This document shows, in pieces, positions 1 to 53,197 of a stretch of 53,197 nt of DNA (positions within the stretch are counted from its first letter, which is position 1; each line of letters begins with the position of its first letter). The position numbers and the translations under genes are program-made. The notes under the pieces were generated by a model. That model ran no database searches. It saw nothing but the letters and a program-made list of their open reading frames with translations, and was not told the DNA's origin. The stretch is from Halanaerobium saccharolyticum (GTDB lineage Bacteria; Bacillota; Halanaerobiia; Halanaerobiales; Halanaerobiaceae), in assembly GCF_003053565.1 (NCBI RefSeq), contig NZ_QAXS01000023.1, forward strand, positions 1 to 53,197, read 5' to 3'.

Positions 1-34
1 AAATGAAGTTTAAATACACATTTGAAAGATAAAA

Positions 35-86
35 CCCTACTAAAGAAATATTAATTAACTTCTATAGTAGGGTGGCCGTTAGGCCA
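35..86. terminator. Hairpins downstream of the NifX-like gene
   Basis: An inverted repeat CCCTACTA (35-42) and TAGTAGGG (65-72) is followed by a short stem TGGCC/GGCCA (73-77, 82-86) with a four-base loop and then TTTT. The second hairpin looks like a terminator for transcription entering from the left on the plus strand. The first could serve the minus-strand gene ending at 117. The T-runs are short, so function is uncertain. Confidence 0.35.
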
Positions 87-116
87 TTTTGTTCTGCTTA
101 TTTAAAAATAGAAGGT

Positions 117-512
117 CTAATTTTTCGTTAAATTTAAGTAATCTCTTTCTTCTCCTTTGTTCCAGAGCTCAAGCAGTTGATCATAATTAGCAACCAGTTC
201 TTCCAGGCCGTCATTTAAATTAGTTTTAGAAGTGATTACTGGAACTAATTTCTTTTTTACCCGCTTAATATTAGCTCCAAAAGCAAGGTTGCAGACAATC
301 TGAACCCCTTCTTTTTCTAATATTTTAATTATACTTTTTGCCTTTTTAGGATCTGCGTGCATTTTCTCTTCAGTAGAATTATTCGCTGCTGATTTAAGAT
401 ATTGATAATTTTTGCTGTCAATATCATATATGTAATATTCATTAGCTTCTCCAAAATGACTGCTGACAAAAGTTTTCCCATCATTTGTAGCCAGAGCAAC
501 TTTTAAATTCAT
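117..512 (-). CDS. NifX/NifB-type dinitrogenase iron-molybdenum cofactor domain protein
   Basis: A small single-domain protein (131 aa). The N-terminus (KVALATNDGKTFVSSHFGEA, then a YYIYDID strand) matches the family found in NifX, NifY and the C-terminus of NifB, which bind Fe-S or FeMo cofactor precursors. The SSHFG segment is the family signature. The domain ends with a GANI turn and a helical tail rich in Leu and Glu. No nitrogenase genes lie nearby, so this is probably one of the stand-alone NifX-like proteins common in anaerobes, which may handle metal clusters or have another role. It is transcribed leftwards from its own promoter, divergent from ald. The start has an AAAGGTGG ribosome site at suitable spacing. 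Family is solid; function is open. Confidence 0.8.
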   Translation of the reverse strand: MNLKVALATNDGKTFVSSHFGEANEYYIYDIDSKNYQYLKSAANNSTEEKMHADPKKAKSIIKILEKEGVQIVCNLAFGANIKRVKKKLVPVITSKTNLNDGLEELVANYDQLLELWNKGEERDYLNLTKN

Positions 513-551
513 TAATTCACCACCTTTAAAAATAAGATAATTTATAAAGAA

Positions 552-581
552 ATTATAGCATTAATTAATAACATATGTCAA
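552..581 (-). promoter_or_regulatory. Promoter of the NifX-like gene
   Basis: On the minus strand, TTGACA (complement of 576-581) is followed by an 18-bp spacer and TATAAT (complement of 552-557), upstream of the NifX-like start at 512. Both hexamers match the sigma-A consensus. Confidence 0.6.
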
Positions 582-675
582 AAACTAAAAATAAATCACT
601 TTTAATAAAAGAATATATCTGATATTATGGTTATAGATAAAATTTTCTTTAAAATTAAATGGGGAGCTGATTTTA

Positions 676-1800
676 ATGATAATTGCTGTGCCAAAAGAGA
701 TTAAAAACAACGAAAATCGAGTAGCTTTAACAGCTGCAGGTACTGAAATTTTAAAAAAAGCAGGACATCAAATTTTAATTGAAAAAAATGCCGGTAAGGG
801 GAGCGGTATTTCTGATCAGGATTATAAAGAGGCTGGTGCAGAAATACTAGCTGACAAAAAAGAGCTCTTTGATCGGGCAGAAATGATCATTAAAGTCAAA
901 GAACCTTTAAAAGAAGAATATAATTTATTTAAAGAAGGACAAATTTTATTTACTTATCTTCATTTAGCTGCAGATCAGGAATTAACAGAAGCTCTGAAAG
1001 AAAGAGGTGTAACTGCAGTTGCTTATGAGACTGTTCAGACAGAAGATAGTGAGCTGCCGCTTTTAACTCCGATGAGTGAAGTCGCAGGTAGATTATCTGT
1101 TCAGGCCGCAGCTTCTTTTCTGGAAAAGCCAAAAGGTGGAAGTGGAATGCTGCTGGGTGGAGTTCCGGGGGTAAAACCAGCTAAAGTTGTTGTTATTGGT
1201 GGAGGTATAGTTGGCCGTAATGCAGCCAAAATTTCCCTTGGTATGGGAGCAGATGTGACAATTATGGATATAAAACAGTCAACAATGCGTTATATTGATG
1301 ACACCTTTCCCTGTGGAATTAAAACAATAATGTCCAATCAGTCTCATGTAGCTGAAGAAGTAAAAGAAGCGGATGTAGTTATTGGGGCAGTATTAATTCC
1401 TGGAGCCAAGGCACCCAATCTGGTTACAGAAGAAATGATAAAAACTATGACCAACGGTTCTGTAGTTGTTGATGTAGCAATTGACCAGGGTGGTTGTATA
1501 GAGGGTACTTATCCAACAACCCATGATGATCCAGTCTTTACTAAACACGGAGTAATACATTATTCGGTGGCTAATATGCCGGGAGCAGTTGCCAGAACTT
1601 CAACTTTTGCTCTGACCAATGCAACTCTGCCTTATATTAAAAAATTAGCTGCCCGAGGATATAAAAAGGCGATGCTTAATGACTATTCACTGGCCTTAGG
1701 TTTAAATATTTATCAGGGAGAAATAATCTGTCAGGCAGTTGCCGAAAGTTTTAATCAGGAATACAAAAATTTAGATAAATTATTAGAATCATGGCAGTAA
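676..1800 (+). CDS. ald: Alanine dehydrogenase
   Basis: NAD-dependent L-alanine dehydrogenase, interconverting L-alanine with pyruvate and ammonia in the cytoplasm. The length (374 aa) is standard. The N-terminal MIIAVPKEIKNNENRVALT is diagnostic. Lys75 in KVKEPL and His96 in YLHLAAD match the substrate-binding pair of the family. The NAD-binding turn GGGIVGRNAAK lies at residues 175-185, and the substrate loop VANMPGAVARTST is present. The start has GGGGAG about nine bases upstream. Alanine racemase follows after 56 bp on the same strand, giving an alanine module: pyruvate to L-alanine to D-alanine for the cell wall, or alanine as a fermentation product. High confidence. Confidence 0.95.
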   Translation: MIIAVPKEIKNNENRVALTAAGTEILKKAGHQILIEKNAGKGSGISDQDYKEAGAEILADKKELFDRAEMIIKVKEPLKEEYNLFKEGQILFTYLHLAADQELTEALKERGVTAVAYETVQTEDSELPLLTPMSEVAGRLSVQAAASFLEKPKGGSGMLLGGVPGVKPAKVVVIGGGIVGRNAAKISLGMGADVTIMDIKQSTMRYIDDTFPCGIKTIMSNQSHVAEEVKEADVVIGAVLIPGAKAPNLVTEEMIKTMTNGSVVVDVAIDQGGCIEGTYPTTHDDPVFTKHGVIHYSVANMPGAVARTSTFALTNATLPYIKKLAARGYKKAMLNDYSLALGLNIYQGEIICQAVAESFNQEYKNLDKLLESWQ

Positions 1801-1856
1801 ATGAATCATAAGAATATTTATAGCAGTAAGTTGAAGCAGTCGATGGAGGTTAAAAG

Positions 1857-2984
1857 ATGGAACTAAATTTAAAAAGGCCGGCCTGGATTGAAATTGATCT
1901 CAGTGCTTTAGAAGAAAATTATAATTTTATTCGTAGTAAGATTAATAAAAACACAAAAATTGCTGCAGTTGTTAAAGCAAATGCCTATGGTCATGGAGCT
2001 GTCCAGGTGGCTAAAAAATTATCTCAGTTGGGAGTAGAATATTTCTGTGTCGGCAGTCCGGATGAAGGAATTGAATTGAGAAATATTGGCATTAAAAAAC
2101 CCATTTTAGTCTTAGCTGAGGTTTTAGCTTCCCAGTTCCAGGATATTATAAAAGGTGATTTAATTCAGACAGCTGCCAGTTTAAAAACTTTAAAGGCTTT
2201 AAATGAAGCCGGTTCTAAAGCTGATAAAATAATCAAGGTACATTTAAAATTTGATACCGGAATGGGAAGGATTGGATTCTTTCCGGAAGAGTTACCAGAA
2301 ATTTATAATTTAGCTGAGGAGCTTGAATATATTAAAGTAGAAGGTATATTTTCTCATTTTGCTAGAGCTGATGAGCAGAACAAAGAATTTTCTCAGCTTC
2401 AGCTTGAAAGATTTAAAACTGCTTTAACTAGAATTAGAGCCGCTGGTTATAAGTTACCGCAATTACATATAGCAAATAGTGCAGCTGTAATAGATTTAGA
2501 AAAAACTTCCCTTGATTTAGTCAGACCTGGAATTATGCTCTATGGACTGCTGCCGTCTGCCCAATTAAGAAATGAGGCTGAAATTAAACCACTTCTATCT
2601 TTTAAAACAAGGATTGTACAGCTTCGAAGTCTTCCTGCCGGTTCTGCTGTCAGTTATGGTTCAACTTATAAAACTGATAGTGAGGAAAAGCTGGCAGTAC
2701 TTCCGATAGGTTATAAAGATGGTTATCCCAGACTGCTTTCCAATCGGGGAGAGGTTTTGATTAGAGGCCAGCGGGCACCAATAAGAGGCAGGGTCTGTAT
2801 GGGTCAGACTATTGTCAGTGTTGATCAGATAAAGAATGTCGAAGTTGGAGATGAAGTTGTCTTAATTGGCCATCAGGGAGATGAGGAGATATCAGCTGCC
2901 GAAATTGCCGAACTCTGTGGTACAATTAATTATGAGATTGTCTGTAATTTAAGTGAGAGGCTGGAAAAAGTTTATTTTGATTAG
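1857..2984 (+). CDS. alr: Alanine racemase
   Basis: PLP-dependent enzyme converting L-alanine to D-alanine for peptidoglycan. The length (375 aa) is typical. The PLP lysine is Lys40 in AVVKANAYGHG. The second catalytic base, Tyr267, sits in AVSYGSTYKT at the start of the C-terminal beta domain. The signatures HLKFDTGMGRIGF and RPGIMLYG are also present. The start ATG has a strong TGGAGG ribosome site eight bases upstream. It follows ald closely and is probably cotranscribed with it. No intrinsic terminator was seen between it and the serS leader promoter at 3069. Confidence 0.95.
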   Translation: MELNLKRPAWIEIDLSALEENYNFIRSKINKNTKIAAVVKANAYGHGAVQVAKKLSQLGVEYFCVGSPDEGIELRNIGIKKPILVLAEVLASQFQDIIKGDLIQTAASLKTLKALNEAGSKADKIIKVHLKFDTGMGRIGFFPEELPEIYNLAEELEYIKVEGIFSHFARADEQNKEFSQLQLERFKTALTRIRAAGYKLPQLHIANSAAVIDLEKTSLDLVRPGIMLYGLLPSAQLRNEAEIKPLLSFKTRIVQLRSLPAGSAVSYGSTYKTDSEEKLAVLPIGYKDGYPRLLSNRGEVLIRGQRAPIRGRVCMGQTIVSVDQIKNVEVGDEVVLIGHQGDEEISAAEIAELCGTINYEIVCNLSERLEKVYFD

Positions 2985-3068
2985 ACTTAAATTAGCATAA
3001 ACTAATCTATTTAATAAGACTATTTATAGAAGCTGCTTAAAAAAGAATAAACTTTTAATGATTTTAAC

Positions 3069-3097
3069 TTGAATTTAGAAAAAAGCTGTAATATAAT
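3069..3097 (+). promoter_or_regulatory. Promoter of the serS T-box leader
   Basis: TTGAAT (3069-3074), a 17-bp spacer and TATAAT (3092-3097). Transcription would start near 3104, just before the T-box leader. Confidence 0.6.
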
Positions 3098-3103
3098 TAG
3101 CAT

Positions 3104-3357
3104 AATAAATAAATAGCCAGTAATATAAAAGCTGTGAAGGACATTAGTAGATTTATTAACTGAAATTAGAAAGCTGATGGCTGCTGCAAATTAGCCAGTT
3201 AATAATCGAATCCAGTTTGGAGCTGTGAGGCCGAAAAATCATGAGTAAGCTGAACCGGTTGAGACCGTTAAATCTATTTAAGCGGCAGCATTTTAAAAGC
3301 TGTCATTAGGGTGGCACCACGAGCATTCTCGTCCCTTTTTTAGGGAGGAGTTTTTTT
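3104..3357 (+). promoter_or_regulatory. T-box riboswitch leader of serS
   Basis: The conserved T-box sequence AGGGTGGCACCACGAG lies at 3308-3323. It is followed by an intrinsic terminator: stem 3328-3336 with 3342-3350 (one mismatch) and seven Ts at 3351-3357. Upstream, 3120-3235 has the features of Stem I, including GAAGGACAT. A candidate specifier is TCC at 3211-3213 in the context GAA-TCC-AG, a serine codon that fits the downstream gene. Uncharged tRNA-Ser would pair with the leader and favour antitermination. The specifier choice is inference from context; T-box and terminator are read directly. Confidence 0.9.
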
Positions 3358-3397
3358 ATTTTATCGAGTTTAAAATTAAATTTAAAATAAATTTTAA

Positions 3398-4678
<1,281 letters not shown>

Positions 4679-4710
4679 TAAGCTTCATTTGACCAATTTC
4701 ATTAATTTCA

Positions 4711-4752
4711 TTTGAACCAGGTCCAAAAGACAACTTTTGGACCTGGTTCAAA
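4711..4752. repeat. Perfect 19-bp inverted repeat downstream of serS
   Basis: Bases 4711-4729 are exactly complementary to 4734-4752, with the four-base loop ACAA. The arm begins TTTGAACCAGG. No T-run follows, so it is not a standard terminator; a proper terminator lies 46 bp further on. It could be an mRNA-stabilising 3' hairpin, a protein-binding palindrome or a small mobile palindrome. Confidence 0.7.
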
Positions 4753-4797
4753 CAGTGATAAAATAATATTTTACATTAAAAGATAATATTGTAATCA

Positions 4798-4823
4798 AAA
4801 GGGCCCTTTTGGGGGCTCTTTTT
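4798..4823 (+). terminator. Intrinsic terminator of serS
   Basis: Stem 4798-4806 with 4813-4821 (one G-U pair) and loop TTTTGG; the right arm runs into TTTTT, then GCTTTTT. It ends the serS transcript. Confidence 0.8.
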
Positions 4824-4912
4824 GCTTTTTATAAATTTTTTTAATTTTTTTTGCAAAAAAAGAAGGATTATTGTTCTGAGTATAGAATAATATAAAACGA
4901 GATATAAATAAA

Positions 4913-4939
4913 ACAGTGTTTTACTATTAGAAACACTGT
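4913..4939. promoter_or_regulatory. Candidate operator upstream of the KDPG aldolase gene
   Basis: A perfect 9-bp inverted repeat, ACAGTGTTT (4913-4921) and AAACACTGT (4931-4939), separated by nine bases, lies about 80 bp before the aldolase start. Its position fits a repressor site for the sugar-acid genes. The binding protein is unknown. The rest of 4824-5019 is AT-rich with no gene. Confidence 0.4.
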
Positions 4940-5019
4940 CTTAAAATACCGGCTGAGAGATTCGAATAGGATGCTGAGCTGTTTTGAAAAAGGTTTAAAA
5001 TTAAAAGGAGGCTTATTTA

Positions 5020-5670
5020 ATGAGTAAAGTTGAAGATTTAAAGAGAATTGAAGAAACTGGGATTGTTGCTGTTGTTAGAGCTGAAAATGCAGAAAAGGCA
5101 TTAAAGATTACTGAAGCGGTAAAAGCTGGTGGAATTGATGCTATTGAAATTACAATGACTGTTCCGGGTGCGTTAGATGTTATCAAGCAGTTAACTGATG
5201 AGTACAGCAGAGATGAAATTTTAATTGGTGCAGGATCAGTTTTAGATGCTGAAACTGCTCGTGCCTGTATTTTAGCTGGAGCTGAGTATATTGTTTCTCC
5301 TTCTTTAGATGAAGAAACAATAGCAATGTGTAACCGCTATCAAAAGGCTGTTATGCCGGGTGCAATGAGTGTGACTGAGGTAGTTAAAGCCATGAAGTTT
5401 GGTGCAGATATTATTAAGATTTTCCCTGCTACTTTATTTGGACCAAAAATTATCAAAGCTGTTAAGGGACCTTTACCACAGGCACCACTTATGCCTACTG
5501 GTGGAGTTAGCTTAGATAATGTTAAAGACTGGATTAAAGCTGGCAGTTTGGCAGTAGGTGTTGGTAGTTCATTAAGTAAGGGAGCCAAGACTGGTGACTA
5601 TGAGCAGGTAACAGAAACTGCTAAAGAATTTATTAGGTTGATTAAGGAAGCCAGAGCAGAAATGGCTTAA
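5020..5670 (+). CDS. eda: KDPG/KHG aldolase (2-keto-3-deoxy-6-phosphogluconate aldolase)
   Basis: Class I aldolase splitting KDPG into pyruvate and glyceraldehyde 3-phosphate, the last step of the Entner-Doudoroff and uronate pathways; many members also act on 4-hydroxy-2-oxoglutarate. At 216 aa it is one TIM barrel of normal size. Visible active-site residues are Arg20 (VVRAEN), Glu43 (EITMTVPG), the phosphate-site loop VMPGAMS, and the Schiff-base lysine Lys133 in DIIKIFPA, followed by MPTGGV. AAGGAGG precedes the ATG. Two KDG kinase genes follow on the same strand and supply its substrate. The 441-bp gap to the next gene is unusually structured and argues against a simple compact operon. 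Confidence 0.93.
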   Translation: MSKVEDLKRIEETGIVAVVRAENAEKALKITEAVKAGGIDAIEITMTVPGALDVIKQLTDEYSRDEILIGAGSVLDAETARACILAGAEYIVSPSLDEETIAMCNRYQKAVMPGAMSVTEVVKAMKFGADIIKIFPATLFGPKIIKAVKGPLPQAPLMPTGGVSLDNVKDWIKAGSLAVGVGSSLSKGAKTGDYEQVTETAKEFIRLIKEARAEMA

Positions 5671-5713
5671 ATCTCATTTCAGAAATAACTTTAAAGAATA
5701 ACTAGAATTCATC

Positions 5714-5804
5714 TTTCTAATAAATCAGGCCCACTTCCCGATTGCCACCTCCTGTGGCACGGTCAGTTCAGGGTGTCCTGCCCTTCAACCTGATTTATTA
5801 GAAA
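5714..5804. repeat. Large structured inverted-repeat element between eda and kdgK
   Basis: A perfect 16-bp outer stem (5714-5729 with 5789-5804) encloses 59 bases holding at least two inner hairpins: GCCAC/GTGGC at 5744-5758 and CAGG/CCTG at 5770-5780. Weaker complementarity continues outside the stem, including AGAATAACT on the left and AGTTATTCT on the right. The element is much richer in C than its surroundings. It could be a structured RNA with a multi-branched fold or a MITE-like insertion. It matches no riboswitch I recognise and has no T-run. Confidence 0.65.
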
Positions 5805-5810
5805 TCTTCA

Positions 5811-5940
5811 TTAAGTTATTCTAGATAAAGTTCTTAATTTATGAGATTTAAGACTATTTCTTTTAGTTAAGAATGTTAAGTTATTCTAATAAAAATTCTA
5901 ATTTATAAAAATTTAATATCATTTCTTTTAGTTAAGAAGG
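5811..5940. repeat. Tandem duplication of a 65-bp unit
   Basis: Two adjacent 65-bp copies, 5811-5875 and 5876-5940, agree at about 50 of 65 positions. Both begin TTAAGTTATTCTA and both share ATTTCTTTTAGTTAAGAA near the end. The unit begins inside the right flank of the hairpin element. It is noncoding. A further weak hairpin (TGCTC/GAGCA) follows at 5951-5970. No clear promoter was identified before kdgK at 6112. Confidence 0.65.
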
Positions 5941-6111
5941 TCGGCTGGAGTGCTCTTATATCTTTGAGCAGATTGGTCAGCTGAAAGTTACATTTTATTA
6001 GTAAAAGTACATCTGTTTATAAATTTTTTTCTTGTTCATCTGAATTATTACTATAAAATTGTTTTATTCAAATTAAATTGAATTCAAAAATTATCAGGAG
6101 GTTTTTATATT

Positions 6112-7134
6112 ATGTCTAAGAAAGTTGTTACTTTTGGAGAAATTATGCTGCGTTTGACACCCCCTAACCATGAGCGTTTTATTCAGGCTGACACATTTAA
6201 TGTGATTTATGGTGGAGGAGAGGCAAACACTGCTGTATCTTTAGCTAATTATGGTCTGGATGCTCGTTTTGTAACTAAGTTACCTGACAATCCAATTGGT
6301 CAGGCAGCTTTAAACGAAATTCGCCGTTTTGGTGTGGATACTAATTACATTGCTCGTGGTGGAGACCGCTTAGGAATCTATTACTGTGAAAATGGAGCAA
6401 GTCAGAGACCATCCAATGTAGTTTACGATAGAGCTCATTCTGCAATTGCTGAAGCTGAAAGTGCAGATTTTGACTGGGAAGAAATTTTTGCTGATGTAGA
6501 CTGGTTCCACTATACAGGAATTACACCTGCTTTAAGTGAGCAGATGTCCGATGTCACTTTAGAAGCTGTTAAAGCTGCTAAAAAGCACGGAGTCAAGGTT
6601 AGCTGTGACTTAAATTACCGCGCTAAGCTCTGGAGCAAAGAAAGAGCCGGTCAGGTAATGGAAGGCCTAATGGAATATACTGATGTTGTAATTGCCAATG
6701 AAGAGGATGCCGAAATGGTATTCGATATTAAGAGTGGATCTGATATTACCAGTGGTGACTTAAATGTTGAAGGTTATAAAGATGTTGCCAAGCAGTTAAT
6801 CGACCGCTTTGATTTAGAATTAGTTGGTAGTCACTTAAGAATCAGCCACAGTGCTTCTAATAATGGCTGGTTAGTTATTCTCTTTGATGGAGAAAACTTT
6901 GTTCAGTCAACTAAATATGAGATCACAATTATTGATCGTGTTGGAGGAGGAGACTCCTTTGCAGGTGGCTTAATTTATTCTCTGGTAACTGGAAAAGGAC
7001 TTCAGGAAGCTGCTGAGTTTGGAGCTGCTGCGTCTGCTTTAAAGCAGTCAATTCCTGGTGACTTTAACCATGTAAGTGTAAAAGAGGTAGAAACTTTAGC
7101 TGGGGGAAATGCTTCCGGTAGAGTTAAAAGATAA
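6112..7134 (+). CDS. kdgK: 2-keto-3-deoxygluconate kinase (PfkB family), copy 1
   Basis: Sugar kinase of the ribokinase/PfkB fold that phosphorylates KDG to KDPG, the substrate of the aldolase upstream. The length (340 aa) fits KdgK. N-terminal TFGEIMLRLTPP and the GGGEANTAVSLA substrate motif are present. The ATP-site and anion-hole motif GGGDSFAGG has the catalytic base Asp281. The DWFHYTGITPAL segment is shared with copy 2 in altered form (LHLTGITPAL). The ATG has CAGGAGG upstream. Its own terminator (7161-7189) separates it from copy 2, so the two kinases may be expressed differently. Confidence 0.88.
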   Translation: MSKKVVTFGEIMLRLTPPNHERFIQADTFNVIYGGGEANTAVSLANYGLDARFVTKLPDNPIGQAALNEIRRFGVDTNYIARGGDRLGIYYCENGASQRPSNVVYDRAHSAIAEAESADFDWEEIFADVDWFHYTGITPALSEQMSDVTLEAVKAAKKHGVKVSCDLNYRAKLWSKERAGQVMEGLMEYTDVVIANEEDAEMVFDIKSGSDITSGDLNVEGYKDVAKQLIDRFDLELVGSHLRISHSASNNGWLVILFDGENFVQSTKYEITIIDRVGGGDSFAGGLIYSLVTGKGLQEAAEFGAAASALKQSIPGDFNHVSVKEVETLAGGNASGRVKR

Positions 7135-7160
7135 AGAGTTAATAATTCTATTCCTTAAAG

Positions 7161-7189
7161 AAGGCTGCAGCTTAGCTGTGGCCTTTTTT
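7161..7189 (+). terminator. Intrinsic terminator after kdgK copy 1
   Basis: An 11-bp stem, 7161-7171 with 7175-7185 (two G-U pairs), three-base loop, and a T-run at 7184-7189. Confidence 0.8.
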
Positions 7190-7238
7190 GCAATTTTAGC
7201 ATTAAAGGCAAATTTTTATATTTTAGGAGGAATTTTAA

Positions 7239-8198
7239 ATGATTGATCTTGTTACAATTGGAGAGACGATGGCCGCAATGGCACCAAACGAGGTAGGTTC
7301 ATTAAAGTATTTAAATAATTTTTCGAAGTATATAGCAGGAGCTGAATCCAATGTTGCAATTGGTGTTAAAAGGCTTGGCTTTAATTCCGGCTGGATCAGT
7401 AAACTGGGGAAAGATCCACTGGGGGATTATGTAGAATTTTTTGTTCGCGGTGAAGGTGTGGATGTTTCTCAGGTAAGAAGAGATGAAGAACACAGGACTG
7501 GCTTGTTAATTAAGGAAATGCATACAACTAAGGAGCCAAAAGTTTTTTATTACCGTGATAATTCTGCTGCCAGCCATCTGGCAAAAGAAGATATTGATGA
7601 AAGCTATATTAAAAAGGCCAGGCATCTTCATTTAACAGGAATTACACCAGCTTTGAGTCAGAGTGCTCAGGGAGCGTTTTTTGAAGCTTTAAAGGTGGCC
7701 CGGGAAAATGATTTAAAAATTTCATTTGATCCCAATTTGAGGCTTAAACTCTGGGATTCTATAGAAGAAATGAGAGAAGTAATGTTAGATATAATACCTC
7801 AGGTTGATGTGCTGCTGCCGGGAGTTGAAGAGGGAGAAATTCTGCTTGGACTTTCTGACCCGGAAGAGATAATTAAAGGTTTTTATCAAATGATGGAGCC
7901 TGGATCTCTGATAGTGCTTAAGATTGGTGCTAAAGGAGCATTATATTATCAGGGAGATCAGATTGAGCATGTTGAGCCTTACTGTGTGGACAATATCGTA
8001 GATTTAATTGGAGCTGGAGATGCCTTTGCAGCAGGCTTAATTACCGGTCTTTTAAGAGAAATGCCGATTAGAGAGGCAGTTGAACTGGCTAATTTGGTTG
8101 GAGCTCTGTGTATTACAGTTAAGGGAGATATAGAAGGCTTACCCACCTGGGAACAGGTAGAGATTTATCAGGGGAAAAAAGAAGAGATTCATCGTTAA
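7239..8198 (+). CDS. PfkB-family sugar kinase, probable second KDG kinase
   Basis: A second ribokinase-family enzyme (319 aa), clearly divergent from its neighbour. It has the N-terminal TIGETMAAMAP, the AGAESNVAIGVKRLG substrate motif and the catalytic loop GAGDAFAAGL with Asp261. Shared motifs with copy 1 (GITPALS, DPNLRLKLW against DLNYRAKLW) suggest a common KDG-type substrate, though 5-dehydro-2-deoxygluconate or another keto-sugar acid is possible. An AGGAGG site precedes the ATG. A terminator follows at 8232. Having two KDG kinases next to one aldolase suggests substrates from more than one source, for example mannonate/uronate and gluconate routes. Confidence 0.8.
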   Translation: MIDLVTIGETMAAMAPNEVGSLKYLNNFSKYIAGAESNVAIGVKRLGFNSGWISKLGKDPLGDYVEFFVRGEGVDVSQVRRDEEHRTGLLIKEMHTTKEPKVFYYRDNSAASHLAKEDIDESYIKKARHLHLTGITPALSQSAQGAFFEALKVARENDLKISFDPNLRLKLWDSIEEMREVMLDIIPQVDVLLPGVEEGEILLGLSDPEEIIKGFYQMMEPGSLIVLKIGAKGALYYQGDQIEHVEPYCVDNIVDLIGAGDAFAAGLITGLLREMPIREAVELANLVGALCITVKGDIEGLPTWEQVEIYQGKKEEIHR

Positions 8199-8231
8199 CA
8201 ATATTGCAGAAAAATATAATAAATTTTATGA

Positions 8232-8277
8232 GATGAAGGGCTTGCTAATATTTTAGCTGAGCCTTTCATCTTTTTTT
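8232..8277 (+). terminator. Intrinsic terminator after the second sugar kinase
   Basis: Stem 8232-8242 with 8260-8270 (one G-U pair), a 17-base loop, then seven Ts at 8271-8277. Confidence 0.85.
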
Positions 8278-8454
8278 AAAATTTAGCCTGAGCCCTATTA
8301 TGGGAGATTTAAATTGAACTCCTGTTTATCTAGCAAGTTTTTTTAGTGGAAATTTAATTTATAAATCATAAATTTTATGCTATAATTATAATTCAGGATA
8401 TAAATAGATAAATAAATAATATAAATGTATTAAAATTTCAAGGAGGTTTTTATT

Positions 8455-10845
8455 TTGAGTAAATCCGACATGACGGTAATCAAGCGGGACGAGAGAGAAG
8501 TAGCTTATAGTCGGGATAAGATCACCAAGGCAATTTACAGGGCAATGGTCGAATCTGGAGAAGATGCGACCGAAGATGACGCGGAACAGGTTGCTCTGGA
8601 TGTAGAATCAGATCTAATTACTGAGTTCTATAATCAGGATCAGGTACCTAAAGTAGAGGAAATTCAGGATTTAGTGGAAGAAAAATTAATGAAGGCTGCC
8701 TATGTGACAACAGCTAAGTCATATATTTTATACAGAAATAAAAGACAGCAGTCAAGATTATCCAGAAAGAGGGAAAAAGAAAATCCTCTTTTAACCAACG
8801 AATTTTTGAGTAAATACAAACACCAGCCCAATCCTTTTCCGACAGAACTGGGAGAATTTATTTATTATAGAACATATTCACGCTGGTTAGAAGAAGAGCA
8901 GCGTCGAGAATACTGGTGGGAAACAGTAAAAAGAGCAGTGGAATATAACTGCTCACTGGCTCAGACTACAAAAAAAGAGGCAGAAAAACTTTATGATAAT
9001 GTGTATAATTTAAGAAACTTTTTGGCCGGACGTACACTCTGGACTGCTTCTACAGAGTCATCCAAAAAATATGGAATGAGTAATTATAACTGTTCCTTTA
9101 CAGTTATCGACAGTTTTAAAGCCTACCAGGATTTATTTTATCTGCTGATGATCGGTAGTGGAGTTGGTTTCCGCGTACTGCCGCGTGATGTAGAGCAGCT
9201 GCCAAAGATTAGAACCGATATCGAAGTTATTCATAAATATTATGAGCCGGTAGATAGAGAGGAAAGAAGGGAATATACTGACTTTGACTTTGATGAAGAT
9301 GATGTAGTAACAATTAATGTTGGAGATTCCAAAGAAGGCTGGATTCAGTCACTGGAATACTACTTTAAATTCTTAGTTGACCATGCTTATCGTCCTCTAA
9401 AGAGAATTATCTTTAATTATGATTCTGTGCGTCCAAAAGGTGAAAAACTCAAGACTTTTGGTGGTACAGCTTCCGGACATCAGAGTTTAAAGCGGATGTT
9501 TACTAAAATCGATAAATTATTAAAAGAAAAGCCGGACCGCGATTTAGATGATATTAATCGGGTTAAGTTAAAGCCAATTGATGCTATGGATTTAGCCAAT
9601 ATTGTTGCCGAAAATGTTGTTTCTGGTGGAGTTAGACGCTCATCTCAGATCTGTCTCTTCAGTGCAGATGACAAAGAAATTGCTCAGGCAAAGAGCAACT
9701 TATATGTCAAAGAAGATGATGAGTGGGTAATTAATAAGGAAATTTCTCACCGCCAGATGAGTAATAACAGTATTTTCTATGAAGGCAAACCTACCAAAGA
9801 ACAGTTAAAGTGGCATGTTAAGCAGATGCGCTTTAGTGGTGAGCCTGGCTTTATCAATGCTGTAGAGGGCAGCCGACGCCGTGAAAACTTTAAAGGTGTT
9901 AACCCCTGTGCTGAAATTCTGCTGGACTCCAGAGGTGTCTGTAACTTAACTTCCTTAAATGTAATGGCTTTTGTTGATGAAGAAGGTAATATTGATAAAG
10001 AGTCCATGTTTGAAGCTCAGAAGCTCTCTGCCAGAGCAGGTTACAGAATGGCTTTAATTGAATTTGAGTTACCTGAGTGGGATCAGATCAATAAGCGAGA
10101 TAGACTGATTGGAACTTCCCTGACCGGCTGGCAGGATATGAAAAATGCTGCTGATTTAAATGAAGCTCAGGAAGCAGAACTCTTAGAAGAACTGCGTGAG
10201 GTAGCTCATCAGGCAGCCAGAGAAATTGCCAAAGAAGTAGGAGATAATGAGCCTAAATTGATTACAACTGTAAAACCTGAGGGAACTCAGACTCAGATGC
10301 CTACAGTATCAAGTGGTCTTCATTATTCTCACAGTGCCCACTATGTACGCCGGGTAAGAATTTCTGCTTCTGATCCACTGGCTAGAGTCTGTGAAGAATT
10401 GGACTACCCAATCCATCCAGAAGTTGGTCAGGACCCAGATGATCCAGAGACTTTAGTTGTAGAATTCCCTGTCAAAGCTCCAGAAGGAGAAGTCAAGGGA
10501 GATGTTGATGCAATAACTCAACTGGAAACCTATAAGATGTTTATGGAAAATTATGTTGATCATAATGCTTCAATTACCGTTCATGTTCGCGATGATGAGT
10601 GGGAAGATGTAGAAGAATGGCTCTGGGAAAACTGGAACAGCGTAGTAGGTATTTCCTTTATTTCCTATAATGACAACTTCTATGATCTGATGCCTTATGA
10701 GGAAATCACAGAAGAAGAATACAATCAGCGGGTGGAAGAGATGGAAAGATTTAATCCTTCCTTAGTTTCTAAGTACGAAACAGAGTATTTAGAAAGAGAA
10801 CTCGATGAATCTTCCTGTGAAAGTGGAGCCTGTCCTGTAAGATAA
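8455..10845 (+). CDS. nrdJ: Adenosylcobalamin-dependent ribonucleoside-triphosphate reductase (class II)
   Basis: Makes deoxyribonucleotides using B12 radical chemistry without oxygen. The protein is 796 aa, starting at TTG behind AAGGAGG. Residues ~5-95 form an ATP-cone (VIKRDEREVAYSRDKITKAI), the allosteric activity domain. The barrel carries the redox cysteine Cys213 (YNCSF), the GSGVGFRVLP loop, the thiyl-radical cysteine Cys485 with Glu487 in NPCAE, and the redox partner Cys496 in GVCNLTSLN. The C-terminus carries the swinging thiol pair Cys788 and Cys793 (CESGACPVR). The long SFISYNDNFYDLMPYEEI tail segment is typical of monomeric RTPR-like enzymes. It is very acidic, as in halophiles. 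It stands alone, with a terminator at 10910; no NrdR box was seen. Confidence 0.93.
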   Translation: MSKSDMTVIKRDEREVAYSRDKITKAIYRAMVESGEDATEDDAEQVALDVESDLITEFYNQDQVPKVEEIQDLVEEKLMKAAYVTTAKSYILYRNKRQQSRLSRKREKENPLLTNEFLSKYKHQPNPFPTELGEFIYYRTYSRWLEEEQRREYWWETVKRAVEYNCSLAQTTKKEAEKLYDNVYNLRNFLAGRTLWTASTESSKKYGMSNYNCSFTVIDSFKAYQDLFYLLMIGSGVGFRVLPRDVEQLPKIRTDIEVIHKYYEPVDREERREYTDFDFDEDDVVTINVGDSKEGWIQSLEYYFKFLVDHAYRPLKRIIFNYDSVRPKGEKLKTFGGTASGHQSLKRMFTKIDKLLKEKPDRDLDDINRVKLKPIDAMDLANIVAENVVSGGVRRSSQICLFSADDKEIAQAKSNLYVKEDDEWVINKEISHRQMSNNSIFYEGKPTKEQLKWHVKQMRFSGEPGFINAVEGSRRRENFKGVNPCAEILLDSRGVCNLTSLNVMAFVDEEGNIDKESMFEAQKLSARAGYRMALIEFELPEWDQINKRDRLIGTSLTGWQDMKNAADLNEAQEAELLEELREVAHQAAREIAKEVGDNEPKLITTVKPEGTQTQMPTVSSGLHYSHSAHYVRRVRISASDPLARVCEELDYPIHPEVGQDPDDPETLVVEFPVKAPEGEVKGDVDAITQLETYKMFMENYVDHNASITVHVRDDEWEDVEEWLWENWNSVVGISFISYNDNFYDLMPYEEITEEEYNQRVEEMERFNPSLVSKYETEYLERELDESSCESGACPVR

Positions 10846-10909
10846 TGTGCAGGCACCGTGTACCACCCGATTTATGTAGAATAATGTCGAAAAAATAATT
10901 AAAGAAGAG

Positions 10910-10953
10910 CACCCTTACTGAGATTGATTTCACTGTCAGTAAGGGTGTTTTTT
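10910..10953 (+). terminator. Intrinsic terminator after nrdJ
   Basis: Perfect 12-bp stem CACCCTTACTGA (10910-10921) with TCAGTAAGGGTG (10936-10947), then six Ts. Confidence 0.9.
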
Positions 10954-11003
10954 AATGTTAAGGAAATTTTGTTCTATTATTTTATTAGTTACTGCTTTTG
11001 TGA

Positions 11004-11031
11004 TAGAATATTTAAATAGTGAGATATTCTA
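11004..11031. promoter_or_regulatory. Candidate operator upstream of the MATE exporter
   Basis: Perfect 8-bp inverted repeat TAGAATAT (11004-11011) and ATATTCTA (11024-11031) with a 12-bp spacer, about 85 bp before the MATE start. A MarR- or TetR-type repressor site is plausible, but no such regulator is encoded next to it. Confidence 0.35.
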
Positions 11032-11116
11032 ATAGAGATAAAAATTTTATATAAAGCCAAAGATGATGGACGTAATCTGACAAAGATAAATTAATTTGTT
11101 CTAATGGAGGGTTAAG

Positions 11117-12421
11117 ATGGCACTCAAATCAAAATCAAGTCGAATGGGAGAAGAACCAATAGTAAAATTACTGTTTAAACTATCTGCGCCTGCTATAATA
11201 GGTATGATTATTCAGGCAATGTATAATATAGTAGATAGTATCTATGTAGGGCGTTTGAGTACAGATGCTCTGTCGGCGCTATCAATTTCTTTTCCGGTAC
11301 AGATGTTTTTAATTGCGATTGGAGTTGGAACAGGTGTTGGCACAAGTTCGCTGATTTCCAGACTTTTAGGACAGGGAAATAAAAAGCGGGCAAATAATGT
11401 GGCAGAACATGTCTTTTTTATTGCTATAATTTATGGGATATTTGGTGGACTGCTCGGAATATTTTTCTCTGAAAACATCATTAGATTATTTACTGATGAT
11501 CCGGTCTTAATAGATTTAGGTTATCAATATATAAATATAATTTTAACTGGATCGATTGCAATTTTTATTCCGGCTACTTTTAATTATATTTTGCGGGGAG
11601 AAGGTAATACTTTTGTACCAATGCTGACAATGATCATTGGGGCAGTTTTAAATATGATTATTGACCCCTTTTTAATTTTTGGTCTGGGGCCTTTTCCACA
11701 ACTTGGAGTAGCAGGGGCTGCCTATGCAACTGTATTTTCACGTTTTATTGGCGGTATTTTTATTGTTTTTGTTTTATTCAGTGATAAAAATGAGTTAACC
11801 TTAAAATTAGAGGATTTTGAATTTGATTTTCAAATTATCAAAGAAATCTATAATGTAGGTATTCCAGCGATGGCCAATCGGCTGCTTTTTAGTGTCGCAG
11901 TTGTATTTATTAATTTGATCTTAGGAGCTTTTTCTTCGACTGCAATAGCTGTTATGGGTTTAATTTTTAGGATGCAGTCTTTCTTTTTAATGATGGTTTT
12001 TGGTTTAACTCAGGGATATCTGCCCATAGTTGGCTATAATTATGGACATAATAATCCAGAACGGATGAAGAAAACAATTTTAATTGGTAGTGCAGCTGCC
12101 TTAAGTTTTGGGATAATTGGTTTTATAGTCTTTCAGCTGTTTCCTGGGGTGATCATTAGATTATTTAATAGTGATCCTAAGCTATTGAATATAGGAGTTG
12201 GAGCTCTAAAAAGAGTGAGTTTATCTTACTTCTTTATGGTTTTAAATATTATTGGAGTGGCGACTTTTCAGGCTGTGGGTAAGGGAATGCCCAGTTTTGC
12301 TATTACATTTTTAAGACAGGCGATATTTTTAGTTCCTGGAATGTATCTATTGGGAGAATTTTTGGCCTGGATGCTGTCTGGTTTTCATTTCCAATTGCAG
12401 AAACAGTATCTTTTGTGTTAA
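11117..12421 (+). CDS. MATE family efflux transporter, C-terminus frameshifted
   Basis: Multidrug/Na+ antiporter of the MATE family, with about 12 hydrophobic helices in two similar halves. The start (EEPIVKLLFKLSAPAIIGMIIQAMYNIVDSIYVGRL) is the usual first repeat; only its short motifs SAPAIIG and YNIVDSIYVG are needed for the call. The second half shows MGLIFRMQSFFLMMVFGLTQG and GYNYGH. The last 23 residues (from AWMLSGF) are unlike the family. One extra T in the run at 12359-12363 would restore GLDAVWFSFPIAE and a normal end at 12483, giving 455 aa. So this is either a sequencing error or a true frameshift that replaces the last helix. GGAGGG precedes the ATG. Confidence 0.85.
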   Translation: MALKSKSSRMGEEPIVKLLFKLSAPAIIGMIIQAMYNIVDSIYVGRLSTDALSALSISFPVQMFLIAIGVGTGVGTSSLISRLLGQGNKKRANNVAEHVFFIAIIYGIFGGLLGIFFSENIIRLFTDDPVLIDLGYQYINIILTGSIAIFIPATFNYILRGEGNTFVPMLTMIIGAVLNMIIDPFLIFGLGPFPQLGVAGAAYATVFSRFIGGIFIVFVLFSDKNELTLKLEDFEFDFQIIKEIYNVGIPAMANRLLFSVAVVFINLILGAFSSTAIAVMGLIFRMQSFFLMMVFGLTQGYLPIVGYNYGHNNPERMKKTILIGSAAALSFGIIGFIVFQLFPGVIIRLFNSDPKLLNIGVGALKRVSLSYFFMVLNIIGVATFQAVGKGMPSFAITFLRQAIFLVPGMYLLGEFLAWMLSGFHFQLQKQYLLC

Positions 12422-12545
12422 TGACCTTCTGGCTAATATCTACAATGAAAAAATCAATGTCCAGAATGAGAAAAACAGCTTAAATATATAGGCTGAGGGA
12501 TAATAAGATAAGGGCCCTAATTTTAGGGTATACAAGGAGGAAAAA

Positions 12546-13465
12546 ATGTCTACAGCAATTGAGATTAGAAACATTAATAAAAGTTATGGTAATTTACAGG
12601 CTTTGGCTGATATAAATTTAGATATTCAAAAAGGTGAGTTTTTTGGTTTGTTGGGTCCTAATGGAGCTGGCAAGAGTACTTTAATTGGGATTTTGGGGGG
12701 CTTAGTGCATAAGGATTCAGGAACAGTTACAGTTTTAGGTAAGGATATTATCGATGATTATAGAGAGACAAAAAATCTTTAGGGATTGTCCCCCAGGAAA
12801 TAACCTTTGATCCATATTTTACTGTTAGGGAAACACTTGAGATACATTCAGGTTATTTTGGAATTAAGGATAATAGTGATAAAATTGATGAGCTGCTCAA
12901 CGCTTTAAGCCTGACTGATAAGGCAGAAATAGGTCCCAGACAGTTATCAGGTGGAATGAAGAGAAGACTTTTGATTGCCAAGGCTTTAGTTCATGATCCA
13001 GAAATAATTGTTTTAGATGAGCCAACTGCTGGAGTTGATGTTGAGTTGAGAAATAGTCTCTGGGAATATGTAATTAAACTAAATGAAGAAGGGAAAACTA
13101 TTATTTTAACTACTCATTATTTGGAAGAAGCAGAGGCTCTCTGTGATCGGATTGCAATTATGAATAAAGGTAAAATAGTCAAAGTGGACAGCAAGGAAAG
13201 TTTAATCAATTCTATAGACAAAAAGATCATTAAAATTAAATTTGCTGATCCCGCTCATGGCCTGGAAGAAGAGTTAGTAGAAATTGATTTTGAATTAGAT
13301 GATGATCAGCGACAGATTGAAATTGAAACTGCCAAACGAGATTTAGATAAAATTCTTAAAAAGATTAATGATTTAAATTTAGAAATTGTTGATATTGATA
13401 TTGAAAGTGCAAAACTGGAAGATGTCTTTATTAAGTTAACTAATTTAGGAGGTGATGACAATTAA
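12546..13465 (+). pseudogene. ABC transporter ATP-binding protein, interrupted by a one-base shift
   Basis: ATPase of a DrrA/CcmA-type exporter. Frame one (12546-12782) holds Walker A GPNGAGKST; the second part contains the Q-loop VPQE, signature LSGGMKRR, Walker B IIVLDEPTAG and the H-loop THYLEEA. The frame breaks at the A-run 12770-12775. One more A would read RETKKSLGIVPQE and give a 306-aa protein. The break follows codons A-AAA-AAT, a possible -1 slippery site. No stop other than this one interrupts the gene and all catalytic motifs survive, which favours sequencing error or recoding over decay. AAGGAGG lies before the ATG. The permease gene overlaps its 3' end. Confidence 0.85.
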
Positions 13466-14222
13466 TTCTATCACTTTTTTAAGTTTGGTTCGACGCGAAG
13501 TGGCGCGGTTTACTAAAGTTGCTATTCAGACAATCTTTGCTCCTTTAATTTCAACCGGTCTTTATTTAATAATATTTTCTTATTCTTTTCAAAATAGGGA
13601 GGTTACAGGTTATGGAGTTCCCTATATCAGTTTTATTGTACCGGGATTGATAATGATGAGTTTGATCCAGAATTCATTTGCCAATACATCATCTTCTTTG
13701 ATTGGTGCCAAATATAATGGGATTATTATCGACTTTTTGCTGGCCCCTTTTTCCTATATTGAATTAAGCCTGGGCTTTATGATTGGCGGCATGGTGAGAG
13801 GGCTTTTAGTAGGAACTGTCACTTATCTAGTTTCAATTTATTTTTATGGGGGTGCAATTGCTCATCCACTGTTGGCGCTGTTTTTTGCTGTTCTGGTTTC
13901 TTCGATATTTTCCCTTTTTGGAATCATTGCCGGTTTATGGGCAGAAAAATTTGATCATGTTTCAATTTTTTCCAATTTCTTTATTACACCGTTGACTTTT
14001 TTAAGTGGTGTTTTTTATTCTGTTAAAGGACTGCCCGGAATCTGGAGTGAAGTTTCGTTATTTAACCCGGTATTTTATATGGTAGATGCAGTTCGCTTTG
14101 CTTTTATTGGTCAGTCGGATATTTCACCTTATTTTTCCGCTTTAATTATCAGCAGTCTGGCTGTTGTTTTGCTTGTAGTAGTAACTTATTTATTTAAAAT
14201 TGGGTATAAGGTTAAGAGTTAA
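13455..14222 (+). CDS. ABC-2 type exporter permease
   Basis: Membrane partner of the preceding ATPase, with six predicted helices. The hallmark of ABC-2 permeases is visible near the C-terminus: LTFLSGVFYSVKGLPGIW followed by LFNPVFYMVDAVRFAFIG. This fits DrrB/NodJ-like exporters of drugs, lipids or polysaccharides; the substrate is unknown. It overlaps the ATPase end by 11 bp, implying translational coupling. The start is ambiguous: ATG 13455 lies inside the ribosome site AGGAGGTGA, so initiation may really occur at ATT 13461, which has ideal spacing. Confidence 0.82.
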   Translation: MTINSITFLSLVRREVARFTKVAIQTIFAPLISTGLYLIIFSYSFQNREVTGYGVPYISFIVPGLIMMSLIQNSFANTSSSLIGAKYNGIIIDFLLAPFSYIELSLGFMIGGMVRGLLVGTVTYLVSIYFYGGAIAHPLLALFFAVLVSSIFSLFGIIAGLWAEKFDHVSIFSNFFITPLTFLSGVFYSVKGLPGIWSEVSLFNPVFYMVDAVRFAFIGQSDISPYFSALIISSLAVVLLVVVTYLFKIGYKVKS

Positions 14223-14281
14223 ATTTACACCCAATTTATTTATAAAAATTAACATAATCAATTTAAATGGAGGTTAAATTT

Positions 14282-15052
14282 ATGTCCTGGATGGGAAAAA
14301 TTCTTGGAGGAACAGTTGGCTGGTCTTTTGGTGGGCCTTTAGGGGCGGTAATTGGAGCAGCTATTGGTAATCATTTTGATCAAAATAGTGATGCCGCTGG
14401 TAATCAGCAGGCATACAGACAGCAGAACAATTTAAATCAACAGGAAGAAAAGCAGACAATCTTTTTTACCAGTGTCTTCTCGATGCTGGCAAAATTTGCT
14501 CAGGCAGATGGGACAGTCAGTAGAGCTGAAATCAAAACAATCGACCGTTTTATTAAAAATGAACTCAAGCTGCAGGGTGAAGCCCGCAAACTGGCAATTA
14601 GAGTTTTTGATGAAGCAAAAAAGAAAAATAATTCTTTTGAAGAATATGCTCAGCAGTTTTATGATAATTTTAAAAATGAACAGACTTTAGTTCTGGGAAT
14701 GTTTGATCTGTTGATGAAAATAGCAGTTGCAGACAATGATTTTCATCATAAAGAAGAGCAATATATTAAAAAGGCAAAAAATATTTTTAGGATAAATGAT
14801 AGTCAATATGAAAGTATTAGATCTCAGTATGTAGATACATCTGATTTAGAGAAATATTATAAGATTTTAGAATGTTCACCTGAGGCAGATTTTAAAGAAG
14901 TTAAACGCCAATATCGCAAAAAGGCAAAGGATTTTCATCCTGATAATGTAATTGGTAAAGGACTGCCGGAGGAATTTGTGGATTTTGCTGAACAGGAATT
15001 CAAAAAAATTAATGATGCTTACGAGAAAATAAAAGAAGAAAAGGGTGCTTAA
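14282..15052 (+). CDS. TerB/DjlA-like protein with C-terminal J domain
   Basis: A 256-aa co-chaperone-like protein. Residues ~5-30 are a glycine-rich hydrophobic stretch (GGTVGWSFGGPLGAVIGAAI), resembling a glycine-zipper membrane segment. Residues ~55-170 form a TerB-like helical domain (FSMLAKFAQADGTVSRAEI; LLMKIAVADNDFHHKEEQYI). The C-terminus is a J domain with the HPD motif in KDFHPDNV, able to stimulate DnaK. This order matches DjlA. The start is taken at ATG 14282, which has GGAGG at good spacing; an in-frame ATG at 14267 overlaps that site. It lies between an exporter and a dehydrogenase with no functional link evident. Confidence 0.85.
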   Translation: MSWMGKILGGTVGWSFGGPLGAVIGAAIGNHFDQNSDAAGNQQAYRQQNNLNQQEEKQTIFFTSVFSMLAKFAQADGTVSRAEIKTIDRFIKNELKLQGEARKLAIRVFDEAKKKNNSFEEYAQQFYDNFKNEQTLVLGMFDLLMKIAVADNDFHHKEEQYIKKAKNIFRINDSQYESIRSQYVDTSDLEKYYKILECSPEADFKEVKRQYRKKAKDFHPDNVIGKGLPEEFVDFAEQEFKKINDAYEKIKEEKGA

Positions 15053-15079
15053 ATTTAGATGGAAAATGGGGGTTAAAAA

Positions 15080-16033
15080 ATGAAAATTGTGATGATCGAG
15101 CCCATTAATATTTCGATGATGAAGATTGAAGAATACCGGCAGAAATTTGAAGCAGAGGGACATCAATTGATTGCTTATTCCAATCGTGCAGAAGATGAGG
15201 CAGAAATGATAAAAAGGGCAGAGCTTGCTGATATATTAATTATTGCTAATCAGCCGCTTTCTGGGAAAGTAATTAATTCATGTCCAAATTTAAAGATGAT
15301 TTCAGTTGCTTTTACAGGTTTTGATCATATTGCAATGAAGGCCTGTCAGGAAAATGATATTTTAGTTTCCAATTCTTCTGGTTATGCCAATCAGGCTGTA
15401 TCTGAGCTGGCTTTTGGTTTGATTATTGATTTAATGCGGAAGATTAATGATTCAGATCAGGCAGTCAGAGCTGGAAAAACCAGAGAAGGACTGATTGGTA
15501 ATGAGCTGGCTGGTAAAAAATTTGGTATAATTGGTTTTGGTTCAATCGGTCAGAAGACTGCCCGGATTGCAGACGCTTTTGGCTGTAATATTTTAGTTGA
15601 TGATCATAAAAAACATCAATTAGGGGAGGAACTGGGAGTAGAATATCTTTCGATTGTCGAGCTGATGCAGAAAAGTGATATAGTAAGTCTGCATGTACCT
15701 CTTAAAGATTCGACTGTGGACTTAATTGGGGCAGAGGAGATTGCTCAAATGAAAAAGAGTGCCATATTAATCAATACAGCTCGAGGTCCAGTAGTTAATA
15801 GTGAGGCACTGGCCGCTGCTTTAAATAAGGAAGAAATTGCGGGGGCAGGTATTGATGTCTTTGAGATGGAGCCGCCGATTCCTGAAGACCATCCACTTTT
15901 AAATGCCAAAAACACTATCTTAACTCCTCATACCGCCTTTGCCACAGAAGAGGCATTTTTGAAAAGAGCTGAGATAGTATTTACAAATATAGAAAAATGG
16001 CTGGCTGGTAAGCCGCAAAATGTGGTAAGTTAA
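15080..16033 (+). CDS. D-isomer 2-hydroxyacid dehydrogenase
   Basis: NAD(P)-dependent oxidoreductase of the D-2-hydroxyacid dehydrogenase family (317 aa), related to phosphoglycerate, glyoxylate/hydroxypyruvate and D-lactate dehydrogenases. The Rossmann turn GFGSIG sits near residue 155. The catalytic set is visible: Arg in NTARGPVVN, Glu in GIDVFEMEPP and His in LTPHTAF. The substrate is unknown; the short length without an ACT domain argues against serine-biosynthetic SerA. It lies in a run of sugar-acid genes (alcohol dehydrogenase, lactonase), so a glyoxylate or keto-acid reductase role is plausible. GGGGG precedes the ATG. Confidence 0.85.
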   Translation: MKIVMIEPINISMMKIEEYRQKFEAEGHQLIAYSNRAEDEAEMIKRAELADILIIANQPLSGKVINSCPNLKMISVAFTGFDHIAMKACQENDILVSNSSGYANQAVSELAFGLIIDLMRKINDSDQAVRAGKTREGLIGNELAGKKFGIIGFGSIGQKTARIADAFGCNILVDDHKKHQLGEELGVEYLSIVELMQKSDIVSLHVPLKDSTVDLIGAEEIAQMKKSAILINTARGPVVNSEALAAALNKEEIAGAGIDVFEMEPPIPEDHPLLNAKNTILTPHTAFATEEAFLKRAEIVFTNIEKWLAGKPQNVVS

Positions 16034-16096
16034 AATAGTTTTAGATGCTAAAATGTTTTTTGACTTAAATATTTTCTGAAAGGTGGTATCTCTAAG

Positions 16097-17380
16097 ATGG
16101 ATTTAAAAGAAAAGGCAGAAGAAATTCTTTATGATTTTAAAGGAGATGAATATGCTTTAGGTGTTGGAATTCTGGATGAGATAGGAGAATATGCTAAAGA
16201 GTATGGGGATAATGCTTTATTAATCTCCAATGATACCTATCTTGAAACTGCTGTCAGAGATATTCAAAAGTCCCTTAAGAAAAACAGGGTAAAAACAGCT
16301 GGGAATCGGGTGCTGCCGGGTGCAGATCCAAATGCTCCTCGGGAAGATGTCTATCGTCTAGCAGGATATATCCATACTTTTAATCCTGACTGCATAATAG
16401 TCATTGGAGGAGGAAGCACAATTGATGCAGTTAAAGCTGCAGATGTGGTGGCTTCTCTCGGTCATTACAGTCCTCATATAGACAGCTATTTTGGCACGGG
16501 TTTGGTAACAGAAGCTTTAGAGCACAGCAGAGAACATTTAACTCCAACCATTGCTGTGCAGACTGCAGCGAGTTCTGGTGCTCATCTGACAAAATATTCT
16601 AATGTAACAGATGTAGTAGGCGGGCAGAAAAAATTAATTGTAGATGATGCTGTGATTCCCACAAAATCTGTTTTTGACTATGAGTTAACAAAGACAATGC
16701 CTTTAGATGTCACTCTTGATGGTGCTTTTGATGGTATATCACACTGTCTTGAAGTTTTTTATGGTATTGCCGCTGAAAATTATGATTTAGAAAAAGAAAT
16801 TGCTTCTACAGCAATTGAGCTGATAGTTAAAAACACACCTAAGGTGGTTAATGACTTACAAAATACAGAAGCCCGAGAAGCTTTAGGCTTAGCAACCGAT
16901 TTGGGAGCTTATTCGATTATGGTAGGTGGTACTAATGGTGGTCATTTAACCAGTTTTTCTTTAGTAGATGCAAGCAGTCACGGTCGGGCCTGTGGGATAA
17001 TGAATATTTACTATACTGTCTTTTTTGCTCCGGCAATTGAAGACCAGCTTAGAGTAATCGGCAATATTTTTAAGAGAAATGGTTATATAGAAGAGAATAT
17101 TGATAAGCTGGAAGGCCGAAAATTAGGAGAAGCAGTTGCTCGTGGAATTATCAGTTTTGCAGAAGAAATTGATTTTCCAACCACTTTATCAGAACTAGAT
17201 GGATTTACTGATCAGCATATCGAAAGAGCCTTAAAAGCTGCTAAAGATCCGCAGCTGGAGATGAAATTAAAGAATATGCCGATTCCACTGGATGCCTCAC
17301 TGGTAGATGAATATATGGCTCCAATATTAGAGGCTGCAAAAACTGGAGATTTAAGCTTGATCAAAAATATGGAAGAATAA
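16097..17380 (+). CDS. Iron-containing alcohol dehydrogenase
   Basis: Metal-dependent NAD(P) alcohol dehydrogenase (427 aa). The dinucleotide-binding signature GGGSTIDAVKAADVV is near residue 103. The metal-binding residues lie in TLDGAFDGISHCLE, GGTNGGHLTSFSL and SSHGRACGIMN. It is somewhat longer than butanol or 1,3-propanediol dehydrogenases, and the GTGLVTEAL region is unusual, so the substrate is open. An AAAGGTGG site precedes the ATG. The SMP-30 lactonase follows after a few bases and is likely cotranscribed, which hints at oxidation of a sugar or polyol followed by lactone hydrolysis. Confidence 0.85.
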   Translation: MDLKEKAEEILYDFKGDEYALGVGILDEIGEYAKEYGDNALLISNDTYLETAVRDIQKSLKKNRVKTAGNRVLPGADPNAPREDVYRLAGYIHTFNPDCIIVIGGGSTIDAVKAADVVASLGHYSPHIDSYFGTGLVTEALEHSREHLTPTIAVQTAASSGAHLTKYSNVTDVVGGQKKLIVDDAVIPTKSVFDYELTKTMPLDVTLDGAFDGISHCLEVFYGIAAENYDLEKEIASTAIELIVKNTPKVVNDLQNTEAREALGLATDLGAYSIMVGGTNGGHLTSFSLVDASSHGRACGIMNIYYTVFFAPAIEDQLRVIGNIFKRNGYIEENIDKLEGRKLGEAVARGIISFAEEIDFPTTLSELDGFTDQHIERALKAAKDPQLEMKLKNMPIPLDASLVDEYMAPILEAAKTGDLSLIKNMEE

Positions 17381-17396
17381 AAGGTGGTTGATTTTG

Positions 17397-18284
17397 ATGA
17401 AAACAATTAATGAAAAACTTGAGCTTGTCTTGGATGCTAAGGCTCAAATTGCAGAAGGACCTTTTTGGGACCAAGAAAAACAGTTTTTATACTGGGTCGA
17501 TATTTTGGGAAAGACAATTAATCTCTATAATCCAGCAGCAGCTAAAAATGAGCTTATTCAGCTTGATAAAATGATAGGAGCCCTGATACCAGCAGAAAAC
17601 GGGAAACTGCTGGCTGCTCTAGAAGATGGTCTCTATCTAATTGATGCCAAAACTTCGGAGCAGGAATTTTTAGTCAATCCAGAATCAAATAACGATCAAA
17701 CAAGATTTAATGATGGTAAGTGTGACCGCAGAGGTAGATTTTGGGTGGGAACTATGGATCTGGAAGAAAAAAGGGAACTCGGGACTTTGTACTGTCTGGA
17801 TCAGGAATTAAATTTAGTGGAAAAGATTAAAAATGTTAAAATTTCTAATGGTCTGGCCTGGAGTCTTGATAATAAGACAATGTATTATATAGACTCACCA
17901 ACTAAAGAAGTTTTGGCTTTTGATTATGATCTGGAAACTGCTGAGATTACAAATAAAAGAGTAATCATTTCTTTTGCAGAAGCTGAAGGAGTGCCGGATG
18001 GAATGACTATTGATGCAGAAGGCAAGCTCTGGATAGCACACTTTGGTGGGGGACAGGTATCAAGATGGAATCCAAACAGCGGAGAGAAGATAGATTCTGT
18101 TCAGCTTCCAGTTTCTAATGTTACTTCCTGTGCTTTTGGCGGTAAAAATCTGGATGAACTATATATCACAACTGCCAGTGTTGGTTTAAGTGAAGAAGAA
18201 AAAGAAGCGCAGCCACTTGCTGGAGGAATTTTTAGATATCAGGCTGGAGTTAAAGGCTTAGCTGGGGTTAAGTTTGAAGTTTAA
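17397..18284 (+). CDS. SMP-30/gluconolactonase/LRE family lactonase
   Basis: Six-bladed beta-propeller lactonase (about 295 aa), hydrolysing sugar lactones such as glucono-1,5-lactone. The metal-site residues appear in order: Glu in AEGPFWDQEKQFLYWVDI, Asn in RFNDGKCDRRGRFWVGTMD, the SNGLAWS segment, and Asp in VPDGMTIDAEGKLWIA. The start is set at ATG 17397, nine bases after AAGGTGG. Upstream in-frame TTG codons at 17388 sit too close to that site. It closely follows the iron alcohol dehydrogenase. Gluconate produced here could be phosphorylated by the FGGY kinase at 19278. Confidence 0.85.
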   Translation: MKTINEKLELVLDAKAQIAEGPFWDQEKQFLYWVDILGKTINLYNPAAAKNELIQLDKMIGALIPAENGKLLAALEDGLYLIDAKTSEQEFLVNPESNNDQTRFNDGKCDRRGRFWVGTMDLEEKRELGTLYCLDQELNLVEKIKNVKISNGLAWSLDNKTMYYIDSPTKEVLAFDYDLETAEITNKRVIISFAEAEGVPDGMTIDAEGKLWIAHFGGGQVSRWNPNSGEKIDSVQLPVSNVTSCAFGGKNLDELYITTASVGLSEEEKEAQPLAGGIFRYQAGVKGLAGVKFEV

Positions 18285-18330
18285 TAATTTGGAAATAAAC
18301 TTTAGTCTAAATAATTATTCTAAATGATAA

Positions 18331-18355
18331 AAACCCGCCCTGGAGCGGGTTTTTA
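18331..18355. terminator. Bidirectional terminator between lactonase and yaaA
   Basis: Stem AAACCCGC (18331-18338) with GCGGGTTT (18345-18352), T-run to the right and A-run to the left, between convergent genes. Confidence 0.85.
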
Positions 18356-18369
18356 AATTACAAATAATA

Positions 18370-19107
18370 TTATTTTTCAAAGGGTTTAATAAAATAAAAT
18401 TCACTTTCGGAAGATTTTTCTTCATTAAACACATATCCATCTAGATTAATATTTTTTATTTGGTCTGTGCTTTCAATTTGGTTTTTAACCAGTTCATTTA
18501 GAAGTTTACCTCTATTATGCTTAACATAATAGCCAACTGTTTTAAGGCTGCCGTCCTCGTTTTCTTCTTTAAAGTAAAAATCAATTATTTCTCCCTGATA
18601 ATTATTTTCAACTATCTTACTGTATTCATTGGAAGCTAAATTGATAATTAAATCAACATCAGCAAAGTAGTCTTTAATTACTTCCTGCCAGTATTCATTT
18701 AGATTAATATTATCAGGTTTCAGCCTCATTTCAAGTCTGTAAGGCCAAATTTCAGTATTTGAATGTAAGGGCCCATACATGGGAGAAATTATAATTAGCT
18801 TATCCTGCATATATGAAAACTGGTCTTTATTATAATTAGCTATATCAATCTGCTTAAATGCTGATCCATTGTAACATTCAATAGCCGGGAGAGTCTGATC
18901 TTCAAAATTGTGTTCCTGATAAAGCGCATAAGTTCTATCTAAAAGCTTACCCTGAATATCAAGTTCTTTTCCCAACTCATCTTTTGCAAGTGACTTAAGG
19001 TAATTGAATAACTTTTTAGTCATATCTTCTTTTAGAATTTTTTTACCTTTTTCTTCTCTCTGTCTTTCATGATTCTGAGTTTTGCTCGGTGATAAAATTA
19101 TTTTCAT
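18370..19107 (-). CDS. yaaA: YaaA family protein (peroxide stress/DNA-binding family, UPF0246)
   Basis: A member of the YaaA/DUF328 family, which in E. coli limits free iron and DNA damage during peroxide stress. The start MKIILSPSKTQNH matches the family SPAKT signature. Further hallmarks are ALYQ, CYNGSAFKQI (family YxGxxY-like), IISPMYGPL and WPYRLEMRLKP. The C-terminal FYFKEENEDGSLKTVGYYVKHNRG block corresponds to the family VF.E...GK.K.IS...K..RG motif. The start at 19107 is preferred because AAAGGA lies nine bases upstream; the ATG at 19116 abuts it. It converges with the lactonase gene. Confidence 0.82.
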   Translation of the reverse strand: MKIILSPSKTQNHERQREEKGKKILKEDMTKKLFNYLKSLAKDELGKELDIQGKLLDRTYALYQEHNFEDQTLPAIECYNGSAFKQIDIANYNKDQFSYMQDKLIIISPMYGPLHSNTEIWPYRLEMRLKPDNINLNEYWQEVIKDYFADVDLIINLASNEYSKIVENNYQGEIIDFYFKEENEDGSLKTVGYYVKHNRGKLLNELVKNQIESTDQIKNINLDGYVFNEEKSSESEFYFIKPFEK

Positions 19108-19277
19108 TTTATTCATTCCTTTCTCTAATTACTTTTATATAATTAAATTATTTTCTTATTTAATATATTCAAGAAAGGAAAAGAGATACCTCTTATCTAC
19201 TAAATTAAAACAAGGATTTCAATATTTTGTAAAGAATATAGTTTAATATATAGAAAAATGTTTATATAGAGGGACTG

Positions 19278-20744
19278 GTGAGCGAAATGAAATTATTTGC
19301 TGGACTTGATATCGGTACAAATGGTGTCAGGATTGATGTTGTTACAGAAAATTTAGTATTAAAACATGAAAATTCTATTAAATATGATCTTTTTTCTCCT
19401 CAACAGGGCTGGGCAGAGCAGGACCCGGATCAGATATTTGATGCAGTTTATACTTTGCTGGCTGAAGTTATAGAGAAGTTTGGACAGGAAGACTTATATA
19501 TAATCTTTTGTTCAGTGATGCACAGTATTATGGCTGTAAATGAAAAAGGAAATAAATTGAGCAATTTAATTATTTGGGCTGACAGCAGGGGAGAAAAATA
19601 CAGGGATCAGCTGAGCCAAAATTATAAATCAGATTTATTTTATTCTAGAACTGGCTGTCCCCTCCATTCTTCTTACTGGCCGGCTAAAATAATGTGGTTA
19701 AAAGAAAATATACATGAGAAGATAGATAAATATGTTTCAATCAAAGAATATATTATTTTTAAATTAAGCGGAAAGTGGAAAACAGATTATTCCCTTGCCT
19801 CAACCTCAGGCATTTTTAATTCATTAAAGAAAGAATATGATAAAAAAATATTGCAAATTCTTGATTTAACTGAAAATGATTTAGCAAAAGTTTATTCCGG
19901 CCATCATATTTTTAAATTTAAAATTAATGGAAAAGAAACTAAAGGAATTTTAGGATCCACTGATGGAGCTCTGGCCAATCTGGGAGCAGGTTCAATAGAT
20001 AAAAGTAAAATTGTATTAACAGCTGGTTCAAGTTCTGCAGTTCGATATACTTCATCTGAATATAGTTATGATCCTAAAGGTAGAGCCTGGAATTATTTTA
20101 TCGATGAGGATTTTTATATAACTGGTGAGGCCACTAATGGTGCCGGTGTGGTTTTAAATTGGTTTAAAAAGCAATTAGAATATAAAGATATTAAAAAATT
20201 TAGCAGAGATAACCTGCCTAAAATACCTTATCAGGGCAATGAGATTATTTACATTCCAACAATGATGGGAGAGAGAGCACCCAGTTATAATGAAAAGACA
20301 AGAGCTTTATTTTATGGACTTTCTTTAAATCACAACCGAGGCGATATGGTTCTTGCTGTTTATGAAAGTATTGCTTTTCATTTAAAACTTATTTATGAAG
20401 ATTTACGAAGATTAAATAGTAGTGATCAGGTTGAGCTTATAATGACTGGCGGCCTTGGATTGACAGATCATTTTATGAAATTAATTTCTTATTTGCTTGG
20501 TGAAATTAAATATATTCCTGATTATAATCAAAATACGGCTATAGGCGCTGCTATGATGGGAATTAAAGTTGTTGATGGAGTAGCTTATCAGGATTTATTA
20601 AAATATTTGCCGGAATATAAAAAAGTTAATAATGAGGGAGATTCTGATTTTTCTTCTTATTTAGAATCTAAATACCAGCATTTCTGCAGAGTATATCAGC
20701 ATCTGCAGGAAAATTACGAAGTCTTTACGTTTAAAGGAAATTAA
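19278..20744 (+). CDS. FGGY-family carbohydrate kinase, gluconokinase-like
   Basis: ATP-dependent sugar kinase (488 aa) of the FGGY family. The N-terminal phosphate-binding loop GLDIGTNGVRIDVV and QQGWAEQDP are typical, as are IIWADSRG, STSGIFNS and ILGSTDGALANLG. The ATP-site residues lie in LTAGSSSAVR and MTGGLGLTDHFM. Closest resemblance is to GntK-type gluconokinases (SVMHSIMAV, NHNRGDMVLAVYE), with xylulokinase as an alternative. Neighbouring lactonase and Entner-Doudoroff genes support gluconate. It starts at GTG 19278; an in-frame ATG at 19287 is possible. It reads divergently from yaaA. Confidence 0.8.
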   Translation: MSEMKLFAGLDIGTNGVRIDVVTENLVLKHENSIKYDLFSPQQGWAEQDPDQIFDAVYTLLAEVIEKFGQEDLYIIFCSVMHSIMAVNEKGNKLSNLIIWADSRGEKYRDQLSQNYKSDLFYSRTGCPLHSSYWPAKIMWLKENIHEKIDKYVSIKEYIIFKLSGKWKTDYSLASTSGIFNSLKKEYDKKILQILDLTENDLAKVYSGHHIFKFKINGKETKGILGSTDGALANLGAGSIDKSKIVLTAGSSSAVRYTSSEYSYDPKGRAWNYFIDEDFYITGEATNGAGVVLNWFKKQLEYKDIKKFSRDNLPKIPYQGNEIIYIPTMMGERAPSYNEKTRALFYGLSLNHNRGDMVLAVYESIAFHLKLIYEDLRRLNSSDQVELIMTGGLGLTDHFMKLISYLLGEIKYIPDYNQNTAIGAAMMGIKVVDGVAYQDLLKYLPEYKKVNNEGDSDFSSYLESKYQHFCRVYQHLQENYEVFTFKGN

Positions 20745-20763
20745 ATTATCCCGTTGATTATCT

Positions 20764-20800
20764 GAGCAGATATGACTAATTAAAAAAGTGATATCTGCTC
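20764..20800. terminator. Hairpin between convergent genes
   Basis: Perfect 10-bp stem GAGCAGATAT (20764-20773) with ATATCTGCTC (20791-20800). The T-run is weak on both strands; probable bidirectional terminator. Confidence 0.55.
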
Positions 20801-20819
20801 TTAATTAATTTAATAATTA

Positions 20820-21743
20820 TTATCTATCAAAATAAGAGAGACTAAATTTATTTAAGATAAAATTAAGAGCTTTAAATTCTATCTCTTCGATACCCTCATT
20901 CATAATATCAAGAACTTTATTATCAATTAACGGATGGAATTCATCGGCAATCATATAAGCTGATAATTTATCTGTTGCTCTGATTTTTTCAATAGAATCA
21001 TTCTTTTCAGCTGGTTTTAAATTATTTTTTTGAATAGCTTTTACTATCATAGAATAGAAATATATTTGAGTTAGAATTCCTATCATTTTACTATTAACTT
21101 TTAATTCAAAGATATAAGTTGTATCTGATTCTACTCCAAATAAATCAATTGCACTTTTTCCCCCTGGGAAAATTCTATTTTCATCTTTGATAGGTTTTTT
21201 ATTAAATACCCCCACAGGTAATTGAAAACTTAAATTTTCTTTTTTTAATATATCTTTAGTTTCTGTATTAATTCCTGCAGCTGCTAAAACACTTTCCACA
21301 TTTTTTTCGTTATCCAATTTGTTATTATTTTCTTCTATTTCTCTTTCACCCGGAACATTTATGTAATAATTATTTTTGGAATTGAACTTTAGTTTTAGAT
21401 GATTTAAATATTGATGATTTTCAATTTCAAACCACGAATACATATTATTAAAATTTTTAACCCGATACAAAAATCTTTGATAGTGTTGATTATCAAGATT
21501 ATCAGGTTCAGACCATTTCAGTATAACTTTATTAATATCTTCTTTTAACCATCTGATAAGTGTAACACACCAGCCTTCAAAAGCAGCATTGTTTTCCTGC
21601 ATATTTTCAACTACACATTCTTCACTCATAACCAGATTAAGTTCATTATTATTTAGATAAAAATCGATTTTACTTGGTAAACTAATGTGTGATGAGTATG
21701 AGCAACTTTTCTTTAATTTTTCTAAGATCTTTTTGTTTTCCAT
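20820..21743 (-). CDS. Hypothetical protein with a PD-(D/E)XK nuclease-like core
   Basis: A 307-aa protein I do not recognise as a named family. The C-terminal half contains GGKSAIDLFGVESDTTYIFE followed by LKVN, giving Asp200 and then Glu213-Leu-Lys215. This spacing and predicted strand pattern match the PD-(D/E)XK nuclease core, like the IDLLG...VELK of NucS/DUF91-type enzymes. A helix with TQIYFYSMIV follows, as usual in the fold. The N-terminal 150 residues are rich in Asn, Lys and Trp and have no clear motif. It sits in an AT-rich stretch with other unknown genes next to a tRNA integration site, suggesting accessory DNA. A role in DNA repair or defence is only a guess. Confidence 0.6.
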   Translation of the reverse strand: MENKKILEKLKKSCSYSSHISLPSKIDFYLNNNELNLVMSEECVVENMQENNAAFEGWCVTLIRWLKEDINKVILKWSEPDNLDNQHYQRFLYRVKNFNNMYSWFEIENHQYLNHLKLKFNSKNNYYINVPGEREIEENNNKLDNEKNVESVLAAAGINTETKDILKKENLSFQLPVGVFNKKPIKDENRIFPGGKSAIDLFGVESDTTYIFELKVNSKMIGILTQIYFYSMIVKAIQKNNLKPAEKNDSIEKIRATDKLSAYMIADEFHPLIDNKVLDIMNEGIEEIEFKALNFILNKFSLSYFDR

Positions 21744-21893
21744 TTTATCATCCTTCCAGGTTTTTATTAATTTAAGCTGTTTTCAATACATTTTTAAGTA
21801 ATTATTACAATATCTTTTAAACTAATTTCTATATAATTAATTCTACAAATGTAAAAAACCCCCTTTATTTTCAATATAATTTTCTCAAACTTC

Positions 21894-21922
21894 TTGACAG
21901 CCACATTTAAATATACTATAAT
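21894..21922 (+). promoter_or_regulatory. Consensus sigma-A promoter of the 22-23 kb operon
   Basis: TTGACA (21894-21899), exactly 17 bp, TATAAT (21917-21922): a perfect consensus. It drives the small ORF at 21953 and the unknown genes at 22089 and 22653. The rest of 21744-22088 is AT-rich and otherwise empty. Confidence 0.8.
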
Positions 21923-21952
21923 AAATATATTAAATACAAAGGGGTGAATATA

Positions 21953-22030
21953 ATTGGTTTAAATAAAATGGCTTATATTGAAAAAATCCTTAATTATATT
22001 ATTGCATTTATCTCAAACAAAAAAGAATAG
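21953..22030 (+). CDS. Possible very small peptide gene
   Basis: Behind the consensus promoter and AAAGGGG (21938-21944) is a short reading frame containing MAYIEKILNYIIAFISNKKE (ATG 21968, stop 22028-22030). It has a hydrophobic amphipathic centre and a basic tail, like small toxins or membrane peptides. The internal ATG lies too far from the ribosome site. ATT 21953 has the right spacing, and GTG 21944 is in frame but overlaps the site. A TTG start at 21954 would work if the T-run at 21958-21960 had one more T. It could also be a leader peptide or noncoding. Confidence 0.3.
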   Translation: MGLNKMAYIEKILNYIIAFISNKKE

Positions 22031-22088
22031 ACTTGAGAAACTCTCTCTGGCAAGAAATTTTTCAAAAACATAATAGGGGGTTAAATTT

Positions 22089-22610
22089 ATGGATATAACT
22101 TATAATGAGTGGGAAATGGGCTATATTTATCTTAAGAATATTTGTTGTCGTGATGATGACACTGTATTCAAAAAAATCAATTATACTTTAAAATCAGATA
22201 ATGATCTCAGCGATCAGTTAAATAAACTTAACTGGCCTGATAAAAAATATGTTGAAGCACGAGACGAAGATTTTATAGATCAATTTCAGAATGATCTGGA
22301 CAATGAGTTATATATAAAAGGAATCGAATTTCAAATGAAAGCAGGAGATTTTAAAAAAATGATAGACAATTATCAAATAAAAAGTTTTAAGTTTAGAGAC
22401 AATCAGTATTATTGTATCTTTTTTGCTCCAGAAGCAGAAATTTTTGTCCCTCAAAATTATATTTATGCTTTTTCAGAAAAAGAAGATGCTTTTGCTGTTT
22501 TTAAGCTTAAAGAAAAAGATTCCTATAAAATTTCATTTTTTAAGGCCCTAATTTTCAGTGAAGACTCCCCCTATAATATTGAATATTTTAAAACTTTAAA
22601 TAGATTTTAA
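22089..22610 (+). CDS. Hypothetical protein
   Basis: A 173-aa soluble protein that I do not recognise. It starts MDITYNEWEMGYIYLKNICC behind a strong GGGGG site. Visible features are an acidic middle (EARDEDFIDQFQNDLDNE) and a C-terminal half rich in aromatic residues and short strands (YYCIFFAPEAEIFVP, AFAVFKLKEKDSYKISFF). No signal peptide, membrane helix or catalytic motif is evident. It is probably cotranscribed with the next gene from the promoter at 21894. The strand-rich C-terminus would fit an immunity or binding protein, but that is speculation. Confidence 0.6.
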   Translation: MDITYNEWEMGYIYLKNICCRDDDTVFKKINYTLKSDNDLSDQLNKLNWPDKKYVEARDEDFIDQFQNDLDNELYIKGIEFQMKAGDFKKMIDNYQIKSFKFRDNQYYCIFFAPEAEIFVPQNYIYAFSEKEDAFAVFKLKEKDSYKISFFKALIFSEDSPYNIEYFKTLNRF

Positions 22611-22652
22611 AAATAATTATAATGAATATCTTATATCTAAGGAGTGGATTAA

Positions 22653-23066
22653 ATGGAAAATTATAAAATTGATTTTAATTCTTTTATTGAGAGGAATCCA
22701 AGACATCAAAAATTTAGTGACAATCAAATAGCTAAAGAAATATACAATCTTTTAGCAGAAGGTGAAAACATCTACAGAATGATGGTTTTTAGTGAATTAG
22801 AAATACCTGCCCTAGCTGCTTCTATTTCTGAAATAGAAGACCTTTATGGAGAACAGGAAATATTTAATCTTAATAACAGCTTTTCTAAACAAACTATGGG
22901 TGTAATGGTCAAAGATATATTGAGATCCTTTGGCTATGATAATACTAAAAGCAAAGATATACCAAAAGGATTATCTAAATATGTGAACACAGCAGCAGTT
23001 TACAAAAAACTGGATACTCCCAGTAAAAATCTGAAAAGTTCTTTTGAAATAGTGGAGTTTGAATAA
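22653..23066 (+). CDS. Hypothetical protein
   Basis: A 137-aa protein with no family I recognise. It starts MENYKIDFNSFIERNPRHQK behind AAGGAG. Residues ~20-60 look helical, and the segment FSKQTMGVMVKDILRSFGYD followed by basic and Pro-rich residues could be a DNA-contacting helix of a winged-helix-like fold. It lies 42 bp after the preceding unknown gene, on the same strand, and is followed by a strong terminator, so the pair forms a two-gene operon. The location beside a tRNA integration site suggests accessory DNA. Confidence 0.6.
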   Translation: MENYKIDFNSFIERNPRHQKFSDNQIAKEIYNLLAEGENIYRMMVFSELEIPALAASISEIEDLYGEQEIFNLNNSFSKQTMGVMVKDILRSFGYDNTKSKDIPKGLSKYVNTAAVYKKLDTPSKNLKSSFEIVEFE

Positions 23067-23074
23067 AAGGATGA

Positions 23075-23111
23075 AGGGACTTCATTTATATTAAGGAGTC
23101 CCTCTTTTTTT
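23075..23111 (+). terminator. Terminator of the two-gene unknown operon
   Basis: Stem AGGGACT (23075-23081) with AGTCCCT (23097-23103), followed by C and seven Ts. Confidence 0.8.
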
Positions 23112-23167
23112 GAAAAATTTTTACTAAATATTTGTAATAACAAATAAAGATAGCGGGAGTGGTACTA

Positions 23168-23269
23168 ATGCTAAGTGAAATTAGTTATGCTATTAGAAAA
23201 TTTAATTCTCTGCCAGGTTTATTATGGAGAGTTGGAGTGAAATCTATTATTAATTATTTATGCTTCTAA
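23168..23269 (+). CDS. Possible small ORF (33 aa)
   Basis: A short frame reading MLSEISYAIRKFNSLPGLLW and 13 more residues, starting eight bases after GCGGGAG. It has no recognised relatives and may be a fragment of a lost gene left of the tRNA-Ser integration site. Low confidence. Confidence 0.25.
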   Translation: MLSEISYAIRKFNSLPGLLWRVGVKSIINYLCF

Positions 23270-23317
23270 AAAAGCTTACGAAATCTTTGGGTAGCTTAAT
23301 AAATTAGGATATACAAA

Positions 23318-23342
23318 AACCCCCACCATCCCGGTGGGGGTT
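23318..23342 (-). terminator. Terminator left of the truncated tRNA copy
   Basis: Perfect 10-bp stem (23318-23327 with 23333-23342) around ACCCC-rich arms; on the minus strand it runs into TTTTT. It lies just beyond the truncated tRNA-Ser 3' half, where the original tRNA-Ser terminator would have been before the island inserted. Confidence 0.75.
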
Positions 23343-23343
23343 C

Positions 23344-23428
23344 AAAATGGGCATCAGCCCTTAATATTCAATGGCGGAGAGACAGGGACTCGAACCCTGA
23401 CACCTTTCGGCTTCACCGGATTTCAAGT
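23344..23428. repeat. Left attachment repeat: truncated tRNA-Ser 3' half
   Basis: 85 bp identical to 27502-27586. The part from 23372 onward is the 3' half of tRNA-Ser on the minus strand, including the CCA end, T arm, variable arm and part of the anticodon arm. Identity stops beside the anticodon loop. It is not a functional tRNA. It marks the left end of a 4158-bp insertion. Beyond it, 23429-23566 carries several TATCAG-like repeats and GTTAGGATTGTGTCAGGATT, likely recombinase arm sites. The remaining sequence up to 23856 is AT-rich with no gene. Confidence 0.85.
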
Positions 23429-23800
23429 TCGTACTGAGCATTGTTAGTTAGTATCAGGTATTGCCAACTATTTTGCCAAAACAGTGATTTTAGGTGTTTT
23501 TTGCTAATGATTTATCAGCTAGTATCAGCTGTTATCAGATTTTTTGTTAGGATTGTGTCAGGATTAATAAAATATAAACTGAACTTTGAATTTAAATAAT
23601 ACAAATACAGATTTGTATGTTTAAAACAAATAGCTTTAAAAATTGACTTGAAATTTTCGATAACACTAAACAAATTAATTTTTTTGAAAAAATTAGGCTT
23701 TAACCTTTATGAACACTGAAGGTACAGGTAATTTGAAGGAAATCTGAAAAAGTGCATTACATATTGCAATTCACTTTTATTTTTTTATCGAACTCTTCTA

Positions 23801-23829
23801 TTGCTTTTTAAATAAAACTATGGTATTCT
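23801..23829 (+). promoter_or_regulatory. Candidate promoter of the DUF2294 gene
   Basis: TTGCTT (23801-23806), 17 bp, TATTCT (23824-23829). A weak match, but correctly placed before the start at 23863. Confidence 0.35.
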
Positions 23830-23862
23830 TTTGTTAGTTTTATCTTAAAAGGGTGATTGCAG

Positions 23863-24216
23863 GTGACAAAAGGTCAAGTTGAAGCAAAAATTAGTGAGGC
23901 AGTAACCAAATTTGAATTAGAAGTAATGGGTAGAGGTCCTAAGCAAATTAATACTATGATCGTTAAAAATTTGATAATTATTAGGCTCGAAGGATTCTTC
24001 AGTATTTCAGAGAAGAGGCTGGCAGAGAATAATCGTGTTGAATTAGTTAAAAGAGTTAGGACTTTATTATTTGAAAATGAAGTAGAAAATTTCAAAAATA
24101 TTATTCAAAATATAATTAACACTGAATTAGTCAGTGTGCATTCTGATGTAAGCACAAAAACCGGGGAAAAGATAATTATAGTTACACTTGATTGTAATTT
24201 AGAAAACAAATATTAA
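23863..24216 (+). CDS. DUF2294 domain protein
   Basis: A small protein (about 117 aa) matching the uncharacterised DUF2294 family by its opening TKGQVEAKISEAVTKFELE, the following GRGPKQINTMIV and the strand IIIRLEGFFSISEKRL, then a helical region and a final beta strand. The GRGP motif is the clearest hallmark. Function is unknown. GTG 23863 is preferred as start: AAAGGGTGA lies just upstream, whereas TTG 23857 touches it. It is first in the island but has its own terminator, so it is probably transcribed separately from the transporter genes. Confidence 0.75.
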   Translation: MTKGQVEAKISEAVTKFELEVMGRGPKQINTMIVKNLIIIRLEGFFSISEKRLAENNRVELVKRVRTLLFENEVENFKNIIQNIINTELVSVHSDVSTKTGEKIIIVTLDCNLENKY

Positions 24217-24279
24217 ATTTAATAAATTATATATTTAGTTGGCAGATATATGAAAGGTATTTTTTACCAGTCATTATTA

Positions 24280-24321
24280 GGTCAACAATTTATCAATATT
24301 GATAAAGTGTTGGCCTTTTTT
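24280..24321 (+). terminator. Terminator after the DUF2294 gene
   Basis: Long stem GGTCAACA-TTTATCA with TGATAAA-TGTTGGCC (24280-24315, one internal mismatch), four-base loop, then six Ts. Confidence 0.85.
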
Positions 24322-24454
24322 GTTTATATAAGGTTTTTTCTAACTAATAAAACTTAATATACTCTTGAATTTGGACAATTAAAATGAAAATAAACACCTA
24401 TTAATTTAAGTTTATTTATCTTAAATATTATAATTTCAACTCAAGAAGGAGGTG

Positions 24455-25441
24455 ATGATAATTATTTCTTTACAAGCAGCGATCGATAACATACTTTCAC
24501 CAGCAATTATGTTCTTTATTTTAGGACTAATTGCTGCAATTATTAGATCTGATTTAGAAATACCAGATTCTTTTGGAGCTTTTTTAACTATGTTTATTCT
24601 AATTTCTATAGGTTTAAAGGCAGGGATTGCAGTTAGACAAACAGGAATATCAGAAATAATAATACCTGTTCTTGCAGCTATTATAGTTGGCGCTATAATT
24701 ACTTTCACTGTATATTATATAATGTTAAAAATAGGATTTGATGCAGCAAATGCTGGCTCTATTGGCGGTCATTATGGGGCATGTAGTAGTGTAACCCTAA
24801 CTACAGTGATAGTTTTTCTAAGCAGGATGGGAGTAAACTTTGAAGAGTTTGTTCCAGCACTATATCCATTTATGGATACAGCAGCCTTGATTACAGGTAT
24901 TGTTTTAGGACACGCCGGTCTAAAAAAGAACAAAATAGATTCAGATGATGAATATAGTATTAAAAATATTTTTAAGGAGTCACTGAGGTCTAAATCAACA
25001 GTTTTAATTATTGGAGGTCTGATAATTGGTTTAACTGCAGGAGTAAAAGGCACAGAAGACCTGATGCCATTTTACAGTACTGCATTTGACGGGATCTTTA
25101 CAATATTTATGCTGGATATAGGAATTATTACTGGACGAAGAATATCGGTTCTAAAAAATGTTAAACCAGTTACTTATTTGATTGCAATAATAATGCCGCC
25201 TGCACAAGCAGTTATGGCAATATTAATTGCTAATTTTATCGGCTTAAGTCCAGGTGGAGCAACAGTTTTTGCAGTTCTAGCAGCAGGAGCCTCATATATT
25301 TCAGCACCAGCAGTAATGAGAAGTACTTTTCCAGATGCAAACCCTTCCATAGCATTAGGGATGAGTCTAGGGATCATTTTTCCATTTAACATAATACTTG
25401 GTATACCACTGTATTATCAGATTGCAATAATTTTGAGTTAA
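24455..25441 (+). CDS. sbtA: SbtA-type sodium-dependent bicarbonate transporter
   Basis: Inner-membrane permease of the SbtA family (about 328 aa, roughly ten helices), which imports bicarbonate with sodium. The N-terminal ILSPAIMFFILGLIAAIIRS followed by DLEIPDSFG is the family signature. ISIGLKAGI follows, and the second half repeats the fold from TAFDGIFTIFMLDIGIITGR. The central cytoplasmic loop carries charged residues (LKKNKIDSDDEYS). The start is uncertain: GTG 24452 and ATG 24455 overlap the ribosome site AAGGAGGTGAT, and ATT 24461 has better spacing. The next gene encodes its usual partner SbtB, and PEP carboxylase follows, which together indicate bicarbonate uptake for carboxylation. 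Confidence 0.85.
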   Translation: MIIISLQAAIDNILSPAIMFFILGLIAAIIRSDLEIPDSFGAFLTMFILISIGLKAGIAVRQTGISEIIIPVLAAIIVGAIITFTVYYIMLKIGFDAANAGSIGGHYGACSSVTLTTVIVFLSRMGVNFEEFVPALYPFMDTAALITGIVLGHAGLKKNKIDSDDEYSIKNIFKESLRSKSTVLIIGGLIIGLTAGVKGTEDLMPFYSTAFDGIFTIFMLDIGIITGRRISVLKNVKPVTYLIAIIMPPAQAVMAILIANFIGLSPGGATVFAVLAAGASYISAPAVMRSTFPDANPSIALGMSLGIIFPFNIILGIPLYYQIAIILS

Positions 25442-25481
25442 TTTATAAATTTATTGATGAAAAAATAAGGAGGTTTCTATT

Positions 25482-25799
25482 ATGTTGATCAGAGCAGAGA
25501 AGGTAATTATTATTACTGAAAAGATTATTTCTTCTCAAATTATCGATTATTTAGAATCAATGGATATTACAGCTTATACAATCTATAAGGATGTTTCTGG
25601 ACAGGGAAATCGAGATATTAGATCTATATCTGGAGGTTTAAGTAGATATGGCGAAAATATAAGGTTAGAAGTAATTATTAAAGATGATGAAAAGGCAGTA
25701 AAAGTTGTAGAGAAAATCTATGCAAAGTATCTGCATTCCAAATATGCAGGTATTATATATATTGAAGATGTTAGGATAATTAAACAAAATGAGGAGTGA
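25482..25799 (+). CDS. sbtB: SbtB-like PII signalling protein
   Basis: A 105-aa trimeric PII-like regulator that would bind SbtA and control bicarbonate flux in response to adenine nucleotides. The fold is readable: strand KVIIITEKII, helix, YTIYKDVSGQGNRDIRS (the GKGSR-like start of the T-loop), IRLEVIIKD, and the C-terminal YAGIIYIEDVRII, which matches SbtB closely. The C-terminal two-cysteine redox loop of cyanobacterial SbtB is absent. ATG 25482 has AAGGAGG upstream. It lies 40 bp after sbtA and overlaps the ribosome site of the PEP carboxylase gene, so the three genes are very likely cotranscribed. Confidence 0.83.
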   Translation: MLIRAEKVIIITEKIISSQIIDYLESMDITAYTIYKDVSGQGNRDIRSISGGLSRYGENIRLEVIIKDDEKAVKVVEKIYAKYLHSKYAGIIYIEDVRIIKQNEE

Positions 25800-25804
25800 T
25801 TTTG

Positions 25805-27402
25805 ATGAGAGAAAATATACCTGTAACAATGATGACCCAACACCCTGATTCTGCTCAAGAATATGTTCCTATACAAAAAGAATCAGAAGAGGCAATTGAG
25901 GCTTTAAAAGCTATCCCTGATGGTTTAAAATAATGATTGACTTTGAAGGAAAATTAACTCCATATCACCAGACTGCTCAAATTGTAATAGGTCTAATTGA
26001 GAATGGAATAACACCAGGAAAAGAAGTTTTTGTAACCCCAAGAGTAGCAAATGCCAATGAAGAAACCGCTTTTAGACAAATAATGGCTTTTCTTTCAATA
26101 ACAGAAACTATAGTTAGCGCAAAAGAATATAATGATATCCAGCCTATTATAGAAGTTATTCTTCCTATGGTAAGTTCTGCCGATGAATTAATAGAAGTGA
26201 AAAAGAGAATAGATTCTGTGGCAAAATTAGCAGAAAAAGAGTTCAAAATGAAAAAAAACAAAAATTTATTACAGATTATTCCTCTTATTGAAGAAGTGCC
26301 TGAACTTTTAAATATTGACTCAATTATTTATCAATTTGTTACAAAATTAAGAAATAATGATTATCCTGTTGATTATCTCAGATTTATGCTGGGGAGATCT
26401 GACCCAGCATTATCTTACGGAAATGTTTCTGCAGTTTTAGCAAATCGAGTAGCCCTTTCTAAAGCATATAAAATAGCTGAATCTCTAAATATAAATATTT
26501 ATCCTATCTTTGGGGGAGGGGCCCTACCTTTTAGGGGACATGTGACACTTGAAAACATTTATAATGTCTTAGAAACATACCCAGGGCTTAAAACTATCAC
26601 GATTCAATCTGGTCTTAGGTATGATCAACCACGAACAAAATTGATTGAATTAATAAAAATACTTAATAATGAATTACCTAATAGTAAAGCTCATTTTTAT
26701 AGCGAAACCGAATATCAACAATTATATAACTATGTTGGAATTTTTACAGCTAATTATCTTGATGCATTTTTTGAAATCATACCAGAAGTAGCAAAACTCT
26801 CAGATTATATTCCCAAACAGAGAGATAGACTGGCCCGCAAAAGTGGTGTTGGCTATGCCCGAGATATTGCAAGACCAGAAGAAATTGCTAAGCTTGTTAA
26901 TATTGAGAGTATCAAGAATAAATTAAATAAGCTCAATACAGATAAAAAGTTTGCTTTACCTAGAGCAATTACTTTTACTGCCTCTCTCTATTCAGTTGGG
27001 CTGCCTCCAGTTTTTATAGGAACAGGTAGAGGCCTTAACGAAATAAAAAACAAGTGGGGCAAAAGTGGATTAAATGAATTTTTAAATAATTATCCATCAT
27101 TGAAAGCTGATCTAAAATTTGCAAGCAAATTTGTTAACTTTAAAAACATAAATAGATTCTTTAATCAGAAAGCTGTTGATTATATTGAAGAAGATATAAA
27201 CTTCTGTTGTGATTTCTTTGATTTAGATATATGTCGAGATAAAAATATAATAAAATCTGACATATATCATATGTTAATGGACTCTTCATTAGGAGTATTA
27301 TTTCACCTGCAAAAGGCCTCTGATTTTTCTCGTCCCAAAGAAGTTGAATTATTAGAAAACTGGCTTAAAGAAATGGGAAGTATAAGGGGGAGTCTAGGTT
27401 AA
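25805..27402 (+). pseudogene. ppcA: Archaeal-type phosphoenolpyruvate carboxylase, interrupted by a one-base shift
   Basis: Enzyme joining bicarbonate to PEP to give oxaloacetate. Frame one (ATG 25805) reads MRENIPVTMMTQHPDSAQEY to residue 42 and stops at 25931. The rest (25933-27402) begins MIDFEGKLTPYHQT and contains GRSDPALSYGN, GGGALPFRGHVTLEN, QSGLRYDQPR and GVGYARDIARP. Joined, they give about 532 aa, the normal length of the short PpcA type. The break falls on T-TTA-AAA, a canonical -1 slippery heptamer; slipping there yields DGLKIMIDFEGK, the expected sequence. A missing A in the run 25927-25930 is the alternative. GAGGAG lies eight bases before the ATG. Confidence 0.87.
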
Positions 27403-27476
27403 AAATACAACTCAAACTTAAAGTCGTCAAATTTAAAATGGCAGGATTATGGCAGGATTTACCCTCAAACAACAAA

Positions 27477-27498
27477 AAACCCGCCTCTCAGCGGGTTT
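27477..27498 (-). terminator. Terminator of tRNA-Ser, also at the PEP carboxylase 3' end
   Basis: Stem AAACCCGC (27477-27484) with GCGGGTTT (27491-27498). On the minus strand it is followed by six Ts, serving tRNA-Ser. On the plus strand the T-run is only three. Confidence 0.75.
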
Positions 27499-27501
27499 CT
27501 T

Positions 27502-27586
27502 AAAATGGGCATCAGCCCTTAATATTCAATGGCGGAGAGACAGGGACTCGAACCCTGACACCTTTCGGCTTCACCGGATTTCAAGT
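27502..27586. repeat. Right attachment repeat
   Basis: 85 bp identical to 23344-23428, comprising 28 bp of flank plus the 3' half of the intact tRNA-Ser. This copy would have been supplied by the incoming element, restoring the tRNA gene. Confidence 0.85.
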
Positions 27587-27617
27587 CCGGCTCCTTAGCC
27601 AATTCGGACATCTCTCC
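27530..27617 (-). tRNA. tRNA-Ser(UGA)
   Basis: Class II tRNA of 88 nt with encoded CCA. The acceptor stem is GGAGAGA/TCTCTCC with discriminator G. The anticodon stem CCGGA/TCCGG encloses loop CTTGAAA with anticodon TGA (complement of 27581-27583). A long variable arm (GCCGAAAGGT region) and T arm with GGTTCGAGTCC are present. It hosts the integration site of the adjacent island. Confidence 0.96.
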
Positions 27618-27635
27618 ACTTATGTCACGAATAAT

Positions 27636-27664
27636 ATTGTACTATAGAATAAGATTACTGTCAA
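27636..27664 (-). promoter_or_regulatory. Promoter of tRNA-Ser
   Basis: On the minus strand TTGACA (complement of 27659-27664), 17 bp, TACAAT (complement of 27636-27641), about 18 bp before the tRNA 5' end. Confidence 0.8.
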
Positions 27665-27826
27665 GAGATTTCCACAACTTTTTTGCTGAGAAGTTTTTAG
27701 CCAAAAGCAGGAAGTGATAAGATTTAGTTTTAAAAGGTATATATCTTCTTTTCTTGAATATAATTATAATAAGAGAAATTCGATAATAATTTTGATTAAA
27801 AGAAATAGAGAAAGGTCAGATATAAT

Positions 27827-28627
27827 ATGAAAAACATTTTAGTCATTGATGATACAACTCTGGTTCGTTATAGGATAACTTCTATCTTAAAAGCAGAAGG
27901 CTTTAATGTCTACCAGTCAGATAATGCTGCTTCTGTCAGGCAGAATACTTTTGCCAGTGATATTTCACTAAAAGATATTGATCTAATTTTACTTGATACT
28001 TATTTAAGTAGTGAAAATGGTTTTGACTTATTGAACTTTTTAAAGCAGCAGTATCCTGAAATTGATGTGATAGTTGTCAGTGGTGCTAATAGAGCCAGCG
28101 TGATAAAAAAAGCGGTCAGCCTGGGAGCAAAAGATTTTATAGCCAAACCATTTGATAAATCAACTCTCTTAAGAAAAGTAAACAATATTGATGCTGCTTT
28201 CGAAAACAAAGGGCTTTTTAAAAAAGAAGAATCCTATAAAACAACTTTAAGTCTGGAACTAAATAGATCTATGAGGTCAAAACTTTCTTTTTCAGTTGTT
28301 ATAATTGATCTACCTCATAAGATTGATCAGAAATATTATATGGATATCAAAAACCTCATTACTTCCAGAATCAGAAATATTGATCAGATATTTTTTCTGG
28401 AAGATTTTAAATATCTTTTTATTTTACCTTTAACTGATCGTGAGGGAAGAGAAGTTTTTATCGATAAGATAACTAATATTTCCCTGGAAAACAAGCATTT
28501 ATTAAAAGATAACTTTGAGGTTGAGGCAGTAACTTTTCCGGAGGAAATTGTAGAAGCAAGGAACTTAGATCCTGAGAATTACGGTAAGTTCAAGGAGCAA
28601 ATACTTCAGAAGCTGAAATTAAAATAA
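27827..28627 (+). CDS. Response regulator with a degenerate GGDEF-like output domain
   Basis: A 266-aa protein. Residues 1-125 are a receiver domain: MKNILVIDDTTLVRYRI has the acidic pair, LILLDTYLSSENGFDLL has the phospho-acceptor Asp, VSGAN has the switch Ser, and AKDFIAKPFD has the conserved Lys. Residues ~135-260 resemble a nucleotide-cyclase fold in strand and helix order (SFSVVIIDLP, then SRIRNIDQIFFLEDFKYLFILPLTDREG), but the GGDEF signature is missing, so cyclase activity is unlikely. No kinase gene lies beside it. It could act as a sensor or protein-interaction output. It follows the tRNA-Ser promoter region on the opposite strand. Confidence 0.75.
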   Translation: MKNILVIDDTTLVRYRITSILKAEGFNVYQSDNAASVRQNTFASDISLKDIDLILLDTYLSSENGFDLLNFLKQQYPEIDVIVVSGANRASVIKKAVSLGAKDFIAKPFDKSTLLRKVNNIDAAFENKGLFKKEESYKTTLSLELNRSMRSKLSFSVVIIDLPHKIDQKYYMDIKNLITSRIRNIDQIFFLEDFKYLFILPLTDREGREVFIDKITNISLENKHLLKDNFEVEAVTFPEEIVEARNLDPENYGKFKEQILQKLKLK

Positions 28628-28631
28628 TTAT

Positions 28632-28660
28632 TTGACATTTTAAAAAATATAATCTATAAT
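28632..28660 (+). promoter_or_regulatory. Consensus promoter of the GntR regulator
   Basis: TTGACA (28632-28637), 17 bp, TATAAT (28655-28660): a perfect sigma-A match immediately upstream of a candidate operator. Confidence 0.8.
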
Positions 28661-28671
28661 TAACCTATAAC

Positions 28672-28682
28672 TTGTAGAACAA
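28672..28682. promoter_or_regulatory. Candidate GntR/FadR-family operator (autoregulation)
   Basis: TTGTAGAACAA fits the FadR-subfamily pattern TNGTNNNACNA and lies just after the -10 element, near the expected transcript start. A matching site occurs at 29413, before the dehydratase gene. Overlapping TTGTAG and CTACAA arms extend to 28689. Confidence 0.5.
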
Positions 28683-28716
28683 CCTACAACCACTGATTTT
28701 TAAGCGGGGGATAAAA

Positions 28717-29397
28717 ATGGATACCATTAAAAAAGTTAACTTGGTTGATGAAGTATATAAAAAGCTGAAAGAAAAAATAGTCAGTGGCGACTGGGAAGCT
28801 GGCCAGAAAATTCCGTCAGAGAATGAACTGTCGGAGAAGTATGGTGTCAGCAGAAATACAATTAGGAATGCAATTCAAAAACTAAAGGGTTTAAATTTAA
28901 TTGAAACCCGTCAGGGGCAGGGAACTTTTTTGAAAAAAGATTTAAACAGCAGTATAATCAGCAATATTATTCCCGGAATGATTTTTAATGATAATGAAAT
29001 ACTTGATGTGCTTGAATTCAGGAGTGTAATCGAAAAAGAAAATGCCCGTCTGGCAGCAATCAGAGCTGATGAAGAGGACATTCAGGAAATCAAAAATGCT
29101 TTAGAGCAGATGAAAAAACATCAGGATGATTATCAGGAATATACTGTCTGGGATTATAAATTCCATTTAAATGTTGCCAGAGCAACTAAGAATAAAATTT
29201 TATACCAGGCGATGCTGAGATTGAAGGATATACTCTTTAAACATTTAGAAGAAATGAATAAAAATGGTAATTTTGAAAAAAGTATAGCCGGTCACAGAAA
29301 ACTTTTTCAGGCAATAGAGGCCAGAGATCCACAGCTGGCAGTAGAGCTTTCTGAAGAAGATGACCGTGAGAGATTTAAAGAGCTCAAAAAGATATAA
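28717..29397 (+). CDS. GntR family transcriptional regulator (FadR subfamily, FCD domain)
   Basis: A 226-aa regulator. The N-terminal winged helix (residues ~8-75) has DEVYKKLKEKIVSGDWEAGQ, then KIPSENELSEKYGVSRNTIR, the classic GntR DNA-binding signature. The all-helical FCD effector domain follows, with FRSVIEKENARLAA, DYKFHLNVARATKN and AGHRKLFQAIEARD; its Asp and His residues commonly bind a metal and a small acid. It lies 100 bp before D-mannonate dehydratase on the same strand, with similar TTGT-N3-ACAA sites before both genes. A UxuR/ExuR-like role responding to mannonate or a related sugar acid is likely by context. Confidence 0.85.
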   Translation: MDTIKKVNLVDEVYKKLKEKIVSGDWEAGQKIPSENELSEKYGVSRNTIRNAIQKLKGLNLIETRQGQGTFLKKDLNSSIISNIIPGMIFNDNEILDVLEFRSVIEKENARLAAIRADEEDIQEIKNALEQMKKHQDDYQEYTVWDYKFHLNVARATKNKILYQAMLRLKDILFKHLEEMNKNGNFEKSIAGHRKLFQAIEARDPQLAVELSEEDDRERFKELKKI

Positions 29398-29412
29398 AAT
29401 TTTTAATTTAAC

Positions 29413-29423
29413 TTGTATTACAA
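29413..29423. promoter_or_regulatory. Candidate GntR operator before the dehydratase gene
   Basis: TTGTATTACAA, a perfect palindrome of the TNGTNNNACNA type, followed by further ACAACC repeats. It lies 74 bp before the dehydratase start and resembles the site at 28672. Confidence 0.45.
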
Positions 29424-29496
29424 CCAACAACCGACAACCAATAAGTATTTTAGAACTAATTATTTTGTTTGACAAATTGAAAATGAAGGTGATCTG

Positions 29497-30687
29497 ATGA
29501 AAATTACGAATTTAAAAGTTATTGTTACCTCTCCCGGGAGAAATTATGTCGTAGTAAAAATTGAAACAGACAGCGGTATCTATGGCTATGGAGATGCAAC
29601 TCTCAATGGGAGAGAGCTTGCAGTAGCTGAAGCACTGGAAGAATATTTAGCCCCAATTTTAATTGGTAGGAATCCGGATAATATTGAAGATATCTGGAAC
29701 TATATTTATAAGGGTACTTACTGGCGGGGAGGACCTGTTTTAATGACAGCTCTGGCCGGAATTGATATGGCCCTCTGGGATATTAAGGGTAAAAAAGCTG
29801 GCCTGCCGGTTTATTCTCTCCTGGGGGGTAAGAGCAGAGAAAAAGCTCTCTGCTACAGCCATGTTTCTGGAAACGATTTTGAGGAAGTTAAGGAAAAAGC
29901 GCTCAAGAAAATTGAAGCAGGCTATAAAGCTTTAAGAATTCAGGTTGCTATACCTGGACTTGACGGCACCTACGGTACTGTTGAAGATGATGCGCTGGAA
30001 CTTCCTTTTGTTGAAAAGTGGGATTCTAAACCTTATTTGAAAACAATTCCGGAACTCTTTAAATATATCAGAGCTGAAATAGGTGATGGAGTACATTTAA
30101 TTCATGATTCTCACGAGCGCCTGACAGTGCCTGAGGCTATTAAACTGGCCAGAAAGTTAGAAAAATATGACCTTTTATTTTTAGAAGACTTGTTAAAACC
30201 TGAAAACAGGGAAGGTTTTAGACAGCTTAAAAGCCAGACTTCAACGCCGCTGGCAATGGGAGAACTTTTCAATACTAGATGGGAAGCTCTGCCGCTGATC
30301 AAAGATCAATTAATAGACTATATCCGCTGTGATCTGAGTCATATTGGTGGAATTACAGAGGCTAAAAAAATAGCAGCACTTGCTGAGACCTTTCATATTA
30401 AAACCGCCTGGCATGGACCAGCTGATATTTCTCCAGTTGCACATCTGGCAAATTTACACCTTGATTTTGCGATTGCAAACTTTGGTATTCAGGAATTTGC
30501 ACAGTTCCCAAAAGAGGTAAAAGAGGTCTTTAAAGGTGGTCCAGAATTTGAAGACGGTTATCTTAAAATATCAGATAAGCCGGGGCTTGGCTGTGAGATA
30601 GACGAAGAAGCTGCAGCTGAATATCCGTATCAAAAAGCATATTTACCTGTTGCAGAAGCTCTGGACGGTAGTGTCCATGAGTGGTAA
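29497..30687 (+). CDS. manD: D-mannonate dehydratase, enolase superfamily (ManD/RspA type)
   Basis: Enolase-superfamily dehydratase (396 aa) converting D-mannonate to 2-keto-3-deoxygluconate, the KDG kinase substrate encoded upstream. The N-terminal capping domain (TSPGRNYVVVKIETDSGIYG, GDATLNGRELAV) is characteristic of ManD. The barrel shows the magnesium ligands and catalytic residues in LIHDSHERL, EDLLKPEN, MGELFN, and the catalytic His in AWHGPADISP. Some family members have low or different activity (gluconate), so specificity is inferred. AAGGTGATCTG precedes the ATG. The GntR regulator upstream probably controls it. Confidence 0.87.
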   Translation: MKITNLKVIVTSPGRNYVVVKIETDSGIYGYGDATLNGRELAVAEALEEYLAPILIGRNPDNIEDIWNYIYKGTYWRGGPVLMTALAGIDMALWDIKGKKAGLPVYSLLGGKSREKALCYSHVSGNDFEEVKEKALKKIEAGYKALRIQVAIPGLDGTYGTVEDDALELPFVEKWDSKPYLKTIPELFKYIRAEIGDGVHLIHDSHERLTVPEAIKLARKLEKYDLLFLEDLLKPENREGFRQLKSQTSTPLAMGELFNTRWEALPLIKDQLIDYIRCDLSHIGGITEAKKIAALAETFHIKTAWHGPADISPVAHLANLHLDFAIANFGIQEFAQFPKEVKEVFKGGPEFEDGYLKISDKPGLGCEIDEEAAAEYPYQKAYLPVAEALDGSVHEW

Positions 30688-30850
30688 GTTAAGCTAAAGA
30701 TTTTAATAATTATTAATCTAAATGCCGAATGGCAGCTGGATTTAGAAAGAATATATTTTTATTCGCTCTCAATTTGTATAAGCCTATAATCCCTTAAGAA
30801 AAACTGGAGTGAATTTTTAATCAAAAATAATTTAAAAGGGGTGTTTATTA

Positions 30851-32551
30851 ATGAGTAAGAAGGGCAAATTTGTTTTAGTTTTATCTTTAATTTTATTTTT
30901 AAGTCTCAGTTTTTCAGTTATGGCACAGGAAGATTTAGGACTGGCAGATGCAGATCGCAGTGAGATTCTTGTTATCACAGGTGGACTGTGGGGACCTCCT
31001 TCAACCTGGAATATTTTACTGCCAAGTCAGGTTAGAGGTACTGGAGGATTTGTTTATGAAACTTTATTTTCCTATAATGCTGTAAAAAATGATTATACTC
31101 CCTGGCTTGCTGAAAGTGGGGAATGGGTTAATGAAAGTGAATATGTTGTTAACTTAAGAGAGAATGTCAACTGGACTGATGGTGAAGAATTCAATGCTGA
31201 AGATGTTGTTTTCACCTATCAGGTAGCAAAAGATAGTGAAATTTACTATTCACCAATCTGGAACTGGCTGGAAAGTGTAGAAGCAGAAGATAATTATACA
31301 GTTCGTTTTACCTTTTCTGAGCCACACTATGCAGAATGGGATTCAGAATTATATGAGCGCTACATCATTCCTGAACATATCTGGAGTGAAATCCCTGCTG
31401 AAGAGTTAATCACCAGAACAATGAAAGATCCTGTTGGAACTGGTCCCTATACTCACAGTGATTCTGCTCAGGACAGAATGATCTGGAGAAGAGATGATAA
31501 CTGGTGGGGTAATGATGTTTTTGGTCAGCCCAAACCTAAATTTGTAGTAGACCTTGTTAACCAGAGCAACAATATTACAATGGGAATGTTAATGAAAGGT
31601 GAGGTTGATTTTAGTAATAATTTCATCCCTGGAATTGAGAGAATTAAAGATCAGTTTGGTCTTATTACCTGGTTTGAAGATCAACCATATATGCTTTCCT
31701 GGAATACAGCAAATATGTATATGAATCTTGAGCGAGAGCCTTTTGACGATCTCGAGTTTCGCAGAGCGATGGGATATATGGTCAATAAGCAGACCATTGT
31801 TGATCGAGTATATGGTGGTCTTGTAAGAGCTGCTAATCCAACAGGTCTATTTGGTGAGAGCTGGCTGGACTATCTAGACGAAGATGTTGTAGAAGAATAT
31901 GGATTTGAATATGACCCTGCTCAGGCAGAAAAAATATTAGATGAAGCTGGCTATGTTGATGCTGATGGAGATGGCTGGCGAGATATGCCGGATGGTTCAC
32001 CTTTAGAACTGGAAATAATGGTGCCAAGCGGCTGGTCAGACTGGATGGAAGCAATCAGAATAGTTGCCAACAACGCTCAGGAAATTGGCCTAAACATTAA
32101 TCCTAATTTCCCTGATTCTTCACTATTTCACCACAAACGCTACAATGGTGATTTTGATCTGATAATTGCTCATTTCCAGACAACACGCTCATCCTCACCA
32201 TTTGATTACTGGAACGGAGTTGCCAACAGCAACATTTATGGTGAAGAGATTAATAATGGTAACTGGGGTGCCTATGATAACCCTGAATTATTTGAAAAAA
32301 TAGATCAATTTAATATGACTAGAGATGAAGCTGAAAAACAAAAACTGGCTTCTGAAATTCAAAAGACACTGCTGCAGGATATGCCTACAGTACCACTCTG
32401 GCATAATGGAATGTGGGGTCAGGCAATGACCAATAACTGGACAAACTGGCCTACAGAAGATAATCCTTATGGTATTCCAGTTAGTGGAGGAGTAAGTGGA
32501 TTCCAGATGGGAATGGTTCAGACTTTAATTGGAATCGAACCTGTAGAATAA
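30851..32551 (+). CDS. ABC transporter family 5 substrate-binding protein
   Basis: Extracytoplasmic solute-binding protein (566 aa). Residues 1-25 form a signal peptide (basic start, hydrophobic core, cleavage after SVMA), with no lipoprotein cysteine, so it is a soluble periplasmic protein. The family 5 body shows LRENVNWTDGEEFNAEDVVFTY and MKDPVGTGPY. Family 5 proteins bind peptides, nickel or oligosaccharides; many Trp residues (ITGGLWGPPSTWN) resemble the thermophile oligosaccharide binders. No permease or ATPase genes follow, so it must work with a transporter encoded elsewhere. It sits after mannonate dehydratase, suggesting uptake of a glucuronate-bearing sugar. GGGGTG precedes the ATG. 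Confidence 0.85.
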   Translation: MSKKGKFVLVLSLILFLSLSFSVMAQEDLGLADADRSEILVITGGLWGPPSTWNILLPSQVRGTGGFVYETLFSYNAVKNDYTPWLAESGEWVNESEYVVNLRENVNWTDGEEFNAEDVVFTYQVAKDSEIYYSPIWNWLESVEAEDNYTVRFTFSEPHYAEWDSELYERYIIPEHIWSEIPAEELITRTMKDPVGTGPYTHSDSAQDRMIWRRDDNWWGNDVFGQPKPKFVVDLVNQSNNITMGMLMKGEVDFSNNFIPGIERIKDQFGLITWFEDQPYMLSWNTANMYMNLEREPFDDLEFRRAMGYMVNKQTIVDRVYGGLVRAANPTGLFGESWLDYLDEDVVEEYGFEYDPAQAEKILDEAGYVDADGDGWRDMPDGSPLELEIMVPSGWSDWMEAIRIVANNAQEIGLNINPNFPDSSLFHHKRYNGDFDLIIAHFQTTRSSSPFDYWNGVANSNIYGEEINNGNWGAYDNPELFEKIDQFNMTRDEAEKQKLASEIQKTLLQDMPTVPLWHNGMWGQAMTNNWTNWPTEDNPYGIPVSGGVSGFQMGMVQTLIGIEPVE

Positions 32552-32576
32552 TAATCTAAATAATTGATAGATTCTC

Positions 32577-32612
32577 AACCCGGTAATAATCTTATTATCG
32601 GGTTATTTTTTT
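32577..32612 (+). terminator. Terminator after the solute-binding protein gene
   Basis: Stem AACCCG (32577-32582) with CGGGTT (32599-32604), extended inside by TAATAA/TTATTA, then A and seven Ts. Confidence 0.85.
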
Positions 32613-32784
32613 GGCTAAAAAGGCTGTTTTTATTCTTTTCATCTATAATTTTTAGTTAATTTTATTCAAAATTTAGTTAAATATCAAATAAGGTCTATTA
32701 ATCAGGTGAAGATATATGCTATAATCATTACTGTAAATAATCGAATATCCAAATTAATTCCTTAATAAAAAAAAGGGGGCGATA

Positions 32785-34113
32785 ATGATTAACAATTATG
32801 ATGTACTGGGGAGTCTAAACAATTTACAGCAGTGGATGCTGCTTAACCATAAGAGCCATAAACTGATTTATTTAATTGGTCTTCTCTTTTTAGCGGCATT
32901 TATAATTAAAACTATAACCGATAAGTTCAGAATTCCCAGTGTAGTTGGTTATATACTTTTGGGAACATTATTCAGTGAGAGTGTAGTTAGGAGTTTATCT
33001 TTTTTACCCAGGGAATTTTTAGCCTGGCACAGTTACTTGCTTAATACCCTCAATTTTATCACTGTCCTGGCAGTATCTTTTATCTCATTTGGGATAGGAA
33101 CTTCTTTGTACATAAAAATTTTAAAAAAATTGGAGTTTGAGCTAACTCTGATTGTTATTTTCGAATCAATTGGTGCTTTTGTGCTGGTGACTGGAATTAT
33201 GCTCCTTTTGGGCAAAGATCTTTTTGTGGCTATTTTATTTGGTACAATCGCTACTGCTACAGCCCCAGCGGCAACGGTAATGGTATTAAAGGAATATGGT
33301 ATTCCAGGAGAGTTTTCTGCAACCCTGATGGTTGTGCTGGCTTTAGATGAATTTTTGGCTCTGCTTATTTTCTCTTTTATGGAGCCCTTATCATATATAC
33401 TTGCTTCACCCGAATTAGAATTAACATTAACTAATATGCTGTTTGAGCCCTTAGTTAGAGTTACTGCTGCAATTCTGCTCGGCTTTGTCTTAGGTTATAT
33501 TTCTCAGTACTTAATGGTTAGATGTGATTCAGAGAGCCGAAAAATTTTATTAATTCTGGCAACGATCATTGGGACTTCTGCAGCAGCAGTGTTTTTACAT
33601 ATTTCACCACTATTTGCCAACTTAACAGTCGGTTTTGTTTACAGGAACATCCCAAAAAGAAGATTAAATGTTTCAGATAAGATTGATATTTTAACTGTTC
33701 CTTTATTTGCTACTTTCTTTATTCTGGCCGGCACCAAAATTGACATTAGTAATCTGTTTAATCCAGGCTTTTTAGTAATTGCGTTTGCCTATACATTAAT
33801 GAGGATTATTGGTAAGGTTGGAGGTGCGCATTTTGGGGCGAAATTTTCATCTGCTCCCAAACATGTAGAGGATTATATTGGCTTTGGTCTGATTCCTCAG
33901 ATTGGAATTACAATTGATTTAGCATTTATAATTCAAAAAGATTTTATCCATATCCCCGGTAATGTGGCTAATATTTCAATGCTGATCTTAAATGTGATAT
34001 TATTTACTTCAATCTTTACTGAAATTTTTGGTTCTTTAGCAACAGAATATGCTTTAATTAGATCAGATGAAATGAAAACTAAAATTGGCTGGAGTTTTTT
34101 GGAGGGAGAATAA
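32785..34113 (+). CDS. Cation:proton antiporter (CPA2/Kef-type)
   Basis: Inner-membrane Na+ or K+/H+ exchanger (442 aa, about 12-13 helices). The first core helices show FRIPSVVGYILLGTLFSE, then SFGIGTSLYIKIL. The unwound-helix region is ATATAPAATVMVLKEYGI, and the ion-binding helix contains VLALDEFLALL, with a single Asp where CPA2 antiporters have the carboxylate. No C-terminal TrkA/RCK regulatory domain is present. In a halophile it would serve sodium extrusion or pH control. GGGGG precedes the ATG. The next gene starts two bases after its stop, so the two are cotranscribed. Confidence 0.85.
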   Translation: MINNYDVLGSLNNLQQWMLLNHKSHKLIYLIGLLFLAAFIIKTITDKFRIPSVVGYILLGTLFSESVVRSLSFLPREFLAWHSYLLNTLNFITVLAVSFISFGIGTSLYIKILKKLEFELTLIVIFESIGAFVLVTGIMLLLGKDLFVAILFGTIATATAPAATVMVLKEYGIPGEFSATLMVVLALDEFLALLIFSFMEPLSYILASPELELTLTNMLFEPLVRVTAAILLGFVLGYISQYLMVRCDSESRKILLILATIIGTSAAAVFLHISPLFANLTVGFVYRNIPKRRLNVSDKIDILTVPLFATFFILAGTKIDISNLFNPGFLVIAFAYTLMRIIGKVGGAHFGAKFSSAPKHVEDYIGFGLIPQIGITIDLAFIIQKDFIHIPGNVANISMLILNVILFTSIFTEIFGSLATEYALIRSDEMKTKIGWSFLEGE

Positions 34114-34115
34114 TT

Positions 34116-35366
34116 TTGTTAAGTATCACAGTTGGCTTTATAATCTTAATAACACTAATTATTTTAAAAGTAAGTATCGTAGTTGCTGCTCCGCTTTCAT
34201 CAGCAGTAATTTTATACTTAAATAATTTAAACATTTTAGAAATCCTGAATGCCCAGTATTTGCCCGGTTTTGCTTCTTTTGTTCAGGATTATCTATTCAT
34301 TTTTCTGCTGAGTGCGGTCCTGGGCAAGATAATGGAAGACTCAGATGATGCAACTGCAATTGGAGAATTTGTGCTTGATGTACTTTCACACCGCTATGCA
34401 GCTGTAGGTATCTTTTTTGCCAGTGTACTGCTTTCAATTGGTGGAATTTCAGCTTTTGTCTTAATTTTTACCATCTATCCAATTGCAAAAAAAGTTTTTG
34501 AAGAAGCCGGTCTGCCCAAATCACTGATCATCGCTTCTATTGCCGGGGGGAATGTAATAGTTGGCCTTTCTCTGCCGGGCAGTCCCCAGGTACATAATTT
34601 AATCATGATGGATTATTTAAATACTTCCGCCCTTGCCGGATTTGGCCTGGGACTGGCGGGGATTTCGGCTGGTTCAGCGGCTGCAATTGCTTACTTGAGA
34701 TACAGGAGCAGGTCAATGTTAGCTGAAAGTAGTAATTTAAATGACAGTATTTTAAAAAAGCCGGATTTAACTAAACTTTTTAATTTTTTAACAGCGATGC
34801 TGCCGCTTTTAGTTGTCTTTATTGTGCTGGCAGTATTTTCAAAACCGCCTGTAGTTGCTTTACTGCTGGGGGTTGTACTTTCAATCATAAAAAATATTAG
34901 AAAGATTGATCTCTTAGAAATTTTAAATGACAGCATCTCCAATGCAGTCTTACCACTGATGTTTGCTGCTTCGGCGATGGGCTTCGGGCAGGTAATTTCA
35001 TCCCTGCCGGTTTTTAAAGATTTTCTGCAGACCCTCTTAAATCTGCCTTTAAATCCCTATCTGCTGACCGGAATTATCACAAATATTGCTGCTGGTCTTT
35101 TAGGTAGTGCATCCGGGGGAATGCTTTTAACTTTAAGTACAGTTGGCGAAAACATTGTCCAGATGGTGGATCCAGAAAAATTGCACCGACTTATAATTAT
35201 TGCCTCAACTGGCCTGGATACTCTGCCCCATAACAGTGCCTATCTGGCGATGCTGGCTTATACAGGTCTTAAATTTAAGGAAACATATTTTGATTATTTT
35301 ATGGTAACGGTTTTGGCAACTCTGCTTTCTTTTGCAGTTGCTTTAATCTATGCACTGAGTTTTTAG
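34116..35366 (+). CDS. GntP/ion-transporter superfamily permease
   Basis: A 416-aa permease with about 11-12 helices. The motif STGLDTLPHNSAYLAML corresponds to the SGLGTLPHN signature of GntP-family gluconate/hydroxy-acid permeases, and the mid region GGISAFVLIFTIYPIAKKVF also fits. It starts at TTG 34116, directly after the antiporter, with GGAGGG as ribosome site. A role importing a sugar acid such as gluconate with protons or sodium would fit the sugar-acid genes in this window, but the substrate cannot be read from sequence. Confidence 0.78.
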   Translation: MLSITVGFIILITLIILKVSIVVAAPLSSAVILYLNNLNILEILNAQYLPGFASFVQDYLFIFLLSAVLGKIMEDSDDATAIGEFVLDVLSHRYAAVGIFFASVLLSIGGISAFVLIFTIYPIAKKVFEEAGLPKSLIIASIAGGNVIVGLSLPGSPQVHNLIMMDYLNTSALAGFGLGLAGISAGSAAAIAYLRYRSRSMLAESSNLNDSILKKPDLTKLFNFLTAMLPLLVVFIVLAVFSKPPVVALLLGVVLSIIKNIRKIDLLEILNDSISNAVLPLMFAASAMGFGQVISSLPVFKDFLQTLLNLPLNPYLLTGIITNIAAGLLGSASGGMLLTLSTVGENIVQMVDPEKLHRLIIIASTGLDTLPHNSAYLAMLAYTGLKFKETYFDYFMVTVLATLLSFAVALIYALSF

Positions 35367-35401
35367 GATAGAGGAAATCAAGCTGGAAGGGAGAGATTCA
35401 A

Positions 35402-36157
35402 TTGCCGCTGACTAAAATTTTACTTATTCTGGCCGCCGGAATCTCAGCTGGATTTATCAATACAATGGCCGGAGGAGGTTCTTTGATTACTCTACCTATC
35501 TTAATTTTTTTAGGTCTGCCAGCCGCTGTAGCTAATGGGAGCAATCGGGTAGCCTTACTGGTTGAAAATATCACAGCTGTTATTAATTTTAGAGATAAAG
35601 GCTATTTTGATTATCAATTTGGCCTGATTCTTGCCTTACCGGCTGTAATTGGCTCTTTAATCGGAGCCCGGATAGCAGTTTCAATTTCTGAGCAGTTTTT
35701 TAATCAGCTTCTGGCAGTAATTATGCTGCTTATGTTAGTTTTTATACTCTGGAATCCGCTAAAAAATCTAAAGCTTAATCAGAAAGAACTAAGCAGCAGC
35801 CGAAAAATAACTGCAGGTTTTGTGTTTTTTTTGATTGGAATTTATGGAGGTTTTATTCAGGCTGGAGTAGGGATTATAATCATCGCAGCCCTTTCACTTT
35901 TAACAGGTTTTTCCCTGGTCAAAATTAACAGCCTTAAGGTATTTGTGGTTGCAATCTATATTTTTTCTTCACTCAGTATCTTTATTTTTAACGGTAAGGT
36001 TGACTGGATAACAGCTCTGATTTTAGCGCTCGGAAATGGCACCGGAAGTTATCTGGCCAGTACTTTAGCGGTAGATAAAGGAGAAAAACTGGTTAAAGCT
36101 GTTTTAACAGCTGCTGTTTCTCTTATGGCTCTATATTTATTTTACATAAGTTTCTAA
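35402..36157 (+). CDS. TSUP (TauE/SafE) family anion permease
   Basis: A 251-aa membrane protein with about eight helices in two repeats. The N-terminal GISAGFINTMAGGGSLITLP is the family signature, and the second repeat has GIYGGFIQAGVGIIIIAAL. Family members move sulfite, sulfonates, thiosulfate or other organic anions. It starts at TTG 35402 behind GGGAGAG and follows the GntP-type permease by 35 bp, so it is probably the third gene of one operon of membrane transporters. Substrate unknown. Confidence 0.85.
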   Translation: MPLTKILLILAAGISAGFINTMAGGGSLITLPILIFLGLPAAVANGSNRVALLVENITAVINFRDKGYFDYQFGLILALPAVIGSLIGARIAVSISEQFFNQLLAVIMLLMLVFILWNPLKNLKLNQKELSSSRKITAGFVFFLIGIYGGFIQAGVGIIIIAALSLLTGFSLVKINSLKVFVVAIYIFSSLSIFIFNGKVDWITALILALGNGTGSYLASTLAVDKGEKLVKAVLTAAVSLMALYLFYISF

Positions 36158-36216
36158 TCATTAGAAATATAAAGTTTTTAAACTATATAATAACTAAAAC
36201 CAGAGGAGTGAGCAAA

Positions 36217-36657
36217 ATGAAATATCCGGAAGCCACAGTAGGTGCTGTTATTTTGAATCCAGAAAACAGAGTTCTGATCTGCAAATCAAATAAATGGCAG
36301 CAAAAATATGTAATCCCCGGCGGTCATATTGAAGCAGGAGAGAAAATGGAAGAGGCCTTAGTGAGAGAGGTTAAAGAAGAAACAGGGCTTGAAATTTATG
36401 ATATTGAACTGCTTGGAATCACAGAAAGTATTTATTCTGAGTCTTTTCAAAATCAGAAACATTTCCTTTTTGTTGATTTTATCTGTCGCAGTGATTCTAC
36501 AAAAGTTGAGTTAAATCATGAGGCCCAGTCCTATCAATGGATTGAGCTCAGCGAAATTGAAGCTTATGACCTGGAAGAATTCACTGCCAGCTTATTAAAA
36601 GAGCTGCGGCGGGGAAAGGATTCTAACTACAGACAGGATATATTATACGGTTTATAA
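36217..36657 (+). CDS. Nudix hydrolase
   Basis: A small pyrophosphohydrolase (146 aa). The Nudix box is complete: GGHIEAGEKMEEALVREVKE followed by ETGLEI, carrying the metal-binding REVKEE. The substrate could be an oxidised nucleotide or nucleotide-sugar. The start at 36217 is preferred because GAGGAG lies eight bases upstream; GTG 36208 overlaps that site. It lies about 50 bp before the kinase-glycosylase fusion gene on the same strand. If cotranscribed, the pair would link nucleotide-pool cleaning to DNA repair. Confidence 0.88.
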   Translation: MKYPEATVGAVILNPENRVLICKSNKWQQKYVIPGGHIEAGEKMEEALVREVKEETGLEIYDIELLGITESIYSESFQNQKHFLFVDFICRSDSTKVELNHEAQSYQWIELSEIEAYDLEEFTASLLKELRRGKDSNYRQDILYGL

Positions 36658-36706
36658 TCTAAAACAGTAAAATAATAATAGACTAGAAAAGAACGGAATG
36701 ATTTTA

Positions 36707-37978
36707 ATGAATAAAATTGAAATAAAAAATAAGATAAAAAAATCAATTGAGATGCCTGAGCGGAAGGCTGAGACAAGAGAACTTTTTCTATTTTTTGGCC
36801 TTCCAGGCAGCGGTAAATCAACACTGGCGGAAGAGCTTTATCAGCGAAACAAAAAAGAAAGTATCTATCTGGCAGCTGATCAGATAGCTTTAGAATATAA
36901 TCTGGACCAATCAGATAACTATCACTGGACCTTTGAAATTTTTAATGAGCTAATTGAATACTATCTTAAATCCGGTTATTCAGTCATCGCTGATGCCAAT
37001 CTTGATAAATATGAGATTCGAAAAGAATATTATCAGCTGGCTGAAAACTGTGGCGCAGAGTTAAAGCTCTTTTATCTAAAGACAAACCTGGCTGAAATTA
37101 AAAAAAGACAGCAGCAGCGAAATCAGCTTGCAGAGGCTGAACTGCGCTCGGCAGGCTTGTACAGCCACAATCAGGAAGAAATAAAAAACTATCTAGAGGA
37201 GCTTGAGCTACCTCGTGAATCAGAAAAAGTTTATCTAATTGACGGGAATTTTGATTTTGCAGAGCAGCTTGACTGCTGGCAAGAGGTAGAAGAGGAAGCT
37301 TTATTTGATTATTTGGACGCTGTCCGCAGCAGTCTGGCTCAAAATTCTAACCCGGAAAAAGCAGAGGGAATGGAAGGCTACATGCGGGATCAGTTTCCTT
37401 TCTACGGTCTGCAGGCAGCTGAGAGGCGAAAAACTTTAAGAAAATATATGAGGCAGGATCAGCGGCCTAAATTAAGGCAGCTAAAAACTGCAGTCAAAAA
37501 GCTCTGGCAGCTGCCGGAAAGAGAATTTCAGTATTTTGCTCAGGAGCTGATTCTAAAGTATAAGAAAGATTATAGCAAAGATATGATAGATCTCTTTGAA
37601 TACATGCTGACCAATAAATCCTGGTGGGATACTGTGGATCAGATAGCAAAAAAATCTGTGGGAGAATATTTTCAGCTTTTTCCTGAAGAAAGAGATCCCA
37701 AGCTTATGAAATGGCTGGAAAGCGGCAATATCTGGCTGCAGCGGACCGCTTTACTGTTTCAGCTGGGCTATAAGGAAGAAACAGATGCTCAGCTTTTATT
37801 TGACCTGATTGAAAAGTTAAGAGATATCGATGAATTTTTTATTCAAAAGGCAATTGGCTGGGCTTTACGAGAATATTCTAAACTGGAACCGCTGGCAGTG
37901 GTTAAATTTTCAAATACTCATCAGCTCTCAGCGCTAGCAGAAAGAGAAGCCTTAAAAGTTGTTAAAAGAAATAAATAG
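36707..37978 (+). CDS. Fusion of a P-loop kinase and an AlkD-like DNA glycosylase
   Basis: A 423-aa two-domain protein. Residues ~25-185 are a P-loop kinase of the AAA_33/polynucleotide kinase or zeta-toxin type: Walker A FGLPGSGKST, an acceptor-side Asp in LAADQIALE, SVIADANLDKYEIR, and the arginine-rich lid KKRQQQRNQLAEAELR. Residues ~200-415 are DNA alkylation repeats, as in AlkD: ELWQ-like KLWQLPEREFQYFAQELILK, KSWWDTVDQIA (the Trp and Asp of the active site), NIWLQRTALL, and AIGWALREYSK with the third catalytic Trp. AlkD excises 3-methyl and 7-methyl purines. The kinase substrate is unknown (5'-OH nucleic acid or a small molecule). ATG 36707 is preferred over 36698 for ribosome-site spacing. 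Confidence 0.82.
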   Translation: MNKIEIKNKIKKSIEMPERKAETRELFLFFGLPGSGKSTLAEELYQRNKKESIYLAADQIALEYNLDQSDNYHWTFEIFNELIEYYLKSGYSVIADANLDKYEIRKEYYQLAENCGAELKLFYLKTNLAEIKKRQQQRNQLAEAELRSAGLYSHNQEEIKNYLEELELPRESEKVYLIDGNFDFAEQLDCWQEVEEEALFDYLDAVRSSLAQNSNPEKAEGMEGYMRDQFPFYGLQAAERRKTLRKYMRQDQRPKLRQLKTAVKKLWQLPEREFQYFAQELILKYKKDYSKDMIDLFEYMLTNKSWWDTVDQIAKKSVGEYFQLFPEERDPKLMKWLESGNIWLQRTALLFQLGYKEETDAQLLFDLIEKLRDIDEFFIQKAIGWALREYSKLEPLAVVKFSNTHQLSALAEREALKVVKRNK

Positions 37979-38060
37979 TCTTAAAAGCAGTCACCTTGAG
38001 AATATTGGCATTAAAAAGCCATTGATTTAATTCCAAAAGGTGATTTTTTATTTTTTAATC

Positions 38061-38089
38061 TTGACAAAACAAATGGGTTTAGTTATAAT
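38061..38089 (+). promoter_or_regulatory. Consensus promoter of the iron-siderophore operon
   Basis: TTGACA (38061-38066), 17 bp, TATAAT (38084-38089): a perfect sigma-A match just before a palindrome. Confidence 0.8.
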
Positions 38090-38097
38090 TAATAACG

Positions 38098-38122
38098 ATT
38101 GAGCTTGATAATCAGTCTCAAT
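38098..38122. promoter_or_regulatory. Candidate iron-responsive operator
   Basis: Palindrome ATTGAG (38098-38103) and CTCAAT (38117-38122) around TTGATAATCA, located at the expected transcript start. AT-rich GATAAT content resembles Fur boxes, but the match is partial. It would repress the siderophore operon when iron is plentiful. Confidence 0.45.
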
Positions 38123-38191
38123 TAATAATTTTTATTAGTGATAAATATTGGATTCATAAAATCACTAAGTAAATCTAAAGGAGGATTTATT

Positions 38192-39115
38192 TTGTTAAAT
38201 AAAAAGAATTACATAGCTGTTCTGGTAATGGCTTTGGTGTTAATTTTAAGTATTTCGGTGATGGCAGAAACAAGGGTTGTTGAGCATGCAATGGGAAAAA
38301 CTGAAATTGAGGGCACTCCCCAAAGAGTTGTAACCCTTTATCAGGGTGCCAGTGATGCTGCTCATGCCCTTGACATACCCCTGGTTGGTATTGTAGAATC
38401 CTGGGTAGAAAAACCTGTCTATAAATATCTGCGGGATGACCTGAGTGATGTTAAACAGGTTGGACTGGAAACTCAGCCCAATCTTGAAGAAATCAGTAAA
38501 TTAAATCCTGATTTAATTATTGCTTCTAAGATGAGGCACGAGGATATTTACAACCTGCTTTCCCAGATTGCTCCAACAGTAATGGAAGAAAATGTGTTCC
38601 GCTATCGGGAAACTGTTAAATTAATGGGTAAAGCTGCAGGTAGAGAAGAAAAAGCAGCAGAAGTTTTAAATAACTGGGATCAGCGAGCTGCAGATTTCAG
38701 AGAAAAAATCGAAGCTAAAATGGGTGAGAAGTGGCCGATTGAGGTTGCTGTTTTAAACTTTAGAGCAGACCATGCCCGTATTTATTACAGTGGTTATGCT
38801 GGAAGAATTCTAAATGAACTTGGTTTTGAGAGACCTGAAGACCATAAAAAAGATACCTGGGGAGTTAAATTAACTTCTAAAGAGAGTATCCCGGAGATGA
38901 ATGCAGAAGCCTTCTTCATCTTTATGTCAGATGATCAGGCAGTAGAAAACACCTATCAGGAATGGACTGAACACCCACTCTGGCAGAATCTGGATGCTGT
39001 TCAAAATGAGCAGGTATTTAGAGTTGATCAGGTTGCCTGGAATATGGCCGGCGGAATTGAATCAGCTCATATTATGTTAGATCAATTATATGAACACTTT
39101 GAACTGGAAGAATAA
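38192..39115 (+). CDS. Iron-siderophore ABC transporter substrate-binding protein
   Basis: Periplasmic binding protein of the FecB/FhuD family (about 307 aa). Starting from TTG 38192, with AAAGGAGG at good spacing, it has a signal peptide (MLNKKNYIAVLVMALVLILS, cleaved after VMA) and no lipobox, so it is a free periplasmic protein. Mature features are RVVTLYQGASDAAHALDI, LNPDLIIASKM, FRADHARIYYSG and the C-terminal W-rich HPLWQNLDAVQNEQVF, all family hallmarks. An upstream in-frame GTG at 38138 would bury the signal peptide and lacks a ribosome site. It is first in a four-gene operon with two permeases and an ATPase. Confidence 0.88.
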   Translation: MLNKKNYIAVLVMALVLILSISVMAETRVVEHAMGKTEIEGTPQRVVTLYQGASDAAHALDIPLVGIVESWVEKPVYKYLRDDLSDVKQVGLETQPNLEEISKLNPDLIIASKMRHEDIYNLLSQIAPTVMEENVFRYRETVKLMGKAAGREEKAAEVLNNWDQRAADFREKIEAKMGEKWPIEVAVLNFRADHARIYYSGYAGRILNELGFERPEDHKKDTWGVKLTSKESIPEMNAEAFFIFMSDDQAVENTYQEWTEHPLWQNLDAVQNEQVFRVDQVAWNMAGGIESAHIMLDQLYEHFELEE

Positions 39116-39120
39116 ATTTA

Positions 39121-40137
39121 ATGACTTACATTTTGCGTAATCAAAAGGCAAAAATGAATATGCTGCTGTTTTTAACTTTTTTGTTAATCACAGCAGCAGT
39201 TTTTAGTCTGGCTGTTGGTCAGCACTTTGTTTCCTTAACCAGTGTTTACAGGGCAATATTTAGTTTTGACCAGCAGTCAACAAGACATCTAATAATCCGC
39301 TCAACCAGATTGAGCAGAACTGTGATTGCTCTAGCAGCAGGCGGGAGTCTTGCTGTTGCCGGGGCTTTAATGCAGGCGCTGACCGGTAATCCACTTGCTG
39401 CTCCCGGAATTTTTGGGCTCAACTCAGGTGCAGTTTTCCTGCTGGTAATTGCAGCTACTTTTTTTGGAGTAACTTCGATGGAGCTCAGTATCTGGCTTGC
39501 TTTTTTTGGCTCAATGCTGGCCGGGTTGCTGGTTTATTTTATTGCTTCTCTGGGTAGAAGTGGACTTTCCTCTCTAAAAATGATTCTGGCTGGAGCTGCA
39601 GTGACTGCTCTTTTCCATTCCTTTACTCAGGGTCTTTTGGTAATTAACCAGGAGAGTTTAGAAAGTGTTCTTTTCTGGCTTTCTGGTTCAACTGCCGGTA
39701 GAGATTTGGGAATGATTATGCCGCTGCTTCCATTTATTTTAGGAGCGATAATTCTGGCTTTAATTTTGGCCAAAGATATTAATATTTTACTAATTGGAGA
39801 AGAGATGGCAGCAGGCCTGGGTCAAAAAACTATAATCATTAAACTTTTACTAGGTCTGAGCATTGTTATTCTGGCTGGCAGCTCAGTGGCTGCAGCAGGC
39901 GCAATATCTTTTATTGGTTTAGTAGTTCCTCATATCAGCCGCTTTTTTGTCGGGAATAACTACCACTGGCTGATAATTTATTCTTTTATTATTGGGGCAG
40001 TCCTGCTTTTAATTGCAGATATTGCAGCCAGGATTATCATTATGCCTCAGGAAGTACCGATTGGAGTTATGACAGCTTTTATGGGAGCACCATTTTTTGT
40101 TTACATTGTCAGGCGGGGGTTTAAAGTTAATGCTTAA
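39121..40137 (+). CDS. FecCD-family iron-siderophore permease, subunit 1
   Basis: Inner-membrane permease (338 aa, about ten helices) of the FecCD/BtuC family. Hallmarks are RLSRTVIALAAGGSLAVAGA, then LMQALTGNPLAAPGIFGLNSGA, and the coupling-helix region GAISFIGLVVPHISRFF. It begins five bases after the binding-protein stop and overlaps the start of the second permease, so the pair forms a heterodimeric channel. Substrate specificity (ferric siderophore rather than B12 or heme) is inferred from the FhuD-like binding protein. Confidence 0.9.
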   Translation: MTYILRNQKAKMNMLLFLTFLLITAAVFSLAVGQHFVSLTSVYRAIFSFDQQSTRHLIIRSTRLSRTVIALAAGGSLAVAGALMQALTGNPLAAPGIFGLNSGAVFLLVIAATFFGVTSMELSIWLAFFGSMLAGLLVYFIASLGRSGLSSLKMILAGAAVTALFHSFTQGLLVINQESLESVLFWLSGSTAGRDLGMIMPLLPFILGAIILALILAKDINILLIGEEMAAGLGQKTIIIKLLLGLSIVILAGSSVAAAGAISFIGLVVPHISRFFVGNNYHWLIIYSFIIGAVLLLIADIAARIIIMPQEVPIGVMTAFMGAPFFVYIVRRGFKVNA

Positions 40138-41137
40138 AAATTTGAAAATTTCGCGGGAGCTTATCTTAATTTTTGGACTCATTCTGCTGGCAGGATTAAT
40201 TTTTATTCTTTCTTTATCCTTCGGCAGCAGCTATATCTCACCAGTGACTGTGATCAGTCACTTTTTGGGACTGGAAGCTGGGTCTTATAATTTTACAATT
40301 AATATTTTACGCTTACCCCGTACACTTATGGCTTTTTTAGTTGGGGCAGCTCTCTCAGTTTCAGGACTTATTCTGCAGGCAAATATTAAAAATCCCCTGG
40401 CTTCTCCGGATATAATTGGAATCACAGGTGGGGCTTCTGCTGGAGCAATCACCTACTTAAGTTTTTTTAGTGCTGATTATGGGATTGGCGGTCTGCCTTT
40501 TGCTGCCATCCTGGGAGCAGCGGTGGTTTCCGCTTTGATCTATTTTCTGGCCTGGCAGAAGGGTGTCAGTTCAATCAGGCTGGTTTTGATTGGAATTGGG
40601 ATTGCAGCAGCTGTCGATGCTCTGGTAACAATGATTATTGTCTTCAGTCCAATCAGTACCACAGTTCAGTCCTATGTCTGGTTGACCGGGAGTATTTATG
40701 GTACAAACTGGGAGGATCTTTTTCAATTTCTGCCCTGGGTTATAATTTTTATTCCACTGGCTTTTGCTTTTTACAAAAGTTTAAATCTCCTGGCCTTAGG
40801 TGATAAGGTAGCTGCAGCTTTGGGTTTAAATATCCAGCTCAACCGCTTTCTCTTAATGACAATCAGTGTAGCTCTGGCCGGATCTGCTGTAGCCTATGCC
40901 GGAGGAGTTGCTTTTATTGGACTGATTGCACCTCATATTGCCCGAAAAATGGGAGGAAAATCTTATTCAATCTTAATTATCTATTCAGTTTTAAGTGGTG
41001 GAATGATTTTTATGGCAGCAGATTTGCTTGCCAGAACGGCCTTTTTACCACTTGACTTACCGGCAGGAGTCTTTGTTTCCGGAATCGGAGCTCCATTTTT
41101 TATTTATTTACTTTACAGAAATCGCAACCAATTTTAA
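40130..41137 (+). CDS. FecCD-family iron-siderophore permease, subunit 2
   Basis: Second FecCD permease (335 aa). Conserved segments are LRLPRTLMAFLVGAALSVSG, LQANIKNPLASPDIIGITGG and VAFIGLIAPHIARKM. The start ATG 40130 overlaps the stop codon of subunit 1, with GGCGGGGG upstream, giving translational coupling; an earlier in-frame ATG lies inside the preceding gene. The end IGAPFFIYLLYRNR is the usual C-terminus. Confidence 0.9.
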   Translation: MLKNLKISRELILIFGLILLAGLIFILSLSFGSSYISPVTVISHFLGLEAGSYNFTINILRLPRTLMAFLVGAALSVSGLILQANIKNPLASPDIIGITGGASAGAITYLSFFSADYGIGGLPFAAILGAAVVSALIYFLAWQKGVSSIRLVLIGIGIAAAVDALVTMIIVFSPISTTVQSYVWLTGSIYGTNWEDLFQFLPWVIIFIPLAFAFYKSLNLLALGDKVAAALGLNIQLNRFLLMTISVALAGSAVAYAGGVAFIGLIAPHIARKMGGKSYSILIIYSVLSGGMIFMAADLLARTAFLPLDLPAGVFVSGIGAPFFIYLLYRNRNQF

Positions 41138-41150
41138 AGGAGGTAGAACT

Positions 41151-41951
41151 TTGAGTATTTTAGAAACTAAAAATTTATCACTGGCCTATGACAAAGATAA
41201 AATAATTGATAACCTTGACTTAAAGATACCAGAAGGCGAAATTACTATTTTTATTGGTGGTAATGGTTCTGGCAAATCAACCCTGCTTAATTCTATGGCC
41301 CGGCTTTTAAAACCTGTGGAGGGGTCAGTAGAACTGAAGGGAGAAGATATTAATCAGCTTTCAACCAAAGAAGTGGCAAAAAAGCTTGCCTTTTTACCTC
41401 AAAGCTCTACTATTCCAGAGGGGATTACCGTCCGCAAACTGGTTGAACAGGGAAGATATCCCTATCAAAAATGGTATCAGGCCTCAAGCAGTGAGGATCA
41501 AAAGATAGTTGAAAAGGTTTTAAAAGACACAGGTCTTTTAGAACTTGCTGACCGAGATTTAAGTTCACTCTCTGGTGGACAGCGGCAGCGGGCCTGGCTG
41601 GCAATGGTCCTGGCTCAGGATACAGAAATAATTTTACTCGATGAACCAACTACTTACCTTGATCTCTCCCATCAGGTTGATCTGCTTGACTTACTCTATG
41701 AATTAAACAAGAAAGATCAGCGGACAATTATTATGGTCCTGCATGATTTAAACTTAGCCTGCCGCTATGCTGATCATATAGTGGCTGTTAAAGATAAAGG
41801 AGTTTTTGCCCAGGGTAAACCGGAAGAAGTTATTGATGAAGAAGTGATTAAAGAAGTTTTTGATTTAAACTGTCAGATTGTTTCTGATCCTGTATTTGGA
41901 ACCCCTCTCTGTATTCCAACAGGCAAAAATAAATTAAGTCAGGTTGTTTAA
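41151..41951 (+). CDS. Iron-siderophore ABC transporter ATPase
   Basis: ATP-binding subunit of the FecE/FhuC type (about 266 aa), powering the permease pair. Walker A is GGNGSGKST, the Q-loop FLPQSS, the signature LSGGQRQRAWLAM, Walker B IILLDEPTTYLDL, and the H-loop His is in VLHDLNLACRYAD. It begins at TTG 41151, seven bases after AAAGGAGG; the longer open frame into the preceding gene is not used. It is last in the operon; a weak terminator hairpin follows. Confidence 0.92.
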   Translation: MSILETKNLSLAYDKDKIIDNLDLKIPEGEITIFIGGNGSGKSTLLNSMARLLKPVEGSVELKGEDINQLSTKEVAKKLAFLPQSSTIPEGITVRKLVEQGRYPYQKWYQASSSEDQKIVEKVLKDTGLLELADRDLSSLSGGQRQRAWLAMVLAQDTEIILLDEPTTYLDLSHQVDLLDLLYELNKKDQRTIIMVLHDLNLACRYADHIVAVKDKGVFAQGKPEEVIDEEVIKEVFDLNCQIVSDPVFGTPLCIPTGKNKLSQVV

Positions 41952-41957
41952 ACTTGT

Positions 41958-41987
41958 AAAGAGGCTGGATGAAAATTCAGTCTCTTT
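41958..41987 (+). terminator. Hairpin after the siderophore operon
   Basis: Stem AAAGAG-CTG with CAG-CTCTTT (41958-41967, 41978-41987); the T-run beyond is interrupted, so a weak terminator. Confidence 0.5.
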
Positions 41988-42064
41988 GCCATTTATATTC
42001 TTTTTAAGATAAAGAGAAGAAATATCTCAACTTTATTTGAGAAATAAATAACTTGCAAATTCCT

Positions 42065-42093
42065 TTGACAAGCCTGATAGAATGCTATATGAT
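42065..42093 (+). promoter_or_regulatory. Promoter of the lactate dehydrogenase/Etf operon
   Basis: TTGACA (42065-42070), 17 bp, TATGAT (42088-42093). The transcript would carry a ~280-base leader with two operator palindromes before etfB. The remainder of 41988-42379 has no gene. Confidence 0.7.
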
Positions 42094-42130
42094 AAGAATA
42101 TAATTAAATATTCAAATTTTTTTAAAATTA

Positions 42131-42143
42131 ATGGTCAGACCAT
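42131..42143. promoter_or_regulatory. FadR/LldR-type operator 1
   Basis: ATGGTCAGACCAT, a perfect palindrome around a central A that fits TNGTNNNACNA and the TGGTC-GACCA core of FadR, PdhR and LldR sites. It lies about 30 bp after the expected transcript start. Confidence 0.65.
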
Positions 42144-42189
42144 CAGTCCTAAAATACATAAAGCAAAAATATTTATTTTTTCGCAAAAT

Positions 42190-42200
42190 TGGTCAGACCA
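42190..42200. promoter_or_regulatory. FadR/LldR-type operator 2
   Basis: TGGTCAGACCA, identical to the core of operator 1 and 58 bp downstream of it, followed by the related ATCGGTCCGAT. The paired arrangement suggests cooperative or looped repression of the lactate operon. Confidence 0.65.
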
Positions 42201-42379
42201 TCGGTCCGATAGTTCTATTTTAAAATATTGGATAAAGGGGGTTCAAATTAAAAATAATTTTATTGGGGCAGATTTAAATTTTATATTTAGATGACAGTGG
42301 GGATTGTTATCTAAAATATTTTTTAGCATTTGGGCTTAAATTTTTAATAACGGGTATATAATTTAAAGGGGTGTAATAA

Positions 42380-43174
42380 TTGGAAATATTAGTTTGTGTT
42401 AAACAGGTTCCAGAAACCAAAAATGTGGAAGTAGATGAAAACGGAAATCTAATTCGTGATGGTGTTGATTCAATAATGAATCCTTATGACATGTATGCAC
42501 TGGAAACTGCACTGAGGTTGAAAGCTGAACACGGAGGAACAGTTACCGCAATTACCATGGGGCCTCCTCAGGCAAAAGAAGTTATTAGAGAGGCTTATAT
42601 GATGGGGGCAGATAAGGGTTTTATTTTATCTGATATTAAATTTGCTGGAGCAGATGTTCTGGCGACAAGTTATACCTTGAGCAAGGGACTTGAGGTTATC
42701 GGTCTCAAAAATGGCTATGATTTAATTATTTGCGGTATGGAGAGCACGGACGGAGATACCGCTCAAGTTGGTCCAGCTATTGCTGAAACTCTTAAGATTC
42801 CCCATGTAGCCTATGTCAGTTCAATTAAAGGCTCTACTGAGGAAAAAATTATGGTGGAAAAGGATATGGGAGAGACTATTGAAGTGGTAGAATTTAGCTA
42901 CCCTGGTTTGATTACTGTTACCAAACATGTAAATCAGCCCCGCCTTCCTTCTTATAGACTTAAACTAGAAACAGCTGACAGAGAAATAGAAACACTTACC
43001 TTTGCTGATCTACTTGATGATGATGAAAATAATTTTGGACTAAAGGGTTCTCCAACTCAGGTAGAAGAAGTTTTCCCTCCAGATGATAATATTGAACAGG
43101 TAATCTGGGATGGAAGTGGAGAAGAACTGTCTGACAAATTATTTAATGAATTAAAGGAGTTGAAGCTTGTATGA
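42380..43174 (+). CDS. etfB: Electron transfer flavoprotein beta subunit (LctB-like)
   Basis: EtfB (264 aa), starting at TTG 42380 behind AAAGGGG. The opening ILVCVKQVPETKNVEVDENG and NPYDMYALETALRLKAEHGG are family hallmarks. ICGMESTDGDTAQVGPAIAE is the adenine/FAD-binding loop. Together with the next two genes it forms the set seen in the Acetobacterium woodii lactate dehydrogenase complex LctBCD, where EtfB carries the bifurcating flavin. In that system NAD+ and reduced ferredoxin are coupled to lactate oxidation. The operon is preceded by two FadR-type operators. The flavin role is inferred from the gene set. Confidence 0.88.
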   Translation: MEILVCVKQVPETKNVEVDENGNLIRDGVDSIMNPYDMYALETALRLKAEHGGTVTAITMGPPQAKEVIREAYMMGADKGFILSDIKFAGADVLATSYTLSKGLEVIGLKNGYDLIICGMESTDGDTAQVGPAIAETLKIPHVAYVSSIKGSTEEKIMVEKDMGETIEVVEFSYPGLITVTKHVNQPRLPSYRLKLETADREIETLTFADLLDDDENNFGLKGSPTQVEEVFPPDDNIEQVIWDGSGEELSDKLFNELKELKLV

Positions 43175-44385
43175 GTAACTACAGCATAGATTATGTAAAT
43201 TGTTCTCTTTGTAAAGTATGTATTGAAGCCTGTCCTTTTGATGCTATAGATATAGTAGACGGTAAAATTGAGATGAATTCAGCCTGTAAGGCCTGCGGAA
43301 TTTGTGTTAAAAGCTGTCCTGAAGGTTTAATTCAGCCGGTTGAGGACAAAAGAAAAGCTGTTGATAAGAGCCTCTACAGTGATGTTTTAGTTTTTGCAGA
43401 ACAGTTAGAAGGTAAAATTCACCCGGTTACCTATGAGTTGATGGGTAAAGGGAGGGAATTGGCTGATAAAATTAATCAGGAACTGCATGTTATTTTACTC
43501 GGCCATGATTTAACTGATCAGACTGAAGAAATCCTGGCACACGGGGCAGATAAAGTTTATGTTTATAATCAGGAACCTCTGCATCATTTTGATGTTGAAG
43601 CCTATGCCAGGGCCTTTGAAGACTGTGTAGAGAGAACAAAGCCAACAATAATCCTGATTGGAGCAACTTCAATCGGTAGATCTCTGGCACCAAGAATCTC
43701 AACCAGATTTAAAACAGGATTGACTGCAGACTGTACAATTTTAGATGTTAGAGAGAATACAGATTTAGTCCAGACCAGACCTGCCTTTGGTGGTAATATT
43801 ATGGCCAGGATTTTAACTACCAGAACCAGACCCCAGATGGCAACTGTGCGCTATAAGGTTATGGAACCTGCTGAAAGAATAGAGAATCCGACCGGAGAAG
43901 TTATTAACTTTAGTGTTGACGAAAAAGAATTAGAAACCAGATCCAACTTCGTCAGCATCACTAAAAAACCTGAAGTTGATAGTATCGAAGAAGCAGATAA
44001 AATTATTGCTGTTGGCCGGGGAGTAAGGGAAGAAAAAGATTTAGAGATGATCAGAGAACTTGCTGATTTAATAGGAGCTAAGATTGGAACCACCCGTCCT
44101 TTAATTGAAAAGGGCTGGACCGAACACCAGCAGCAGATTGGCTTAAGCGGAAGATCAGTTCGACCGGAATTATTAATCACCTTAGGAGTTTCAGGTTCGG
44201 TACAGTTTGTGGCTGGCATGAAGAGCTCAGAACATATTTTTGCAGTAAATACTGATCCAGAAGCAAGTATCTTTAATGTAGCTCATTATGGTATGGTGGG
44301 CGATTTATATGAGATTGTACCAAAATTAATTGAGAAGATAAAAAATGGTGAGCAGGTTTTTGAGAAAACAGCAGCAGTTGTTTAG
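43171..44385 (+). CDS. etfA: Electron transfer flavoprotein alpha subunit with N-terminal ferredoxin domain (LctC-like)
   Basis: EtfA (404 aa) with an N-terminal extension of about 60 residues carrying two Fe-S cysteine sets: CSLCKVCIEACP and CKACGICVKSCP. The Etf alpha core follows (VFAEQLEGKIHPVTYELMGK; IGATSIGRSLAPRISTRFKT), and the C-terminal FAD domain has GRSVRPELLITLGVSGSVQF and VNTDPEASIFNVA. The ferredoxin extension is the mark of LctC-type EtfA of bifurcating lactate dehydrogenase complexes. Its start overlaps the etfB stop by four bases, so translation is coupled. Confidence 0.9.
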   Translation: MSNYSIDYVNCSLCKVCIEACPFDAIDIVDGKIEMNSACKACGICVKSCPEGLIQPVEDKRKAVDKSLYSDVLVFAEQLEGKIHPVTYELMGKGRELADKINQELHVILLGHDLTDQTEEILAHGADKVYVYNQEPLHHFDVEAYARAFEDCVERTKPTIILIGATSIGRSLAPRISTRFKTGLTADCTILDVRENTDLVQTRPAFGGNIMARILTTRTRPQMATVRYKVMEPAERIENPTGEVINFSVDEKELETRSNFVSITKKPEVDSIEEADKIIAVGRGVREEKDLEMIRELADLIGAKIGTTRPLIEKGWTEHQQQIGLSGRSVRPELLITLGVSGSVQFVAGMKSSEHIFAVNTDPEASIFNVAHYGMVGDLYEIVPKLIEKIKNGEQVFEKTAAVV

Positions 44386-44405
44386 TACTACTTATAGGGG
44401 GTAAA

Positions 44406-45800
44406 TTGATGAATTTTAATAAAATAACAGAGGCAGATATCGAATCCTTAATCGAAATTTTAGATAGTGATCGAGTAACTTTAAAGGAAGATATTAGTGA
44501 AGATTATTCTCATGATGAACTGGCAGAGCTTAGAGTATATCCTGAGCTAATTGTAGAGCCTGAAAATACAGAAGAAGTAGCTCAAATTATGAAATTTGCC
44601 AGTAATAGAAATATACCTGTAACTCCTCGTGGAAGCGGAACCGGGCTTTGTGGGGGAGCAGTTGCCATGGAGGGTGGTATCCTTTTATTAACAACTTCCA
44701 TGGATGAAATCATTGAAATTGATGAAGAAAACTTAACTGCCAGTGTCCAGCCGGGAGTTATCTTAATGAATTTTGCTGAGAAAGTAAATGATTTAGGTTT
44801 TATGTATCCACCTGATCCGGGAGAAAAAAGTGCTACCTTGGGTGGTAATGTGCTCACCAATGCCGGAGGAATGAGAGCAGTTAAATATGGTGTTACCAGA
44901 GATTATGTGCTGGGAATGGAAATTGTGCTGCCAAACGGAGAAATTATTAATACCGGTGGTAAGGTTGTTAAAAACAGTTCTGGCTACAGTATTCAGGATC
45001 TGATGATCGGTTCAGAAGGAACCCTTGGTATTGTAACAGAAATCACCTTAAAATTAGTGCCAATGCCTAAAAAAGCATTGACTTTATTGATTCCATTTGA
45101 CAGCCTGGAAGAGGCGATTGGAACTGTACCGGAAATCATAAATGCGAAGATAGTGCCCACAGGCATTGAATTTATGGAAAAGGAAGTCCTGCTTGCTGCA
45201 ACTGATTATCTGGGTAAAGAGTTTCCAGATACATCTGCTCCAGCCTACCTTTTACTTAAATTTGACGGTAATGATAAAAAGGAAATAGAAAAACAGTACG
45301 AAGTAGCAGCTGATGTCTGTCTGGCAAATAATGCTTATGATGTCTATATTGCCAACACTGATGAGCGGCAGGATGTAATCTGGGATACCAGAGGTGCCCT
45401 GCTTGAAGCTTTAAAAGCAGTTAGTGAATTAGATGAGTGTGATGTAGTTGTGCCGAGAAATAGAGTTGCTGACTTTGTTAACTTTACTCACAGGTTAGAG
45501 GATAAACATAATTTAAGAATCCGCGGTTTTGGTCATGCTGGTGATGGAAATTTACATCTCTATACTTTAAAAGACGACTTAGATGATCAAACCTGGCAGC
45601 AGCGAAACAAAGCGGTTATGGGCGAGCTTTATGCTAAATCAAGAGAGATGAAGGGTAAGGTATCAGGAGAGCACGGAATTGCAATTGCCAAAAAAGAGTA
45701 TTTACATGAAGATATTGGACCCATGCAGCTGGAGCTGATGCGGGGAATTAAAAATACTTTTGATCCTCAAAACATCTTAAACCCTGGTAAAACTGTCTAA
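44406..45800 (+). CDS. lctD: FAD-linked D-lactate/glycolate dehydrogenase (LctD-like)
   Basis: GlcD-type flavoprotein (464 aa) with a PCMH FAD-binding domain: PRGSGTGLCGGAVAMEGGIL, then PPDPGEKSATLGGNVLTNAG and GGKVVKNSSGYSIQDLMIGS. The C-terminal catalytic domain shows the metal-site motifs GHAGDGNLHLY and GEHGIAIAKKEYL. Next to etfB and ferredoxin-extended etfA it is best read as the lactate dehydrogenase of an electron-confurcating LctBCD complex; glycolate or another 2-hydroxyacid is possible. GGGGG precedes the ATG. A terminator at 45843 closes the operon. No lactate permease follows, unlike in A. woodii. Confidence 0.87.
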   Translation: MMNFNKITEADIESLIEILDSDRVTLKEDISEDYSHDELAELRVYPELIVEPENTEEVAQIMKFASNRNIPVTPRGSGTGLCGGAVAMEGGILLLTTSMDEIIEIDEENLTASVQPGVILMNFAEKVNDLGFMYPPDPGEKSATLGGNVLTNAGGMRAVKYGVTRDYVLGMEIVLPNGEIINTGGKVVKNSSGYSIQDLMIGSEGTLGIVTEITLKLVPMPKKALTLLIPFDSLEEAIGTVPEIINAKIVPTGIEFMEKEVLLAATDYLGKEFPDTSAPAYLLLKFDGNDKKEIEKQYEVAADVCLANNAYDVYIANTDERQDVIWDTRGALLEALKAVSELDECDVVVPRNRVADFVNFTHRLEDKHNLRIRGFGHAGDGNLHLYTLKDDLDDQTWQQRNKAVMGELYAKSREMKGKVSGEHGIAIAKKEYLHEDIGPMQLELMRGIKNTFDPQNILNPGKTV

Positions 45801-45842
45801 AAAATTGTAACTCAAAATTAAATTGTTTCCTGGATGCTTAAG

Positions 45843-45886
45843 CCTCCTCTTAGATGTAAAAAAAAATCATCTTAAGAGGAGGTTTT
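45843..45886 (+). terminator. Terminator of the lactate dehydrogenase/Etf operon
   Basis: Perfect 10-bp stem CCTCCTCTTA (45843-45852) with TAAGAGGAGG (45873-45882), then TTTT. Confidence 0.8.
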
Positions 45887-45928
45887 ATATTATTTAGCCA
45901 TTCAAAATCTTTTTGTTTTTAGAGGTGG

Positions 45929-46614
45929 ATGGTTGATTATATTCATATTAAACAATCTGGTTGAAAAGAATAAGAAGTTTAATTGGTAATTACCTTTCTA
46001 ATCGTGATATTTTGAGTTTCTATGACTGTAATAAATATACACGAACTCCTAAGAAATCAAAAGAAGGAGTAATAATTTACAGGACTTTTATGGGTGGGGG
46101 ATCAACAGTTGTCGCCACCGGGAATATAGTTAGATGTTATGAAAAAGAGTTTAAGGAAATGGGGATTGATCTCAGTCAGGAATTTAAAGAGGCTGAAAAT
46201 GAAATTCCAATAAGACTTTCAACCAAAGAAATTCAAGCCTCAGGTTCCAGAGCAATTTATGAGGCAGCATTAAGCCTGGGTTATCAGATGGAAACTATGC
46301 CGAAAGCAATTGATCAACAAAAATGCATAAAATGTGGACTCTGTATTAATGGCTGTAAACAGGGAGCCAAGTGGACTGCAAAAAATTATTTAAATCAGGC
46401 TGTCAAGCAGGGAGCGGTAGTTAGATATGATAGTAGAGTAGAAGAGGTTCTTATCGATCAGGGGCAGGCTTATGGAGTTAGAGGTGTTAATGCTGAGGAT
46501 GAGTTTGAATACGAAGCAGATAAGGTTATTCTAGCAGCCGGCGGCCTGGGTACTCCAGTTATACTGCAAAATTCTAAAATAAACAATACTGATGTTGGCA
46601 AAAAAGCTGGCTAA
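45929..46614 (+). pseudogene. Remnant of a GMC-type FAD oxidoreductase with an Fe-S insertion
   Basis: The main open part (45961-46614) resembles residues ~50-270 of a GMC-fold oxidoreductase: GVIIYRTFMGGGSTVVATGN, the cysteine set CIKCGLCINGCKQGAKW seen in anaerobe homologues, and KVILAAGGLGTPVILQNS. It lacks the N-terminal GxGxxG FAD motif and the entire C-terminal substrate domain. A short frame from ATG 45929 (MVDYIHIKQSG) may be the decayed true start, with an internal deletion after it. It ends abruptly at GKKAG. Position after the lactate operon suggests a former companion redox gene. Confidence 0.75.
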
Positions 46615-46681
46615 AGATGCAGCCTAAATTCGAATTAGATCTTTTTTCGGTTCATTAACTAAAAAAATTGATTAAAATGCT

Positions 46682-46710
46682 TGAAAAGAAAGATAAATAG
46701 TGTTACAATT
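46682..46710 (+). promoter_or_regulatory. Promoter of the antiterminator gene
   Basis: TTGAAA (46682-46687), 17 bp, TACAAT (46705-46710), placed before the first RAT box. Confidence 0.65.
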
Positions 46711-46735
46711 AAAAAAACTCAATCGAGGAAAAGAG

Positions 46736-46828
46736 AGTGTTACTGTTAAATCAGGCATAATCTAGGAGAAGATATAAGTTCCTTAACTAATTTGTATTAG
46801 CTAAGAGGGAGGACTTTATATTTTTTTC
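46736..46828 (+). promoter_or_regulatory. RAT box and terminator upstream of glcT
   Basis: The RNA antiterminator sequence GTTACTGTTAAATCAGGCA (46740-46758) matches GlcT-type RAT sites and differs by one base from the copy before the PTS gene. A terminator-like stem follows (AAGTTCCT 46777-46784 with AGGACTT 46811-46817, plus inner pairing) and a T-run at 46822-46828. It implies that the antiterminator controls its own gene. Confidence 0.7.
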
Positions 46829-46882
46829 TAGATTTTTCTTTTTGTTTAATAAAATGAGGCTTTTACTTTCAGGGGGAATCAG

Positions 46883-47737
46883 ATGTCTGTTAGAGAAAAG
46901 TATAAAGTGAAAAAGGTATTTAATAATAATGTGATTCTAGCAGAAAAAGGTGCTGAAAAGCAGGAACTGATTCTGATTGCAACTGGTATTGGTTTTGCAT
47001 CCAGCAAAGGTGATATTTTTACAAAAGATGATTATCAAATCAAGCAGGAGTTTGTACCTCTCGCCGGGGAAAAGAGGAGTAATTATTTTCAGCTGCTGGA
47101 AGAGGTAGACAGTAAGATCATTCAGGCAACTGAAGAGATTATCAATATGGTTAATGAGGAGCTTGATGAAGATATAAATCAGTATATCAGGATTGGCCTG
47201 ACTGATCATATCGCTTTCACCTTAAAAAGAATTAAAGAGGGGCTGGAGATTATAAATCCATTTTTGATGGAAACCAGGACCCTTTATAAAAAAGAATTTC
47301 AGCTGGCCAGGAAGGCAGTAAAGATTCTGGAAAATAATTTTGAGATTTCCATACCAGAGGGTGAGATTGGTTTTATTGCATTTCACATTCACGGAGCAAT
47401 TAATAACAGTGAGGTTTCTAAAACAGTTAAGAATACTTCAATTATCAAACAGCTGGTTGCAAAGGTGGAAGAAGAACTTGGGCAGGAACTTGAATATGAT
47501 AGTTTAAATTATGCCCGACTGGTCAACCATCTCCGTTTTGCTTTAGAGAGGATCGAAAGTAGAGAAAATAATACTAATCCACTTTTAGAGAATATCAAAA
47601 AGGACTTTAAAGAAAGTTATCAGCTAGCAGGGAAACTGGCAGAAATTATTGAATCCAGATTTGATTACCAGGTTCCCGAAGATGAGAAAGGTTATCTGGC
47701 ACTGCACCTGCACAGACTGAATAGGGATTTTAATTAA
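46883..47737 (+). CDS. glcT: PTS antiterminator, BglG/GlcT family
   Basis: RNA-binding antiterminator (284 aa) that binds the RAT hairpin when the PTS substrate is present. Residues ~1-60 are the CAT RNA-binding domain (YKVKKVFNNNVILAEKGAEK, ATGIGFASSKGD). Two PTS regulation domains follow: PRD1 with GLTDHIAFTLKRIKEG and GFIAFHIHGAI, and PRD2 with VNHLRFALERIES and GYLALHLHRLN, each with the conserved phosphorylatable histidines. The neighbouring glucose/GlcNAc-type IICB gene and the GlcT-like RAT sequence favour GlcT over LicT or SacY. GGGGG precedes the ATG. Confidence 0.88.
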   Translation: MSVREKYKVKKVFNNNVILAEKGAEKQELILIATGIGFASSKGDIFTKDDYQIKQEFVPLAGEKRSNYFQLLEEVDSKIIQATEEIINMVNEELDEDINQYIRIGLTDHIAFTLKRIKEGLEIINPFLMETRTLYKKEFQLARKAVKILENNFEISIPEGEIGFIAFHIHGAINNSEVSKTVKNTSIIKQLVAKVEEELGQELEYDSLNYARLVNHLRFALERIESRENNTNPLLENIKKDFKESYQLAGKLAEIIESRFDYQVPEDEKGYLALHLHRLNRDFN

Positions 47738-47807
47738 TTTTGATTTAGCAATTTAATTAAAGATAAAATTACATTTAAAAATAGAATGCAAAAACTAAAT
47801 ATTCACT

Positions 47808-47894
47808 GAGGCATGTTACTGTTTAATCAGGCAAGAGCCGAAGAGAAACTATTATTCCTTATTCCAGGGGAGTAGTAGATTCTCTTCGGCTTTT
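47808..47894 (+). promoter_or_regulatory. RAT box and overlapping terminator upstream of the PTS IICB gene
   Basis: RAT sequence GTTACTGTTTAATCAGGCA (47815-47833) is followed directly by a perfect 12-bp terminator stem, AGCCGAAGAGAA (47836-47847) with TTCTCTTCGGCT (47880-47891), and TTTT. The antiterminator hairpin and terminator are adjacent, with possible overlap, as in the GlcT/ptsG switch. The remaining 47738-48041 is AT-rich leader. Confidence 0.85.
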
Positions 47895-48041
47895 CTATTG
47901 TTTTTAGAATTTATGAAAATAAAATTACAGTTTAAACTGTAATTATTATATAGATCCAGGAAAGAAATTTTCTCTGCAGTTATTTTATTTATGAGTAAGT
48001 TTTAGTAAAGATTTTTAACAAAAAACAGGAGGTTTTAAAAA

Positions 48042-49469
48042 ATGAAAAAGATTTTTTCTAGTTTGCAGAAAATAGGTAAGTCTCTGATGTTACCGATAGC
48101 AGTACTTCCAGCAGCAGCACTGCTGCTCAGACTTGGTGCCGGGGATGTTTTCGATATTCCCTTTGTCATGGCAGCTGGTTCTGCAATCTTTGATAATCTG
48201 GCTTTATTGTTTGGTATCGGAGTTGCAGTTGGAATTGCTAAAGATAGTTCCGGGGCAGCCGGACTGGCAGGAGCAGTCAGTTACTTTGTAATCACCAATG
48301 CAACTCAGGCAATTAATTCTGATATAAATATGGGCGTTCTGGCTGGAATTATTGGTGGTTTACTTGCAGGATTTTTATATAACCGCTACCATGATATTGA
48401 ACTACCTGACTTTTTAGGATTTTTTGGCGGTAAGCGTTTTGTCCCAATTATTACTGGTGCAGCAAGTGTTCTGCTGGCAGGTATTTTTGGCTATATCTGG
48501 CCTCCAATTCAGAATGTCATTCAGCTTACCGGTGAGTGGATTATTAATGCCGGTCCAATTGGAGTCTTTGTTTATGGCGTCTTAAACAGATTATTAATTC
48601 CAGTTGGCCTGCACCATGTACTTAACAGTTTTATCTGGTTTGTCTTTGGTGAGTTTACAACTGCAGCGGGAGAAGTTGTAACTGGAGATCTATCTCGTTT
48701 CTTTGCTGGAGATCCCTCGGCTGGATTTTTCATGTCTGGATTTTTCCCAATGATGATGTTTGGACTGCCGGCAGCTGCTTTAGCTATGTATCATGCAGCT
48801 AAACCGAAAAACAAAAAAGCAGTCTCCGGTATCTTTTTAAGTGTTGGACTTACAGCCTTTTTAACTGGTATTACTGAACCAATTGAGTTTGCCTTCATGT
48901 TCTTAGCTCCGGTATTATATGCTATTCACGCACTTTTAACAGGTTTTTCAATGGTTGTAACCTATGTTTTAGGGATCCAGCATGGTTTTGGCTTTTCTGC
49001 CGGTGCGATTGACTATTTCTTAAATTATGGACTGGCCACAAAACCATTTTTAATTATTCCAATTGGGATTGCATTTTTTGCAGTCTATTATTTCTTATTC
49101 CGTTTTGCGATTCAGAAGTTTAACATTCCAACACCAGGGAGAGAGGAAGCTGCAGCAGGCGGTAATCAGATGAGTGTAATGCCTGAGAGTCAGCAGAAAA
49201 GCAGTTCAGATAATTCAGTACAGACTGGTAGTACAAAAGCCAGACAGTATATCGAAGCCCTGGGTGGTGCTGATAATTTAAAAAGTGTTGATGCCTGTAT
49301 TACAAGATTAAGGCTGGAAGTTAGAGATTCTGGCAAATTAGATGAAGCTAAATTAAAGAAGTTGGGAGCTTCCGGTGTTTTAAAAGCAAATAAGAATAAT
49401 GCTCAGGTGGTTGTTGGAACCAAAGCAGAATTAATTGCTGAAGAAATAAAAAAAGAATTAAACAACTAA
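48042..49469 (+). CDS. PTS sugar transporter IICB (glucose/N-acetylglucosamine type)
   Basis: Membrane sugar transporter and kinase (475 aa). IIC spans residues ~1-365 (about ten helices; ITEPIEFAFMFLAPVLY is the substrate-site GITEPIEF motif). After a Ser/Gln-rich linker, the IIB domain carries the phospho-cysteine Cys419 in DACITRLRLEV. GDLSRFFAGDPSAGFFMSGF and GIQHGFGFSAGAIDY fit both PtsG and NagE; glucose is favoured by the GlcT-type control, but GlcNAc cannot be excluded. No IIA domain is fused, so a separate IIA is needed. AGGAGG precedes the ATG. HPr follows 40 bp downstream. Confidence 0.88.
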   Translation: MKKIFSSLQKIGKSLMLPIAVLPAAALLLRLGAGDVFDIPFVMAAGSAIFDNLALLFGIGVAVGIAKDSSGAAGLAGAVSYFVITNATQAINSDINMGVLAGIIGGLLAGFLYNRYHDIELPDFLGFFGGKRFVPIITGAASVLLAGIFGYIWPPIQNVIQLTGEWIINAGPIGVFVYGVLNRLLIPVGLHHVLNSFIWFVFGEFTTAAGEVVTGDLSRFFAGDPSAGFFMSGFFPMMMFGLPAAALAMYHAAKPKNKKAVSGIFLSVGLTAFLTGITEPIEFAFMFLAPVLYAIHALLTGFSMVVTYVLGIQHGFGFSAGAIDYFLNYGLATKPFLIIPIGIAFFAVYYFLFRFAIQKFNIPTPGREEAAAGGNQMSVMPESQQKSSSDNSVQTGSTKARQYIEALGGADNLKSVDACITRLRLEVRDSGKLDEAKLKKLGASGVLKANKNNAQVVVGTKAELIAEEIKKELNN

Positions 49470-49509
49470 AAAAATAATTAATATAAGCTTATAAGGAGAG
49501 GATTTTAAA

Positions 49510-49779
49510 ATGACAGCAGAAAAGACTTTGACAATTAACAATGAGACAGGTTTACATGCCAGACCGGCTTCACAGCTGGTTAAGAAGGCAGGAAATTTTA
49601 AGTCACAGATTGAAATTATCGTTGGAGAAAAAGAAGTCAATGCAAAAAGTATTATGGGAATTATGAGTTTGGGTCTTGGCAAAGGTGATGAGATCACCTT
49701 GAAGGCTGAAGGAGAAGACGCAGATGCTGCAGTTGAAGGCCTAACAGAGTTTATCGAGGTTGAGTTACTGGAGCATTAA
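49510..49779 (+). CDS. ptsH: Phosphocarrier protein HPr
   Basis: General PTS phosphocarrier (89 aa). The active-site histidine His16 is in NETGLHARPASQLV. The regulatory serine Ser47 is in AKSIMGIMSLGLGKGD, the site phosphorylated by HPr kinase in Firmicutes, so it may act in catabolite repression. It lies just after the IICB gene, and AAGGAGAGG precedes the ATG. Enzyme I (ptsI), usually its partner gene, is not found here. Confidence 0.95.
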   Translation: MTAEKTLTINNETGLHARPASQLVKKAGNFKSQIEIIVGEKEVNAKSIMGIMSLGLGKGDEITLKAEGEDADAAVEGLTEFIEVELLEH

Positions 49780-49816
49780 AAATAACTAGCAAAAATAATA
49801 AAGAAAAAATTTTAAG

Positions 49817-49841
49817 CCCTCATTCAATATTTGGATGGGGG
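49817..49841 (+). terminator. Hairpin after ptsH
   Basis: Stem 49817-49827 with 49831-49841 containing CCCTCATT and GGATGGGG, with G-U pairs; only a short T-run follows, so a weak terminator. Confidence 0.45.
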
Positions 49842-49898
49842 TTTAAATATCTTGTGTTTTTTAGCTAGCAGTGCTAAAATTAAAAAGAGGTGGTTGAA

Positions 49899-50585
49899 GT
49901 GGATTTCTTGGCAGAAATATCTTTATATAAAATAGATAAAGTTAATGATAGCTCGATAAAAATTGTTGACCTGCTTAATGAAAACGGAAAAGAGGAAGAA
50001 ATCAGCTGGAATAAACCCTGCATTAAGGCAGTAACTGGAGATATAGTTCTGTTTTTAAAAGAAAAAAGAGAAATTACAAAGCATAATAAAAATCGAGATA
50101 ATCTAATTCATTATCCTGTCCAGAAAATTAAAGGCCGTTTTTCTGATGTCAGGGAATATGAGTATCTAAAAATGAAGGTTCTTTATGACTTCAATCTTCA
50201 TTATCTTGGTAAAAAGGAAATAGAAGCAGTAGAAAAAGACCCTGCGCACATTAAATTTGAAAAGTTAATCGACCAAAATCAAACTGACATTGAAGAATTG
50301 ATAACATATAATGCTGATGAAAGGGTTGAGCCTTTTAATCACACTGATTATGAAGTGGCTTCTATTTTGAATTCTAAAAAGATATTCAGACAGGAGATAG
50401 GTGAAAAATTTGACTGGGGCTGGAGTCTAATGGAGATCTATCAGCTTGATGAGAATGACTTTGTAAGTTATAAACAGAGCAGCTATTTTCGTGAAAGACA
50501 GCGGGGAGAGTTTTTTGAGATCAGCAAAAAAGCGGTAGATTTTATGCGGACTTTTGAAGATGACAAGGATGACTTTTTAGATTAA
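49899..50585 (+). CDS. Hypothetical protein
   Basis: A soluble protein of about 228 aa that I do not recognise. It starts at GTG 49899 behind AAGAGGTGG; GTG 49890 overlaps that site. The first ~70 residues alternate strands and charged turns (AEISLYKIDKVNDSSIKIVD; TGDIVLFLKEK). The middle has a basic helix (DVREYEYLKMKVLYDF), and the C-terminus is acidic (FEDDKDDFLD). Aromatic residues cluster in KFDWGWSLMEIYQ. No catalytic motif or signal peptide is visible. The sirtuin gene follows but has its own promoter-like sequence, so the link is loose. Confidence 0.6.
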   Translation: MDFLAEISLYKIDKVNDSSIKIVDLLNENGKEEEISWNKPCIKAVTGDIVLFLKEKREITKHNKNRDNLIHYPVQKIKGRFSDVREYEYLKMKVLYDFNLHYLGKKEIEAVEKDPAHIKFEKLIDQNQTDIEELITYNADERVEPFNHTDYEVASILNSKKIFRQEIGEKFDWGWSLMEIYQLDENDFVSYKQSSYFRERQRGEFFEISKKAVDFMRTFEDDKDDFLD

Positions 50586-50598
50586 ATTTTGGCTGTTT

Positions 50599-50629
50599 TT
50601 GACTATTTATCATAAAAATATGATATAAT
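50599..50629 (+). promoter_or_regulatory. Candidate promoter of the sirtuin gene
   Basis: TTGACT (50599-50604) and TATAAT (50624-50629) with a long 19-bp spacer. Confidence 0.4.
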
Positions 50630-50647
50630 AGGTTTGAGGTGAGAAAT

Positions 50648-51385
50648 ATGAAAGAATATCAAAAAGCTGCTGATTTAATAAGGCATTCGCGGCATGTAAC
50701 TGTATTTACAGGAGCCGGTGTCTCAGTCGAAAGTGGTGTTCCACCTTTTAGAGGAGAAAACGGCCTCTGGAATGAATATGATCCTATAATTTTAGACCTA
50801 AAAAATTTTTATAAAAATCCAGAAGAAAGCTGGGTAACAATTAAAAAGATATTTTATGATTATTTTGGCAAAGCAGAACCCAACGCTGCTCACCGAGTGA
50901 TTGCCCGCCTGGAAGCTGATGGCTATGTTCAGGCAGTGATTACTCAAAATATTGATAATCTGCATCAGGAGGCAGGTAGTAAAAATGTATTTGAGTTTCA
51001 CGGCAATTCTAGAGAACTTGTCTGTACTGAATGTGGAGCAAAATATCCGGTAACAGAAGAAATTCTGCAGAAGCTGCCTCCAAAGTGCGAAAAGTGTGGA
51101 GAAATTTTAAAACCGGACTTTGTCTTTTTTGGAGAAGCAATACCTGATCAGGCCGAAAAATTATCATTTGAAGAAGCGGAAAAGGCAGATCTTTTTATTG
51201 TAATTGGTACTACCGGAGAGGTACAGCCTGCTTCTTTGATTCCAGTAGTTGCCAGGAGTAAAGGAGCCAAAATAATTGAAATTAACATTAAGAAATCAAA
51301 TTTCACTGATGATATTACAGATTTATTTATTCAGGAGAAAGCCAGTCTGGCAATGAAAAAGATTGAAGCAGAATTATATAAATAA
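50648..51385 (+). CDS. cobB: NAD-dependent protein deacylase (Sir2 family)
   Basis: Sirtuin (about 245 aa) removing acyl groups from lysine with NAD. The NAD-binding loop FTGAGVSVESGVPPFRG is near residue 20, followed by TQNIDNLHQEAG, the catalytic His in FEFHGN, and four zinc cysteines (CTECG and CEKCG). The KPDFVFFGE segment completes the core. The start ATG 50648 has GAGGTGAG at suitable spacing; the in-frame GTG 50639 overlaps it. It lies convergent with the HPRT-like gene, with only 18 bp between their ends. Confidence 0.92.
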   Translation: MKEYQKAADLIRHSRHVTVFTGAGVSVESGVPPFRGENGLWNEYDPIILDLKNFYKNPEESWVTIKKIFYDYFGKAEPNAAHRVIARLEADGYVQAVITQNIDNLHQEAGSKNVFEFHGNSRELVCTECGAKYPVTEEILQKLPPKCEKCGEILKPDFVFFGEAIPDQAEKLSFEEAEKADLFIVIGTTGEVQPASLIPVVARSKGAKIIEINIKKSNFTDDITDLFIQEKASLAMKKIEAELYK

Positions 51386-51403
51386 GCTAAACTCCTCAGT
51401 TCT

Positions 51404-51940
51404 CTAGGGCTGGGGATTTTCTTCGTATTTTGCAATATAGGGTAAATTTCTGTATCTTTCCTGATAATCCAGACCATATCCAACGACAAAATTATCTTCA
51501 ATTTCAAAGCCAGTATATTCAACTGGCAGATCCAGCAGCTTATCTTCATTAATATGGAGTAGGGTACAGATACTGATATTTTTAGGACTGCGTGCACCTA
51601 AATTTTTAAGCAGATAGCTGTGAGTCAAGCCGGTTCTAATTATGTTTTCAATAATTAAAACTTCTTTACCAGCAATACTAAATTCTAAATCTCTGGTTAC
51701 CCTGATAATACCTGAGTTGTCTTTGTCTGCATAATGATTTAGTTCAAGAAAATCAAGTTTGACAGGGAAATCTAATTTGCGGCTCAAATCGGTCATAAAA
51801 TAAAGCGAGCTTTTCAAAATGCTGACTAAAATTACCTCTTTGTCTTTAAAGTCCTGATTAATCTGAGCTGCCAGCTGGTCAATTCTTGCTGCTATTTCTT
51901 TTTCGGAAAGTATAATTTCACCTATATTATCTTTTTTCAT
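51404..51940 (-). CDS. Hypoxanthine phosphoribosyltransferase-like protein with altered PRPP loop
   Basis: A 178-aa type I phosphoribosyltransferase resembling Hpt, which salvages hypoxanthine and guanine. VSILKSSLYFMTDL matches the VLKGA-like loop, and the C-terminal VVGYGLDYQERYRNLPYIA is diagnostic of Hpt. However, the PRPP motif, normally VEDIIDTGLT, reads IENIIRTGLT. The two aspartates are Asn and Arg, and the second is the catalytic base of HPRT. Activity is therefore doubtful; a regulatory or altered-substrate role is possible. Its ATG directly abuts the stop of the kinase-like gene upstream, so they form a tight two-gene operon. Confidence 0.8.
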   Translation of the reverse strand: MKKDNIGEIILSEKEIAARIDQLAAQINQDFKDKEVILVSILKSSLYFMTDLSRKLDFPVKLDFLELNHYADKDNSGIIRVTRDLEFSIAGKEVLIIENIIRTGLTHSYLLKNLGARSPKNISICTLLHINEDKLLDLPVEYTGFEIEDNFVVGYGLDYQERYRNLPYIAKYEENPQP

Positions 51941-52903
51941 TTAATTTTCACCCCTGTCCAGCTCAAATTTTTCAGCAAGCTGTTCAAAATCTTTTTTATA
52001 AACAATTTTTATTTTGATATGAGGATAGAGCTCCTGCAGCAGCCTCACCTTTTTATTTTTTTCTGTTGTATATTTTCTTTTCATTGTTGTTAGTTCAACA
52101 TAGGTGTCATGTTCTGTCAGATAAAAATCAGGTCTAAAGGCCATGATCACATTACCTTCAGGATCCCATTCCAGTGGAAATTCACTTGGTTCATATTCCC
52201 ATTTGATATGATGCATATCTAAAATTTTAGCAAATTCCTTTTCGCTCTCATGGCCAAAGCTGCGCTGGCTTTCACTTTCAATTTCTTTTGCCTCTGCTTC
52301 GTTATTATCTTCCAGAGGCTTAGGGTTTTCTTTTTTGAGGTCAACTAAATTCATTAAAACAGAGAGACTCTCTTCCAGGTTGAGGCCATCTCGATTTAAA
52401 GTTAAATGATAGAGGGTCGTTTCTTCCCAGTCCAGATTATGAATTCGCCAGACATAGCGGCGGTGTTTTCGGTCAGCAAGCTCAAGTTCTCTGGCTGCTT
52501 CTTCGGGATGGAGACCATATTTTTTTTCTAATTCTTTGATTCTAAATTCCTCGCTGGCTACAACTTTAAAATGCAGAGCATAAGGATGGTTTTTAAAAAT
52601 AATCTGGGCCCCCAGACCTAAAATGAGGAGATTATTCTGTTCAGCTTCTTTTTTTAGTCTTTGAGCAAGATAATCAGCAAAGCTTATCTGCTCATCTTTT
52701 TCTGCTTTTGGATTAGCAATCTTAGTGTAGAATTTAGAACTCTGCTCCAGCATATGAAGCTGATGCTCATCGGCAACTTCGGGCAGCCAGTTTTTTAGAA
52801 CAAAACTGCGGTCGATCAATTTTAAGCCAAGTCTGTTGGCCAGTTCTTCAGCAATTTCTTCTCCCCCACTTGCTGTCTGCCTTGAAATTGTAATTATCTG
52901 CAT
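51941..52903 (-). CDS. Cytidylate kinase-like protein fused to a nuclease-like domain
   Basis: A 320-aa protein. Residues ~1-195 resemble the cytidylate kinase-like family (MQIITISRQTASGGEEIAEE, with an atypical P-loop SRQTASGGEE; LKLIDRSFVLKN; LGLGAQIIF; then an arginine-rich lid RKHRRYVWRIH). After an acidic linker, residues ~215-320 contain SEKEFAKILDMHHIKWEYEP, then FRPDFYLTEHDTYVELTTMK. The PD...(x)...E pattern resembles PD-(D/E)XK nucleases, although the usual ExK lysine is replaced (ELT), so catalysis is uncertain. ATG 52903 is used; AGAAGGTGG lies just upstream. It is cotranscribed with the HPRT-like gene. Confidence 0.75.
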   Translation of the reverse strand: MQIITISRQTASGGEEIAEELANRLGLKLIDRSFVLKNWLPEVADEHQLHMLEQSSKFYTKIANPKAEKDEQISFADYLAQRLKKEAEQNNLLILGLGAQIIFKNHPYALHFKVVASEEFRIKELEKKYGLHPEEAARELELADRKHRRYVWRIHNLDWEETTLYHLTLNRDGLNLEESLSVLMNLVDLKKENPKPLEDNNEAEAKEIESESQRSFGHESEKEFAKILDMHHIKWEYEPSEFPLEWDPEGNVIMAFRPDFYLTEHDTYVELTTMKRKYTTEKNKKVRLLQELYPHIKIKIVYKKDFEQLAEKFELDRGEN

Positions 52904-52912
52904 AAATTCCAC

Positions 52913-53197
52913 CTTCTTTCTTTAACTATATTATAGCATAAATAGCAGGAATAAACTATATTTTGCCCTTAAACACTAAAACGATTTCTAATATAAATGA
53001 ATAATTTTATAAATCTTAATTTTATAAATAAATAAAGGATTTTACCTAATTTTGCCTAATATATAAATATGAGAAGAAGAAAATAATATAGTTTTTCTAA
53101 CAGGTTATGTCAAAAAATCTATGAAAAAGTGATGTTGAAGACAGAATTTAGTTTTTAGAGTAAATTTTAATGGTTGGGATGACCGCATTGCCCTTGA
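52913..53197. other. AT-rich intergenic end of the window
   Basis: No gene is evident. On the minus strand TATAAT (complement of 52930-52935) is a likely -10 element for the kinase-like gene, with a poor -35. The last 30 bases are more GC-rich and may begin a feature outside the window. Confidence 0.4.

Follow-up and report, generated by a model that had tools for sequence, protein, structure and literature searches.

A predicted P-loop kinase joined in frame to an AlkD-type DNA glycosylase in one branch of Halanaerobium

The window, by which we mean the whole 53,197-nucleotide stretch of Halanaerobium saccharolyticum DNA analyzed here, contains one uninterrupted plus-strand reading frame in which an N-terminal P-loop kinase domain is followed by a complete AlkD-type DNA glycosylase domain (Table 1). 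This agrees with the original prediction, made from the nucleotide sequence, of a single frame joining a kinase to a full AlkD; both Pfam domains were recovered, and the active-site residues of each were checked and found to be present. The frame has two candidate start codons, ATG 36698 and ATG 36707, and in the kinase part of the gene the other two frames contain 14 and 28 stop codons. ATG 36707, the start used in the original prediction, is the better one, since it lines up with the start codon of unfused orthologues and the GAACGGA leader motif common to both gene types ends 9 bases upstream of it; residue numbers throughout are counted from ATG 36698. A model of the full-length fusion (pLDDT 82, pTM 0.56) consists of two domains and a low-confidence hinge at approximately residues 186-197. 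Upstream of the fusion lies a Nudix hydrolase gene (36208-36657), and downstream lies what reads, from its open reading frames, as an iron-siderophore-type transport operon; no gene that would name a pathway was seen near the fusion at this locus.

Table 1. Coordinates of the kinase-AlkD fusion gene, its domains and predicted active-site residues in the window
Feature	Position	Strand	Basis or remark
Kinase-AlkD fusion gene	36707..37978	+	423 aa from ATG 36707; 426 aa from ATG 36698
Leader motif GAACGGAATGAT... and spacer, probable ribosome-binding region	36691..36706	+	Common to fused and unfused AlkD genes
P-loop kinase domain, residues 28-194	36779..37279	+	AAA_33 match, kinase-only model, PSTK N-terminal domain Z 17-18
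Walker A GLPGSGKST, residues G34-T42	36797..36823	+	Sequence, alignment
D61, invariant	36878..36880	+	Alignment with 31 viral relatives
D99, invariant Asp ending strand 95-99	36992..36994	+	Alignment and kinase-only model
R141, invariant lid arginine	37118..37120	+	Alignment with 31 viral relatives
Low-confidence hinge between domains, residues 186-201	37253..37300	+	pLDDT <50 at residues 186-197
AlkD HEAT-like-repeat glycosylase domain, residues 202-424	37301..37969	+	PF08713, B. cereus AlkD fold match
W310 and D314, equivalent to AlkD Trp109 and Asp113	37625..37639	+	Ungapped alignment
W388, equivalent to AlkD Trp187	37859..37861	+	Ungapped alignment

Residues 210-420 match the DNA_alkylation family (PF08713) in a Pfam search with an E-value of 3.1e-65, covering profile positions 2-211 of 213, and residues 205-425 align without gaps to the solved B. 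cereus AlkD (E about 1e-55, 42% identity). When modelled, the AlkD half superposes on B. cereus AlkD with a Z score of 27 and an rmsd of about 2 Å over 225 residues. The catalytic residues of the B. cereus enzyme are Trp109, Asp113 and Trp187 (PMC8626424), and the retention of this Trp-Asp-Trp set, claimed in the original prediction, is borne out by the ungapped alignment, in which W310, D314 and W388 occupy the three positions; all three are invariant across 17 AlkD sequences of the phylum. The C-terminal half thus shares with B. cereus AlkD its full length, its fold and its catalytic set, and the two proteins differ in that B. cereus AlkD stands alone whereas the Halanaerobium protein has a kinase of about 200 residues in front. 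Besides AlkD, the window genome encodes an AAG-type alkylpurine glycosylase (PF02245), giving it at least two activities of this kind; no Tag-type glycosylase homologue was found in it or in any searched genome of the genus. Across the genus, several near-complete Halanaerobium genomes (G002, G006-G010) gave no AlkD match.

The N-terminal half matches the Pfam family AAA_33 over residues 29-144 (E 4.1e-19, 69.7 bits against a cut-off of 27) and possesses the core features of a P-loop kinase, namely a Walker A motif, an aspartate at the general-base position (D61) and a lid arginine (R141). Alignment with 31 viral relatives identifies G34, S38, G39, K40, D61, D99, R108 and R141 as invariant, and the position of D61 is one that we take to be that of the catalytic general-base aspartate of polynucleotide kinases and zeta toxins. 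A model of the kinase alone (pLDDT 85.6, pTM 0.83) has as its top fold match the N-terminal domain of archaeal PSTK (Z 17.1-18.0, rmsd 2.0, ~155 residues), followed by a fungal kinase (16.6), Kti12 (16.3), the Clostridium Pnkp kinase (16.2) and a putative gluconate kinase (15.5), with PFKFB, zeta toxins and T4 Pnkp (Z 14.7) among the further matches. A sequence profile search likewise ranks PSTK first (E 2.5e-10), and there is a match to phrog_505 (E 1.9e-13). The relationship of this FGLPGSGKST-containing kinase to polynucleotide kinases and zeta toxins, part of the original prediction, is supported.

These resemblances to PSTK, Kti12 and polynucleotide kinases are at the level of the clan. 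The PSTK alignment covers the kinase part only, extending to chain residue 163, and TIGR03574 scores 41.5 bits against a cut-off of 290.5. PSTK has the same layout as the fusion, with an N-terminal P-loop domain and a C-terminal nucleic-acid-binding domain, but its C-terminal tRNA(Sec)-binding domain is missing from the fusion, where the AlkD domain occupies its place. Polynucleotide kinases (the Clostridium Pnkp kinase domain, T4 Pnkp and phrog_505) share the P-loop, the aspartate after strand 2 and the lid arginine, but the solved members are only about 16-18% identical and the fusion has no phosphatase or ligase domain. The Pfam Zeta_toxin family is also matched, at 25.4 bits against a cut-off of 22.3, while the AAA_33 match is far stronger. 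Among 398 sampled genomes of the phylum, the nearest relatives of the kinase are stand-alone kinases of ~160-190 amino acids with 28-35% identity, no close relative was found elsewhere in the class (59 genomes), and numerous phage kinases are related only distantly.

The fusion is present in three assemblies that represent two diverged lineages of the salt-loving genus Halanaerobium. One assembly (G003, record QBLP01000023.1) encodes a protein 100% identical to that of the window genome (G000), and a second member of the genus (G005) encodes the whole fusion at 72% identity, with 135/200 identical residues in the kinase (68%) and 172/226 in AlkD, and with the active-site residues of both halves all kept. 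The original prediction had named homologues with two separate genes and a stop missed between the domains as what would refute it, and neither was found: all three assemblies have an intact fusion, and at this locus the unfused relatives carry AlkD but lack a kinase gene. Nothing beyond the draft state of the assemblies speaks for a sequencing or assembly error, or for a missed stop between two genes, and the recurrence of the same architecture in both an identical and a diverged copy, together with relatives that have AlkD alone and no kinase nearby, makes such an artifact extremely improbable. Besides the window's own, no kinase-AlkD frame was found in the sample of 398 genomes of the phylum, the fusion was not found in phage, plasmid or viral collections, and no phage or plasmid record covered 80% of the full protein; restriction to one Halanaerobium branch holds only for the collections searched. 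A phage origin was rejected, as no viral contig encodes the fusion and the phage kinases are distant relatives.

Comparison of the two diverged copies (G000 and G005) indicates that both halves are under purifying selection, with pN/pS values of 0.22 (kinase) and 0.20 (AlkD) and synonymous differences near saturation (0.86 and 0.65). A neighbouring permease gene is under tighter constraint (pN 0.037, pS 0.61), so the fusion evolves faster than this neighbour, yet each half is clearly constrained. These values bear on whether the kinase half might be a non-functional passenger of an insertion. Confinement of the fusion to one small clade would fit such a passenger, as would the dispensability of the locus implied by the near-complete genomes that lack AlkD, but a kinase that retains 68% identity across the diverged pair at a pN/pS of 0.22, keeps every catalytic residue and has acquired no stop codon is very unlikely to be one.

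The original prediction had also drawn attention to the Nudix gene directly upstream, and this link did not survive comparison of loci. In G005, the fusion is preceded by a UPF0047/YjbQ gene and not by a Nudix gene, and where other Halanaerobium genomes match the Nudix family best, they do so at different loci; a functional unit of the fusion with the Nudix gene was therefore rejected on synteny. The Nudix gene fills the spot held by UPF0047/YjbQ in G001, G004 and G005, a local gene replacement. Its product matches the PADLOC candidate profile PDC-S07 (E 2.8e-18) with no supporting context. A reading of the fusion itself as part of a defence system was rejected, its own PADLOC matches being weak (best E 1.5e-5, 22.7 bits), as was a toxin-antitoxin reading of the zeta match, given that no epsilon/PezA antitoxin gene adjoins the fusion and the upstream gene is Nudix in G000 or UPF0047 in G005. 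On the downstream side, the siderophore-type binding protein and permease genes (38138-41951 in the window) are missing at the G005 locus (L003, L074), where the fusion gene then adjoins genes that lie several kb further along in the window.

In two other species (G001 and G004), AlkD is a separate gene whose product shares about 76% identity with the fused AlkD; it is syntenic, the permease gene and UPF0047 again lying upstream, and more distant members of the class likewise have AlkD alone. In the AlkD tree, the fused pair is placed apart from the unfused pair with support of 86/83, the fused branches measuring 0.23 and 0.12 against 0.07 and 0.04 for the sister unfused branches. Fused (G000, G005) and unfused (G001, G004) genes are alignable over the leader AGAACGGAATGAT... 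and the first codons, and each of four pairs tested, across or within groups, scored above all 2000 shuffles, these stretches being short and AT-rich. The shared leader and first codons indicate that an AlkD gene was already in place when the kinase was inserted within its 5' end. The simplest history would be that G000 and G005 inherited the fusion from an ancestor that gained it once, with the kinase segment placed just after AlkD's first codons; less simply, the fusion may have been gained earlier and then lost in G001 and G004. Read-through of two once-adjacent genes is not supported, given the lack of any nearby kinase gene in unfused relatives and the retention of the AlkD leader and first codons in the fused genes.

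The AlkD half would represent the locus's ancestral alkylpurine DNA glycosylase, predicted to bind alkylated DNA and to remove cationic N3- or N7-alkylpurines by AlkD's non-base-flipping mechanism. Given the intact catalytic set, the modelled fold and the signature of selection, we consider it likely that this half still excises cationic alkylpurines. An AlkD half stripped of glycosylase activity, serving the kinase merely as a nucleic-acid-binding arm, has a precedent in the DPP III-AlkD fusion that is limited to Porphyromonas and does not rescue alkylation repair (PMC5708649), and it would fit the longer branches of the fused AlkD sequences. That fusion resembles the present one in being limited to a genus and in having its AlkD-like domain at the C-terminus, and establishes that AlkD fusions as such are already known, but its partner is a peptidase, whereas the Halanaerobium fusion keeps the catalytic triad. 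With no change at the three catalytic residues or at any column invariant among the 17 AlkD sequences, and an AlkD pN/pS that stays near 0.20, loss of glycosylase activity here seems improbable.

For the kinase half, we propose that ATP would be bound through the Walker A motif and its phosphate transferred to a hydroxyl activated by D61, and we consider it likely that this half is active as an ATP-dependent phosphotransferase in which D61 serves as general base. In both PSTK and Kti12, a P-loop domain at the N-terminus precedes a C-terminal domain that binds nucleic acid (PMC11995267). Because the fusion has a comparable order of domains and polynucleotide kinases are also close, a hydroxyl on nucleic acid is our tentative first guess for the kinase target, and the AlkD solenoid may present nucleic acid to the kinase by analogy with the C-terminal domains of PSTK and Kti12. 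The kinase might instead act on a small molecule, whether a nucleoside, a sugar, a drug-like compound or another metabolite, the fusion then reflecting shared stress regulation or chance. Among the relatives of AAA_33 are gluconate, APS and adenylate kinases as well as a gentamicin-resistance ATP-binding family, plasmid-borne solo relatives are annotated only as AAA family ATPase or ATP-binding protein, and most relatives have a shorter lid stretch than the one here (residues 142-160), all of which would suit such a substrate. However, the solved proteins that come closest in both sequence and fold are the tRNA kinase PSTK, Kti12 and polynucleotide kinases, and the partner domain is one that binds nucleic acid; we regard a small-molecule substrate as plausible but less favored.

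Our preferred reading, to which we assign a probability of roughly 55%, is of a two-domain enzyme of one Halanaerobium sub-lineage that combines a working AlkD glycosylase with an in-frame inserted kinase resembling those of PSTK, Kti12 and polynucleotide kinases. A stronger version would couple the two activities, with the AlkD solenoid finding alkylated DNA or RNA and the PSTK-like kinase phosphorylating a hydroxyl exposed there, which could belong to a base or sugar or to the end of a nicked strand. In base excision repair, AP endonuclease or lyase action after the glycosylase leaves no 5'-OH, so a link to end processing is not required by the known pathway. The nearest solved relative of the kinase is PSTK rather than the T4 or Clostridium polynucleotide kinase, and the low-confidence hinge that joins the domains does not argue for tight coupling. 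We regard lesion-coupled phosphorylation as a speculative and improbable elaboration; if true, it would constitute a repair or marking step previously not known.

No kinase-AlkD enzyme was found in literature searches, in keeping with the original prediction, in which no described enzyme with this domain order was known, and the combination of these two known families appears to be undescribed. The fusion is an example, open to experiment, of how a DNA glycosylase may acquire a kinase step. Should the kinase use nucleic acid as its substrate, this would point to end processing or marking linked to the repair of alkylation damage; should the substrate be a metabolite, the fusion would help to show what one of the AAA_33 kinases, many of which have no known function, phosphorylates.

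Two further observations concern AlkD genes elsewhere. A different AlkD fusion is encoded in another genome of the phylum (G091, L054:1335-3041, minus strand), where a 568-aa frame places a complete AlkD domain after an N-terminal region of ~360 aa that matches no Pfam family. Four short, unannotated records named Listeria phage (OR846989.1, OR848351.1, OR848317.1 and OR846796.1) contain AlkD genes with 44-47% identity to the one in the window, and a matching chromosome-sized Listeria record suggests that these four phage entries contain bacterial DNA.
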